In this document: positions 1-50,032 of the stretch, piece after piece | Layout of the letters: every line of letters begins with the position of its first letter | Numbering within the stretch: the first letter of the stretch is position 1 | Assembly: GCA_017437065.1 (NCBI GenBank) | Contig: JAFSBX010000107.1 | Location: forward strand, 1 to 50,032 | Source of the DNA: Lachnospiraceae bacterium | Lineage (GTDB): Bacteria > Bacillota > Clostridia > Lachnospirales > Lachnospiraceae | Length of the DNA: 50,032 bases | Direction of reading: 5' to 3' | Translations under genes and position numbers: made by a program | The notes under the pieces: generated by a model | What the model saw: only the letters and a program-made list of their open reading frames with translations | Told to the model about the DNA's origin: nothing | The model's database searches: none

Positions 1-81
1 GGCAAATCTGCCAATGCTTTCAGCAAATTTTTAGAAATAATTGAGAAACCAAGGAAAAGATACTACAATGAAGGAGGAAGA

Positions 82-936
82 ATGGAGAAAGAAGTATTAC
101 AGTGGCATCCGGCTTTTTATGCAGGACTGCAGATAGAACTGAAGGAGGAAAAGGATAATCTGATTTTTGAAAATGAGCATCAGCTTGGTACGAAGCCGAA
201 AGAAATGGATGTGCTGATTATCAAAAAAGAGAAAGATATTCCTGTACGAAAAAATATTGGACGGATTTTTCGTAAGTATAATATTGTGGAATATAAGAGT
301 CCTACCGATTATTTAAGTATTGATGACTATTATATGGTGTATGCGTATGCCTGCTTTTATAAATCGGATACAGCAACGCAGGATAGTATACCTATATCGG
401 AAATTACAATTACTTTTGTATGTAAACGATATCCGGAAAAACTAATGAAGCATCTAAGAAAAGTGTGGAATTATGAGATCATCAAAAGAGAACCGGGAAT
501 TTATCTGATTGATAAGGGAATGAACCGGGATATCGTGCCTGTGCAGTTTATTATTACAAAAGAGCTTGGAAAAGAAGAAAACATGTGGTTAAGCAGTCTG
601 ACAGACGAACTGAAGGATAAAGAAGAAAAAAAGCGGTTGGTAGAGGAATATCAAAAGCATAGAGATAACAAGTTGTATGAATCCGTTATGGATATAGTGG
701 TAAGAGCAAATCAAAAAGAATTTGAGGAGGATACAGGAATGTGTAAAGCATTGGAAGAACTGATGGCAGATGTGATTGCAAAACGGGAAAAAGAAGCAAT
801 AGAAAGAGGAATAGCACAAGAGATGAGAAACATTGTTTATAATATGTTAAAAAAGAAAATGTCTGACGAAGATATATGTGAGATTGTAGAGTGTGACCGG
901 GAATACGTTGATATGGTAAGAAAAAGTATAGCCTGA
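82..936 (+). CDS. Rpn-family PD-(D/E)XK nuclease / putative transposase-like protein
   Basis: A 284-residue protein of the Rpn (recombination-promoting nuclease, PDDEXK) type that is abundant and often misannotated in Lachnospiraceae. The N-terminal half shows the nuclease core: an Asp in EMDVLII (about residue 43) followed by the E-x-K signature in VEYKSP (about residues 69-74). The C-terminal third is highly charged and helical, with KREKEAIERG followed by a short helix-turn-helix-like tail (MSDEDICEIVECDREYV), as is usual in the family. The start is fixed by AAGGAGG at 73-79. Established for the family: DNA endonuclease activity and, for some members, roles in phage defence or recA-independent recombination. 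Which of these applies here is not visible. A second start inside the gene is listed separately. A hairpin at 968-1010 probably ends its transcript. The alternative is a degenerate transposase relative with no mobility. Confidence 0.8.
   Translation: MEKEVLQWHPAFYAGLQIELKEEKDNLIFENEHQLGTKPKEMDVLIIKKEKDIPVRKNIGRIFRKYNIVEYKSPTDYLSIDDYYMVYAYACFYKSDTATQDSIPISEITITFVCKRYPEKLMKHLRKVWNYEIIKREPGIYLIDKGMNRDIVPVQFIITKELGKEENMWLSSLTDELKDKEEKKRLVEEYQKHRDNKLYESVMDIVVRANQKEFEEDTGMCKALEELMADVIAKREKEAIERGIAQEMRNIVYNMLKKKMSDEDICEIVECDREYVDMVRKSIA
739..936 (+). CDS. Candidate internal (gene-within-gene) C-terminal product of the Rpn-like gene
   Basis: Inside the Rpn-like gene, in the same frame, GAGGAGG at 724-730 lies 8 bases before an ATG at 739. 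Translation from there would give a 65-residue protein equal to residues 220-284 of the long form: charged helix, then the helix-turn-helix-like tail, without the nuclease core. Established knowledge: several E. coli Rpn proteins make a small C-terminal form (RpnS) from an internal start that binds and blocks the long toxic form. Inference: the same arrangement here. The purine-rich stretch also encodes Glu-Glu-Asp, so the match could be accidental. Confidence 0.45.
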   Translation: MCKALEELMADVIAKREKEAIERGIAQEMRNIVYNMLKKKMSDEDICEIVECDREYVDMVRKSIA

Positions 937-967
937 CAATGAAGTTTAATATGCAGAATAAGTTGAG

Positions 968-1010
968 GACAGATAACACAGTATGATTAATGCCTGTATT
1001 ATCTGTCTTT
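968..1010 (+). terminator. Probable intrinsic terminator after the Rpn-like gene
   Basis: GACAGATAA at 968-976 pairs with TTATCTGTC at 999-1007, and ACAG/CTGT extends the stem inward past a one-base mismatch. The stem is followed by a short TTTC run. It lies 31 bases after the stop codon. Confidence 0.55.
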
Positions 1011-1096
1011 CTATGTATAAATGGGAAACTATTCAGAGCGATAACTCTCAAAAATTGTACAAAAAGGAAGACAAAGGAAAAAAGCGGTTGCCTTTC

Positions 1097-1131
1097 ATAT
1101 TTTAGTGTGCTAAAATATCTTTCGGTGAAAG
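1097..1131. repeat. Two adjacent perfect inverted repeats in the 937-1222 intergenic stretch
   Basis: ATATTTTAG (1097-1105) and CTAAAATAT (1110-1118) are perfect 9-base arms around TGTG. They are followed at once by CTTTC-ggt-GAAAG (1119-1131). Neither has a U-tract. They lie about 90 bases before the ACT-domain gene and could be an operator or an mRNA leader hairpin pair. Apart from these and the terminator at 968-1010 I see nothing in 937-1222. Confidence 0.4.
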
Positions 1132-1222
1132 ACATGTGTCCGCAAAGAAGAAACAATGAAAAACGTGTGTCCGTACTATGAACACAAAGTGATTGCAGCA
1201 GACGGAAAGGATATGGCAATTT

Positions 1223-1666
1223 ATGGGGAAATCAACAGGATATTTTGTCGTAAAACAGAAAGCGGTACCGGAAGTGCTGTTGAAGGTTGTGGAGGCAAAA
1301 AGGCTTTTAGAAACGGAAAAAGTCATGACGATTCAGGAGGCCGTAGATAAGGTAGGCATCAGCAGAAGTTCTTTTTATAAGTATAAAGATGATATTTTTC
1401 AATTTCATGATAATTCACAGGGAACGACACTTACGCTTACTTTTCAGATGGATGATGAGCCGGGATTATTGTCGGATGTGTTAAAAATTATTGCTGAGTT
1501 TGGTGCAAATATTCTGACCATTCATCAGAGTATTCCGATTAATGGAATTGCGTCATTGAGTTTAAGTGTACAGGTGTTGCCGACTACCGGAGATATTTCA
1601 CAGATGTTGGAAACGATGGAAGGGCAGAAGGGTGTACATTTTGTAAAAATAATAGCTAAGGAATAG
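1223..1666 (+). CDS. ACT domain-containing protein, UPF0735 / PheB-like
   Basis: A 147-residue protein of the UPF0735 (PheB-like) family. The N-terminal part carries a short helix-turn-helix-like segment (about residues 39-58, including VGISRSSFYKYKDD). The C-terminal part from about residue 70 is an ACT domain (DEPGLLSDVLKIIAEFGANI), a fold that binds amino acids and regulates enzymes. I chose the ATG at 1223 rather than a TTG at 1193 because it gives the family's usual length and N-terminus (MGKSTGYFVVKQKAVPE) and has GGAAAGG upstream. The family is commonly found just before homoserine dehydrogenase in Clostridia, as here, so a regulatory role in aspartate-family amino-acid synthesis is likely but unproven. 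A large hairpin element separates it from hom. Confidence 0.85.
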   Translation: MGKSTGYFVVKQKAVPEVLLKVVEAKRLLETEKVMTIQEAVDKVGISRSSFYKYKDDIFQFHDNSQGTTLTLTFQMDDEPGLLSDVLKIIAEFGANILTIHQSIPINGIASLSLSVQVLPTTGDISQMLETMEGQKGVHFVKIIAKE

Positions 1667-1750
1667 CACGAAAAGAAAATCTAAGTCAGCAGAGGACGCT
1701 GACTAAGATTTTCTAAGTTTCGTGCAGGAAGAATGGCAGAGCCATTCTTC
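1666..1750. repeat. Double-hairpin intergenic element between the ACT gene and hom
   Basis: First hairpin: GCACGAAA plus AGAAAATCTAAGTCAGC (1666-1690), loop AGAGGAC, and the complementary arm to 1725, with one mismatch and a 3-base bulge. Second hairpin: GAAGAATGGC-aga-GCCATTCTTC (1728-1750), a perfect 10-base stem. No long U-tract follows. It starts on the last base of the upstream stop codon. It could be a terminator pair, an mRNA-stabilising element or a dispersed palindromic repeat. A second double-hairpin of similar build is at 26072-26126. Confidence 0.5.
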
Positions 1751-1815
1751 TCGCAGAAGTGATAACAGTAATGTAGAAAAATTATTTAATAAGATATAAA
1801 AGGAGTCAAAAGATT

Positions 1816-3030
1816 ATGATTAATGTAGCAGTATTTGGTTATGGAACAGTAGGAAGCGGTGTTGTTGAAGTAATCGAAAAAAACAAAGATATGATTAATA
1901 AAAAAGCGGGGGAAGAGTTAAACGTAAAATATATTCTTGATTTAAGAGATTTCCCGGGAGACCCGCATCAGGATAAAGTTGTGCATGATGTAAACGTGAT
2001 TTTAGACGATCCGGATATTCAGATTATCTGTGAAACCATGGGTGGTGTAAATCCTGCATATGATTTCACAAAGCAGGCACTTTTAAAAGGTAAAAGCGTA
2101 TGTACATCTAATAAAGAGCTGGTTGCAAATCACGGGCCGGAACTGTTACGTCTTGCAAAAGAAAACAAATGTAACTACTTATTTGAAGCAAGTGTAGGTG
2201 GCGGTATTCCGATTATCCGTCCGTTAAACTACTCTTTAACAGCAGAAAAAATCGATGGAATTACAGGTATCTTAAACGGTACTACAAACTACATATTAAC
2301 AAAAATGGATAAAGAGGGTGCTGATTTTGCAGATGTATTAAAAGAAGCACAGGAAAAAGGTTATGCAGAAAGAAATCCGGAAGCAGATGTGGAAGGTTAC
2401 GATGCATGCCGTAAAATTGCAATCCTTTCCTCTCTTATGTGCCTGAAAAACGTAAAATACGAAGATATTTATACAGAAGGTATTACAAAAATTACAGCAG
2501 CAGATTTCCTCTATGCAAAAGAAATGGATAAATCCATTAAGCTTCTTGCCATGAGTAAAGATATGGGAGACGAATATTTCGCAATGGTTGCTCCGTTTAT
2601 GATTTCAAGAGAGCATCCGCTTTACAGCGTAAATGACGTATTTAATGCAGTATTCGTACACGGAAATATGTTAGGAGATTCCATGTATTACGGACGTGGA
2701 GCAGGTAAGCTTCCGACTGCAAGTGCGGTAGTTTCTGACGTAGTAGACTGTGCAAGACATATCGGAAAAACTGTTATGTGCTTCTGGGAAGATGAAGATG
2801 TGAAGCTTGCAAGCATTGATAACGTAAGTCGTAAGTTCTTCGTTCGTGCTGACAAAGCAAAAGCTGACGAAGCAAAAGTAAAAGAAGTATTCGGTAATGT
2901 GGAATTTGTAAGCGTTGCTTCCATTACAGATGAAGTAGCATTTGTGACAGAAGTAATGACAGAAAAAGAATTTAAAGAAAAAGCAGAAAGTTTAAATGCA
3001 GTTATCAGCAGAATCCGTATTGAAGAATAA
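1816..3030 (+). CDS. hom: Homoserine dehydrogenase
   Basis: NAD(P)H-dependent reduction of aspartate semialdehyde to homoserine, the branch step toward threonine and methionine, in the cytoplasm. The 404-residue sequence has the N-terminal Rossmann glycine motif (GYGTVGSGV, residues 8-16), the substrate-binding TSNKEL (about residues 97-102), GGGIPI, the family signature ILNGTTNYIL, and GYAERNPEADVEGYDA before the catalytic-domain helices. The last ~80 residues form an ACT-type regulatory tail, suggesting feedback control by threonine. AAGGAG at 1799-1804 fixes the start. Next come the proposed homoserine kinase (111 bases on) and aspartate kinase, so this is a compact aspartate-family cluster. 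No lysine, threonine or SAM riboswitch was recognised upstream. Confidence 0.96.
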   Translation: MINVAVFGYGTVGSGVVEVIEKNKDMINKKAGEELNVKYILDLRDFPGDPHQDKVVHDVNVILDDPDIQIICETMGGVNPAYDFTKQALLKGKSVCTSNKELVANHGPELLRLAKENKCNYLFEASVGGGIPIIRPLNYSLTAEKIDGITGILNGTTNYILTKMDKEGADFADVLKEAQEKGYAERNPEADVEGYDACRKIAILSSLMCLKNVKYEDIYTEGITKITAADFLYAKEMDKSIKLLAMSKDMGDEYFAMVAPFMISREHPLYSVNDVFNAVFVHGNMLGDSMYYGRGAGKLPTASAVVSDVVDCARHIGKTVMCFWEDEDVKLASIDNVSRKFFVRADKAKADEAKVKEVFGNVEFVSVASITDEVAFVTEVMTEKEFKEKAESLNAVISRIRIEE

Positions 3031-3141
3031 GATGGAAACATTTAGAAAAAGAATGTTTTATAAGAATTATATTTGTAGAATTTGAAAAAGTGAAAAGCAG
3101 GAATTTGTGATACAATAAATCCTTGCAAGGAAGGAAAAGTC

Positions 3142-4344
3142 ATGAAGTATGTAGTAGTTTTAGGAGACGGAATGGCAGATGAGCCAATCGAAGCCCTTTC
3201 CGGTAAGACTCCGTTAGAATATGCAAATACACCGATGATGGATGAATTAAGCAAAAAGTCAGAAGTGGGAATGGTACATACCATTCCTGACGGAATGAGT
3301 CCGGGTTCTGATACAGCGAATCTTTCCGTATTGGGATATGATCCGAAAAAGTATTATTCAGGACGTTCTCCACTGGAAGCGTTAAGTATCGGAATACCGA
3401 TGAAAGATACAGATATTGCACTTCGTTGTAACATTGTTACAATTTCCGAAGATGATGTACCTTTTGAAGAAAAAACAATTATCGACCATAGTTCCAGTGA
3501 AATCAGTACAGAAGATTGTGCAGTTTTATTGGAAGCAGTAAGAAAAGAGCTGGAAACAGAAATTTATAAATTTTATGTAGGAACCAGCTATCGTCACTGC
3601 CTGATTTGGGATAAGGGAGAGGTTGTTACATTAACACCTCCACACGATGTATTAGGTCAGGTAATCGGCAAACATCTTCCGTCTGACAAAGCGTTGTATG
3701 AAATGATGAAAAAGAGCTATGATATTTTGGTAAATCATCCTTTGAATATTGAGCGTAAAAAGCAGGGATTAAATCCTGCAAACTGCTGTTGGTTCTGGGG
3801 AGCAGGAACAAAACCGATGCTTTCTTCCTTTGAAGAAAAGACTGGCAAAAAGGGTATGATGATTTCTGCGGTTGACTTATTAAAAGGTATTGCTGTAGGA
3901 GCCGGAATGGGCGTTGTGGAAGTAGAAGGCGCAAACGGCGGACTTCATACAAATTATGAAGGAAAGACACAGGCAGCAGTGAAAGCACTGACAGAAGATG
4001 GTTATGATTTTGCATACATCCATGTAGAAGCTCCGGACGAGATGGGGCATCAGGGAAGCGTGGAAAGAAAAGTTCAGGCAATCGAATACTTGGATAGTCG
4101 CGTTATCGCACCGTTAGTAGAGAGTCTGAAAGCTAAAAATGTAGATTTCAGAATGCTTGTATTGCCGGATCATCCCACACCAATTCGTGTCAGAACACAT
4201 ACTGCGGACAATGTACCATATATGCTTTATGACAGTACTGCCGAGCAAAGTAATGCATGGAATTACAACGAAAAAGAAGGCAGAGAAAGCGGAAATTACA
4301 TTGCAAAGGGTCATGAGATTATCGACTATTTATTTGCAAAATAA
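3142..4344 (+). CDS. Archaeal-type (ApgM-like) phosphoglycerate mutase family protein; proposed homoserine kinase
   Basis: A 400-residue member of the alkaline-phosphatase superfamily, cofactor-independent phosphoglycerate mutase of archaeal type. Metal and catalytic motifs are all present: GDGMADEP at residues 8-15, SDTAN with the nucleophilic hydroxyl at residues 56-60, HVEAPDEMGHQG from residue 294, and LPDHPTP then HTADN at residues 341-356. Annotation pipelines place this subgroup either as phosphoglycerate mutase or as a 'proposed homoserine kinase', because it occurs beside threonine genes in species without a GHMP-type ThrB. Here it sits exactly between homoserine dehydrogenase and aspartate kinase, which favours phosphorylation of homoserine over glycolysis. 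That assignment rests on context; no residue I can read separates the two activities. AAGGAAGG before the ATG supports the start. Confidence 0.85.
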   Translation: MKYVVVLGDGMADEPIEALSGKTPLEYANTPMMDELSKKSEVGMVHTIPDGMSPGSDTANLSVLGYDPKKYYSGRSPLEALSIGIPMKDTDIALRCNIVTISEDDVPFEEKTIIDHSSSEISTEDCAVLLEAVRKELETEIYKFYVGTSYRHCLIWDKGEVVTLTPPHDVLGQVIGKHLPSDKALYEMMKKSYDILVNHPLNIERKKQGLNPANCCWFWGAGTKPMLSSFEEKTGKKGMMISAVDLLKGIAVGAGMGVVEVEGANGGLHTNYEGKTQAAVKALTEDGYDFAYIHVEAPDEMGHQGSVERKVQAIEYLDSRVIAPLVESLKAKNVDFRMLVLPDHPTPIRVRTHTADNVPYMLYDSTAEQSNAWNYNEKEGRESGNYIAKGHEIIDYLFAK

Positions 4345-4370
4345 AAGAGACATGTAACTATTCAGAAGTG

Positions 4371-4409
4371 CAAAAATTCCGGGGAAAAGTAATTCTAAGC
4401 GGATTTTTG
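4371..4409 (+). terminator. Weak hairpin between the PGM-like gene and aspartate kinase
   Basis: CAAAAATTCCG (4371-4381) pairs with CGGATTTTTG (4400-4409) with one bulged base and a loop of about 18 bases. The 3' arm itself is U-rich. It may attenuate transcription between the two genes rather than end it. Confidence 0.4.
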
Positions 4410-4469
4410 TATCATAATTATGAAGGTACTGATTAATTAAAGAAATATTAGAAATTGAGGTCAAAAATT

Positions 4470-5789
4470 ATGAGAAAAGTAGTAAAATTCGGTGGAAGTT
4501 CTTTAGCAAGTGCAGAACAGTTTAAAAAGGTTGGAGAAATCATCCGTTCTGACAGCGAAAGAAAGTTAGTAGTACCATCCGCACCGGGTAAAAGAAACAA
4601 TAAAGATACAAAAGTAACAGATATGTTATATGCCTGCTATGAAACAGTAGAAAAAGAAGAAGATTTTAAAGATCAGTTAAAGGCAATCAAAGCACGTTAT
4701 GAAGAAATCATTAACGGACTTTCACTTACATTATCTTTGGACAGCGAGTTCAAAAAAATTGAAGCAAATTTCAAGAAAAAAGCAGGAAAAGATTATGCTG
4801 CTTCCAGAGGTGAATACTTAAACGGTATCATCATGGCACATTATTTAAAATATACTTTTATTGATGCAGCGGAAGTTATTTTCTTTGATGAAAATGGCGA
4901 TTTTGATGGAGATAAGACAAATAAGATTCTTTCTGAAAGATTATCCAAGGTAGACGCAGCAGTTATTCCGGGGTTTTATGGTGCATATCCGAATGGAAAA
5001 GTAAAAACATTCTCAAGAGGCGGTTCTGACGTTACCGGTTCTATCGTTGCAAAAGCAGCAAAAGCAGATGTATACGAAAACTGGACAGATGTATCCGGTT
5101 TCCTTGTAGCAGACCCGAGAATTATTGAGAATCCGGAAGGTATCGAAACAATTACTTACAGAGAGCTTAGAGAGTTGTCTTACATGGGTGCAGGTGTACT
5201 TCATGAAGATGCAATCTTCCCGGTAAGACAGGAAGGTATTCCAATCAATATCCGTAATACAAATGCACCGGAAGATAATGGTACATGGATTGTAGGAAGT
5301 ACTTGTCAGAAATCTAAATATGTAATTACCGGTATCGCAGGAAAGAAAGGCTTCTGTGCCATAAATATTGAAAAAGATATGATGAATGCTGAAATCGGAT
5401 TCGGACGTAAAGTTTTACAGGCATTTGAAGAAAACGGTATTTCCTTCGAGCATGTTCCATCAGGTATTGATACAATGACTGTATTTGTGCATCAGGATGA
5501 ATTTATGCACAAAGAACAGAAAGTAGTAGGAACAATTCACAGAATGGCAAATCCGGATTCCATCGACATTGAATCTGATTTAGCTTTGATTGCCGTGGTA
5601 GGACGTGGCATGCGTGCAACACGCGGTACAGCAGGAAGAATTTTCTCTGCACTTGCTCACGTAAACGTAAACGTTAAGATGATTGACCAGGGTTCCAGTG
5701 AGTTGAATATAATCATTGGTGTTGCTAACAGTGATTTTGAAACTGCTATTAAGGCAATTTATGATATTTTTGTAATTTCACAGTTATAG
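4470..5789 (+). CDS. Aspartate kinase (monofunctional)
   Basis: Phosphorylates aspartate, the first step of the lysine, threonine and methionine pathway. The 439-residue protein begins with the kinase signature KFGGSSLA (residues 5-12) and has FSRGGSDVTGS in the nucleotide/aspartate site, followed by the ENWTDVSGF and DPRII segments. The C-terminal ~140 residues carry two ACT repeats (GFCAINIEKDMM... and LALIAVVGRGM...), the usual site of feedback inhibition. The ATG at 4470 with GAGG at 4457-4460 is preferred over an upstream TTG at 4455. It is the monofunctional clostridial type, not fused to homoserine dehydrogenase. It ends at a strong terminator and closes the cluster with hom and the proposed homoserine kinase. 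Which isoenzyme (lysC or a thrA-like form) cannot be told. Confidence 0.95.
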   Translation: MRKVVKFGGSSLASAEQFKKVGEIIRSDSERKLVVPSAPGKRNNKDTKVTDMLYACYETVEKEEDFKDQLKAIKARYEEIINGLSLTLSLDSEFKKIEANFKKKAGKDYAASRGEYLNGIIMAHYLKYTFIDAAEVIFFDENGDFDGDKTNKILSERLSKVDAAVIPGFYGAYPNGKVKTFSRGGSDVTGSIVAKAAKADVYENWTDVSGFLVADPRIIENPEGIETITYRELRELSYMGAGVLHEDAIFPVRQEGIPINIRNTNAPEDNGTWIVGSTCQKSKYVITGIAGKKGFCAINIEKDMMNAEIGFGRKVLQAFEENGISFEHVPSGIDTMTVFVHQDEFMHKEQKVVGTIHRMANPDSIDIESDLALIAVVGRGMRATRGTAGRIFSALAHVNVNVKMIDQGSSELNIIIGVANSDFETAIKAIYDIFVISQL

Positions 5790-5806
5790 TGCATAATTTT
5801 GAAAAG

Positions 5807-5835
5807 AACTGTCGTGTAAAAGCGGCAGTTTTTTT
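5807..5835 (+). terminator. Intrinsic terminator after aspartate kinase
   Basis: AACTGTCG (5807-5814) pairs with CGGCAGTT (5823-5830), all eight positions with one G-U pair, loop TGTAAAAG, followed by a seven-T run (5829-5835). Confidence 0.9.
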
Positions 5836-5848
5836 GTGTAATAGGAAA

Positions 5849-5877
5849 TTGAAAAACAGGGCGAAAGTATGTATAAT
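5849..5877 (+). promoter_or_regulatory. Sigma-A promoter of the broken esterase gene, with a downstream inverted repeat
   Basis: TTGAAA (5849-5854), 17-base spacer, TATAAT (5872-5877). ATCAACT at 5876-5882 and AGTTGAT at 5902-5908 are perfect 7-base arms 19 bases apart that begin within the -10 box, a plausible operator. The promoter outlives the gene it served. Confidence 0.7.
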
Positions 5878-5974
5878 CAACTCATAATTAACTAACTCTT
5901 AAGTTGATAAAGGAATTAGGTTACAGAAGTATTGTAGAAAGTTTGAAATTATTATCGTGAAAGGATGTGCAGAC

Positions 5975-6369
5975 ATGTCAGAAGAAAAAATGGCACTTTG
6001 AAAATTTCATCCGGTGAATTTGCTCATCGTTCTTCTTTTGAAAAACTATTGGGAGACAAATATGAAGAACTGGTGGATAAAATGTCCTTAGAAAAGCAGG
6101 TAAATGAAAATACACCGCAGGCTTTTATCTGGCATACGTTTACCGATGATTGTGTCCCGGTACAGAATTCATTGTTGTTAATTGATGCTATGGTAAAAAA
6201 TAATATTCCGGCAGAGTTTCATATGTATCCGTCAGGCGGACATGGTTTAGGTCTTGCTAACAAATGTACAGCAAATCCGGGTGGATATGGAATACAGAAG
6301 GAATGTGCGTCGTGGACGGAATTACTGCGAAAATGGTTGGAAAGTAATTACCCGATAGAAACAATATAA
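5975..6369 (+). pseudogene. Remnant of an alpha/beta-hydrolase (acetyl-esterase-like) gene
   Basis: Only the C-terminal ~125 residues of an acetyl-esterase/xylan-esterase-type alpha/beta hydrolase remain readable. The late catalytic residues are present: the Asp segment WHTFTDDCVPVQNSLLL and the His segment PSGGHGLGL. The nucleophile elbow (G-x-S-x-G) and the whole N-terminal half are missing. The original start seems to survive: GAAAGG then ATG at 5975 reads eight codons (MSEEKMAL) and stops at TGA 5999-6001, while the remnant continues in another frame that is open from an ATG at 5965. The simplest reading is an internal deletion that joined the start to the 3' part out of frame. A translated product from 5965 would have 134 residues and no nucleophile, so it should be inactive. 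Confidence 0.75.
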
Positions 6370-6452
6370 TTGACAGAGGTGACGGAAATTTTTTGGAGAA
6401 AAGCACTGGCACCGCTCTATTGAGATATTTGTAGTTTTAAAGGTAACATTAA

Positions 6453-6496
6453 ATTACTCAAACTTCGCACTTATCCAAGTGTAAAGTTTGAGTAAT
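6453..6496. terminator. Long hairpin between convergent genes
   Basis: ATTACTCAAACTT (6453-6465) pairs perfectly with AAGTTTGAGTAAT (6484-6496), and inside it CACTT pairs with AAGTG. It lies between the convergent esterase remnant and the GH31 gene and probably stops both; U-tracts are weak on both sides. Confidence 0.6.
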
Positions 6497-6500
6497 GTGT

Positions 6501-8837
6501 TTATAAAGTAACATCGATTGTATTACATTCAGGTGTAATAACTGTATCATTACCATTAATAACCATTGTACCATTATTAGCAGAAGTTGCTTTTACATTT
6601 ACAAGTCTGATTGTATGCGGTTTGGAACTTTCTGTGCGAATAAAGATTTTTCCGTTTTCTTTTTTTGCATGAACAGTTAAGTCTATATTCAGGTTCATGT
6701 CATAAACAACGGAAGAGGTTTCTACTCCATCCTGTAAAGCATAGATACGAACTTCTGCACCGTCTGCATAGTCGTAATCCGGTTTATCATCATGAGCACC
6801 CATAATAATAATGGAATTTTCACGAACCATAAGCGGAATGCTTAAATAATCATGCTTTTCTGTAATCCATTCGCCACCTGTTTTCTCTTCGCCGGTAAAG
6901 AAATTCGTCCAGATTCCTTTCGGCAGATAATATTCTGCAAGGCTTTCATCATTGAAAATAGGAGCAACAAGTAAATTATCGCCAAGCATGTACTGCTTAT
7001 CCACATAATTACAGTTTTTGTCTTCTGTAAACTCCAGAACCATGGCACGCATAGTCGGGATACCGGACTTGGATGTTTCTACAGAAGTTTTGTATAAATA
7101 AGGCATAAGTCTTGCTTTCAATTTTGTAAAGAAGCGAACTACATCTACAGCCTCATCATCATAAGCCCAAGGTACACGATAGGATGTACTTCCGTGTAAA
7201 CGGCTGTGAGAGGATAAAAGTCCGAAGGCTACCCATCTCTTGTAAACATCAGCAGTAGAAGTATTTTCAAAGCCGCCGATATCATGTGCCCAGAAACCAA
7301 AACCTGACATCATTAAGGACAGACCGCCACGAAGACTTTCTTCCATGGATTCATAGTCCGACCGGCAGTCACCACCCCAGTGAACCGGGAATTTCTGTCC
7401 ACCAACAGTTGCAGAACGTGCAAATAATACAGCCTCGCCTTTACCACGTTTTCTTTCCAGTAATTCATAAACGCATTTATTATAAAGATATGTATAGTAG
7501 TTGTGCATTTTCTTAGGATCAGATCCGTCAAAGTAAACCGCGTCTGTAGGAATTCTTTCACCGAAGTCTGTTTTAAAGCAGTCAACACCCATATCCAACA
7601 ATACTTCCAGTTTATCCTGGAACCATTTGTATGCCTCAGGATTTGTAAAGTCAACCAGTGCCATACCAGGTTGCCACATATCCCACTGCCATACGTCACC
7701 ATTCGGGCGTTTCAGAAAATAACCTTTTTCCATACCTTCCATAAACAGGCAGGATTCCTGACCAATATAGGAGTTAATCCATACACAAATATTTAATCCC
7801 TTTGCTTTGATACGTTTTAACATACCTTCCGGATCAGGGAATACTCGGCTGTCCCAAACAAAGTCAGACCAGTGGAATTCTTTCATCCAGAAGCAGTCAA
7901 AGTGGAAGGTACGAAGCGGAATCCCTCTGTCCAGCATTCCGTCAACAAAGCTCATAACGGTTTCTTCATCGTAATTTGTTGTAAAAGAAGTAGAAAGCCA
8001 CAAACCGAAAGTCCAGGGAGCCGGTAAGGAAGGTTTTCCTGTTAAGTCGGTATAATGTGTTAAAGCTTCTTTCATAGTCGGTCCATTGATAAAGAAGTAA
8101 TCAAGATAGCCGCCTTCTACGGAAAATTCTGCCTTTGTAACCTGCTCTGTCGCAATTTCAAAAGAAACATTCTCCAGATGATTTACTAAAATGCCGTATC
8201 CTTTGTTGGAAAGATAGAACGGAATATTTTTATAGGACTGTTCTGTACTTGTACCACCATCCGCATTCCAAATATCAATAGACTGACCATTTTTTACAAA
8301 TGGAGTGAAGCGTTCTCCTGTACCGTAAATTAATTCGCCTACGCCGATACTTAATTGCTGACGCATATATGTATTTTCGATATCACCTTTGTCGTAAGCG
8401 TCACCCTTCCAGTTAGTTTTCATAAGAGCCAGATCGTTCCATCCACTTTTTGAAATGACTTTTCCATCACGTTTATAATCCATAGACCAGTTCTTTTTAC
8501 CAATTTCCAAACTTAAAGAGCCGCTTTTGATAGAAACGAAGTCATCTGAATCAGTAACATTTAAAGGAAGTGTATCCGTAAGTTCTAACTCAAATTCCGG
8601 TGTTTTTTTCAGAATACCCATGTGATGATAAGTCTGAACACGGATAATTTCAGGCGCCGGAGAAGTAATAATTAAAGTGAGATTAATTCCACCTAAAGTA
8701 TCACCGCGGTGATTGATTCGGTGAGTAGGTGCACAAAGAGTCACTTTTGTTTCTTCAATTTTTGTAAAATAAACCTGTTGTGGTGTAAAACATTCACAGC
8801 CTTCTTTTTGTAACCAGCATCCATTACTGAATTTCAT
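6501..8837 (-). CDS. Glycoside hydrolase family 31, alpha-xylosidase (YicI-like)
   Basis: A 778-residue retaining alpha-glycosidase of GH31, closest in architecture to the cytoplasmic alpha-xylosidase YicI (about 772 residues), which removes alpha-1,6-xylose from xyloglucan oligosaccharides. The catalytic nucleophile Asp is in KTDFGE (residue 424) and the acid/base Asp in HWGGDCRSDYES (residue 490). Their spacing, 66 residues, equals that in YicI. An N-terminal beta-sandwich (to about residue 260), the (beta/alpha)8 barrel, and C-terminal beta domains follow the family order. There is no signal peptide. The ATG at 8837 with AAAGGAG just upstream is preferred over a start 18 codons earlier. 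It faces away from the glucan ABC operon, with a phosphoesterase gene between. Alpha-glucosidase activity cannot be excluded. Confidence 0.9.
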   Translation of the reverse strand: MKFSNGCWLQKEGCECFTPQQVYFTKIEETKVTLCAPTHRINHRGDTLGGINLTLIITSPAPEIIRVQTYHHMGILKKTPEFELELTDTLPLNVTDSDDFVSIKSGSLSLEIGKKNWSMDYKRDGKVISKSGWNDLALMKTNWKGDAYDKGDIENTYMRQQLSIGVGELIYGTGERFTPFVKNGQSIDIWNADGGTSTEQSYKNIPFYLSNKGYGILVNHLENVSFEIATEQVTKAEFSVEGGYLDYFFINGPTMKEALTHYTDLTGKPSLPAPWTFGLWLSTSFTTNYDEETVMSFVDGMLDRGIPLRTFHFDCFWMKEFHWSDFVWDSRVFPDPEGMLKRIKAKGLNICVWINSYIGQESCLFMEGMEKGYFLKRPNGDVWQWDMWQPGMALVDFTNPEAYKWFQDKLEVLLDMGVDCFKTDFGERIPTDAVYFDGSDPKKMHNYYTYLYNKCVYELLERKRGKGEAVLFARSATVGGQKFPVHWGGDCRSDYESMEESLRGGLSLMMSGFGFWAHDIGGFENTSTADVYKRWVAFGLLSSHSRLHGSTSYRVPWAYDDEAVDVVRFFTKLKARLMPYLYKTSVETSKSGIPTMRAMVLEFTEDKNCNYVDKQYMLGDNLLVAPIFNDESLAEYYLPKGIWTNFFTGEEKTGGEWITEKHDYLSIPLMVRENSIIIMGAHDDKPDYDYADGAEVRIYALQDGVETSSVVYDMNLNIDLTVHAKKENGKIFIRTESSKPHTIRLVNVKATSANNGTMVINGNDTVITPECNTIDVTL

Positions 8838-8936
8838 AGGATATCTCCTTTCAAAATAAATGATTTGTAGTTCAATGTTCCATGCCGCCAATGCATTGGG
8901 AATAATAGTAATTTAATTATAAAAAAAAGGATGAAA

Positions 8937-8964
8937 ATTGTATATGGTACTTTTTTGACTTCAA
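8937..8964 (-). promoter_or_regulatory. Possible promoter of the GH31 gene
   Basis: On the minus strand TTGAAG (8964-8959), 16-base spacer, TACAAT (8942-8937), about 100 bases before the GH31 start. Match is moderate and the region is generally A+T rich. Confidence 0.4.
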
Positions 8965-9052
8965 GCAAATTAGAAATTACATTCGATTAAGTGGCACCTT
9001 AAATATAGCGATTCAATATATCAAATGACAAAATAAAACAGAAATGAGTAAT

Positions 9053-9099
9053 ACCCCAAGAGTATGACACAGAAAAGATGCTGTGTTAACTCTTAGGGT
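9053..9099 (-). terminator. Terminator-like hairpin after the phosphoesterase gene
   Basis: ACCCCAAGAGT (9053-9063) pairs with the segment ending AGGGT at 9099 (ACTCTTAGGGT), and the inner ACACAG/CTGTGT extends the stem around a short AAAAGATG loop. It sits 12 bases beyond the stop codon of the minus-strand gene. Confidence 0.65.
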
Positions 9100-9110
9100 A
9101 CTTTTGTACA

Positions 9111-10085
9111 TTATTTAGAAGAAATATGGAGTAACACCCCTTCTCCGGTATATCCTGCACCTGCAATAATCTGTGTCACTGAGTCATTCAGCTTTGATTC
9201 ATCCGCAAAATGCACATGCCCGGAAAGAACGCAAATTACAGGAGAGTCCTCAGCCAGTATCTTTTCCAGAAATGCCAGTGTATTTGCATCCGGAAAAATT
9301 CCGCCTTTATCTGCCATACCGATAGTAACAGGACTATTCCACACGGTTTTTGCTTTTTCGATAAGAGTTTCCGTAGAAAAAGGAACATGTGCGATAACGA
9401 TGGTAGGCTTTTTAAGTGCCAGTGCCTGGTCTGCTACAGCCAGTGCTTCAGGGTCTATCTGATTGGAGCTGTTGTCTACAGAAAGAATTACCAGCTCCTC
9501 ATATTCTGTAATAGAAGCAGCAGGACTATCATTTGTGAATGTATCAAACAGGGGGCGATAAGTTTCGCGACCTTCAGGAGTCATATAATCCCACGGATAA
9601 GTCCAGTCATGATTGCCTAATGTATAAACATAAGGCATTTTTAATTTGGAAATGTTTTCTTTTAACAAATTTAAATTTGAATCCGAAGGAAAATCAATCA
9701 TATCACCACCAAAAAGAGTCATGTCCACTTCTTTTTCATTGGCATAATCAATCCAGCCTGAAAAACGGTCAGCAGAAGGGATGCCGTCACTGTCTACGAA
9801 AAGCTGCATACGCGGCAAAGCATTTTCAGTCACCTGTTCTGATTCTTTTCCATCCAAATTAATAATGTGAGTGTCCGAAAGGTATAAAAGAGTGTATTCT
9901 TTCGTAAGTCCGGGTACAGTAAGTGTTTTGTCTGTAACAGCGAAAGCATATTCGGTTTCTACAGATGATGAGACAGGAGTGTCCTGTACCTGAGAGACTT
10001 GAGGAGACTCTTTGGAACTGCAACCTGTCAAAATACCTGCCATTAGTAAACTGCAAAGAATAGAATTCTTTTTATTTTTAGTCAT
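9111..10085 (-). CDS. Lipoprotein metallophosphoesterase (calcineurin-like)
   Basis: A 324-residue secreted lipoprotein. The N-terminus is a type II signal peptide with lipobox LTGC (Cys about residue 22), so the mature protein is anchored outside the membrane. The calcineurin-like metallophosphoesterase motifs occur in order: SDTHI (D-x-H), GGDMID (GD), LGNHDW (GNHD), IAHVP and SGHVHF (GHxH). Together they form the usual two-metal site. The substrate is unknown; the family covers phosphodiesters, nucleotides and cell-wall phosphates. GGAGA just upstream supports the ATG at 10085. It stands alone between the GH31 gene and the divergent glucan operon, separated from both by hairpins or promoters, so co-function with sugar use is not implied. 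Confidence 0.88.
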   Translation of the reverse strand: MTKNKKNSILCSLLMAGILTGCSSKESPQVSQVQDTPVSSSVETEYAFAVTDKTLTVPGLTKEYTLLYLSDTHIINLDGKESEQVTENALPRMQLFVDSDGIPSADRFSGWIDYANEKEVDMTLFGGDMIDFPSDSNLNLLKENISKLKMPYVYTLGNHDWTYPWDYMTPEGRETYRPLFDTFTNDSPAASITEYEELVILSVDNSSNQIDPEALAVADQALALKKPTIVIAHVPFSTETLIEKAKTVWNSPVTIGMADKGGIFPDANTLAFLEKILAEDSPVICVLSGHVHFADESKLNDSVTQIIAGAGYTGEGVLLHISSK

Positions 10086-10312
10086 AATTAATTCTCCGTT
10101 TATTTTAAAGATAGTTTTTTGTTACACAAAAAAAGTGTATGTAAAAACAAGAAATGGTAATAATACCTTTAGTGTAAAAGATGAATGTAATTACGTCAAA
10201 TTAAAATTTAATGAATGATAATGTGTGAATGGATATAAAAAGTCAATAGGTCAAAATTACTAAAAAACAATTCGGAAAATTTCGTATAAGTAACAAAAAC
10301 GCAAAAAGTATA

Positions 10313-10341
10313 TTGCCAAAAATAGTAAAAAATGCTAATAT
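10313..10341 (+). promoter_or_regulatory. Promoter of the alpha-glucan ABC transporter operon
   Basis: TTGCCA (10313-10318), exactly 17 bases, TAATAT (10336-10341), giving a start of transcription near 10348. This lies in the 344-base gap 10086-10429 between divergent genes. The remainder of that gap is A+T-rich leader with a purine-rich AAAGAGAGG ribosome site before 10430; no other gene is visible. Confidence 0.75.
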
Positions 10342-10352
10342 GAAAATGTAAT

Positions 10353-10391
10353 CGGAAACGTTACCGAAAACGATTCCGAGAACGGTACCAG
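10353..10391 (+). promoter_or_regulatory. LacI-family operator cluster overlapping the transcription start
   Basis: CGGAAACGTTACCG (10353-10366) is a palindrome broken only at one symmetric pair, with the central AACGTT typical of LacI-family operators. Two related half-site runs follow: AAAACGATTCC (to 10378) and GAACGGTACC (10380-10389) with the GGTACC palindrome. The position just after the predicted start of transcription suits repression by roadblock, and the operon's own LacI-type gene at 15286 is the obvious candidate. A CcpA (cre) role is an alternative. Confidence 0.65.
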
Positions 10392-10429
10392 TAAACGGGA
10401 AAGCAAAAAGAAAAGAGAGGTATTTTATT

Positions 10430-11848
10430 ATGAAAAAGAAACTTTTAAGTGCACTTCTTTGTGTGTCCATGGTTTCAGCAATGCTCACAGGATGCGGAAG
10501 CAAAACTGAATCAGGAAGCGAAAATGCAACTAACAACAAAGAAACAACTGCAGAAGCAGGAACAACAGATTCCAATGAAGCTACAGCAGATACTCAGGCA
10601 AACGCCGGGGGCGGAAAAGTTTACTACTTAAACTTCAAACCGGAAGTTGACGAAGTATGGCAGGAAGTTGCAGAAACTTACACAGCAGAAACAGGTGTAG
10701 AAGTTAAAGTTGTAACTGCAGCGAGTGGTACTTATGAAGAAGTATTGAAATCTGAAATTGCAGGAAGTGATGCGCCTACATTGTTCCAGATTAACGGACC
10801 AATTGGTTATGCAAACTGGAAAGATTACTGTATGGATTTAACAGATACAGATTTATATGCAAACCTTTCCGATAAGAGTCTTGCAGTTACAGGAGCAGAT
10901 GGAAAAGCTTATGGTATTCCATACACAGTAGAATCTTACGGTATTATTTATAATGATGCTATCATGCAGAAATATTTCGCAATGGATGGAGCTGTAGTTG
11001 CAAGCGTAGATGAAATTACAAGCTTTGATACATTAAAAGCAGTAGTAGAAGATATGCAGTCTAAAGCAGCTGATTTAGGAATTGATGGTGTATTCGCTTC
11101 TACATCCTTAATGCCGGGTGAAGACTGGAGATGGCAGACACACCTTGCAAATATTCCGGTATACTACGAATATAAAGATAAAGGTGTAAGTGATTTAGCA
11201 GAAATCGAATTTAAATATGCAGACAACTTTAAAAATATTTTTGATTTATATATCAACAACTCTACTTGTGCACCCGGATTATTAGGAAGCAAGGATGTAT
11301 CCTCTTCTATGGCTGAATTTGCATTAGGACAGTGTGCAATGGTTCAGAACGGTAACTGGGGATGGGGACAGATTTCCGGCGTTGACGGAAACATCGTAAC
11401 AGAAGATCAGGTGAAATTCCTTCCTATCTATACAGGAGTTGAAGGAGAAGAAAACCAGGGATTATGTACAGGTACAGAAAACTTCTGGTGTGTAAATGCA
11501 CAGGCATCTGATGCAGACAAACAGGCTACACTTGATTTTGTTAACTGGATGATTACATCTGAAACAGGTAAAGATTACATGGTAAACAAATTAGGAAATG
11601 CAGCACCATTTACAACATTTGCTGATAATGAAAAACCAAGTGATCCATTAGCACAGGAAATGTTCAGATACATGGAAAACGGAAAAACAAGCGTTTCATG
11701 GAATTTCACAACATTCCCTAGCCAGCAGTTCAAAGATGATTTCGGTGCAGCTTTACTTGAGTACTGCAATGGAAATATGGCATGGGAAGATGTTGCAACT
11801 TCTGTGGTAGAAAACTGGGCAGCAGAAAAAGCAGCTGTTGCAGAATAG
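10430..11848 (+). CDS. Sugar ABC transporter substrate-binding lipoprotein (maltodextrin type)
   Basis: A 472-residue family-1 extracellular solute-binding protein. The signal peptide ends in lipobox LTGC (Cys about residue 22), followed by a Ser/Asn/Thr/Glu-rich linker of about 35 residues, then the bilobed binding domain starting at GGKVYYLNFKPEVDEVWQEV. Aromatic residues such as GNWGWGQ near the middle are typical of sugar stacking sites. It is first in an operon with two permeases, 4-alpha-glucanotransferase and a LacI regulator, which indicates maltose or maltodextrin uptake. Promoter and operator lie directly upstream. A strong hairpin after the gene probably makes its mRNA more abundant than the permease message, as is common for binding proteins. 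The exact ligand is inferred from neighbours only. Confidence 0.92.
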   Translation: MKKKLLSALLCVSMVSAMLTGCGSKTESGSENATNNKETTAEAGTTDSNEATADTQANAGGGKVYYLNFKPEVDEVWQEVAETYTAETGVEVKVVTAASGTYEEVLKSEIAGSDAPTLFQINGPIGYANWKDYCMDLTDTDLYANLSDKSLAVTGADGKAYGIPYTVESYGIIYNDAIMQKYFAMDGAVVASVDEITSFDTLKAVVEDMQSKAADLGIDGVFASTSLMPGEDWRWQTHLANIPVYYEYKDKGVSDLAEIEFKYADNFKNIFDLYINNSTCAPGLLGSKDVSSSMAEFALGQCAMVQNGNWGWGQISGVDGNIVTEDQVKFLPIYTGVEGEENQGLCTGTENFWCVNAQASDADKQATLDFVNWMITSETGKDYMVNKLGNAAPFTTFADNEKPSDPLAQEMFRYMENGKTSVSWNFTTFPSQQFKDDFGAALLEYCNGNMAWEDVATSVVENWAAEKAAVAE

Positions 11849-11890
11849 CAATAATAGTTGAAATAAGTTTAATAAGTTTTTTGGGAACAG

Positions 11891-11925
11891 GCACTCCGCG
11901 GCTTTGTCTGCTGCGGGGTGCTTTT
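11891..11925 (+). terminator. Intra-operon hairpin between binding protein and permease genes
   Basis: GCACTCCGCGG (11891-11901) pairs with CTGCGGGGTGC (11911-11921) over 11 positions with G-U pairs, followed by TTTT. It is a leaky terminator or 3'-end stabiliser, giving more binding protein than permease. Confidence 0.75.
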
Positions 11926-11978
11926 GAATAAAGAATGTCCGCAGTTTTTTCTTGCGGCATATGTGGAGGATTAGGCGT

Positions 11979-12824
11979 ATGCAAAAAACATTAAAAAAAT
12001 ATTTTCCGGTATTCGTAGTACCGACTTTGGTAGCCTTTGCTTTTGCCTTTATCATACCGTTTGTTCAGGGAATTTATTTATCCTTCTGCAAATTTACAAC
12101 TGTTGATAATGCAACATTTATTGGTTTTGATAATTATATAAGGGCATTTGACAGCAGACAGGGATTTTTGAGAGCGTTCGGTTTTACGACAGGCTTTACG
12201 GTAATCAGTGTAGTGACAATCAATTTAATTGCATTTACAATTGCTCTTCTGCTGACAAGAAAAATCAAAGGAACGAATTTATTCAGAACAGTATTCTTTA
12301 TGCCGAACTTAATCGGTGGTATCGTACTTGGTTATACATGGCAGCAGATGATTAATGCGGTGCTTTATCAGTACGGAACAACTATTGTATCTAATCCGAA
12401 ATACGGATTTATCGGTCTGGTTCTTCTGATGAACTGGCAGATGGTTGGTTACATGATGATTATTTATATTGCAGGTCTTCAGAACGTACCTACAGATTTA
12501 CTTGAAGCAGCACGTATTGACGGTGCAACCGGATGGCAGACTTTAATCAAGGTAAAACTTCCGATGGTTATGTCTTCCATTACAATTTGTATGTTTTTAA
12601 CACTTTCCAACAGCTTTAAGCTGTTCGACCAGAACAAGGCGTTAACAAATGGTGCGCCAATGGATAAAACGCAGATGCTTGCGTTGAATATTTATGAAAC
12701 TTTCTATGGAAAAACAGGATATGAAGGTGTAGGTCAGGCGAAAGCGGTTATGTTCTTCATTATCGTAGCCTTAATAGCACTTTTACAGTTATCCTTTACA
12801 AGAAGTAAGGAGGTAGAACAATAA
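11979..12824 (+). CDS. Sugar ABC transporter permease (MalF type)
   Basis: A 281-residue inner-membrane permease of the MalFG/UgpAE type with about six membrane segments. The coupling-helix EAA motif that docks on the ATPase is visible as DLLEAARIDGATGWQTLIKVKLP (in parts, about residues 180-202). I chose ATG 11979 because GGAGG at 11965-11969 lies 9 bases before it; ORF extension upstream has no comparable site. The gene overlaps the next permease by one base (TAATG at 12822-12826), indicating translational coupling. No ATPase gene is in the operon, so a shared MsmK/UgpC-type ATPase encoded elsewhere is expected. Confidence 0.92.
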   Translation: MQKTLKKYFPVFVVPTLVAFAFAFIIPFVQGIYLSFCKFTTVDNATFIGFDNYIRAFDSRQGFLRAFGFTTGFTVISVVTINLIAFTIALLLTRKIKGTNLFRTVFFMPNLIGGIVLGYTWQQMINAVLYQYGTTIVSNPKYGFIGLVLLMNWQMVGYMMIIYIAGLQNVPTDLLEAARIDGATGWQTLIKVKLPMVMSSITICMFLTLSNSFKLFDQNKALTNGAPMDKTQMLALNIYETFYGKTGYEGVGQAKAVMFFIIVALIALLQLSFTRSKEVEQ

Positions 12825-13666
12825 TGACGAAAACGAAAAGAAACGCAGATCGTATTATCTTTGTTATTTTACTTGCCCTTGCAGTAGTTATGTTATATCC
12901 GCTTTTCTTTATTTTGAACAACTCATTTAAAGGAAAGTTCTTCATTAGTTCAGACCCGTTTTCACTTCCGAGTGGAGAAACTTTTGTAGGGATTAAGAAC
13001 TATATCACAGGAATTGAAAAAACAGGCATTATCAGTGCGGCAGGATGGTCTTTCTTTATTACTATAGTATCCGTTGCCTTGATTATCCTTTTTACATCAA
13101 TGACTGCTTATTATATAACAAGAGTGAAATCAAAAGTTACTTCGGTACTTTACTATATGTTTGTATTTTCTATGATTGTACCTTTCCAGATGGTAATGTT
13201 TACCATGTCCTCACTTGCAGATAAGTTTGGATTGAAAAATCCTGTGGGAATGTGTATCCTATACTTAGGGTTTGGTGCGGGATTGTCTGTATTTATGTTT
13301 TCAGGATTTGTAAAAGCCATTCCGCTTGAAATTGAAGAAGCGGCAATGATTGACGGATGTACACCATTACAGACATTCTTTGGAGTAGTGTTTCCGATTT
13401 TGAAACCGACAGCAATTACAGTTGCCATCTTAAATGCGATGTGGATATGGAATGACTTCCTTCTTCCTTATCTGGTAATTGGTATCAGCACGAAATATAA
13501 AACGATACCGGTTGTAATACAGATGTTGGTAGGTTCTAACGGTAATAAAGATATGGGTGCATTGATGGCAATGCTTGTAGTATCTATACTCCCGATTATT
13601 ATTTTCTATCTGACATGTCAGAAATATATTATTGAAGGTGTTGTTGCAGGTGCGGTAAAAGGTTAA
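12824..13666 (+). CDS. Sugar ABC transporter permease (MalG type)
   Basis: A 280-residue partner permease with about six membrane segments. The first is at about residues 12-32, and the EAA loop is visible as EIEEAAMIDGCTPLQTFFGV (about residues 170-190). It starts in the stop codon of the MalF-type gene and is followed 45 bases later by malQ. With the first permease it forms the heterodimeric channel that takes sugar from the binding lipoprotein. Typical length and motif order; nothing unusual. Confidence 0.92.
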   Translation: MTKTKRNADRIIFVILLALAVVMLYPLFFILNNSFKGKFFISSDPFSLPSGETFVGIKNYITGIEKTGIISAAGWSFFITIVSVALIILFTSMTAYYITRVKSKVTSVLYYMFVFSMIVPFQMVMFTMSSLADKFGLKNPVGMCILYLGFGAGLSVFMFSGFVKAIPLEIEEAAMIDGCTPLQTFFGVVFPILKPTAITVAILNAMWIWNDFLLPYLVIGISTKYKTIPVVIQMLVGSNGNKDMGALMAMLVVSILPIIIFYLTCQKYIIEGVVAGAVKG

Positions 13667-13711
13667 GTAGTACTTTTCCACCGCTGACAACAATAAGAAC
13701 GGAGGAAAAAT

Positions 13712-15259
13712 ATGAGAAAAAGCGGTATTCTTTTACCGATTTCCAGTATTCCATCAAAATACGGAATCGGAACTTTTTCAAAACAGGCTTATCAGTTTGT
13801 AGATTTTCTGGAAAGAGCAGGACAGACAGTGTGGCAGATATTGCCGCTTGGTCCGACAGGATATGGTGATTCACCCTATCAGTCTTTTTCCACTTTTGCA
13901 GGAAATCCTTATTATATTGATTTGGAAACATTAATTGAAGAAGGTCTTTTAAAAAGATCGGATTGCTCAAAATATGATTTCGGTGACAATGAAAACTATG
14001 TGGATTATGAGAAGGTATATAATTCCCGTTTTAAAGTTTTAAGAAAAGCATATGAAAACAGTAATTTACAGGAAGATAAAGAATTTGAGAAGTTTACAAA
14101 AGAAAATGCCTACTGGCTGGAGGATTATGCACTTTTTATGGCAATTAAAAATGCGCATGACGGAAGAAGCTTTTTAGAATGGGAAGATGATTTAAAACTT
14201 CGTAAGCCGGAAGCTTTGGAAGAGGAAAGAAAAAAGAATGCCGATGAAATTCTCTTTTTTAAATTCCAACAGTATGAATTTGCAAAACAGTGGATGGCAT
14301 TGAAAAATTATGCTAATGAGAAAGGCATTGAAATTGTTGGAGATATTCCGATTTATGTAGCGCTGGACAGTGCGGATACATGGGCAAATCCTGAGTTGTT
14401 CCAGTTGGATGCAGATTGTAATCCGATTGGTGTTGCAGGATGTCCTCCGGATTCTTTCTCAGCGACAGGTCAGTTGTGGGGTAATCCTTTGTATAAATGG
14501 GATTATCATAAAGAAACAGGATATGAATGGTGGTTAAAGAGAATTGCATACTGCTATGAGTTATATGATATCGTTCGTATTGACCATTTCAGAGGATTTG
14601 ATGAATATTATTTTATTCCATATGGTGATGAAACAGCAGAATTCGGACATTGGGAAGCCGGTCCCGGTTATAGTCTTTTTGAAACACTCAAAGAAAAGCT
14701 GGGTGAAAAGAAGGTAATTGCTGAAGATTTAGGATTTTTAACAGACAGCGTTATTGAACTGGTACAGAAATGTGGTTATCCGGGAATGAAGATTTTGCAG
14801 TTTGCTTTTGATTCCAGAGAAGAAAGTGATTATCTTCCACACAACTATGAACGCAATTGTGTTGTATATACAGGAACTCACGATAATGATACTATACTTG
14901 GATGGTATAAGTCTTTCCCTAAAAAGGATAAGGAGTTCGCGAAAAAGTACTTAAACATTTCTTCAAATGAAGAGATAGAATGGGAATTTATCCGCGCGGC
15001 ACTGGCAAGTGTAGCTGATACAGCGATTATTCCTATGCAGGATTACTTAGGTCTTGGTGCAGAGGCCAGAATAAACATACCATCTACTTTAGGTATTAAC
15101 TGGAAGTGGAGAATGGGAGCAAAGGACTGCAACAAGAAGCTGGCAGACAGAATTAAGAAGTTATGTAAGCTTTATGGAAGAATAGAAGTTGAAAAGCCGG
15201 CAGAGATTGAAGAATCTGCAGAAAATGATAAAAAAGCAGAAAGTAAGAAATCTGTGTAA
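13712..15259 (+). CDS. malQ: 4-alpha-glucanotransferase (amylomaltase)
   Basis: A 515-residue GH77 enzyme that disproportionates imported maltodextrins in the cytoplasm by transferring alpha-1,4-glucan segments. Recognised by the N-terminal RKSGILLPISSIPSKYGIG, GPTGYGDSPYQ, the nucleophile region RIDHFRGF (Asp in DHFRG), acid/base region AEDLGF and the THDNDT motif. GGAGG at 13701-13705 fixes the start. Compared with the family (about 490-500 residues) it has a short C-terminal charged tail rich in Glu, Lys and Ser from about residue 495, likely disordered. Lying between the permeases and the LacI regulator, it ties the operon to alpha-glucans. Confidence 0.95.
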   Translation: MRKSGILLPISSIPSKYGIGTFSKQAYQFVDFLERAGQTVWQILPLGPTGYGDSPYQSFSTFAGNPYYIDLETLIEEGLLKRSDCSKYDFGDNENYVDYEKVYNSRFKVLRKAYENSNLQEDKEFEKFTKENAYWLEDYALFMAIKNAHDGRSFLEWEDDLKLRKPEALEEERKKNADEILFFKFQQYEFAKQWMALKNYANEKGIEIVGDIPIYVALDSADTWANPELFQLDADCNPIGVAGCPPDSFSATGQLWGNPLYKWDYHKETGYEWWLKRIAYCYELYDIVRIDHFRGFDEYYFIPYGDETAEFGHWEAGPGYSLFETLKEKLGEKKVIAEDLGFLTDSVIELVQKCGYPGMKILQFAFDSREESDYLPHNYERNCVVYTGTHDNDTILGWYKSFPKKDKEFAKKYLNISSNEEIEWEFIRAALASVADTAIIPMQDYLGLGAEARINIPSTLGINWKWRMGAKDCNKKLADRIKKLCKLYGRIEVEKPAEIEESAENDKKAESKKSV

Positions 15260-15285
15260 TTCAGAAAACGGGGGAAACTTTAAGT

Positions 15286-16323
15286 ATGTCTGAAATTACA
15301 ATAAAGGATGTGGCGAAAAGATGCGGAGTAGGGGTAAGCACCGTATCAAGAGCAATTAATAATCATCCGGATATCAATCCTGCAACAAAGCAGATGATTA
15401 TGGATGTAATACAGGAGAGCGGGTATATTCCGAACAACAGTGCCAGAAATTTAAAACGTGCAGATGCAAAAAGTATAGCAGTGTTGATTAAAGGTATTGC
15501 TAACCCATTCTTTAGTAAGATGATAAAGATTATTGAGGAAGAAACTCAAAAGAAGCATTATTCTATGGAACTTCGACATGTAGAATCTTATGAAGATGAA
15601 GTGGATATTGCATTGGAGTTAGTGAAAGAAAAAAGATTGAGAGGTATTATTTTTCTTGGTGGGTACTTTTCACATTCCGAAGAAAAATTGGAAAAACTGG
15701 AAGTCCCCTTTGTTTTTGGAACAGTGGGGGCACCACCTGAAAACATAAGCAGAGCAAGTTATTCGGATGTGGCAGTTGATGACTTGAAAGAAAGTAAGAA
15801 AATGACAGAATATCTGATTCAGCTGGGGCATAAGGATATTGCTATTCTTGCTCCGGAACCAGGGGACTTAAGTATTGGTAAGTTGCGACTGGAAGGATAT
15901 TCTCAAGCATTAACAAAGCACGGAATTGGGATGAAAGAAGGACTGGTTCGTAAAATTGATGATGTTGCGGATACATATTCCATGGAAAATGGTTACCGTA
16001 TTACGAAGCAGCTGATTGAAAGTGGTGAACATTTTACAGCAATTTATGCCATCGCAGATAGTCTTGCCATTGGAGCAATGCGGGCGCTTAAGGATGCAGG
16101 CTTTCGTGTGCCGGAGGATATTTCAGTGGCAGGTTATGATGGAATTGAGCTTGGGGATTATGTTGTTCCAAGACTCACTACTTTAAGACAGCCTGTAGAA
16201 GAAATGGCAAAGGAAACCATAAAATTATTATTTCGTATTATCTCAGGGAAAGAGCGACATCAGCATATTGTATACGCGGGGGAACTGATTGAAAAAGAAT
16301 CGACAGCACGGTTGGAGAAGTAA
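15286..16323 (+). CDS. LacI-family transcriptional regulator of the glucan operon
   Basis: A 345-residue LacI/GalR repressor. Residues 4-50 form the DNA-binding domain (ITIKDVAKRCGVGVSTVSRA, hinge NNSARNLK), and residues from about 60 the periplasmic-binding-protein-like sensor ending in the usual RLTTLRQPVEEMAKE segment. The gene is last in the operon, 26 bases after malQ, and ends at a long terminator. The GGAAACGTTACC-type operator in front of the operon is its likely target, so it would autoregulate. Inducer probably maltose or a maltodextrin, inferred from neighbours. Confidence 0.92.
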   Translation: MSEITIKDVAKRCGVGVSTVSRAINNHPDINPATKQMIMDVIQESGYIPNNSARNLKRADAKSIAVLIKGIANPFFSKMIKIIEEETQKKHYSMELRHVESYEDEVDIALELVKEKRLRGIIFLGGYFSHSEEKLEKLEVPFVFGTVGAPPENISRASYSDVAVDDLKESKKMTEYLIQLGHKDIAILAPEPGDLSIGKLRLEGYSQALTKHGIGMKEGLVRKIDDVADTYSMENGYRITKQLIESGEHFTAIYAIADSLAIGAMRALKDAGFRVPEDISVAGYDGIELGDYVVPRLTTLRQPVEEMAKETIKLLFRIISGKERHQHIVYAGELIEKESTARLEK

Positions 16324-16328
16324 GAAGA

Positions 16329-16379
16329 AACAGGTGTAGCATTTCGTATTAAATATATACGAAATGTTGCACCTGTTTT
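16329..16379 (+). terminator. Strong intrinsic terminator ending the glucan operon
   Basis: A 21-position stem (AACAGGTG... from 16329, pairing with ...CACCTGTT to 16377) with two G-U pairs and a short A/T loop, followed by Ts. It could act in both directions, since the CYTH gene converges from the right. Confidence 0.9.
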
Positions 16380-16421
16380 GGATTGTAGCCTTTTTTACTC
16401 AAAGTGTAGGGAGGGAATGAC

Positions 16422-16889
16422 TTATAGTCCCTTGCTTAGGTTGGAGTTGTGATATTTGGGGTCAAAAGTCACGTCATCTAAAAAGATGTCCGGGGGAGTG
16501 AAGGCATCTGCCATTTCTTTGGTAGGGAACTCGATTTCTGCGATGATGAGTGGGGCGAGTTTTCCTTCAAAGATATCCAGTTCGATAGAAAGGTTGTCCT
16601 TGTTGTCCGGTTGGAAGTCTGTAAGGGGGAGGACGTAGCGTTTTTTAGTGATTACGATGCCGTCTGCCTTTTCTAGCAGGTGATAGTAGGATTCCTCATT
16701 TAAGGGCAGATTGTATTCTTCCCTTGCCATCATGCCGCTTCCTTTATAGGTGAGATAATAGGTGTCGTCTTCTTTACGGATACGGACGACAGGATTAGTG
16801 TTTAGATAAGCCTGTTCAATTAAGTGACAGGGATAGGAGTCTAAATTGGCGGGGAGTTCTTTTATTGTGTATTTGCGTTCAATTTCCAT
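16422..16889 (-). CDS. CYTH domain protein (triphosphate tunnel metalloenzyme)
   Basis: A 155-residue single-domain CYTH protein. The signature EIERKY is at residues 2-7. The alternating charged tunnel residues are visible as VRIRKEDD, YLTYKG, SIELDIFEG and IIAEIEFP. Family members hydrolyse inorganic triphosphate or thiamine triphosphate, and a few act as adenylate cyclases; in a bacterial stand-alone domain of this size triphosphatase is most likely. CAAGGAGG upstream of the ATG supports the start. It is transcribed with or after the SpoVAD gene (67-base gap), but no functional link is apparent. Confidence 0.85.
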   Translation of the reverse strand: MEIERKYTIKELPANLDSYPCHLIEQAYLNTNPVVRIRKEDDTYYLTYKGSGMMAREEYNLPLNEESYYHLLEKADGIVITKKRYVLPLTDFQPDNKDNLSIELDIFEGKLAPLIIAEIEFPTKEMADAFTPPDIFLDDVTFDPKYHNSNLSKGL

Positions 16890-16955
16890 GTGAAACCTCC
16901 TTGAAGTTCGAAAATGCTTTTAATAATTTATTATAGCATTTTCGAAAAAGTGTGT

Positions 16956-18011
16956 CTATGATACATGCTCCAGAACCACCCCATGTGCAATTCCCGGAAT
17001 ATTCTGTCCTTCATTAAAACTGGTTTTGGAAAGCAACGCACCTGTAGGAATAAAAAGTACTCGTTTCCAAATACCTTCTTCAATCTGTTTTAATACATAG
17101 GCTGACAGGACGGTAGCTGCACAGCCACAGCCGGAACCGCCTGCATGGGTATCCTGCTTTTGGGCATCGTAAATTTCAATACCACAGTCCATATGTTGTT
17201 CGGCAATATCAAAGCCCTGATCACGGAGAAGTTCTAAAAGTGCAGCTTGTCCTACCGTTCCCAAATCTCCGGTAATAATTTTGTCATAATCTTTAGGGCT
17301 TCTGTCAAAATCCATAAAATTCTGATAAATAACATTGCTGGCAGCCGGTGCCATACATGCGCCCATGTTCATGGAATCTTTCAATCCGTAATCCTGGATG
17401 ACGCCGGTGGTAATTCCTGTAATGCGGGCACGGACTTTTTCATTTTTCTCACGGCTGTTTGTTAAAACAAAGGCACCACTGCCGGTTACAGTCCATGTGG
17501 CAGAAAGGGGACGTTGGTTTCCGTATTCCAATGGGAAACGAAATTCTTTTTCCGCACTGGCAAAATGGCTGGAGGTAACGCAGACTACTTTGTCTGCAAA
17601 GCCTCCACAGATTGCCATAGAACCAAGGCTTAAGGATTCGCCGCAGGTAGAACAGGCGCCAAATAATCCGAAATAAGGAATTTCATAATTGAGAATACCG
17701 TAAGAGGATGCAATGGACTGACCCAGTAAGTCTCCGGCAAAAATATAGCGCATGTCGGAAGGTTTTAATTTTGCTTTTCCGAGTGCCATATAGACGGCAT
17801 CTTTTTGTAGGGTGCTTTCTGCAGCTTCCCAGTTGGGGCAGCCAAACATATCGTCAGAACCGACCATGTCAAAAAGGTCGGCTAATGGGCCTTGTCCTTC
17901 TTTTGTGCCTACGATGGAGGCACTTTCTTTTATAAAAATGTCTGTTTCATATTGTAGACTTTGTTTTCCTTTTTGGATTGTGTGTAAAGTGGTTGTTGGT
18001 TTTTGAATCAT
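16956..18011 (-). CDS. spoVAD: Stage V sporulation protein AD (SpoVAD), stand-alone
   Basis: A 351-residue SpoVAD homologue. SpoVAD has a thiolase-like fold, binds dipicolinic acid and works with the SpoVA channel that loads it into the forming spore. Conserved stretches are ESASIVGTKEGQGPL, FAGDLLGQ, FGLFGACSTCGESL, TSSHFASAEKEFRFP, ATWTVTGSGAFVL and the Gly/Cys-rich GGSGCGCAA near residue 290. Length is slightly above the usual ~338. AAAGGA precedes the ATG at 18011. In most spore formers it sits between spoVAC and spoVAE; here neither neighbour is present, the gene being flanked by a CYTH gene and a divergent glutamate-cysteine ligase. It may be a relocated copy or a second paralogue. Confidence 0.9.
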   Translation of the reverse strand: MIQKPTTTLHTIQKGKQSLQYETDIFIKESASIVGTKEGQGPLADLFDMVGSDDMFGCPNWEAAESTLQKDAVYMALGKAKLKPSDMRYIFAGDLLGQSIASSYGILNYEIPYFGLFGACSTCGESLSLGSMAICGGFADKVVCVTSSHFASAEKEFRFPLEYGNQRPLSATWTVTGSGAFVLTNSREKNEKVRARITGITTGVIQDYGLKDSMNMGACMAPAASNVIYQNFMDFDRSPKDYDKIITGDLGTVGQAALLELLRDQGFDIAEQHMDCGIEIYDAQKQDTHAGGSGCGCAATVLSAYVLKQIEEGIWKRVLFIPTGALLSKTSFNEGQNIPGIAHGVVLEHVS

Positions 18012-18235
18012 GTTTTTTCCTTTCTTTATTTTTGAGGAGAATGTAATTTTGTATATTTTTTTTGATTAAGGTGTCAGGGAGTGATGGACGCTTGTGGTGG
18101 TGATATTATATGAGATTAGTATGAAAATAAATTTAATAATTATACAAATTTTTTCTGTGGAAATAAAATACCTATCAATTAAATTGGATATGCTATATTA
18201 TATAAGAAGAGTGAAATACAGGTATGGTGATTTAG

Positions 18236-19447
18236 ATGAATAATATTAAAAAAATTGCAGATTACTTCCGGGCAGGAGAAAAAAAGGAATGTATCAATGT
18301 TGGCGTGGAAATAGAACACTTTATTATTGGAAAAGACGGTAATTCCATGGGCTATGAGCAAGTTGTGGAAATATTGGAAAAACTAAAGGAAGAAAGAGAT
18401 GTTCTGTATATGGAAGACGGAAATCTGCTCGGATTTTACAATTCGGATTATTCCATTACTTTGGAGCCTGCTTCCCAGATGGAAATCAGTATTGCTCCGA
18501 AGGAGAGTATTTCAGAAATAGAGAAGGTGTATAGAAATTTCAGAGAAAAAGCGGATAAGATACTGGAAAAAGAAGGATTTCATTTTGTAAATTCAGGGTA
18601 TCATCCTTATAAAAGAGCGGAGGAGCTTGAATTAATTCCGAAGCGAAGATACGAATATATGAATCAATATTTTAAAAATACCGGAAAATTAGGGAAAAAT
18701 ATGATGCGTGCCACAGCATCTACGCAGGTGTCGATTGACTATGAGAATGAAAAGGACTGTGTGGAAAAGTATAGGCTTGCGTGTGTGCTTTCGCCCGTTC
18801 TTGCATTGATGAACGCGAATAGTCCTGTATTTGAAGGAAAAAAAGCCGAAATGGAAATGGTGCGTACGGCAGTCTGGATGAATACAGACAGAGCGAGGTG
18901 TGGTATTTTTCCGGGAACTTTTTCAGAGGATTTTGGTTATAAAAAATATGCAGAATATTTGTATGGAAATCCACCGATTCTGGTTATGGATGAAGAGGGA
19001 AATGCTGTTTGTACGGGAAATAAGACATTAAGTGAAATTTATGAAGGCAGGGAAATGACAAGGAAAGAGGTAGAACATGCGATTTCCATGTTTTTTCCGG
19101 ATGTCAGATTGAAAAATTATATTGAAATACGAATGGCAGACAGTATGGAGACGGAAGATGTCATGGCTTATACTGCGATGATTAAGGCGATATTTTATCA
19201 AAAAGAGATTAGGGAAGAATTGGTTGCTTATTTTGGACAGGTCACGGAAGAACAGATTGAGCAGGCCAAATATTCTCTTACAAGGAATGGATATGGAGGA
19301 GAAGTTTACGGCAAACCGATTACGGAAGTTGTGAAAAAACTGACAGAGCTCCTTAAGGAATTGGGGAATGATGAAATAAAGCATTATATTGACTATGAGA
19401 GAATATTTGAAAAAATGATGCTGCAAGGAGGCAAAAATGGAAGATAA
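18236..19447 (+). CDS. Glutamate-cysteine ligase (GCS2-like)
   Basis: A 403-residue ATP-dependent carboxylate-amine ligase of the glutamate-cysteine ligase family, plant/alphaproteobacterial (GCS2) type, forming gamma-glutamylcysteine or a similar gamma-glutamyl amide. The start of the catalytic fold, VGVEIEHFIIG (residues 22-32), and the MRATASTQVSIDY, RTAVWMNTDRAR, and EIRMADSME segments match the family. The ATG at 18236 has GGTGA shortly upstream. Its last four codons overlap the next gene, an ATP-grasp ligase with a strong AAGGAGG inside this gene, so the two are almost certainly co-translated. No glutathione synthetase (gshB) or GshF fusion is present. Substrates other than cysteine are possible. 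Confidence 0.85.
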   Translation: MNNIKKIADYFRAGEKKECINVGVEIEHFIIGKDGNSMGYEQVVEILEKLKEERDVLYMEDGNLLGFYNSDYSITLEPASQMEISIAPKESISEIEKVYRNFREKADKILEKEGFHFVNSGYHPYKRAEELELIPKRRYEYMNQYFKNTGKLGKNMMRATASTQVSIDYENEKDCVEKYRLACVLSPVLALMNANSPVFEGKKAEMEMVRTAVWMNTDRARCGIFPGTFSEDFGYKKYAEYLYGNPPILVMDEEGNAVCTGNKTLSEIYEGREMTRKEVEHAISMFFPDVRLKNYIEIRMADSMETEDVMAYTAMIKAIFYQKEIREELVAYFGQVTEEQIEQAKYSLTRNGYGGEVYGKPITEVVKKLTELLKELGNDEIKHYIDYERIFEKMMLQGGKNGR

Positions 19448-20810
19448 AAGAGAAAAAAGCTTAGCGAAAATAAATGCAGAATATCAGAGTCTGATAAAAG
19501 AAGACAGAGAGGCAGATTACCTGTCTGCCCAGGAAACTTTTCAGTATATACAAAATTCTACCGCAAAATATCACGGAAGATGTGTCAGAACCTTATATAT
19601 TCCCAAAATCTTCCGGGAAGCAGACATTAAGATATTTGAAAAAGCAGTGACGGATTTGTATGGAATTTTCGATAAAGTCATGAAAGCTTATGCAGAGGAT
19701 GCAGAGTACCGTAAGCTGTTTGGATTTGATAAGACACTGGAAGAACTGATTTTACGGGAAAAAACATATGCAAGTAACATTCCGATTGCCAGAATTGATA
19801 TATTCTACAATGAAGAAAACGGCGATTTTAAATTTTGCGAATTTAATACGGACGGCAGCAGTGCCATGAATGAAGACAGGGAACTAAACAATGCAATCCG
19901 CCTGACAAAAGCGTATCAGGAATTTGCCGCAAAATATGAAATTCACACCTTTGAACTGTTTGATACATGGGTGGATGAATTTTTGTGCATTTATGCGGAT
20001 TTTGCAAAAAATACAGGACATATCGGAGCGGGAGAAAACGGAAATCCGCAGGTTGTCATTACAGATTTCATGGAAAATGCCACAGAGCAGGAATTTAAAA
20101 TTTTTAAAGAACGTTTTGAAAGACAAGGGATTCGAGCAGAACTTTGTGAAATCCGTGACCTGCAATATAAAGACGGAAAGCTGTATACAAAGGAAGGAAT
20201 GGCAGTGGACGCCATTTACAGACGTGCCGTAACCAGTGATATTATGAAGCATTACGACGAAGTGACGGATTTTCTGCAGGCGGTGAAGGACAATGCGGTA
20301 TGTCTGATTGGAGAATTCAGGACGCAGATTGCCCACAATAAAATTTTATTTAAAATACTGCACGATGAAAAAACAAAGGCTTTATTAACGGAAGAAGAGC
20401 AGGAATATGTGAGAAAGCACATACCCGTTACCGTAAACTTGGAACATGGGAAATTTGACTATGAGGAAGTAATTAAAAATAAAAACAACTGGATTATCAA
20501 GCCGGAAGATTCTTACGGTTCCCAAAGAGTTTTTGCGGGGGTGGAATATGAAGCAGAGGAATGGAAAGAAAAGGTGGATGAAGCAATCGGGAAAGACTAC
20601 CTTTTACAGGAATTCTGTCTGCCTTATGAAACAAAAAATTTGGATTTAATGCAGAAAAAAGATGCAGAATACCGTAATTACAGCAATCTTACGGGAATGT
20701 TTGTTTATAATGGAAAATTTAGGGGAATTTACTCCAGAATATCTCAAAGTGAGATTATTTCTACCCAGTATAGTGAGATGGCGTTGGCGACCATTTGGAT
20801 AAAGGATTAA
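19437..20810 (+). CDS. Glutathionylspermidine-synthase-like ATP-grasp ligase
   Basis: A 457-residue protein of the glutathionylspermidine synthase pre-ATP-grasp family. Family motifs include RIDIFYNEENGDFKFCEFN, NTDGSSAMNEDREL (about residues 138-151), the ATP-grasp lysine region NNWIIKPEDSYGSQRVFAG, LLQEFCLP and the terminal GMFVYNGKFRGIYSRISQ. It lacks the amidase domain of E. coli Gss. Known members form a peptide bond between a peptide carboxylate and an amine such as spermidine, but stand-alone homologues have diverse or unknown substrates. It overlaps the glutamate-cysteine ligase by 11 bases, with AAGGAGG at 19425-19431, so the substrate is probably the gamma-glutamyl product of that enzyme. 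The amine acceptor and final product are unknown. Confidence 0.82.
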   Translation: MEDKREKSLAKINAEYQSLIKEDREADYLSAQETFQYIQNSTAKYHGRCVRTLYIPKIFREADIKIFEKAVTDLYGIFDKVMKAYAEDAEYRKLFGFDKTLEELILREKTYASNIPIARIDIFYNEENGDFKFCEFNTDGSSAMNEDRELNNAIRLTKAYQEFAAKYEIHTFELFDTWVDEFLCIYADFAKNTGHIGAGENGNPQVVITDFMENATEQEFKIFKERFERQGIRAELCEIRDLQYKDGKLYTKEGMAVDAIYRRAVTSDIMKHYDEVTDFLQAVKDNAVCLIGEFRTQIAHNKILFKILHDEKTKALLTEEEQEYVRKHIPVTVNLEHGKFDYEEVIKNKNNWIIKPEDSYGSQRVFAGVEYEAEEWKEKVDEAIGKDYLLQEFCLPYETKNLDLMQKKDAEYRNYSNLTGMFVYNGKFRGIYSRISQSEIISTQYSEMALATIWIKD

Positions 20811-20946
20811 AAGATTTTTCGTGTATTGTATGGAAAAGAATGTTATACTATAAAAGGTGCGAAAAAAAGCTATAAGACAAAGAAGTTAACATTTGTACAA
20901 TGAAAAGTACAAAGAAAAGTGAAAAATAAAATTGGAGAGGAAAAAT

Positions 20947-21501
20947 ATGAGCGAAGTTTGTATGTTTTTTGGAACAGGATATGAAGAAGTGGAGGCACTG
21001 GCAGCAGTAGATATCATGCGTCGTGCGGGAATTGAAGTAGATATGGTTTCTATTACGGGAGAAAAATATGTGACAAGTTCACACAAAGTAACAATAGAAA
21101 TGGACTGCCTGTTGGAAGATGTGGATTTTGAGAAGGTTAAGATGATTGTACTGCCGGGCGGGATGCCGGGAACAACGAATTTGGAAGCTTGTTCACCGCT
21201 TATGGAGCAGGTGGAAAAATTTTATGAGCAGAAAAAGCTGCTTGCAGCAATTTGTGCAGCACCGAGTATTTTAGGACACAGAGGCATGTTAAAGGGAAGA
21301 AAAGCCTGCTGTTATCCTTCTTTCGAAAGCCATTTGGAGGGAGCTGAGGTTACAGAAAATCCCTGTGAAGTATCAGATCACATCATTACTTCAAGAGGAA
21401 TGGGATGTGCAGTGGATTTCGGTCTTGCCATTGTAGAAAAGTTGAAAGGTACGGAGGAAGCAGAAAGAATAGCAGAGAGCATTATTTATAATGCAAAATA
21501 A
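20947..21501 (+). CDS. DJ-1/PfpI family protein
   Basis: A 184-residue single-domain DJ-1/YajL-type protein. The reactive cysteine is in LLAAICAAPSILG (Cys about 103) on the nucleophile elbow and its partner Glu is in GYEEVEAL (about residue 14), as in thiamine-biosynthesis ThiJ/YajL relatives. Functions described for the family include glyoxalase III-like and chaperone or oxidative-stress roles; the specific one is not readable. The ATG at 20947 with GGAGAGG at 20934-20940 is preferred to a TTG at 20932. It follows the ligase pair by 136 bases with its own leader, so it may be separately transcribed although a thiol-stress connection is attractive. Confidence 0.88.
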   Translation: MSEVCMFFGTGYEEVEALAAVDIMRRAGIEVDMVSITGEKYVTSSHKVTIEMDCLLEDVDFEKVKMIVLPGGMPGTTNLEACSPLMEQVEKFYEQKKLLAAICAAPSILGHRGMLKGRKACCYPSFESHLEGAEVTENPCEVSDHIITSRGMGCAVDFGLAIVEKLKGTEEAERIAESIIYNAK

Positions 21502-21584
21502 TGCGAACAAATAGTATTATCAAAGACAACATTATACTTATAATAATGACATTAAAAAGATTTTTTGGACGGTAAAGGATAAAA

Positions 21585-21624
21585 TTTTACATAGATTTTA
21601 CATAGAATGCCTTTATATTTTACA
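21585..21624 (+). promoter_or_regulatory. Pho-box-like direct repeats
   Basis: TTTTACATAGA occurs twice in direct succession (21585-21595 and 21596-21606), and TTTTACA recurs at 21618, so the hits start at offsets 0, 11 and 33. PhoP of Firmicutes binds TTAACA-like hexamers repeated every 11 bases, and this array precedes a phosphate transporter followed by a PhoB/PhoR-type pair. Confidence 0.7.
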
Positions 21625-21638
21625 AACATGTTGTAAAA
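21618..21638. repeat. Perfect inverted repeat at the end of the Pho-box array
   Basis: TTTTACAA (21618-21625), ACATG, TTGTAAAA (21631-21638): perfect 8-base arms. It shares its left arm with the third TTTTACA repeat and could be a second operator near the promoter of the transporter. Confidence 0.55.
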
Positions 21639-21709
21639 TGTTAAAGGAACGTGAAATAGTAAAGTTTAAAATACACAAATCATTTTGAAATGAAATGGAG
21701 AGAAAAACG

Positions 21710-23467
21710 ATGGACATATTCAGTATTTTGACAATGATTGGCGGACTTGCGTTGTTCTTATATGGAATGCATGTCATGGGTGAAGGGTTATCCAAAGCTT
21801 CCAGCGGCAGAATGGAACGAATTTTGGAAACACTGACTTCCAATCCGTTAAAAGCAGTATTGTTAGGTGCGGCTGTAACAGCAGTAATTCAATCATCTTC
21901 CGCTACAACGGTTATGGTAGTAGGTTTTGTTAACTCCGGAATTATGAAGCTGTCACAGGCAATCGGTATTATTATGGGTGCCAATATCGGTACTACCGTT
22001 ACGTCATGGCTGTTAAGTCTTGCAGGTTTGGAAGGAAGCAGTTTCTTTATTCGGTTATTAAAACCGACCTCTTTTTCACCGATACTTGCAATTATTGGTA
22101 TCGCATTAATTATGTTTGCGAAGAATGAAAAGAAAAAAGATATAGGAACTGTATTGATTGGTTTTGCTGTTTTAATGTTTGGTATGGATACAATGAGTGG
22201 TGCCGTAAAACCACTGGCTGACGTACCGGAATTTACACAGATTTTAACAATGTTTTCCAATCCGATTCTTGGTATGCTTGCAGGAGCAATTTTGACGGCT
22301 GTAATTCAGAGTTCTTCCGCATCTGTCGGTATTTTGCAGGCATTATGTGTAACCGGATCTGTGACATTTTCCTCAGCGTTACCAATTATTATGGGACAAA
22401 ATATAGGTACATGTATAACTGCATTGATTTCTTCTGTTGGAGCAAATAAAAATGCAAAGCGTGCGGCAACGGTACATTTATACTTTAATATAATCGGAAC
22501 AATCGTGTTTATGGTGGTTGCTTATACCGTAAACGGTATTTTTAAACTTCCTTTCTGGGAACAGGCAACAACGCCGGCGGATATTGCCATTGTACACAGT
22601 ATATTTAACGTTTCGGCAACATTTGTATTATTGCCATTTTCTAAAGTATTGGAAAAACTTGCGTATCTTACCATTCGCGATACAGAACAGCAGGTGGAAG
22701 ATACATCGGTACACAAATTGGATGTTCGTTTCCTTGATTCACCGGGTCTTGCTACAAGCCAGTGTAAAGAAGTTACGGATGAAATGGCACATGCAGCGAA
22801 AAAGGCACTTTTTTATGCACTTGACTTGATTGAAAAGTATGATGAAGACAAAGCAAAAAAGATAGAAGAACTGGAAACGATTGTGGACGAATACGAGGAC
22901 GAGCTTGGAAGTTACATGGTAAAACTGAGTGGTAAGAGTCTTTCTGAAAAAGACAACCAGACAGTATCACTTATGCTTCATAATATTGGAGATTTTGAAC
23001 GTATTTCTGACCACGCATTGAATATTAAAAATGCCTGTCAGGAAATGTATGAAAAGCAATTATCCTTCTCAGATAAGGCAAAAGAGGAGCTTGCAGTATT
23101 CTCTAAAGCAGTTCGAGACATTATGGATGCATCCGTAAAATCATTTGAAGATAATGACAGTGATATTGCAATACATGTAGAGCCGTTAGAGGAAGTTATT
23201 GACAGTCTCAATACAGAAGTGAAAAAACGTCATATTAAGCGTCTGAAAAAAGGCAAATGTACAATTGAGTTAGGATTTATTCTTTCTGATATTACAACCA
23301 GTTTTGAGCGTATTTCCGATCATTGCTCTAACATTGCTGTCAGCGTATTGCAGATTAAAGATGACAGTTTTGAAACCCATGGATATTTGAATACGTTGAA
23401 GGCAAAAGATAATATAGCATTTAATGTGGAATATGAAATGGTAAAAGCAAAATATGAACTGCCTTAA
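21710..23467 (+). CDS. Na+/phosphate cotransporter family protein with PhoU-like tail
   Basis: A 585-residue Na/Pi cotransporter II (NptA/YjbB type). The N-terminal ~310 residues are hydrophobic with the two inverted QSSSA repeats that form the transport core: AVIQSSSATTVMVVGF near residue 65 and AVIQSSSASVGILQAL near residue 200. The C-terminal ~240 residues are a PhoU-like helical domain (LMLHNIGDFERISDHALN and FERISDHCSNIAV), thought to adjust transport to phosphate status. GGAGAG before the ATG at 21710 decides the start against an in-frame ATG five codons earlier. The Pho-box-like repeat array upstream and the PhoB/PhoR-type genes right after (53 bases) support phosphate uptake under starvation. 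Confidence 0.92.
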   Translation: MDIFSILTMIGGLALFLYGMHVMGEGLSKASSGRMERILETLTSNPLKAVLLGAAVTAVIQSSSATTVMVVGFVNSGIMKLSQAIGIIMGANIGTTVTSWLLSLAGLEGSSFFIRLLKPTSFSPILAIIGIALIMFAKNEKKKDIGTVLIGFAVLMFGMDTMSGAVKPLADVPEFTQILTMFSNPILGMLAGAILTAVIQSSSASVGILQALCVTGSVTFSSALPIIMGQNIGTCITALISSVGANKNAKRAATVHLYFNIIGTIVFMVVAYTVNGIFKLPFWEQATTPADIAIVHSIFNVSATFVLLPFSKVLEKLAYLTIRDTEQQVEDTSVHKLDVRFLDSPGLATSQCKEVTDEMAHAAKKALFYALDLIEKYDEDKAKKIEELETIVDEYEDELGSYMVKLSGKSLSEKDNQTVSLMLHNIGDFERISDHALNIKNACQEMYEKQLSFSDKAKEELAVFSKAVRDIMDASVKSFEDNDSDIAIHVEPLEEVIDSLNTEVKKRHIKRLKKGKCTIELGFILSDITTSFERISDHCSNIAVSVLQIKDDSFETHGYLNTLKAKDNIAFNVEYEMVKAKYELP

Positions 23468-23520
23468 TAAGGAGTAAATATTATAAATTATAGACAAAAT
23501 GGCATTAGGGAGGAGACAAA

Positions 23521-24192
23521 ATGGCACTGATTTATATAGTGGAAGATGACAAAAATATTAGTGAGATAGAAAGTTTTGCATTGAAAAACAGTGGTTATGA
23601 CGTAGAAGCCTTTCCTGATGCCGGAAGTTTTAGGGAAAAACTGGCAGAAAAACAGCCGGATCTGGTACTTTTGGATATTATGCTTCCTGATGAAGATGGT
23701 CTTACCATTCTGACAAAGTTAAGGAAAAATAAAGAAACTTCCAAACTGCCTATTATTATGGTAACAGCCAAAACTGCGGAAATTGACAAAGTGAAAGGGT
23801 TAGATATGGGTGCGGATGATTATTTGACAAAGCCCTTTGGTGTCATGGAGCTGATTTCCAGAGTAAAAGCACTTCTTAGAAGGACAGAAACGGCAGAGGC
23901 AGAAAAGGTACTTCAGATTGGACCGATTGTTTTAGATGTGGAAAAGCATTCTGTTTCTGTAGACGGTGACAATTGTGACCTGACTTATAAAGAATATGAG
24001 CTTTTAAAATTACTTCTGTTGCATGCCGGCATGGTTACAAAAAGAGATACCATTTTGGAGAGAGTCTGGGGAACGGATTATGAAGGAGAATCAAGAACCT
24101 TAGACATGCATATAAAAACTCTTCGTCAAAAGCTGGGTACAGCAGGAAGCAGAATTAAAACAGTCAGAAATGTAGGATATTTATTAGAATAG
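23521..24192 (+). CDS. PhoB/PhoP-type OmpR-family response regulator
   Basis: A 223-residue response regulator: receiver domain (residues 2-120) with acidic pair EDD at 8-10, phospho-acceptor Asp52 (LLDIMLPDEDG) and Lys104 (TKPFG), then a winged-helix OmpR-type DNA-binding domain (about 128-222; LTYKEYELLKLLL, SRTLDMHIKTLRQKLG). GGGAGGAG precedes the ATG. It forms an operon with the kinase 11 bases downstream and probably with the Na/Pi cotransporter upstream. The neighbourhood and the Pho-box-like repeats indicate phosphate control. Confidence 0.92.
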   Translation: MALIYIVEDDKNISEIESFALKNSGYDVEAFPDAGSFREKLAEKQPDLVLLDIMLPDEDGLTILTKLRKNKETSKLPIIMVTAKTAEIDKVKGLDMGADDYLTKPFGVMELISRVKALLRRTETAEAEKVLQIGPIVLDVEKHSVSVDGDNCDLTYKEYELLKLLLLHAGMVTKRDTILERVWGTDYEGESRTLDMHIKTLRQKLGTAGSRIKTVRNVGYLLE

Positions 24193-24203
24193 GAAACAGA
24201 AAA

Positions 24204-25523
24204 GTGAAGAAAAAAATTAATGTTCATTTTATGATAATTGCATCTCTTGCGATTCTGTTTACGTTAGGCCTGGTGATTGGAACGTTCTATGAACTTTTCA
24301 AGAACCAGGTTTTTGAAGATTTAAAGACATATACATACATCTTCAAAGAGATTACAGAGCAGGAAAATATAAAAGAAAACGATTATTTTGAAATAGAAAA
24401 TCTGCGTATAACGATTATAAAAGATGAAGGTACGGTGTTATTTGACAGCAATGTAAATGAAAATGGCATGGATAATCATGGGAACAGACCGGAAGTGCAG
24501 GAGGCTTTGAAAAAAGGTGAAGGAAAAGCAGTGCGTACATCGGAGACTTTACAGAAAAGTACTTTTTATTATGCCGTTTTATTGAAAGATGGAAATGTAT
24601 TAAGAGTGGCAAGGGAAGCGGATAATATTATCAGTATTTTTGCAAACGTGGCACCGGTTATGCTGGAAATTACAGCAATGCTTTTTATGCTTTGTCTGGT
24701 GCTTTCACATTTTCTGACAAAAAGTATTGTGCAGCCAATAGAACAGATGGCAGAGGATATGGAAAATATGAAATACATTAAAACGTATGAAGAGTTACAG
24801 CCATTTGTTACAACCATTAACAGACAGCATGAAGATATTGTAAGAAATGCCAATATGCGTCAGGATTTTACCGCAAATGTTTCCCATGAGCTGAAAACAC
24901 CTCTGACTTCTATTTCAGGGTATGCGGAATTGATTGAAAACGGAATGGCAAGTGAAAATGATGTGAAGCGCTTTGCCGGGGAAATTCATAAAAGTGCAAA
25001 GAGGCTTTTAACGTTGATTAATGACATTATTAAGCTGTCGGAATTGGATGCCATTGAAAACTCGATTTATTTTGAAAAAGTAGATTTGTATCATCTGGCA
25101 GAAACCTGTGCAAATATGTTGCAGGTAAATGCAGAAAAGCATAAGGTTACATTGTTCTTTTTTGGAGCACCATGTACGATTACTGCAAATAAAGATATGA
25201 TAGAGGAATTGATGTATAATCTTTGTGATAATGCAATCCGCTATAATATTCCGGGAGGAACAGTGTGGCTGGAAGTAAAGGAAGAAGCCGGAAAACCGAT
25301 GTTAAAAGTACGGGATACGGGAATTGGTATTCCAAAAGAACATCAGGATAGGATTTTCGAGAGGTTTTATCGTGTAGATAAGAGCCGTTCTAAGTCTACC
25401 GGAGGAACCGGACTGGGTCTTGCCATCGTGAAGCATATTGTGGCAAAGCATGAAGCGAAGATACACTTGACAAGTGAAGTGGGAAAAGGAACAGAAATTA
25501 AGATTTTTTTTGAAGAAAAATAG
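24204..25523 (+). CDS. PhoR-type sensor histidine kinase
   Basis: A 439-residue membrane sensor kinase. A first membrane helix (about residues 8-30) and a second (about 149-172) enclose an extracytoplasmic sensor loop of about 120 residues. A HAMP-like linker, the dimerisation/phospho-acceptor helix with NVSHELKTPL (His228) and an ATP-binding domain with N box (LCDNAIRYN), G1 (DTGIGIP), F and G2 (GGTGLGLAIV) boxes follow. Translation starts at GTG (24204), with AGGAAA upstream, since no ATG fits. It pairs with the preceding response regulator. The sensor loop is not recognisably a phosphate-binding domain, as is normal for PhoR. Confidence 0.9.
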   Translation: MKKKINVHFMIIASLAILFTLGLVIGTFYELFKNQVFEDLKTYTYIFKEITEQENIKENDYFEIENLRITIIKDEGTVLFDSNVNENGMDNHGNRPEVQEALKKGEGKAVRTSETLQKSTFYYAVLLKDGNVLRVAREADNIISIFANVAPVMLEITAMLFMLCLVLSHFLTKSIVQPIEQMAEDMENMKYIKTYEELQPFVTTINRQHEDIVRNANMRQDFTANVSHELKTPLTSISGYAELIENGMASENDVKRFAGEIHKSAKRLLTLINDIIKLSELDAIENSIYFEKVDLYHLAETCANMLQVNAEKHKVTLFFFGAPCTITANKDMIEELMYNLCDNAIRYNIPGGTVWLEVKEEAGKPMLKVRDTGIGIPKEHQDRIFERFYRVDKSRSKSTGGTGLGLAIVKHIVAKHEAKIHLTSEVGKGTEIKIFFEEK

Positions 25524-25622
25524 AATATTAAATTGTACAAAGTTTCCAGAAAAAAAGAAAAACTTACCATAATAATTATTTTCATATGGCTAATAATAAT
25601 ATCAAGATAAGCGATAACAAAA

Positions 25623-25697
25623 CACTTAAATCGGAGCAACCTTCTAAGTGATTAGATAAAAAACCGAGATAAGTGAAATGTTTGACACTTATCTTGG
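25623..25697. repeat. Two successive inverted repeats upstream of the spore-protein gene
   Basis: CACTTA (25623-25628) with TAAGTG (25645-25650), then CCGAGATAAGTG (25664-25675) with CACTTATCTTGG (25686-25697), a 12-position stem with one G-T pair. All four arms share the A-CTTA / TAAGT core. No U-tract follows, so regulator binding or an mRNA leader structure is as likely as termination of the kinase transcript. Confidence 0.45.
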
Positions 25698-25740
25698 AAA
25701 TAGATGAAAAAACAAAAACACATTATGGAGGTAATGAAAA

Positions 25741-25953
25741 ATGGCAAGTGGAAGCAGAGCAAATAGAGTAGAAGTACCTGAAGCAAAAGCAGCTATGGAC
25801 CGTTTTAAAACAGAGGTAGCATCTGAATTAGGTGTAAACTTAAAGGAAGGTTACAATGGTGATTTAACATCTAAAGAAGCCGGTTCTATCGGTGGTGAAA
25901 TGGTTCGTAGAATGATCAGACGTCAGGAAGAACAGATGAGAGGTTCTAACTAA
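25741..25953 (+). CDS. Small acid-soluble spore protein, alpha/beta type
   Basis: A 70-residue SASP that coats and protects DNA in the dormant spore and is degraded at germination. Conserved features: AAMDRFKTEVASELGV with the germination protease (GPR) cleavage region around the Glu in FKTEVAS, GYNGDLTSKEAGSIGGEMVRRMI in the second half (listed here in parts) and a Gln/Glu-rich end. TGGAGG precedes the ATG. The gene is monocistronic with its own terminator. In known species such genes are read by sigma-G in the forespore; I could not place a convincing sigma-G promoter. Confidence 0.95.
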   Translation: MASGSRANRVEVPEAKAAMDRFKTEVASELGVNLKEGYNGDLTSKEAGSIGGEMVRRMIRRQEEQMRGSN

Positions 25954-25997
25954 TACGGCGTAGTGAGAATAATGCCGGAGGCTTATAAAGCCCGGAG

Positions 25998-26032
25998 GAA
26001 GACTGTCGCAGTGGTGCGGCAGTCTTCTTTTT
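25998..26032 (+). terminator. Intrinsic terminator of the SASP gene
   Basis: GAAGACTGTCGCA (25998-26010) pairs with TGCGGCAGTCTTC (26015-26027) over 13 positions with one G-U pair, loop GTGG, then TTTTT. Confidence 0.92.
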
Positions 26033-26071
26033 ATGTGATAGGAAATTGCTCGAATGTAGTGAGGAGCCAAG

Positions 26072-26126
26072 GAGAATTTGCAAGGCAAATTCTCTTAGAA
26101 TCGTCGCTGCAGAGCGACGATTTTTT
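26072..26126. repeat. Double-hairpin element upstream of gatC
   Basis: GAGAATTTGC-aag-GCAAATTCTC (26072-26094, perfect 10-base arms) is followed four bases later by AATCGTCGCT-gcag-AGCGACGATT (26099-26122) and TTTTTT. The second hairpin is a good intrinsic terminator. The paired arrangement resembles the element at 1666-1750. It stands 34 bases before gatC, so it may attenuate gatCAB or be a mobile palindromic repeat. Confidence 0.6.
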
Positions 26127-26159
26127 GGTAGGTCAATGATAGAAGGAGGAAAGAATATC

Positions 26160-26453
26160 ATGACAAATATCATTAATGATGAAATAATAGAATATTTAGG
26201 GATTCTTACAAAACTTGAACTTTCTGAAGAAGAAAGGGAAGAGGCTAAGAGGGATATGGAAAAGATGCTTAATTATATTGGAAAATTGAATGAGCTGGAT
26301 ACCACGGGAGTGGAACCCATGTCGCATGTATTTCCGATACAGAATGTGTTTCGGGAGGATGTTGTGACGAATGGGGATGACAGCGAAAACATGTTGAAAA
26401 ATGCTCCGGTGGAAAGAAATAATATGTTTGAAGTTCCCAAAACTGTAGATTAA
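26160..26453 (+). CDS. gatC: Asp-tRNA(Asn)/Glu-tRNA(Gln) amidotransferase subunit C
   Basis: A 97-residue GatC, the small subunit that wraps around GatA and joins it to GatB in the amidotransferase that converts mischarged Glu-tRNA(Gln) and Asp-tRNA(Asn). Recognisable by YLGILTKLELSEEEREEAKRD (in parts), the GVEPMSHVFPI loop and the FREDVV segment. GAAGGAGG before the ATG at 26160 decides the start against a longer frame. It is followed by gatA and gatB in the usual order, but with a 203-base gap before gatA. Confidence 0.95.
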   Translation: MTNIINDEIIEYLGILTKLELSEEEREEAKRDMEKMLNYIGKLNELDTTGVEPMSHVFPIQNVFREDVVTNGDDSENMLKNAPVERNNMFEVPKTVD

Positions 26454-26536
26454 AAGGGTGAAAGTTTGTGTGAAAAGTACAAATTATGTAGAGCGTGATA
26501 GTAGTATGTTGATATGTGTTTAAAAATGTAAAAAAA

Positions 26537-26562
26537 TGCAAGAAAACTTGCAAAAATATAAT
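26537..26562. repeat. Palindrome and TATAAT box in the gatC-gatA gap
   Basis: TGCAAG-aaaa-CTTGCA (26537-26552) is a perfect 6-base inverted repeat followed by TATAAT at 26557-26562. No good -35 box stands 17 bases upstream, so a promoter for gatA is only possible. The rest of 26454-26656 is A+T rich without visible genes. Confidence 0.3.
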
Positions 26563-26656
26563 ACATACAAAGTTATTACAGATGTCATTTCTGTACATAG
26601 ATTTTGCAGAGTGTTTATGAAATAAAGTTGCAGGAAAAGAAAGGCATGGTTTAATT

Positions 26657-28135
26657 ATGGATATACTTTCGTTGAGTGCTGTGGAGCTTGCAGCAAAAAT
26701 AAGGGAAAAAGAAGTGACTGTGAAAGAGGCAGTGGAAGCTGTTTTTACACAGATTGCATTAAGAGAAGAAAGTTTGAACTGCTATGTTACCTTGGATAAG
26801 GAAGATGCCTTGAAGCAGGCAGAGGAAGTGCAGAAAAAAATTGATAATGGTGAATTTACAGGATTTCTTGCAGGAGTTCCGGTGGCAATTAAGGACAATA
26901 TGTGCATAGAAGGAATGAGGACAACATGTTGTTCAAAAATGTTAGAAAATTTTATTCCTACATATAGTTCGGAAGTCGTGCTGAATTTAAAAAGGGCAGG
27001 AGCTATTATTATTGGAAAAACAAATATGGATGAATTTGCCATGGGGTCAACCACGGAAACTTCTGCGTTCGGAGAAACCAAAAATCCGTGGAATGAAAAA
27101 CATGTACCGGGTGGTTCTTCCGGCGGAAGTGCGGCGGCAGTGGCTGCGGAAGAATGTTTTTTTGCACTTGGCTCTGACACCGGAGGTTCTATTCGTCAGC
27201 CGACATCCTTTTGCGGAGTAGTCGGGATGAAGCCGACTTATGGGACAGTTTCCAGATATGGTCTGGTTGCGTATGGTTCTTCTTTAGACCAGATTGGACC
27301 GATTACAAAGAATGTGGAAGATTGTGCGGCAGTGATGGAAATCATTGCTACTCATGATACAAAGGATTCTACTTCCGTAAATAGAAAAGATACAGATTTT
27401 ACCTCTGCTTTGATAGAAGATGTGAAAGGAATAAAAATCGGTATTCCGCGGGATTATTTCGGGGAAGGATTGGACAGTGAAGTAAAGGAAGCAGTTCTTG
27501 CGGCAGCAAAGGCACTGGAAAAGAAAGGGGCTGTTATTGAAGAATTTGATTTAAGTTTTGTGGATTATGCAATTCCGGCATATTATACGATTGCCTGCGC
27601 AGAGGCAAGTTCCAATCTGGAACGGTTTGACGGTGTGAAATATGGGTATCGTACAGAAGCATATGAAGGGTTACATAATATGTACAAAAAGACTCGTTCG
27701 GAAGGCTTTGGGGCAGAGGTAAAAAGACGTATTATGCTGGGAGCCTTTGTTTTAAGTTCCGGCTATTATGATGCTTATTATTTGAAGGCATTGCGGACAA
27801 AAGCTTTGATAAAGAAAGCTTTTGATGAAGCATTTGAAAAATATGATGTAATTTTAAGTCCGGTAGCACCGACAACGGCACCGGAGCTTGGAAAAAGTCT
27901 GTCTGACCCGTTAAAAATGTATTTGGGAGATATTTATACGATTTCTGCAAATCTTGCCGGTCTTCCGGGAATCAGTATTCCGTGTGGAGTGGATAAGAAA
28001 GGTCTGCCTATCGGATTGCAGCTCATCGGAGATTGCTTTCAGGAGAAAAAGTTAATTCAGACGGCGTATACTTACGAAAAAATCAGAGGAAAATTTCCAA
28101 AGCCGGCTCAAATTGTGAAAGGGGGAGAGAAATAA
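26657..28135 (+). CDS. gatA: Asp-tRNA(Asn)/Glu-tRNA(Gln) amidotransferase subunit A
   Basis: A 492-residue amidase-signature enzyme that releases ammonia from glutamine for tRNA-dependent amidation. The catalytic Lys is in VAIKDNM (about residue 79), and the Gly/Ser-rich signature GGSSGGSAAAVAAEECFFALGSDTGGSIRQP (in parts, about residues 151-182) carries the cis-Ser and nucleophile Ser. The ribosome site is weak (AAAGG), and the nearest upstream ATG stops after two codons, so 26657 is the start. It overlaps gatB by one base (TAATG). Confidence 0.96.
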   Translation: MDILSLSAVELAAKIREKEVTVKEAVEAVFTQIALREESLNCYVTLDKEDALKQAEEVQKKIDNGEFTGFLAGVPVAIKDNMCIEGMRTTCCSKMLENFIPTYSSEVVLNLKRAGAIIIGKTNMDEFAMGSTTETSAFGETKNPWNEKHVPGGSSGGSAAAVAAEECFFALGSDTGGSIRQPTSFCGVVGMKPTYGTVSRYGLVAYGSSLDQIGPITKNVEDCAAVMEIIATHDTKDSTSVNRKDTDFTSALIEDVKGIKIGIPRDYFGEGLDSEVKEAVLAAAKALEKKGAVIEEFDLSFVDYAIPAYYTIACAEASSNLERFDGVKYGYRTEAYEGLHNMYKKTRSEGFGAEVKRRIMLGAFVLSSGYYDAYYLKALRTKALIKKAFDEAFEKYDVILSPVAPTTAPELGKSLSDPLKMYLGDIYTISANLAGLPGISIPCGVDKKGLPIGLQLIGDCFQEKKLIQTAYTYEKIRGKFPKPAQIVKGGEK

Positions 28136-29568
28136 TGGCAAAACAATATGAAACCGTTATTGGTCTGGAAGTTCATGTAGAGCTTGCCACGAAAACAAAA
28201 ATATTCTGTGGCTGTTCCACGGCATTTGGTGGGCCTGCAAATACCCATACATGTCCGGTGTGTACCGGTATGCCGGGTTCACTGCCTGTTTTAAACAAAC
28301 AGGTAGTAGAATATGCCATTGCAGTAGGCCTTGCGACAAACTGCAATATTACACAGTTTTGCAAATTTGACAGAAAAAATTATTTTTATCCAGATAATCC
28401 ACAAAACTATCAGATTTCTCAATTATATCTTCCTATTTGTCGTAATGGAGGAGTGGAAATTGAAACGTCGGAAGGAAAGAAAATAGTAGGCATTCATGAA
28501 ATTCATATGGAGGAGGATGCAGGAAAACTGATTCATGATGAGCGGGAGGAATGTTCTCTGGTAGATTATAATCGTTCCGGTGTACCTCTTATTGAAATCG
28601 TATCTGAACCGAATATGCGTAGTGCAGAAGAAGTGATTGCTTATTTGGAAAAGTTGCGTCTGATTATTCAATATTTGGGTGCTTCCGATTGCAAATTGCA
28701 GGAAGGCTCCATGCGTGCGGATGTGAACCTTTCTGTCAGAGAGGTGGGAGCAGAAAAGTATGGTACGAGAACAGAAATGAAAAACCTAAACTCTTTCAAG
28801 GCAATTGCAAGAGCTATTGAAGGAGAGAGAGAACGTCAGATTGAATTGTTGGAATCAGGAAAGGAAGTGGTACAGGAAACCAGACGTTGGGATGATACAA
28901 AAGAATGCTCTTATACAATGAGAAGTAAAGAGGATGCACAGGACTATCGTTATTTTCCGGAGCCGGATTTGGTTCCGGTGGTCATTAGCAATGAGTGGAT
29001 AGCACAGATTCGTGCAAATCAGCCCGAATTTCGCACCGAAAAAATGAAACGGTATAAGGAAGAATATGACCTGCCGGATTATGATATTGAAATTATTACC
29101 GGTTCAAAACGTCTAGCTGATATATTTGAGGCTACAGCAGCAATTTGTAATCAGCCGAAAAAAGTTTCCAACTGGCTGATGGGAGAGAATCTGCGTCTGT
29201 TAAAAGAGAAGGAAATGGACCCGGAGGATATTACTTTTTCACCGGAAAATCTGGCAAAACTGATTATGTTGGTAGATAAAAAAGAAATTACCAATACCGT
29301 GGCGAAGGAAGTTTTTGAGCTGATTTTTGAAAAGGATATTCAACCGGAAACGTATGTGGAAGAAAAAGGACTGAAAACGGTAATTGATGAGGGAAAATTG
29401 CGTGCTACTGTGGAAAAAGTGATTGAACAAAATCCGCAGTCTGTGGAAGATTATCATAATGGAAAGGAAAAAGCCATCGGATTTTTAGTAGGGCAGACGA
29501 TGAAGGCAATGCAGGGAAAAGCGGATCCGGGAATGGTTAATAAATTACTGAAGGAATTGTTGCAGTAA
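28135..29568 (+). CDS. gatB: Asp-tRNA(Asn)/Glu-tRNA(Gln) amidotransferase subunit B
   Basis: A 477-residue GatB, which phosphorylates the misacylated tRNA and transfers ammonia from GatA. Family landmarks: GLEVHVELATKTKIFCGC, ANTHTCPVCTGMPGSLPVLN with Zn-binding cysteines, KFDRKNYFYPD, EDAGKLIHD, DYNRSGVPLIEIVSEP and the C-terminal GatB/YqeY helical domain ending in GMVNKLLKELL. The start within the gatA stop codon, with GGGGGAGAG upstream, gives the expected length; a longer in-frame extension is not supported. Presence of GatCAB implies that the organism lacks a glutaminyl- and/or asparaginyl-tRNA synthetase. Confidence 0.97.
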   Translation: MAKQYETVIGLEVHVELATKTKIFCGCSTAFGGPANTHTCPVCTGMPGSLPVLNKQVVEYAIAVGLATNCNITQFCKFDRKNYFYPDNPQNYQISQLYLPICRNGGVEIETSEGKKIVGIHEIHMEEDAGKLIHDEREECSLVDYNRSGVPLIEIVSEPNMRSAEEVIAYLEKLRLIIQYLGASDCKLQEGSMRADVNLSVREVGAEKYGTRTEMKNLNSFKAIARAIEGERERQIELLESGKEVVQETRRWDDTKECSYTMRSKEDAQDYRYFPEPDLVPVVISNEWIAQIRANQPEFRTEKMKRYKEEYDLPDYDIEIITGSKRLADIFEATAAICNQPKKVSNWLMGENLRLLKEKEMDPEDITFSPENLAKLIMLVDKKEITNTVAKEVFELIFEKDIQPETYVEEKGLKTVIDEGKLRATVEKVIEQNPQSVEDYHNGKEKAIGFLVGQTMKAMQGKADPGMVNKLLKELLQ

Positions 29569-29631
29569 TAAAATAATATAGGGAGACAGTAATAGAATCA
29601 GTAGAGAAGTGAAAATATTTTTTAATAAGCG

Positions 29632-29660
29632 TTGACGTACGCAAAAACGTACGTTATAAT
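29632..29660 (+). promoter_or_regulatory. Strong sigma-A promoter of the toxin-antitoxin pair
   Basis: TTGACG (29632-29637), 17-base spacer, perfect TATAAT (29655-29660). It stands about 217 bases before the antitoxin ATG. In the 308-base gene-free stretch 29569-29876 this promoter, its operator and an A+T-rich leader are all I can identify. Confidence 0.85.
29635..29654. promoter_or_regulatory. Palindromic operator inside the toxin-antitoxin promoter
   Basis: ACGTACG (29635-29641), CAAAAA, CGTACGT (29648-29654): perfect 7-base arms that fill the spacer between the -35 and -10 boxes. A repressor bound here would block RNA polymerase. The antitoxin downstream is the natural candidate, since Phd/YefM antitoxins autoregulate. 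Confidence 0.75.
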
Positions 29661-29876
29661 AATAGTGACATAAAAATCTCGTCAATCAAGAAGATATAAT
29701 ATTGAGAAATAGAAAGTATAATTAATGATATTAGTGTTAATTACAGGAAGAAAAGAGAGACGAGAGGTAAAAGTAGAATATTCTAAAAAAGCATATATGT
29801 ATGAAGAAAAAGGAGTAAGGAATACTATTAATTTAGTAGAAAATATGAAAAGGACGAAAATAAAAGGAGATTTATT

Positions 29877-30125
29877 ATGTCAACAATTAATATTACAAAT
29901 GCAAGAAAGGAACTCTATAAGCTGGTAGAGGCTGTAAATATGTATCATGAGCCAACTTTGATTGTAGGAAAAAAGGCAAATGCAGTACTCATATCAGAAG
30001 AAGATTGGAGTGCAATTCAAGAAACTTTATATTTGGATTCTATTCCGGGAATGACTGAATCAATTTTGGAAGGAGTTAATGAGTCGTTAGAGGATTGCAT
30101 TTCAGAAGAGATGGTAGACTGGTAA
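29877..30125 (+). CDS. Antitoxin, Phd/YefM family
   Basis: An 82-residue antitoxin. The N-terminal dimerising DNA-binding fold is clear in STINITNARKELYKLVEAVN (residues 2-21), followed by the typical EPTLIVGKKANAVLISEEDW segment (residues 26-45) and an acidic C-terminal tail (SLEDCISEEMVDW) that would wrap around the toxin. AAAAGGAGA precedes the ATG. Its stop codon overlaps the toxin start (TAATG), the standard coupling that keeps antitoxin in excess. It likely represses its own promoter through the ACGTACG palindrome. Confidence 0.9.
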   Translation: MSTINITNARKELYKLVEAVNMYHEPTLIVGKKANAVLISEEDWSAIQETLYLDSIPGMTESILEGVNESLEDCISEEMVDW

Positions 30126-30421
30126 TGTACAAAGTTGTTTTCACAAAACAGGCACTTAAGGATTTGGAAAATTTGAAGAAGAGTGGTATTTCATCAAAGG
30201 CAAAAATGCTAGTTGATATAATCAGGGAGAATCCATATCAGAATCCACCAAGATATGAAAAATTGGTGGGAAATTTAGATGGTGTTATATCAAGAAGGAT
30301 TAATATTCAGCATCGGCTGGTATACCAAGTGTATAAGGAAGTTTTTGAAGAAAATGAGGTCAAATACGAAGGAACGGTGAAAATTATTCGTGCATGGACT
30401 CATTATGATGGTTTAAGGTAA
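30125..30421 (+). CDS. Toxin, Txe/YoeB family (RelE superfamily mRNA interferase)
   Basis: A 98-residue RelE-superfamily toxin of the Txe/YoeB kind, which cleaves mRNA in the ribosomal A site. The typical start MYKVVFTKQALKDLENLKKSG, the basic middle NPPRYEKLVGNLDGVISRRIN with IQHRLVYQV, and the C-terminal IIRAWTHY with the His-Tyr end are visible. Compared with E. coli YoeB (84 residues) it has a small insertion near residue 75-83 (FEENEVKYEG). It starts in the antitoxin stop codon; a longer in-frame start at 30095 is not needed. A terminator follows directly. Confidence 0.9.
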   Translation: MYKVVFTKQALKDLENLKKSGISSKAKMLVDIIRENPYQNPPRYEKLVGNLDGVISRRINIQHRLVYQVYKEVFEENEVKYEGTVKIIRAWTHYDGLR

Positions 30422-30428
30422 AAGAAGT

Positions 30429-30475
30429 AAAGCACCTATGGATGAGAATTAATCATCATCTATGGGTGCTTTTTT
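30429..30475 (+). terminator. Intrinsic terminator after the toxin gene
   Basis: AAAGCACCTATGGATGA (from 30429) pairs with TCATCTATGGGTGCTTT with two G-U pairs around a 10-base loop, followed by six Ts (to 30475). Confidence 0.88.
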
Positions 30476-30492
30476 GCGTAAAGAAGAACTTA

Positions 30493-32193
30493 TCAGGCCA
30501 AAATAAGTTGTCTGAAACAGTCGCAGGTTTCTTCTAATTCTGTATAAGTTCCGTTTCCTGCAATACGTCCGTTTTGAAGTACGATAATTCTGTCATATTG
30601 CTTGAGCGTTGAGGGAGTGAGCTTATGCGTAACGACAATACGGGTCATGTTTTGGGCTTGTGTAATCATCTGCTCAATGCAGGCAGTATTTTCAGCGTCC
30701 AATGCAGAAGTGGCTTCATCCATTAGTAAAATGTGTGGATTGCGTAGCAGACTTCTGGCAATGGAAATGCGTTGTTTTTCGCCACCGGATAAGCCGGAGC
30801 CGTTTTCACCGCAAGGATAGGAAAGTCCTTTTTCTGCAACAAGCTTTGTCAGTCCTGCTTTTTCTAAAACTGTTTGCAGGTGTTTGGACGGATAGTTGCG
30901 AAACATGGTGATATTATTCTCAATGGTATGATTATAAATATATACATTTTGCTGTACAACGGCCATATGTTGATAAAGGCTCTCGGATGAGATTTCTTTC
31001 AGTTCGGAATCCCCCATCATGATTTTGCCGGAGTATTGTGGATAACCGCCTAACAGAAGATTTAAAATTGTGGATTTACCACTGCCGGAAGCACCAACGA
31101 TGGCGTAGCTTTTGCCATGTTCAAAATGTAAATTTACATTGTCTAACAAAGTTTGTCCGTCTTCATAGCCAAAGGATACATTTTCAAAACGAATACCTTT
31201 GTTCAGATTGGAAAGTGCAACGCCTTGTTCCGTAGATTGATTGGCAGACAAAAGATTTTCCATTTTGGACAAAAGCCCTTCGGCAGCTTTTTTGTTTGCA
31301 AGGGCAGGAGGAATCTGCTGCACCGGCATAATCAGGTAATTCATTAACTGTACAAAAGCGATTAATACACCGGCAGTAATTCTTCCTTCAATGGTAAAAT
31401 AGGCACCAAGTAACATAACTCCTGCCTGTACCACGAGGCCACAAGTGTTACCTACTAGATTAATCAGACCTTCTGTTTTTCTGCGATGACATTTTTTGTG
31501 TTCCAAAGTCTGGTTGGCATTTGCAAAAAGAGTGGTAAGCTCAGGCTCTGCCTGAAAGCTTTTCATTACCGGGAATCCGGACAATAAATCTTTCAGTAGG
31601 CTTACAAAATTTTCGTTTTGGTCACTTACAATTTTTTCTTCCTTTGTCAGTTTACTGCCAAATACAATGGAAATCACAAAGGAAACAATTAACATACCGA
31701 TTGCACATATAGTTAACAAAGGGTCATACCAGAGCATGATGATAATGGCTGTCAGGAAATAAAAGCAATTTAAAATAATACCAAATATATTCTGCAGGTA
31801 ATTATTTTCTATAGAAATTATGTCGTTAGTAAAAACAGAAAGATAGCTTCCTGTACTTTCTTTTGTAAAAGAAGAAATGTTTTTTCCTGTCAGGCGAACA
31901 AAAAGCTCTTTCTTTAGCTGACGCAGAGCTTTTTCCAAAAAGGTGTTCTTGACATAGCGTTCTATCAGCCAGCCGGCTGCCAAAATCATGGAATAGACTG
32001 CAACTATGATAAGAAGCTTCTTCACGTCTTCCGTTGTGCCGCTTACGGCGATATCCAGTATTTGTTGAAGTACAATGGCTACACCGGTAAGCAGGCAGGC
32101 CTGAATAACCAGTATAAGGATTGTCAGAACAAATAAAATATGATTTCTTTCGTATAGTTTGTGTTTGAGGTTGTCGTTTGTCTGAGTTTTCAT
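30493..32193 (-). CDS. ABC transporter, fused membrane and ATPase domains (exporter type)
   Basis: A 566-residue half-transporter: six membrane segments in residues ~17-290 followed by the ATPase domain. The ATPase shows Walker A GASGSGKST (about residue 370), Q-loop VVQQNVYIYN, signature LSGGEKQRIS, Walker B ILLMDEAT and the switch His in VVTHKL. It would act as a homodimer or with a partner encoded elsewhere, exporting lipid, peptide or drug; substrate unknown. The ATG at 32193 with AAAGGAAC upstream is preferred over a TTG 25 codons earlier. It is 84 bases downstream of an XRE-type regulator on the same strand, so the two probably form an operon responding to a peptide or toxic compound. 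Confidence 0.9.
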   Translation of the reverse strand: MKTQTNDNLKHKLYERNHILFVLTILILVIQACLLTGVAIVLQQILDIAVSGTTEDVKKLLIIVAVYSMILAAGWLIERYVKNTFLEKALRQLKKELFVRLTGKNISSFTKESTGSYLSVFTNDIISIENNYLQNIFGIILNCFYFLTAIIIMLWYDPLLTICAIGMLIVSFVISIVFGSKLTKEEKIVSDQNENFVSLLKDLLSGFPVMKSFQAEPELTTLFANANQTLEHKKCHRRKTEGLINLVGNTCGLVVQAGVMLLGAYFTIEGRITAGVLIAFVQLMNYLIMPVQQIPPALANKKAAEGLLSKMENLLSANQSTEQGVALSNLNKGIRFENVSFGYEDGQTLLDNVNLHFEHGKSYAIVGASGSGKSTILNLLLGGYPQYSGKIMMGDSELKEISSESLYQHMAVVQQNVYIYNHTIENNITMFRNYPSKHLQTVLEKAGLTKLVAEKGLSYPCGENGSGLSGGEKQRISIARSLLRNPHILLMDEATSALDAENTACIEQMITQAQNMTRIVVTHKLTPSTLKQYDRIIVLQNGRIAGNGTYTELEETCDCFRQLILA

Positions 32194-32232
32194 GTTCGTG
32201 TTCCTTTCGGTTTGTAAGTAATAAGTGCATTT

Positions 32233-32274
32233 TGACACCCGAAAGATAAGGGGAAATTGTTCGGGCAAGTGTCA
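32233..32274 (-). repeat. Intercistronic hairpin between regulator and ABC exporter
   Basis: TGACACCCGAA (32233-32243) pairs with TTCGGGCAAGTGTCA (32260-32274) with a 3-base bulge. No U-tract follows on the minus strand, so it is more likely an operator or processing hairpin than a terminator. Confidence 0.45.
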
Positions 32275-32277
32275 GGG

Positions 32278-33129
32278 TTATAATATGGAATTACGCGTAA
32301 GGGTAGTATTTGCGAAAACAGCCACGGATTTTTCAATCATATCGCCGGCCATAATCAATAAAGAAATCATGGGGATGCTTTTAATCAGATACTCCTGCAC
32401 TCTGTAAAGTGTTACTTCTCCATTGTCGGTATCCGTTTCGAAGGTCTGGACTAATTCTAACTGCAAAAGATCCTGCATAATTTCCGTGATGGTTTCTTCC
32501 TTCATATTCATGTATTTTGCAAGCTTTGCGGCAGAGAGTGCCAGCGATTTTCGCTGATAAAGGAATAACAGTGTTTTAATTCGGTCCGGTTTTCCTAAAG
32601 TGGCAAAAAACTGCTCATAGGCTTCCGGGGATAAAAGACAGCTGCTTAATCCTTCCGCAGGAGTAGGTATCAGCATGAAGTTGTGAACAGCTTCATTGAG
32701 CCGCATCATGGATATACCTTCATCAAAAAACAGAATGGAGCTGGATTTTACATTATTTGTAATGGAAAGATTGTCCTTTAAAGTTCCGGAAAATAAATCC
32801 GGTGCTAAATTAAATAATCCCTGTTGAATGCACCAGCAATATTGATATGCTTTTTCAAAGCGTTGTTCCTTTGGTGTGTGGTATAAATCCCACATGATTT
32901 CTAATCCGGGGTCTTTTTTTATTTCATCTGTTCGACCGAATAAATTATCCACACTGACTTCAAAATAATCTGCAATCCGTGGAAGCAGTTCCGCATCCGG
33001 TGTACCGCCACATTCCCAATTAGATACTGCCTGTGCAGTAACCCCTACGGCTTTGCCAAGTTCTTCCTGTGTAATATCTCTTTCTTTTCTAAGGGCATGA
33101 ATTCTATTGCCCAATACGCTCTTTTTCAT
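32278..33129 (-). CDS. XRE-family transcriptional regulator with C-terminal winged-helix-like region
   Basis: A 283-residue regulator. Residues 6-62 are a Cro/CI-type helix-turn-helix (LGNRIHALRKERDITQEELG, VTAQAVSNWECGGTPD). After a middle segment without recognised domain, residues ~175-235 look like an ArsR/MarR-type winged helix (PDRIKTLLFLYQRKSLALSAAKLAKYM), suggesting two DNA-contact modules or a degenerate one used for dimerisation. The end is hydrophobic (SIPMISLLIMAG). GGGGAA precedes the ATG. It lies immediately upstream of the ABC exporter and presumably controls it. The signal is unknown. Confidence 0.82.
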   Translation of the reverse strand: MKKSVLGNRIHALRKERDITQEELGKAVGVTAQAVSNWECGGTPDAELLPRIADYFEVSVDNLFGRTDEIKKDPGLEIMWDLYHTPKEQRFEKAYQYCWCIQQGLFNLAPDLFSGTLKDNLSITNNVKSSSILFFDEGISMMRLNEAVHNFMLIPTPAEGLSSCLLSPEAYEQFFATLGKPDRIKTLLFLYQRKSLALSAAKLAKYMNMKEETITEIMQDLLQLELVQTFETDTDNGEVTLYRVQEYLIKSIPMISLLIMAGDMIEKSVAVFANTTLTRNSIL

Positions 33130-33231
33130 TTTGCAAATTCCCCTTTCTCAAGTGTTGCTTTTATTGTATAAAAAGTAATGTTTGTATGCAAACAAGTATA
33201 CGACTGATAAATCAAATACCATTTGTTTTAT

Positions 33232-33258
33232 TGAAGAAAAATAAAGGAGCATCGCTCC
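33232..33258 (-). terminator. Intrinsic terminator of the minus-strand membrane-protein gene
   Basis: GGAGC-gat-GCTCC (33258-33246 on the minus strand) followed by TTTATTTTTC; 15 bases past the stop codon. Confidence 0.75.
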
Positions 33259-33273
33259 ATAACTGTAAATCAG

Positions 33274-34059
33274 TTATTTTGCGATACTCTCTTCATCTAA
33301 AAATCTTAAATATTGAATTGCTGTCTCAAGTCTCGGAGTATTAATAATAATACCGAAAACCGGTTTTTTCTCGGAATAACATCCCGCATCAGAAATAATA
33401 GTGGTATCTCCAACATAAATGCCTACCGGAATCGGATTTTCCATAACGGAAGGGTCGTTTGGTTTCTGTAAAGTTTCTGCAAGTTTGTTATAGTACTCCA
33501 TGTCATCAGCATGAGATGAATATTCTTCTTTGTTGTTGAAAGCCTCAACGGTTGTACCATCCACGTAGAAGAAATTATCTTTATATTTTTCTAAAAGATC
33601 TTCCGGCAGAATTTCTCTCAAATCATAAAAAGTTTCCGTCAGAGCATAATTTGTAAATACCTCTTCATCCATAACTGCAATATCAAGATTTTTGGCACTA
33701 AGTAAAGCGGCAAGTTTTTGTGAGGCAGAAAGAGAAACCTCAGAAGTATCTGTCAGGGAAAGATACATGGCACTATCCAAAACAACATCAAATTCCTCAG
33801 TATCAAGGTCTGCATATTCCGCAAAAGCTTCCATCTGGTCTTCGGCTGAGAATGTCTGGTTAGCATTAATGTAAACGGCTGAGAATGCGTAATCTTTTGC
33901 AGTAACAATATCATGTATAAGTACGCAAAGGAAAAATACAATTGCAATTGTTACAAGAGTATGCACTTTATAATAGTACCAAAAATAGGAGAGTTTTCCT
34001 TTGAAACTCATATCTTTAGTTTTTTCTTGTTCTTTTCTTATGTCATCAATAACAGGCAT
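33274..34059 (-). CDS. Single-pass membrane protein of unknown function
   Basis: A 261-residue protein I do not recognise beyond a general resemblance to conserved clostridial hypothetical proteins. Residues 1-30 are cytoplasmic and charged; one strong membrane helix follows at about residues 33-55 (VTIAIVFFLCVLIHDIV), and the remaining ~200 residues are acidic and predicted outside. The outside part (AVYINANQTFSAEDQMEAFA, LDIAVMDEEVFTNYA, and VGIYVGDTTII) has the rhythm of a solute-binding-like alpha/beta fold. AAGGAG precedes the ATG. It is divergent from the DUF6106-like gene and has its own terminator. No operon partner suggests a role. Confidence 0.75.
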   Translation of the reverse strand: MPVIDDIRKEQEKTKDMSFKGKLSYFWYYYKVHTLVTIAIVFFLCVLIHDIVTAKDYAFSAVYINANQTFSAEDQMEAFAEYADLDTEEFDVVLDSAMYLSLTDTSEVSLSASQKLAALLSAKNLDIAVMDEEVFTNYALTETFYDLREILPEDLLEKYKDNFFYVDGTTVEAFNNKEEYSSHADDMEYYNKLAETLQKPNDPSVMENPIPVGIYVGDTTIISDAGCYSEKKPVFGIIINTPRLETAIQYLRFLDEESIAK

Positions 34060-34271
34060 GGTAATCTCCTTATCCGCAATACTTTATTTCTTAACTATAC
34101 CTTTTCTGTTTTTTGATGTCAATGAATCGAAAATAATATCTTATAAAAATTGTATAAAATTCTGTGAAAGTTCGAGAAAGTTTTGAGGCAGTCTTGAATA
34201 TTTTCGGAAAATATTATATTATTTATAAGAAGTTCAATTTTATACGATATGAGAAAGGCATGGTTATTAAT

Positions 34272-34769
34272 ATGAGCGAGACATATGTAGAATGTTTAGT
34301 GGCAAGAGGAATATCAACAGGAGCAAAATTTGTGCGTATTCTGCTTGTTATGCTTACCGCAGGATTTGCAATTCTTGGTTTACTGGGATTTCCGATTCCG
34401 CTTTTAATTGCATTGGTGCTGGGAATTGTGACATGGTTTGTTTATATGCGTACGGATATTGAATATGAATATCTGTATCTTGATAAAGAAATTAAAGTAG
34501 ACATGATATTGAATAAGAGCAAAAGAAAAAAAGCGGCAGTTTATGAATTGGATCGTATGGAGATTTTTGCACCGGTAAATTCACATCATCTTGACAGCTA
34601 TAAAAATCGTCAGGTTAAAGTTGCGGATTACAGCAGCCGGGAAGCAAAACAGCCAGAAGTAAGATATGCTTTTTATTATGAAGGTGGACAAAAAGTTATT
34701 TTGGAGCCAAATGCTGAGTTTATAAAAGCAGTTCAGATGGTTGCACCAAGAAAAGTGTTTACTGATTAA
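34272..34769 (+). CDS. Membrane protein of the DUF6106 type
   Basis: A 165-residue protein with two adjacent membrane helices (about residues 20-60, VRILLVMLTAGFAILGLLGF then PLLIALVLGIVTWFVYM) and a cytoplasmic beta-rich domain (YEYLYLDKEIKVDMIL to the end), a layout reminiscent of small PH-like membrane proteins. It resembles DUF6106 proteins of Lachnospiraceae, which begin MSE-YVECLV. The start is uncertain: ATG 34272 fits the family, but the ribosome site (AAAGG, 13 bases away) is far; ATG 34260 would be too close to it. Function unknown. Confidence 0.75.
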   Translation: MSETYVECLVARGISTGAKFVRILLVMLTAGFAILGLLGFPIPLLIALVLGIVTWFVYMRTDIEYEYLYLDKEIKVDMILNKSKRKKAAVYELDRMEIFAPVNSHHLDSYKNRQVKVADYSSREAKQPEVRYAFYYEGGQKVILEPNAEFIKAVQMVAPRKVFTD

Positions 34770-34782
34770 TCAAATTTAACCA

Positions 34783-34811
34783 TTGACATCAAAGTTTTTC
34801 AATGTTATTAT
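34783..34811 (+). promoter_or_regulatory. Consensus sigma-A promoter in front of the guaB leader
   Basis: TTGACA (34783-34788), 17-base spacer, TATTAT (34806-34811); transcription would start near 34818, about 130 bases before guaB and about 10 bases before an intrinsic terminator. Confidence 0.8.
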
Positions 34812-34826
34812 TTCTCAAATAAGAAT

Positions 34827-34857
34827 ACTGCCAGTACATATACTGGCAGTGTTTTTT
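34827..34857 (+). terminator. Intrinsic terminator between the promoter and guaB
   Basis: ACTGCCAGTA (34827-34836) pairs perfectly with TACTGGCAGT (34841-34850), loop CATA, then GTTTTTTC. It can end the DUF6106-type transcript, but it also stands in the path of the promoter at 34783-34811. Confidence 0.9.
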
Positions 34858-34879
34858 CTAATATTATAAAATGCTTTAG

Positions 34880-36403
<1,524 letters not shown>

Positions 36404-36428
36404 AACGTGGTAAAATAAGGGTAAATTT

Positions 36429-36474
36429 AGGACGGTACAATTGTGTTGGTAAGCAGAGTGGTACCGTCCTTTTT
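36429..36474 (+). terminator. Intrinsic terminator after guaB
   Basis: AGGACGGTAC (36429-36438) pairs perfectly with GTACCGTCCT (36461-36470) around a 22-base loop, followed by TTTTT. Confidence 0.8.
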
Positions 36475-36496
36475 GAAATTTGGAGGGGAAATATAC

Positions 36497-39136
36497 ATGG
36501 GTAATAACAGTTTCTCGTTGAAAGCGATTATTGATTTAGAACAGATTAAACGGCTGGCGGAGCGGTTTTGTCTGGCTACCAATGTATTTGCTTATGCGGT
36601 AGACAGAGAAGGAAAACCTATTATCAGACTTTCAGGAAACAATAGTGACAGAGATAAGATTTGGGAATATATGGATAAAGGACAGGCGGAAGAATTAGTT
36701 GAACGTGTAAAAGCAGGTTCTTTGGAAGAACAGGTTGTTGAACAAACAGACTATGTGAATATGATGGCTGCCGCTATATCCATACAAATTAAAGGTGAAC
36801 AGCTTTTGACATGGATTGTTTATGGTGTTCTTGAGGATAAAAAAGCAGAACCCGGTAAGCCGTATATTATGGATGTTAAGACAAGGGTAACAGAGCGTAT
36901 TTTTTATGCTGCATTGGATTTATTAAGAGATAGTAGTTGTGCTATTTTTGAAAATAAATTATCACTTGCTAATGCACAGGCAGAAAATGTAAGAAGCCGT
37001 AATTCCGAAAATGAAATGGAACAGTTTTCGAAGAGAATTGAAGCAACAACTAATGTGGTACAGCTTTTGGATTGTGAAGAAACAATGGAAAAAAATGTTG
37101 CTGAAATTATGGGAATAGCCGGGAAACATTTGGATGTGAGCAGTGCACAGCTTTACAAAATTAACAGAAAAGAAAATACAATGGATGTGATAAGTGAATG
37201 GTGTCGTGAAGGGGTGGTATCATTCTTTGATAAAACCAAAAAGTTACAGATATTTTCTTTTTTGAATCAGGACAAACCGCTGGTAATTTCGTCGGATTCA
37301 TTTGAGAATACAGAAGCGGGAAGAGTGCTGGCAGAGTTTGAGGTGAAGGCAATGACGGCATTTCCGGTGCAGATACAGGATGCAGATGATATGTATTTGT
37401 GCCTGATGGATGATAAAGAAAGAATGTGGCAGGTGGAAGAAATAAAGTTTATGCGGGATGTTGCAAAACTTTTACAAAGCGTGTTGCAAAAACAGGTTTG
37501 GAAGGATGCGATTGCAAGTTCTTTTGCAGCAACAGAAACTATTTTGGATAACATGAATAGTGGAATTTATGTTAGAGAAGCAGAAACAAAAAAGCAATTA
37601 TTTGTAAATAGAAACATGAAAGAAATTTTTGCTACGGAACTTTTGAAAGGAACATTGGACGAGCTTCTGGAACAGGGGATAACCAAAGGTTGTGAAACTG
37701 ATAACAGGGAGTTGTATTACAGAGAACTTGATCAGTGGTATGATCTTCTTTATATGGAGACTGTGTGGGTGGACGGAAAAGCAGCGGAGATGTTCTGTCT
37801 TTATGATATTACGGACAGAAAAATATATCAGCGTAAAATTGAACAACAGGCCTACACGGACTTTTTAACAGGTCTGTATAACAGAATGTGCTGTGAAAGG
37901 GATTTAGCAAGACATATTGATAATGCAAAGAAAAATCATACAACCGGTGCATTGCTTTATTTGGATTTAGATGATTTTAAACATATTAACGATGGTTTGG
38001 GGCATCAGTACGGTGATATTTTATTAAGAGCAATTTCTACAAATTTAAGAGATATTGTAGGAATTGAAAACAGCTGTTATCGTATGGGTGGAGATGAATT
38101 TGTTATTATTATTCCACCGGAAAATTATTCACAGTTAAAGAGAATTGTAGAGGAAATTCAGGAGATCTTTAATAAACCATGGTTTTTGAAAGATGCTGAT
38201 TACTATTGTACTATGAGCATGGGAATCGTAAATTATCCCGACAACAGTGAAAATGTGCAGGATTTGATTGTGAAAGCGGATGTTGCCATGTTTGAGGCAA
38301 AGAAGGCAGGAAAGAACAGAGTGACGAATTACAGCGAAGAACTTACCTTGGGGTCAAATAAACGTCTTGATATGGAGAAAAATATGCGTGATGCCACTGC
38401 AAACGGATATCATGAATTTGAGGTGTACTTTCAGCCGGTTATTGATATTCAAAGACCGGGAAATCCGTGTACAGGGGCAGAAGCATTGATTCGTTGGAAC
38501 AGTTCGGAAATGGGAGTTATTGCACCTTCGGAGTTCATTCCGCTTGCAGAATATCTGGGATTGATTAATCCGATTGGAAATTATGTATTAAAAACGGCCT
38601 GTAAAGCCTGCAAATCATGGAATGATAACGGACATCCGGAATACAAGGTAAACGTGAATCTGTCTGTAATCCAGCTATTGCAACCGGATATTGTGGAAAT
38701 TGTTGCACAGACTATTGCTGAAACAGGAATTAATCCAAGAAATCTGACTTTAGAGGTAACAGAGAGTCTGGCAATTAATGATATGAGTCGAATGAAAGAA
38801 ATATTGGGAAACATAAAGAAACTGGGGGTTAGAATTGCGCTGGATGATTTTGGAACGGGTTATTCGTCTTTAAATCACATAAGAGAGATTCCGTTTGATG
38901 TTATTAAAGTGGATCAGAGTTTTGTTAAAGACTTGGCAGACGATACTTATTCACAGTCTTTTATTAAGATGGTCAGTGAATTAGCATCCACAATCGGTGT
39001 AAGTATCTGTGTGGAAGGAATTGAAACAAAGGCGCAGTATAAGGTACTGGAAGGAATGAAGGTACGATTGATACAGGGATACTATTTTGGAAGACCGATG
39101 CCGCGTCAGGTGTTTGAAGAAAAATACTGTTCATAG
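36497..39136 (+). CDS. PocR-GAF-GGDEF-EAL cyclic-di-GMP signalling protein
   Basis: An 879-residue soluble protein that should make and/or break cyclic di-GMP. Order: PocR ligand-sensing domain (about residues 8-160, starting DLEQIKRLAERFCLATN), a GAF-like domain (about 195-340), a PAS-like segment (about 345-450), GGDEF (about 455-610, active motif MGGDEFVII) and EAL (about 625-870, GAEALIRW, EVTESL, DDFGTGYSSL, IKVDQSFV, EGIET). Both catalytic motifs are intact. I see no RxxD inhibitory site directly before GGDEF. PocR domains are tied to small ligands such as propanediol. TGGAGGGG at 36481-36488 sets the start at 36497, 18 codons inside the longest frame. There are no membrane segments. 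Net activity cannot be predicted. Confidence 0.9.
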   Translation: MGNNSFSLKAIIDLEQIKRLAERFCLATNVFAYAVDREGKPIIRLSGNNSDRDKIWEYMDKGQAEELVERVKAGSLEEQVVEQTDYVNMMAAAISIQIKGEQLLTWIVYGVLEDKKAEPGKPYIMDVKTRVTERIFYAALDLLRDSSCAIFENKLSLANAQAENVRSRNSENEMEQFSKRIEATTNVVQLLDCEETMEKNVAEIMGIAGKHLDVSSAQLYKINRKENTMDVISEWCREGVVSFFDKTKKLQIFSFLNQDKPLVISSDSFENTEAGRVLAEFEVKAMTAFPVQIQDADDMYLCLMDDKERMWQVEEIKFMRDVAKLLQSVLQKQVWKDAIASSFAATETILDNMNSGIYVREAETKKQLFVNRNMKEIFATELLKGTLDELLEQGITKGCETDNRELYYRELDQWYDLLYMETVWVDGKAAEMFCLYDITDRKIYQRKIEQQAYTDFLTGLYNRMCCERDLARHIDNAKKNHTTGALLYLDLDDFKHINDGLGHQYGDILLRAISTNLRDIVGIENSCYRMGGDEFVIIIPPENYSQLKRIVEEIQEIFNKPWFLKDADYYCTMSMGIVNYPDNSENVQDLIVKADVAMFEAKKAGKNRVTNYSEELTLGSNKRLDMEKNMRDATANGYHEFEVYFQPVIDIQRPGNPCTGAEALIRWNSSEMGVIAPSEFIPLAEYLGLINPIGNYVLKTACKACKSWNDNGHPEYKVNVNLSVIQLLQPDIVEIVAQTIAETGINPRNLTLEVTESLAINDMSRMKEILGNIKKLGVRIALDDFGTGYSSLNHIREIPFDVIKVDQSFVKDLADDTYSQSFIKMVSELASTIGVSICVEGIETKAQYKVLEGMKVRLIQGYYFGRPMPRQVFEEKYCS

Positions 39137-39160
39137 ACTTGAAAAGCAAGAAATTCATCC

Positions 39161-39189
39161 TTGACATTTCATACATACTTTTTTATTAT
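39161..39189 (+). promoter_or_regulatory. Promoter of the T-box valS transcript
   Basis: TTGACA (39161-39166), 17-base spacer, TATTAT (39184-39189), the same pair of boxes as in front of guaB. Transcription would start near 39196, just before the T-box leader. The 427-base stretch 39137-39563 is fully accounted for by this promoter and the leader. Confidence 0.85.
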
Positions 39190-39204
39190 AGATAATAAAT
39201 AATT

Positions 39205-39531
39205 AAGCAAAAGGTAATGACAAAGAGGAGTACACATGGCGTCTTAAAAGAGAGAGCACTCATAGGCTGAAAGGTGCTTGAAGAAAAGTATGTGGAAGGT
39301 AGCTTTCAAACCGGAACACCTAACTCGGATTTCTTTCAATTAATTAAAAGCAGGAACAAAAGCCAAGTTCGGCAAAAAAGAAAGAAAATCGATAAGTAAG
39401 TGTCCCCGCCCTATCCCCGTTAACGGATAAGATTCTGATAGGAATCATTGAGGCAGGAAATCCCCTGTGAATAAAGGTGGTACCGCGATACATTCGCCCT
39501 TTACTGAAATATTTCAGTAAAGGGCTTTTTT
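39205..39531 (+). promoter_or_regulatory. T-box riboswitch, valine specific
   Basis: A tRNA-sensing leader. The conserved T-box AAAGGTGGTACCGCG is at 39473-39487, with UGGU (39478-39481) ready to pair with the ACCA end of uncharged tRNA(Val). Stem I begins at about 39218 (TGACAAAG, closing with CTTTCA at 39303-39308) and contains the AGTA bulge at 39229-39232. The helix above is CACAT/ATGTG (39233-39237 / 39290-39294). Opposite the bulge, GAAGGTAG places the specifier triplet GTA (Val) at 39299-39301. Downstream stems include the CCCCTGTG region before the antiterminator. Uncharged tRNA(Val) binding would favour antitermination and so valS expression. Confidence 0.92.
39496..39531 (+). terminator. 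T-box terminator hairpin
   Basis: GCCCTTTACTGAA (39496-39508) pairs perfectly with TTCAGTAAAGGGC (39513-39525), then TTTTTT. The alternative antiterminator uses the T-box bases at 39473-39487. Confidence 0.93.
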
Positions 39532-39563
39532 ACGTCTTACCTGAAAACGAAAGGAGTCAGCAC

Positions 39564-42227
39564 ATGAGCAAAGAATTAGCCAAAACCTATGACCCAAGCG
39601 GCATAGAAGAAAAATTATACCAGAAATGGATGGAAAAGAAATATTTCCACGCTGAAGTAGACAAAACTAAAAAACCATTCACCATCGTAATCCCGCCTCC
39701 AAACATCACAGGACAGCTTCACATGGGACACGCATTAGACAATACCATGCAGGATATCTTAATCCGTTTCAAGAGAATGCAGGGCTACAATGCATTATGG
39801 CAGCCGGGAACAGACCATGCCAGCATTGCAACAGAAGTTAAAATTATTGAAAAATTAAAAGAAGAAGGCATTGACAAAGAAGATTTAGGAAGAGAAAAAT
39901 TCTTAGAACGTGCATGGGAATGGAAAAAACAGTACGGCGGAAGAATTGTAGAACAGCTCAAAAAGCTCGGTTCTTCCTGTGACTGGGACAGAGAACGTTT
40001 TACCATGGACGAGGGCTGTAACAAAGCGGTAACCGAAGTATTCTGCCGTATGCACGAAAAAGGCTGGATTTACAAAGGTTCCAGAATTATCAACTGGTGT
40101 CCGGTATGTAACACGTCCATTTCCGATGCGGAAGTAGAATATCAGGAGCAGGCAGGACATTTCTGGCATATTAAATATCCAATCGTTGATGAAAACGGAC
40201 AGGCAAGCACTACGGAATTCTTAGAGTTTGCAACAACCCGTCCGGAAACTATGTTAGGTGATACTGCGGTAGCAATTAATCCGGAAGATGACAGATACAA
40301 ACACTTAATAGGAAAGAGCGTAATGCTTCCTATTATTAACAGAGTGATTCCGATTGTAACGGATTCTTATGTAGATATGGAATTCGGTACAGGTGTTGTT
40401 AAGATTACACCGGCTCATGACCCGAACGACTTCGAGGTAGGAAAACGTCACAACTTACCGGAAATCAACATTATGAATGATGATGCAACCATCAATGCAA
40501 ACGGCGGAAAGTTCGAAGGCATGGATCGTTACGAAGCAAGAAAAGCAATCGTTGCAGAATTAGACAGCATGGGACTTTTGGTAAAAATTGAAGATTATTC
40601 CCACAATGTAGGTACACATGACCGTTGTAAAACAACTATTGAGCCATTAATTAAAAAACAGTGGTTCGTAAAAATGGATGAACTTATTAAACCGGCTGCA
40701 GAAGCAGTAAAAAATGGTGATATTGAGTTAATTCCTAACCGTATGGAAAAAACATACTTTAACTGGACAGACAATATCCGTGACTGGTGTATCAGCCGTC
40801 AGCTCTGGTGGGGACACAGAATTCCTGCATATTACTGTGCAGAATGTGGAGAAGTAGTTGTTGCAAAAGAAATGCCGGAAAAATGTCCGAAATGCGGATG
40901 CACACATCTGACACAGGACGAAGATACACTGGATACATGGTTCTCCTCTGCATTATGGCCATTCTCTACCTTAGGCTGGCCGGATAAAACAGAAGATTTG
41001 GAATATTTCTATCCGACAGATGTATTAGTAACCGGATATGACATTATTTTCTTCTGGGTAATCCGTATGATTTTCTCAGGATTTGAGCAGATGGGAGAAA
41101 AGCCGTTTAAGACAGTATTGTTCCACGGACTTGTAAGAGATTCTCAGGGTAGAAAGATGTCCAAATCTTTAGGAAACGGTATTGACCCGTTGGAAATCAT
41201 TGAACAGTACGGTGCAGATGCACTTCGTCTTACATTGATTACCGGAAATGCACCGGGAAATGACATGCGTTTCTACCATGAAAGAGTAGAAGCAAGCCGT
41301 AACTTTGCAAATAAAGTTTGGAACGCTTCCCGTTTTATCATGATGAATATGGAAGGAAAAGAAATTCCTGCTGATGCAAAAGACAACTTAGAGCCGGTTG
41401 ATAAATGGATTCTTTCCAAATTAAATACATTAGTGAAAGATGCTACCGAAAATATGGAACATTTCGAGTTAGGTATTGCAGTACAGAAGGTTTATGATTT
41501 CATCTGGGATGAATTCTGCGACTGGTATATCGAAATGGTAAAACCGAGACTTTACAATTCTGATGATGCAAAGAGTCAGGGAGCTGCTCTTTATACTTTA
41601 AAAACAGTATTACAGGATGCGTTAAAATTATTACATCCGTACATGCCGTTTGTAACAGAAGAAATTTTCTGTACCATTCAGAATGAAGAAGAGTCCATTA
41701 TGGTTTCCAAATGGCCGGAATATACAGAAGAAAGAAACTTTGCAAAAGAAGAAAAAGATATCGAGACAATCAAAGAAGCAGTACGCGGTATCCGTAACGT
41801 AAGAACAGAAATGAACGTTGCACCAAGCAAAAAGGCGAAAGTGTTTGTTGTAAGTGATAAAGAGGAAGTATTAAAGACCTTCACAGAAGGTAAGTTGTTC
41901 TTCGCTTCTTTAGCATATGCATCTGACGTGGCAATGCAGAAAGATAAGGAGGGAATTGCAGAGGATGCAGTTTCTGTTGTGATTGCCAATGCAACGGTTT
42001 ATATTCCTTTTGCTGAGCTTGTAGATATCAGTCAGGAAATTGAACGTCTGGAAAAAGAGGAAAAGAAACTGGCAGGCGAAATTGCCCGTGCAAACGGAAT
42101 GTTAAATAACGAGAAGTTTATTTCCAAGGCTCCGGAAGCAAAAATTGCAGAGGAAAAAGAAAAGCTGGCTAAGTATACTCAAATGATGGAAGCTGTGAAG
42201 GAAAGATTGACACAGCTGAAAAAATAA
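39564..42227 (+). CDS. valS: Valyl-tRNA synthetase
   Basis: An 887-residue class I synthetase that charges tRNA(Val). HIGH motif as HMGH in GQLHMGHAL (about residue 50), the editing (CP1) domain in residues ~180-400, KMSKS in GRKMSKSLG (about residue 530), tRNA-anticodon domain and a C-terminal coiled coil (about 820-887, [20 protein letters not shown] in parts). A Cys-rich knuckle (YYCAECGE..., CPKCGC) lies near residue 430. AAAGGAG at 39550-39556 fixes the ATG at 39564; the frame upstream only runs through the T-box. Regulated by the valine T-box. Confidence 0.97.
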
Positions 42228-42245
42228 CTCATAATAAACATAAGA

Positions 42246-42270
42246 GGAAAAGGGATTTTTTCCCTTTTCC
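42246..42270 (+). terminator. Hairpin after valS
   Basis: GGAAAAGGGA (42246-42255) pairs perfectly with TCCCTTTTCC (42261-42270), loop TTTTT. The U-run lies within the 3' arm rather than after it, so strength is uncertain. Confidence 0.6.
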
Positions 42271-42297
42271 AATATGTAGAGTTAAGGGGGTAAGAGT

Positions 42298-43728
42298 ATG
42301 CCGGAAATTTTTGAAAATGTCATGGGAATGGAAAACGGACATGTTATTGATAACGGGTCATATGTAAGGATAGAGCCTGACGAGATGACGGCATGGCTCT
42401 ATTTGAATAAACCGAATCATGATGGGAAATTTACAAAGCAGGATATTCTCGATTTTTTAAAAAAGAATGGGGTAGAAAGAGGGTATCATTTTTCGAATAT
42501 TTCCGCGATGGCCAAGAAAGAAGTATACGAGCGGGAAATCAGAGTAGCTGTCGGTAAAGAGGCTATGGACGGACAGGATGGCTGGTATGAATATCCATTT
42601 GTGATAGAGGATAGAAAAGTGCCGGAGATACGTGCAGACGGTTCCGTGGATTATGCAAGTATGAGTGAAGTACAAAATATCCATAAGGGAGAAACGGTTG
42701 CAATATACCATCATGCTATGCAGGGTGAAATTGGTTACACAGTGACCGGGAAGGAAAGTAAACCAAAGCCTGCGAAGGAATTGCCGCCGCTGCGAGGCAA
42801 AGGAATTTCGAATGTAGGAAATCCGGATGTTTATGTGGCAGAGATGGAAGGCAAAATAGAAGTAAGAGACAATAAAGTTGATATAAAGAATGTCCATGAA
42901 ATTATGGGCGATGTTGATTTGGTTACAGGGCGTATTGAGTTTTTCGGTGACGTGATTATAAGTGGAAGTGTCAGCAGAGGTGTGGTAATCCGTGCAGGCA
43001 GAAATATTGTAATCCGAGGAACAGTTGAGGCCGTTAATATGTATGCAGGTGGGGATATTATATTGGAGCGCGGCATACAGGGAGGCCAGGAAGCTAAATT
43101 GGTGGCAAAGGGAAGCGTATTTGCAGATTTTATTGAGCATGCAGAAGTTCATGCGAAAGGATCTGTATCTGCGAATAGTATTTTAAATTCCTATATTTAT
43201 GCAGATGATAAAGTAATTGCATCGGGAAAAAAGGGTGTAATTATAGGTGGATATGTACATGGTTTGAAAGGCGTGGAAGCAGGGACACTTGGAAATGAAG
43301 TGGAAGTGAAAACAACAGTACATGCCGGATATGAAAAAGAAACTTATGACAAGTTTGTCGGTATGAAATCAAAAGAAGAAGCTGCGCAGGCAGAACTTTC
43401 TGAAACCGTGGATAGTATGGCAGGAATTTTGAGAATGAAACGTCTGGGTTCCAACAGTATAACCAAGGCTGATGAAAACAAGCTTTCCGTATTGAATAAG
43501 AAGAAGGATGAATGTTTTCTCAAACTTGATGAAATACGGCAGGAAAAGCAGAGGCTGGCAGATCAGATTGAGAATGGAAAAGGTGCTATGATTATTACCG
43601 AGGGTAATGTGTACCGAGGGGTAACAGTCAGTGTAGAGGACTGTCAGTATTTTGTGGAAGAAAAGACCAGTTTTATGAAGTATGAATGTTTAAATGGCAT
43701 GATAGAAGCCAGTGTACGCATACTGTAG
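42298..43728 (+). CDS. FapA family protein (DUF342, polymerising beta-helix)
   Basis: A 476-residue DUF342/FapA protein. The N-terminal ~170 residues are the alpha/beta FapA region; residues ~185-345 are the repetitive beta-helix (GKIEVRDNKVDIKNVHEIMGD, GDVIISGSVSRGVVIRAG, GDIILERGIQGG, GSVFADFIEHAEVHAKGSV) that resembles bactofilin and MinC C-domains; residues ~355-430 form a coiled coil, followed by a short beta tail. Members are linked with cell-surface regulation and flagellar or spore-related roles, without a settled activity. The start ATG has GGGGG at 42286-42290 upstream. It is close to folC (26 bases), perhaps only for transcription. Confidence 0.85.
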   Translation: MPEIFENVMGMENGHVIDNGSYVRIEPDEMTAWLYLNKPNHDGKFTKQDILDFLKKNGVERGYHFSNISAMAKKEVYEREIRVAVGKEAMDGQDGWYEYPFVIEDRKVPEIRADGSVDYASMSEVQNIHKGETVAIYHHAMQGEIGYTVTGKESKPKPAKELPPLRGKGISNVGNPDVYVAEMEGKIEVRDNKVDIKNVHEIMGDVDLVTGRIEFFGDVIISGSVSRGVVIRAGRNIVIRGTVEAVNMYAGGDIILERGIQGGQEAKLVAKGSVFADFIEHAEVHAKGSVSANSILNSYIYADDKVIASGKKGVIIGGYVHGLKGVEAGTLGNEVEVKTTVHAGYEKETYDKFVGMKSKEEAAQAELSETVDSMAGILRMKRLGSNSITKADENKLSVLNKKKDECFLKLDEIRQEKQRLADQIENGKGAMIITEGNVYRGVTVSVEDCQYFVEEKTSFMKYECLNGMIEASVRIL

Positions 43729-43754
43729 CAGAAGGAAACAGGCAGGATAGAGCA

Positions 43755-45047
43755 GTGAAAAAGAGAGAAATAGAAAACTACGAACAGGCAGTTGAGTATA
43801 TATTAGATGTTCCTAAATTTACAAAAAAAAATGATATGAATGAGACGAAAAGTTTTTTGAGAAAGCTTGGAAATCCTGAAAAAGAGATGAAAATCATTCA
43901 TATAGCAGGCACAAACGGAAAAGGTTCCGTTTGTGCTTATTTGTGTACAATATTACAGGAAGCGGGATTTTCTACGGGAATGTTTAGTTCTCCTCATCTT
44001 GTGGATATTAGGGAACGCTTTAGGATAAATGGAAAAATGATTTCCAAGGAGCAGTTTTGGTCGGCATTTCTGTTCGTTTATGAGCATATAGAGGGAGAAT
44101 ATCATCCCACATTTTTTGAATATTTATTTTTTATGTCGGTAATTATTTTTAAAGAGGCAGAAGTGGATTACTGCATTTTGGAAACCGGACTGGGAGGCAG
44201 GCTGGATGCTACAAATGCAGTAGAAGATAAAGAAATCAGTATTATTACGAAAATAGGTTTTGACCATATGGAATATCTCGGTGATTCTTTAGAGAAAATT
44301 GCGGCAGAAAAAGCCGGGATTATAAAGGAGAAGACACCGGTTGTATATTATGCAGGAAAGCCGGAAGTCAATGAAGTTATAGAGCAAAAGGCAGGACAAA
44401 TGGGAAGTGAGACAGTTCCTGTGCAGGTTTTACGCGATGCTATTTGCAAAAATGCAAATAAAAACATTGATTTTTCTTTTCACAGTCGGTATTATGGATA
44501 TGTTGAGCTAAATTTATCTACAACTGCATTTTATCAGGCGGAAAATGCAGCATTAGCTGTGACAGCACTGGAAACAATAGGGTTGTTTGAAAGAATATCG
44601 TTAAAACAGCTGAAGGAAGGAATACACAAAGCATTCTGGGAAGGAAGAATGGAAGAGGTACTTCCGGGAATTTTTGTGGATGGAGCACATAATGAAGACG
44701 GAATAGAGGCATTTTTAAATACCATAGAGCAGGACGACTGTAAAGGAAGAAGATTGTTATTATTTTCCGTTGTGCATGATAAACGATTTGAAGAGATGGT
44801 TTCGAAACTTTTAAAAAGCGGACTTTTTACAATAATCGGGACAGCGCCGCTTGCAAGTGACAGGGCAGTTACACGGAAGGAATTAGAAACTATATTTGAA
44901 CCATATAAAGAGAAAGAAACTTATTTTTATGAAACAGTAGAAGAGGCATTTGAAAAGATGCAGTTTTTAAAGAAGGAAGATGACTGCCTTTATATAGTGG
45001 GGTCATTGTATCTCGTAGGACAGATAAAGGCATATTTGAACAGTTAG
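43755..45047 (+). CDS. folC: Folylpolyglutamate synthase / dihydrofolate synthase
   Basis: A 430-residue Mur-ligase-fold enzyme that adds glutamate to folates (and usually makes dihydrofolate from dihydropteroate). P-loop in HIAGTNGKGSVCAYL (about residues 50-64), folate loop SSPHLVDIRERFRIN (in parts), LGGRLDATNAV and GFDHMEYLGDS, then the C-terminal domain with FVDGAHNEDGI. Translation most likely starts at GTG 43755 (AGGA seven bases upstream), because the frame upstream overlaps the FapA gene and lacks family sequence. It is followed by a small gene and a TPR protein on the same strand. Confidence 0.94.
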   Translation: MKKREIENYEQAVEYILDVPKFTKKNDMNETKSFLRKLGNPEKEMKIIHIAGTNGKGSVCAYLCTILQEAGFSTGMFSSPHLVDIRERFRINGKMISKEQFWSAFLFVYEHIEGEYHPTFFEYLFFMSVIIFKEAEVDYCILETGLGGRLDATNAVEDKEISIITKIGFDHMEYLGDSLEKIAAEKAGIIKEKTPVVYYAGKPEVNEVIEQKAGQMGSETVPVQVLRDAICKNANKNIDFSFHSRYYGYVELNLSTTAFYQAENAALAVTALETIGLFERISLKQLKEGIHKAFWEGRMEEVLPGIFVDGAHNEDGIEAFLNTIEQDDCKGRRLLLFSVVHDKRFEEMVSKLLKSGLFTIIGTAPLASDRAVTRKELETIFEPYKEKETYFYETVEEAFEKMQFLKKEDDCLYIVGSLYLVGQIKAYLNS

Positions 45048-45093
45048 TCTCGTTGATATACAGCCTGCATCCGGCAGGCAGATGGGAGCACAG

Positions 45094-45240
45094 ATGATTA
45101 ATTTTGAAGAAGAATTAAAAAAATTCCATCCGAGTCTGGAAGTGGAAGAAGTGGAAGAAGCGATATATAATCAGGATTTAACCGATATGGCAGATATACT
45201 TGTGAAAATGGTAAAAGAAGCAAAGGTGGAAGAAGAATAA
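45094..45240 (+). CDS. Small acidic protein, 48 residues, unknown function
   Basis: An ATG at 45094 with GGGAG five bases upstream opens a 48-residue frame: MINFEEELKKFHPSLEVEE, VEEAIYNQDLTDMADILVKM, ending VKEAKVEEE and TAA. It is strongly acidic and predicted helical, without Cys. It fills the gap between folC (46 bases before, including the hairpin GCCTGC-atccg-GCAGGC at 45063-45079) and the zinc-ribbon TPR gene (12 bases after), which supports real translation in an operon. I do not recognise its family. Confidence 0.75.
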   Translation: MINFEEELKKFHPSLEVEEVEEAIYNQDLTDMADILVKMVKEAKVEEE

Positions 45241-45252
45241 GGGGTAGCGGAG

Positions 45253-46665
45253 ATGAATTGTTATTATTGCGGATGCCGCTTATCGGAGCATGATTTTTGT
45301 ACAGGATGTGGAGCGGATGTTTCCACATATAAGAAAACTGTATATATTTCCAACCGTTATTACAATGATGGATTAGAAAAGGCAACGGTCAGAGATTTGA
45401 CAGGTGCGATTAACAGTCTGCGGCAGAGTTTGAAATTTAATAAAAATAATATAGAAGCAAGAAACCTGTTAGGACTTGTTTATTTTGAGATGGGTGAAGT
45501 CGTGGCAGCACTCAGTGAGTGGGTTATCAGTAAAAATCTGCGTCCAAATAAAAATATTGCAGATGATTACATTGATATGGTACAGTCCAATCCGGGAAGA
45601 CTGGAGTCGATTAACACAACCATTAAGAAGTATAATCAGTCACTTGTCTATTGTAAGCAGGACAGTCTGGATCTGGCAGTTATTCAATTGAAAAAGGTGC
45701 TTTCTTTGAATCCTAAGTTTATTCGTGCGCATCAATTATTGGCACTTTTGTATATTCATAATGAAGAGTGGGAAAAGGCGCGGAAAGAGTTAGTGAAATG
45801 CAGCCAGATAGATACTAATAATACGCTTACACTGCGTTATCTGAAAGAAGTGGAAAACGTTTTGAATATGGAAGATACTGCAAAACCAATTTCCAAAAAA
45901 CGTAGTATAAGTGATGAGGTTATTAAATATCAGAGTGGAAATGAAACAATTATCCAACCGGTGAATGATAGGGAAAAAAGCAGTGTTTCATCTCTCTTAA
46001 ATATCGGAATCGGTATTTTGATAGGTATAGCGGCAACCTGGTTTTTGATTTTGCCGGCAAGGGTACGTTCTGAAAAAGCAGAAGTAAATGAAAATCTGAG
46101 AGTTGTAAGCGAGCAATCAGATGCAAAATCAGCGACAATTGATGATTTAAATCAGCAGATTAATACTTTGACCACACAGAATACACAGTTACAGGAGCAG
46201 TTGGAGGCATATGCCGGCACAAATGGTACAATGTCTACGATGGATGAACTGTTACAGGCGGTACAGGCTTATGTGGAAACGCCGGAAGATATTGAAAAGA
46301 TTGCAGGGTATTTGGACAAGATTGGAGAAGAGATTGTTTTAGAAGAGACATCACAGGCTTTTCAGACGACTTACCAATATTTGCTGAACGCAGTAGGTCC
46401 GACTTTGGCAGAACAATATTATGCAGAAGGACAGAATGCATATAGAGATGAAAATTATCCGGATGCCATTAAAAATTTTGAAAAAGTTGTTTATTATGAT
46501 GAGGATAATGCCGGTGGAGATGCGCTGATGTATCTTGCTAATGCTTACCGGAATTCCGGAAATGAAGCAAAGGCGAAAGAAACATATGAAAAAATAATAG
46601 AGTTGTTCCCGGATACCGAAAAGGCAAGAAGGGCAAAACAGTCTATTGATGAATTAGGAGAATAA
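45253..46665 (+). CDS. Zinc-ribbon TPR membrane protein
   Basis: A 470-residue protein with an N-terminal zinc ribbon (CYYCGCRL...CTGCGADV, residues 3-22), a first set of TPR repeats (about residues 45-195), one membrane helix (about 250-272, IGIGILIGIAATWFLILPA), a coiled coil (about 285-325, rich in Gln and Asn) and a second TPR set (about 385-465, AEQYYAEGQNAYRDENYPDA). So TPR modules lie on both sides of the membrane, a layout for scaffolding a complex. GGGG-AG precedes the ATG; a terminator follows. Function is unknown; a tie to the adjacent spoIIA operon is possible but not supported. Confidence 0.82.
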   Translation: MNCYYCGCRLSEHDFCTGCGADVSTYKKTVYISNRYYNDGLEKATVRDLTGAINSLRQSLKFNKNNIEARNLLGLVYFEMGEVVAALSEWVISKNLRPNKNIADDYIDMVQSNPGRLESINTTIKKYNQSLVYCKQDSLDLAVIQLKKVLSLNPKFIRAHQLLALLYIHNEEWEKARKELVKCSQIDTNNTLTLRYLKEVENVLNMEDTAKPISKKRSISDEVIKYQSGNETIIQPVNDREKSSVSSLLNIGIGILIGIAATWFLILPARVRSEKAEVNENLRVVSEQSDAKSATIDDLNQQINTLTTQNTQLQEQLEAYAGTNGTMSTMDELLQAVQAYVETPEDIEKIAGYLDKIGEEIVLEETSQAFQTTYQYLLNAVGPTLAEQYYAEGQNAYRDENYPDAIKNFEKVVYYDEDNAGGDALMYLANAYRNSGNEAKAKETYEKIIELFPDTEKARRAKQSIDELGE

Positions 46666-46684
46666 AATATAGAACTCACAAAAG

Positions 46685-46711
46685 AAGACAAGCTTTTTAG
46701 CTTGTCTTTTT
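46685..46711 (+). terminator. Intrinsic terminator before the spoIIA operon
   Basis: AAGACAAGC (46685-46693) pairs perfectly with GCTTGTCTT (46700-46708), loop TTTTTA, followed by TTT. Confidence 0.9.
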
Positions 46712-46769
46712 CAGTGCATAAAAACTCGAAAAGAGTGGAAAAATAGAAGAATGGAAAAGGAGTAGGGAA

Positions 46770-47090
46770 ATGGAAGAAGAATTTAAAGTAATGGGCAACT
46801 ATCTGATGGTAAAGTTACCGGAAGAAATCGACCATCATCAGGCAAATTATATAAGCCGGAATGCAGACAGAATTTTGATGCAGGGAAAAGTAAACAATGT
46901 TGTTTTTGATTTTGAAGAGACGAAATTCATGGATAGTTCCGGAATTGGTATTATTGCAGGCAGATATAAAAAAGTGGTCTGTTTTGAAGGCAAAGTATAC
47001 GCCATAAATGTGGACAGGCATATAAAGAGGATTTTGTATATGGCCGGACTGGATAAGATGATTGAAATTGTATATAAGGAAAATATTTAA
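46770..47090 (+). CDS. spoIIAA: Anti-sigma-F factor antagonist (SpoIIAA)
   Basis: A 106-residue STAS-domain protein. When unphosphorylated it binds the anti-sigma factor SpoIIAB and frees sigma-F in the forespore. The phosphorylation site is in KFMDSSGIGIIAGRY (Ser at residues 56-57). AAGGAG at 46757-46762 supports the start. It is first in the three-gene operon spoIIAA-spoIIAB-sigF and 16 bases before spoIIAB. In known species sigma-H reads the operon; I did not find a convincing sigma-H promoter. Confidence 0.95.
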   Translation: MEEEFKVMGNYLMVKLPEEIDHHQANYISRNADRILMQGKVNNVVFDFEETKFMDSSGIGIIAGRYKKVVCFEGKVYAINVDRHIKRILYMAGLDKMIEIVYKENI

Positions 47091-47106
47091 AGGAGGCTAG
47101 GGTAAA

Positions 47107-47556
47107 ATGAACAGAATGAGAATGGAATTTAGGGCAGTATCGGTAAATGAAAGTCTTGCGAGGATGACGGTAGCAGCTTTTATGACACCGCTTAACCCTA
47201 CATTGGAAGAAATTTCGGATGTAAAGACTGCGGTTTCGGAAGCGGTTACGAATGCGGTAATACATGGGTATGGAGAAGACCATGAATCGGATGAGATGGT
47301 AGTTATGGAGTGCCGGATTGAAAAGGATGTTTTGTATATTACTATTTCGGATGAAGGGGTGGGAATTGAAAATATTGATAAAGCGATGGAACCGCTGTTT
47401 ACCACGAAACCTGAGCAGGAGAGATCCGGAATGGGATTTTCATTTATGGAAGCATTTATGGACGATTTGAGCGTTGAATCACAACCGGGAAAAGGGACGA
47501 AAGTACATATGGTTAAAAAAGTCGGTCTGTCACCCTGGATAGAAAAAGAGGATTAA
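47107..47556 (+). CDS. spoIIAB: Anti-sigma-F factor (SpoIIAB)
   Basis: A 149-residue GHKL-ATPase-fold serine kinase that binds sigma-F and also phosphorylates SpoIIAA. N box VSEAVTNAVIHGY (about residues 43-55), G1 box ISDEGVGIENI (about 80-90), G2-type ERSGMGFSFMEAFMD (about 105-119). AGGAGG upstream of the ATG. It is the central gene of the spoIIA operon, 49 bases before sigF. Confidence 0.96.
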   Translation: MNRMRMEFRAVSVNESLARMTVAAFMTPLNPTLEEISDVKTAVSEAVTNAVIHGYGEDHESDEMVVMECRIEKDVLYITISDEGVGIENIDKAMEPLFTTKPEQERSGMGFSFMEAFMDDLSVESQPGKGTKVHMVKKVGLSPWIEKED

Positions 47557-47605
47557 AATCAGGATGCCCAAATTCGCAGGATGAGAAGGAAGGAAAGCTG
47601 TTAGT

Positions 47606-48328
47606 ATGGACGAAAACACATTACTGATTGCGAAAGTAAGGCAGGGAGATATGCTTGCCAGAGAAACACTGATTGAAAAAAATCTCGGACTGGTTCATCA
47701 TATTGTAAAGCGTTTTATTGGAAGAGGTGTAGAGGCAGAAGACTTATTTCAAATAGGAAGTATTGGTCTTATGAAAGCGATAGATAAGTTTGATTTAAAT
47801 TATGAGGTGAAATTTTCTACTTATGCAGTTCCTCTTGTGGTAGGTGAAATTAAGCGGTTTTTAAGAGATGATGGTATGGTAAAGGTGAGTCGGAGTCTTA
47901 AGGAAAATGCATGGAAAGCGAAGAGAGCGGCGGAACAATTGACAAAAGAATATGGAAGAGAACCGACGTTGGAGGAAATCAGTCGCATGACGGAAATTGC
48001 GGTAGAAGATATTGTAACTGCACTGGAAGCAAATGAGGAAGTAGAATCCATTTATAAATCTGTATATCAAAATGATGGTAGTGAGATTTATCTGGTGGAT
48101 CAGATTGCCCAAAATTCCAATAAACAGGAAGAAATGCTGAATCATATGCTTTTAGAACAAGTGCTTGGAGGGCTGCCGGAAGAGGAAAAAACATTGATAC
48201 AAATGCGATATTTTCAGGAAAAAACACAGGTTGAGGTAGCAAAAAAAATGGGGATTTCGCAGGTGCAGGTATCGCGGATGGAAAAGAAGATTCTCATTCG
48301 GATGCGTACGGAAATTTTAAAAGATTAA
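47606..48328 (+). CDS. sigF: Sporulation sigma factor F
   Basis: A 240-residue sigma-70 family factor of the sigma-B/F/G group, active in the forespore. Region 2 shows EDLFQIGSIGLMKAIDKFD and KFSTYAVPLVVGEIKRFLRDDG; region 3 has SRSLKENAWKAKRAAEQLT; region 4 ends with TQVEVAKKMGISQVQVSRMEKK, the -35-binding helix-turn-helix. AAGGAAGGAAAG lies before the ATG. Last in the spoIIA operon; assignment to F rather than G or B follows from the two upstream partner genes. Confidence 0.96.
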   Translation: MDENTLLIAKVRQGDMLARETLIEKNLGLVHHIVKRFIGRGVEAEDLFQIGSIGLMKAIDKFDLNYEVKFSTYAVPLVVGEIKRFLRDDGMVKVSRSLKENAWKAKRAAEQLTKEYGREPTLEEISRMTEIAVEDIVTALEANEEVESIYKSVYQNDGSEIYLVDQIAQNSNKQEEMLNHMLLEQVLGGLPEEEKTLIQMRYFQEKTQVEVAKKMGISQVQVSRMEKKILIRMRTEILKD

Positions 48329-48477
48329 GAAGGTAATGTTTTTCATGCTTTGAAACTGCGAAACTGCGTGAAAATTATGTTGCCTGTGACTATAAAAAGT
48401 GACATAATAGGGTGTGAAATGCGATTGTTACGGACAGATTTTGAAATACATGGGGAGAGAAAGGTACAGAGAATATA

Positions 48478-49149
48478 ATGAGAAAATATGAAGCAGTTAT
48501 ATTTGATTTGGATGGAACATTGTTGGATACACTGGAAGATTTAAAAGATGCGGTAAATTATGTTATGAGGAAACATGACTTTCCGGAGCATAGCCTGGAA
48601 AGTATCCGAAAGGCAGTAGGGAATGGAATAAGGAAGCTTATGGAACGCAGTGTGCCGAAAGAGACAACGAAAGAAAAATTTGAGGTCGTTTTTTCCGACT
48701 TTTGTATTTATTATAAGGATAACTGTAAAAAGAAAACGAAGCCTTATGAAGGAGTAGCGGCTTTGGTAAAAAAATTACGTGAGGAAGGGTATAAACTTGC
48801 GGTAGTGTCTAATAAAAATGATGAAGCGGTGAAAGAAATTATTCCATATTATTTTGGGGAAATGTTTGATGTTACGGTAGGTGCAAAAGAAGAAATTGCA
48901 AAAAAGCCGGCACCGGACATGACGTTATATGCGTTGGAGCAGCTTGGAGTTGCAAAAGAAAATGCAGTTTATATAGGTGATTCCCAAGTAGATGTGAAAA
49001 CAGCGGAAAATGTTGGAATGGAAGGAATTTTTGTGACATGGGGATTTCGTGACAGGGAAGAGCTTAAAGAAGCAGGAGCGAAGGAATTCGCAGATGATGC
49101 GATACAGTTGTATGACAAAATACGAAAAGAGAGTGGTACGTTTGTCTGA
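48478..49149 (+). CDS. HAD-superfamily hydrolase, phosphoglycolate-phosphatase-like
   Basis: A 223-residue haloacid-dehalogenase-type phosphatase. Motif I FDLDGTLLDT (residues 10-19) with nucleophile Asp, a helical cap (about 20-85), motif II VVSNKN (about 118-123), motif III Lys in KKPAP (about 142) and motif IV YIGDSQVDVKTA (about 163-174). It could be phosphoglycolate phosphatase (gph) or PpaX-like pyrophosphatase; the sequence alone does not decide. The ATG at 48478 has AGAGAAAGG about 12 bases upstream. It stands alone between sigF and the repeat lipoprotein. Confidence 0.88.
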   Translation: MRKYEAVIFDLDGTLLDTLEDLKDAVNYVMRKHDFPEHSLESIRKAVGNGIRKLMERSVPKETTKEKFEVVFSDFCIYYKDNCKKKTKPYEGVAALVKKLREEGYKLAVVSNKNDEAVKEIIPYYFGEMFDVTVGAKEEIAKKPAPDMTLYALEQLGVAKENAVYIGDSQVDVKTAENVGMEGIFVTWGFRDREELKEAGAKEFADDAIQLYDKIRKESGTFV

Positions 49150-49230
49150 AAGTGTAAAACAAACAATATGAACACAATATTAATAAATTATTAATAAATT
49201 TACAATGAGTGCGCAAGAAAATAATATGTA

Positions 49231-49274
49231 AAGTCTGAAATCAAGTAAAATCAATGGTTTCAGGCTTTTTTTTT
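49231..49274 (+). terminator. Intrinsic terminator after the HAD gene
   Basis: AAGTCTGAAA (49231-49240) pairs with TTTCAGGCTT (49258-49267) with one G-U pair, followed by a long T run to 49274. Confidence 0.85.
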
Positions 49275-49289
49275 GTTTTAAAACGAGAA

Positions 49290-49311
49290 ATTGTATTCCG
49301 ATAAATACAAT
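49290..49311. repeat. Inverted repeat upstream of the repeat lipoprotein
   Basis: ATTGTATT (49290-49297), CCGATA, AATACAAT (49304-49311): perfect 8-base arms about 105 bases before the lipoprotein start. It may be an operator; no consensus promoter could be placed with confidence. Confidence 0.4.
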
Positions 49312-49415
49312 ATATTTAAAATATGTTCACAAATTGGACACAAATTACATGTATTCTAAAGGAGCTTTCGAGGAAAGCATAAATGATACAAGGTATCAAC
49401 GAGGAGGAATTTAAA

Positions 49416-49757
49416 ATGAAGAAAAAAGTTTGTATGTTAGCATTAGCAATGACACTTTCCATGGCTGGATTAGTAGCTTGTGGAGAAAACGCAGAAGAAA
49501 CAACAGAAACTGTTGCAGTTGAAGCAACAACAGAAGCTGCTACAGAAGAAGCAACAACAGAAGCTGCTACAGAAGAAGCAACAACAGAAGAAGCTACAAC
49601 AGAAGTTGCTACAGAAGAAGCAACAACTGAAGAAGCAACAACAGAAGCTGCTACAGAAGAAGCAACAACAGAAGCTGCTACAACAGAGGCTGCTACAGAA
49701 GAAGCAACAACTGAAGAAGCTACAACAGAAGCTGAAACAGAAACAGCAGCTAACTAA
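49416..49757 (+). CDS. Thr/Glu/Ala-repeat lipoprotein
   Basis: A 113-residue secreted lipoprotein. Signal peptide MKKKVCMLALAMTLSMAGL with lipobox LVAC (Cys about residue 22), then almost nothing but Thr, Glu and Ala in the repeat ATEEATTE (five exact copies among near copies), without any folded domain. It would be an extended, strongly acidic, possibly O-glycosylated stalk on the cell surface. GAGGAGG at 49401-49407 fixes the ATG at 49416; an in-frame ATG at 49383 has no comparable site. The gene may have lost or never had a C-terminal binding domain. Function unknown. Confidence 0.85.
   Translation: MKKKVCMLALAMTLSMAGLVACGENAEETTETVAVEATTEAATEEATTEAATEEATTEEATTEVATEEATTEEATTEAATEEATTEAATTEAATEEATTEEATTEAETETAAN
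49521..49738 (+). repeat. Tandem codon repeats in the lipoprotein gene
   Basis: GCTACAGAAGAAGCAACAAC occurs five times, with near copies between. Codons are almost only GCA/GCT, ACA/ACT and GAA, so the DNA is a near-perfect low-complexity repeat that can expand or shrink by slippage. Confidence 0.9.
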
Positions 49758-49821
49758 TTATAGTTTAGCTCAACATAGAGAAGATGACAGGTTTTCCTGT
49801 CATCTCAGACTGTAGACAAAG

Positions 49822-49846
49822 TCCGAGGCACATGCCTCGGATTTTT
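49822..49846 (+). terminator. Intrinsic terminator after the repeat lipoprotein
   Basis: TCCGAGGCA (49822-49830) pairs perfectly with TGCCTCGGA (49833-49841), followed by TTTTT. A second perfect hairpin, AGATGACAGG-tttt-CCTGTCATCT (49782-49805), stands just before it without a U-tract. Confidence 0.92.
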
Positions 49847-49937
49847 CTGCTAAAAGAGCTAGAAATCCCCTTGTTTTCGGGACTTTCGGGTTCTTTTCTG
49901 GTATAATAGAAGTATCAACGAAAGGTGGGATGCTTCT

Positions 49938-50032
49938 ATGATGACTCAGAATGCGGACAAGAAAAGAGAACAGATTCAAATGTTCTGTATGGATGACATG
50001 GTTCCACAGGACCATCTTCTGCGTATTATTGA
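49938..50032 (+). mobile_element. 5' end of an IS transposase gene (IS1182-like), cut by the window
   Basis: ATG at 49938 (or the next ATG at 49941) follows AAAGGTGGG and opens a frame running off the end: MMTQNADKKREQIQMFC then MDDMVPQDHLLRIID/E. The phrase (M)VPxDHLLR is typical of the N-terminus of IS1182/IS5-type transposases. TATAAT at 49902-49907 may be its -10 box. The left terminal repeat should lie between the terminator at 49822-49846 and about 49900; it cannot be fixed without the right end. Confidence 0.7.

Follow-up and report, generated by a model that had tools for sequence, protein, structure and literature searches.

A conserved glutamate-cysteine ligase/ATP-grasp ligase gene pair of Clostridia as a candidate two-step pathway to a glutathione-type thiol

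Introduction

Glutathione is not foreign to Clostridia, since both the thiol and a bifunctional gshAB have been reported in Clostridium perfringens (PMC2940859). In GshF, a glutamate-cysteine ligase (GCL) of the GshA type precedes an ATP-grasp ligase of the cyanophycin-synthetase/Ddl-like kind, and γ-Glu-Cys is the expected intermediate. The gene pair described here has the same plan, a GCL followed by an ATP-grasp ligase (AG) in one operon or one chain with the same expected intermediate, but differs from GshF in both partners. Its GCL is of the GCS2 type found in plants and in EgtA, and its AG is a circularly permuted ATP-grasp protein. The split gshA/gshB genes of one genome in our set, G445, likewise assign the same two steps to two neighbouring genes, although both G445 enzymes come from families other than those of the pair. 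The GCL shares its family and conserved motif blocks with the plant GCLs and EgtA, yet it scores below the equivalog cut-offs of both and has AG as its partner.

AG has the circularly permuted ATP-grasp and the catalytic positions in common with three E. coli ligases, the synthetase domain of Gss, YgiC and YjfC. However, it lacks an amidase domain, nearly always occurs in a genome that also has a GCL and, as judged by eye, does not keep several positions that are invariant in the E. coli ligases. Another relative is Cp1B of the E-64 pathway, an ATP-grasp enzyme reported to join an L-amino acid to a carboxylate and to have homoglutathione synthetase as well as the peptide-spermidine ligases YgiC and YjfC among its closest structural homologues (PMC12568646). 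The relatives of AG therefore comprise both acceptor types. Cp1B is the best match of the AG profile in the PDB, but it is fungal, has epoxysuccinate as its substrate and is encoded with other partner genes.

We propose, with a probability of roughly 0.57, that the two genes together encode a self-sufficient pathway that yields a glutathione-type thiol in two steps, with AG most likely adding glycine. Unless the acceptor is something other than glycine, the pair is best read as a variant of glutathione-type synthesis.

Results

The gene pair and its overlap

The window, the whole 50,032-nucleotide stretch of DNA that was analysed, is contig C96 of a 3.9-Mb Lachnospiraceae genome (G000). GCL, a GCS2/plant-type glutamate-cysteine ligase of 403 residues, occupies 18236..19447 on the + strand and was assigned from its open reading frame, profile matches, matches to solved relatives and alignment. 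AG, a ligase of 457 residues, occupies 19437..20810 on the same strand and was assigned from its open reading frame, profiles, hhalign and conserved residues. Both reading frames start with ATG and they share 11 bases (19437..19447, + strand). A Shine-Dalgarno sequence for AG, AAGGAGG, lies within the 3' end of GCL (19425..19431, + strand), and its last base is 5 bases ahead of the AG ATG. The overlap and the strong internal ribosome site described in the first-pass annotation are therefore both borne out. Upstream of GCL is a divergent spoVAD-like gene, and 3' of AG lie genes for a DJ-1 protein and a Na/Pi cotransporter.

The GCL is a GCS2 protein related to the plant enzymes

The first protein matched the GCS2 family (PF04107) with 134.5 bits and an E-value of 6e-39, well above the cut-off of 21. 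Its best NCBIfam match was the plant-type model TIGR01436 (209 bits, below the cut-off of 463), followed by the EgtA model TIGR03444 (132 bits, below the cut-off of 371), and its closest solved relatives were the plant glutamate-cysteine ligases 6gmo and 2gwc (E 1e-45). In an alignment of six sequences that included the window protein, residues E25, E27, E77, Q81, E83, Q164, E297 and R299 were invariant, as were the blocks GxExEHF, EPAxQxEIS, MMRxxASxQ and FxDVRLKxYxExR. From its family the enzyme is predicted to convert Glu and Cys to γ-Glu-Cys.

AG is an apparently intact circularly permuted ATP-grasp ligase

When searched as a single protein, AG gave a CP_ATPgrasp_2 match of 28.7 bits (below the cut-off of 32) plus weaker matches, and no match to GSP_synth. 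Among 69 members of the AG family scanned at E ≤ 0.1, CP_ATPgrasp_2 was found in 42 and GSP_synth (PF03738) in 24, with a best GSP_synth E-value of 3e-9. The original description of AG as resembling the synthetase half of glutathionylspermidine synthase is thus right at the superfamily level. The eukaryotic-type glutathione synthetase families PF03917 and PF03199 were absent among the matches listed for AG members, which comprise 25 of 26 Pfam families. The resemblance of AG to the eukaryotic-type synthetases is known only by way of Cp1B (PMC12568646). A PDB search with the 69-member profile returned Cp1B (9cjn, E 3e-5), trypanothione synthetase (E 0.003) and 3n6x, a putative glutathionylspermidine synthase (E 0.32, not significant).

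With hhalign, AG aligned to the synthetase part of E. coli Gss at E 2e-4 and only weakly to YgiC (E 0.037). AG residues R119, D121, E135, N137 and K302 fall on Gss R316, D318, E330, N332 and K498 in the hhalign alignment, and AG K355 and R434 fit Gss K533 and R598 by eye. These seven Gss residues are ones that we take to be catalytic, and their AG counterparts are identical in all 69 AG sequences, the window protein included. The catalytic positions of AG thus appear intact and the protein is not visibly degenerate; decay of the ATP-binding residues, which the first-pass annotation had named as a finding that would count against it, was not seen. ATP-grasp chemistry is predicted for AG from its family.

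GCL and AG form a conserved module

A scan of a collection of species genomes gave 219 AG relatives, the best 80 of which were kept. AG was present at all 80 kept loci (L049, L072 and L086 among them); at these best 80 of the 219, GCL was directly upstream on the same strand in 49 and fused to AG in 9, and there were 19 solo AG genes and 3 contig ends. An AG tree was built from 117 distinct rows after removal of 17 rows that shared an identical stretch, with L095 set to operon by hand. Its rows comprise 76 operons, 10 fusions, 28 solo genes and 3 contig ends, so that among the 114 distinct loci away from contig ends 76 have GCL just upstream and 10 are fused. The adjacent pair, for which the first-pass annotation had suggested a search of clostridial genomes, was therefore found. 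Parsimony on this tree gave two changes, or origins, for fusion and at least 14 changes for the solo state, and operon-type rows lie on either side of the midpoint root. As in the window, the gap between the genes is negative in 53 of the 85 operons measured, when the start is taken as the first ATG, GTG or TTG.

The pair occurs in the family of the window and in eight further Clostridia families, nine in all, and chance or artefact was rejected as its origin. GCL plus AG is a conserved Clostridia module, and the conserved operon, the recurrent fusion and the near-obligate co-occurrence described below argue that the two genes act together. When neighbouring genes were clustered in search of a third pathway enzyme, no further family was present in more than 9 of 77 loci; as there is no widely shared third partner, two enzymes look sufficient. 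Between members of the genus, synonymous sites were saturated or could not be computed, and they thus gave no dN/dS ratio.

AG nearly always occurs in genomes that encode a GCL

Within the family of the window 397 genomes were searched, with up to four candidates per genome scored for GCS2 GCL and AG and up to two for GshF. A GCL was counted as GshA-type if it matched the N-terminal portion of NF002688 at E < 1e-50. AG was found in 51 genomes, 49 of which were counted (G325 and G385 have weak partial matches and were excluded). A GCS2 GCL was present in 43 genomes, and 32 had a GCL of the GshA/GshF type. A GCL of either type was present in 48 of the 49 AG genomes (48 of 51 if both excluded genomes are restored) versus 24 of the 348 AG-negative genomes, the exception being G410, which has AG but no detected GCL. 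Thirteen AG genomes lack a GCS2 GCL and 12 of these have a GshA/GshF-type GCL instead, which argues for γ-Glu-Cys as the shared intermediate. The G419 genome carries AG head to head with the GshA-type gene, with 133 bases between them. Where AG and a GCS2 GCL occur together they are on one contig in 31 of 36 genomes and on different contigs in five (G112, G228, G244, G277 and G356); these five, like G410, count against the proposed pathway.

The wider-class scan scored up to six candidates per genome and gave 24 class matches, which were reduced to 17 by leaving out G486, G489, G544, G582 and G678 (weak) and G000 and G286 (the family of the window). All 17 of these AG genomes, from eight families, have a GCS2 GCL, adjacent to AG in 16, versus one of 55 AG-negative genomes compared out of 250. 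Fisher tests were extreme, but they treat related genomes as independent and their p-values are overstatements. The co-occurrence that the first-pass annotation proposed as a check, that of a GCL with a second ATP-dependent ligase, is therefore seen in 48 of 49 AG genomes inside the family and 17 of 17 outside it.

Classical glutathione synthetases and an apparent exchange

GshF (NF002688) was over cut-off in none of the 397 family genomes (up to two candidates each), and GshB (TIGR01380) in none of 72 family genomes. The genome of the window gave a best GshF E-value of 1.9e-7 and no GshB match. The claim that gshB and gshF are missing thus holds in that no match over cut-off was found in this genome, and a separate complete glutathione synthetase, which would have told against the proposed role of the pair, was likewise not found there over cut-off. 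The deduction that glutathione is for this reason not the product is not supported, because AG is most simply the missing synthetase and an AG-negative genome, G449, has a GshF-type synthetase instead.

G449 is the sole GCL carrier among the 55 AG-negative genomes tested outside the family. In a tree from which partial GCLs of less than 280 residues were left out, its GCL is nested among AG-paired GCLs (59% identity to that of L183, SH-aLRT 98). On a contig other than that of the GCL it encodes a stand-alone synthetase of the GshF type, which scores 518.8 bits (cut-off 425) and shares 59% identity with the synthetase that adjoins gshA in G445. Exchange of AG for a classical glutathione synthetase would be expected to leave such a pattern, seen in this one case. 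G639 has both GCL-AG and a GshF-type synthetase, whose cut-off was reached in none of the remaining 16 AG genomes outside the family. If both enzymes of G639 made glutathione they would be redundant, which counts against the glutathione reading.

Discussion

In the proposed pathway GCL would link the γ-carboxyl of Glu to Cys in an ATP-dependent reaction. AG would then turn the Cys carboxylate of γ-Glu-Cys into an acyl phosphate and attach an amino acid, most likely glycine, to give glutathione. AG would do the work of GshB, and of the synthetase half of GshF, as a non-orthologous substitute, and fusion of GCL to AG would have produced a counterpart of GshF independently. The operon, the fusions, the co-occurrence and the intact residues support the two-step scheme of the first-pass annotation, formation of γ-Glu-X followed by ATP-grasp linkage; its interpretation as a whole is supported as far as the two-step pair is concerned and not supported where glutathione was set aside as the product. 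Judged solely from the exchange and the partner patterns, it is very probable that AG acts on γ-Glu-Cys. Glycine is the acceptor that we somewhat favour, with the G449 exchange as an indirect pointer; another amino acid (β-Ala, Ser, Glu or other) seems unlikely, and a polyamine or other amine less likely again.

Rather doubtful is a γ-Glu-Cys-X thiol with a third residue other than glycine, either homoglutathione-like (β-Ala) or with Ser, Glu or another residue. It would fit the fact that AG belongs to a family different from the bacterial glycine-adding synthetases, the presence of homoglutathione synthetase among the closest structural homologues of Cp1B and the retention by G639 of AG plus a GshF-type synthetase, as if their products differed. 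It would also fit the 40 of 49 AG genomes, that of the window among them, that have no small glutaredoxin by the criterion used. Against it are G449, where a GshF-type synthetase replaces AG beside a GCL of the same lineage, and the lack of any neighbourhood gene that points to a special amino acid. The glutaredoxins themselves lean weakly toward a glutathione-like thiol. In a first set they were found in 8 of 37 AG genomes versus 1 of 35 without AG, by a criterion chosen after the data were seen, whereas a replicate with the criterion fixed beforehand gave 1 of 12 versus 2 of 68 (p 0.39, not significant). Combined, the counts are 9 of 49 and 3 of 103; sorted by the presence of any GCL they are 11 of 63 and 1 of 89, an association at least as strong as that with AG. 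As a marker of glutathione they are weak, since the replicate was not significant and their presence tracks GCL no less than AG. That the pair makes a non-glutathione thiol tripeptide or amide (γ-Glu-Cys-X, X not glycine), which would be a new low-molecular-weight thiol in gut Clostridia, is a suggestion that we hold tentatively.

Coupling of γ-Glu-Cys to a polyamine or other amine, as in Gss, YgiC and YjfC, would agree with the superfamily kinship of AG to those ligases and with AG E219, which is kept in all 69 sequences and aligns with Gss E392. We assume that Gss E392 has a role with spermidine; an amine acceptor is possible for AG on the strength of this alignment. The genome of the window also has a spermidine synthase (speE) over cut-off. 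However, spermidine synthase was over cut-off in 11 of 37 AG genomes versus 20 of 35 without AG; it is not enriched, and spermidine as an obligate acceptor is not supported, the trend being in the wrong direction. By eye, the K-x-x-x-x-E of the three E. coli peptide-spermidine ligases is YRR in AG, and KPxDSY stands in place of their KPIxxR, so that neither the Glu of the first motif nor the Arg of the second is kept. Polyamine uptake or other polyamines are a possible source of acceptor. The polyamine partner suggested in the first-pass annotation is weakened, and we regard such coupling as possible but improbable. Less probable still is a carboxylate-amine ligase role for GCL on some other substrate, with the pair making a γ-Glu-X peptide unrelated to cysteine. 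The best curated models do score below cut-off (209 of 463 bits for TIGR01436), but plant glutamate-cysteine ligases are the best solved relatives of the protein, and the GshA/GshF-type GCLs that accompany AG in 12 of the 13 genomes lacking a GCS2 GCL also speak against such a peptide.

If the product is glutathione, as we favour, searches for GshB and GshF would overlook glutathione-making gut anaerobes; if it is not, the pair makes a new thiol. AG, found in 49 of the 397 genomes of the family of the window, would plausibly fill the place of the missing glutathione-type synthetase in Clostridia where a GCL is present and neither GshB nor GshF scores over cut-off. No description of a GCL plus ATP-grasp pathway in Clostridia was recognised among the literature matches listed, as judged from titles and the starts of abstracts in a collection that has most subscription journals outside its scope. 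Such a pair may already be mentioned in the survey of amidoligases by Iyer and colleagues.

The DJ-1 gene (20947-21501, TIGR01383 over cut-off) starts 136 bases past AG and follows the pair in all three genus members examined (the window, L009 and L010). Among the same-strand downstream genes of L016-L095, judged by protein starts, DJ-1 was found only at L016 and L017, which are the same two relatives as L009 and L010 (L016 matches G002, of the genus of the window). A place in the pathway outside the genus was rejected; DJ-1 follows the pair as first noted, in the window and in the genus, as a genus-level neighbour only.

A GCL is also found without AG in 24 of the 72 GCL-bearing family genomes, which weighs against the proposed pathway. 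In 12 of the 15 of these that were examined, GCL lies beside a protein that resembles an EgtC/YafJ-type amidotransferase, a likeness for which profiles were run on one of those 12 proteins and on the G012 protein. The frequency of such genomes and the amidotransferase-like neighbour indicate that GCL serves another purpose where AG is lacking.

Neighbors of GCS2-type glutamate-cysteine ligases lacking the ATP-grasp partner

In six of the seven Lachnospiraceae genomes that have a GCS2-type (plant/EgtA) glutamate-cysteine ligase (GCL) but lack the circularly permuted ATP-grasp ligase (AG), the GCL gene adjoins a gene encoding an EgtC/YafJ-type class II amidotransferase-like protein. The two-gene loci are L135 (4265-6278), L136 (6202-8290), L137 (5785-7771), L138 (6409-8398), L139 (2354-4576), and L140 (4964-6962), and all six GCS2 GCLs form a single clade. 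The amidotransferase-like proteins begin with MCELFG, MCEIFG, or MCEVFG. That of L135 was scored against the EgtC profile (62 bits, under the cut-off), and those of L136-L140 were judged from their N-terminal starts.

Clusters containing GshA-type GCLs

Three loci, L142 (3519-7020), L149 (4819-8476), and L145 (4236-7727), cluster a divergent GCS2 ligase with an EgtC/YafJ-like protein and a GCL of the other family (GshA-type, matching the N-terminal part of NF002688). At L145 the GshA-type GCL and the divergent GCS2 ligase are a single 880-residue chain. In genome G012 (L013, 10-5023) the GCS2 GCL, AG, GshA-type GCL, and EgtC-like protein are encoded in a single same-strand run. Putative cysteine synthase genes, assigned from protein starts, lie near the GshA-type GCL and EgtC/YafJ-like genes at L143, L144, L147, and L149.

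Other genes and records

In the window a SpoVAD gene (16956-18011, minus strand) adjoins a CYTH-domain gene; no other spoVA gene was found among the neighbors that were assigned to families by scanning. In a Roseburia-like clade (L018-L023), AG is solo, lacking an adjacent GCL, and the gene downstream of it encodes a conserved protein of roughly 200 residues that looks membrane-associated; the L020 copy of this protein had no NCBIfam match. At L037, L038, L055, and L064 a protein of about 99 residues is encoded 5' of such solo AGs; the L037 protein weakly resembles the isomerase of NF007791 (33 bits, under the cut-off).

AG also occurs in two records of foreign title (L026 and L095), attributable to either misbinning or transfer: the AG of the Bacteroides-titled record is nearly identical to that of the Lachnospiraceae genome G415, and that of the Elusimicrobiaceae-titled record falls within a Lachnospiraceae group.
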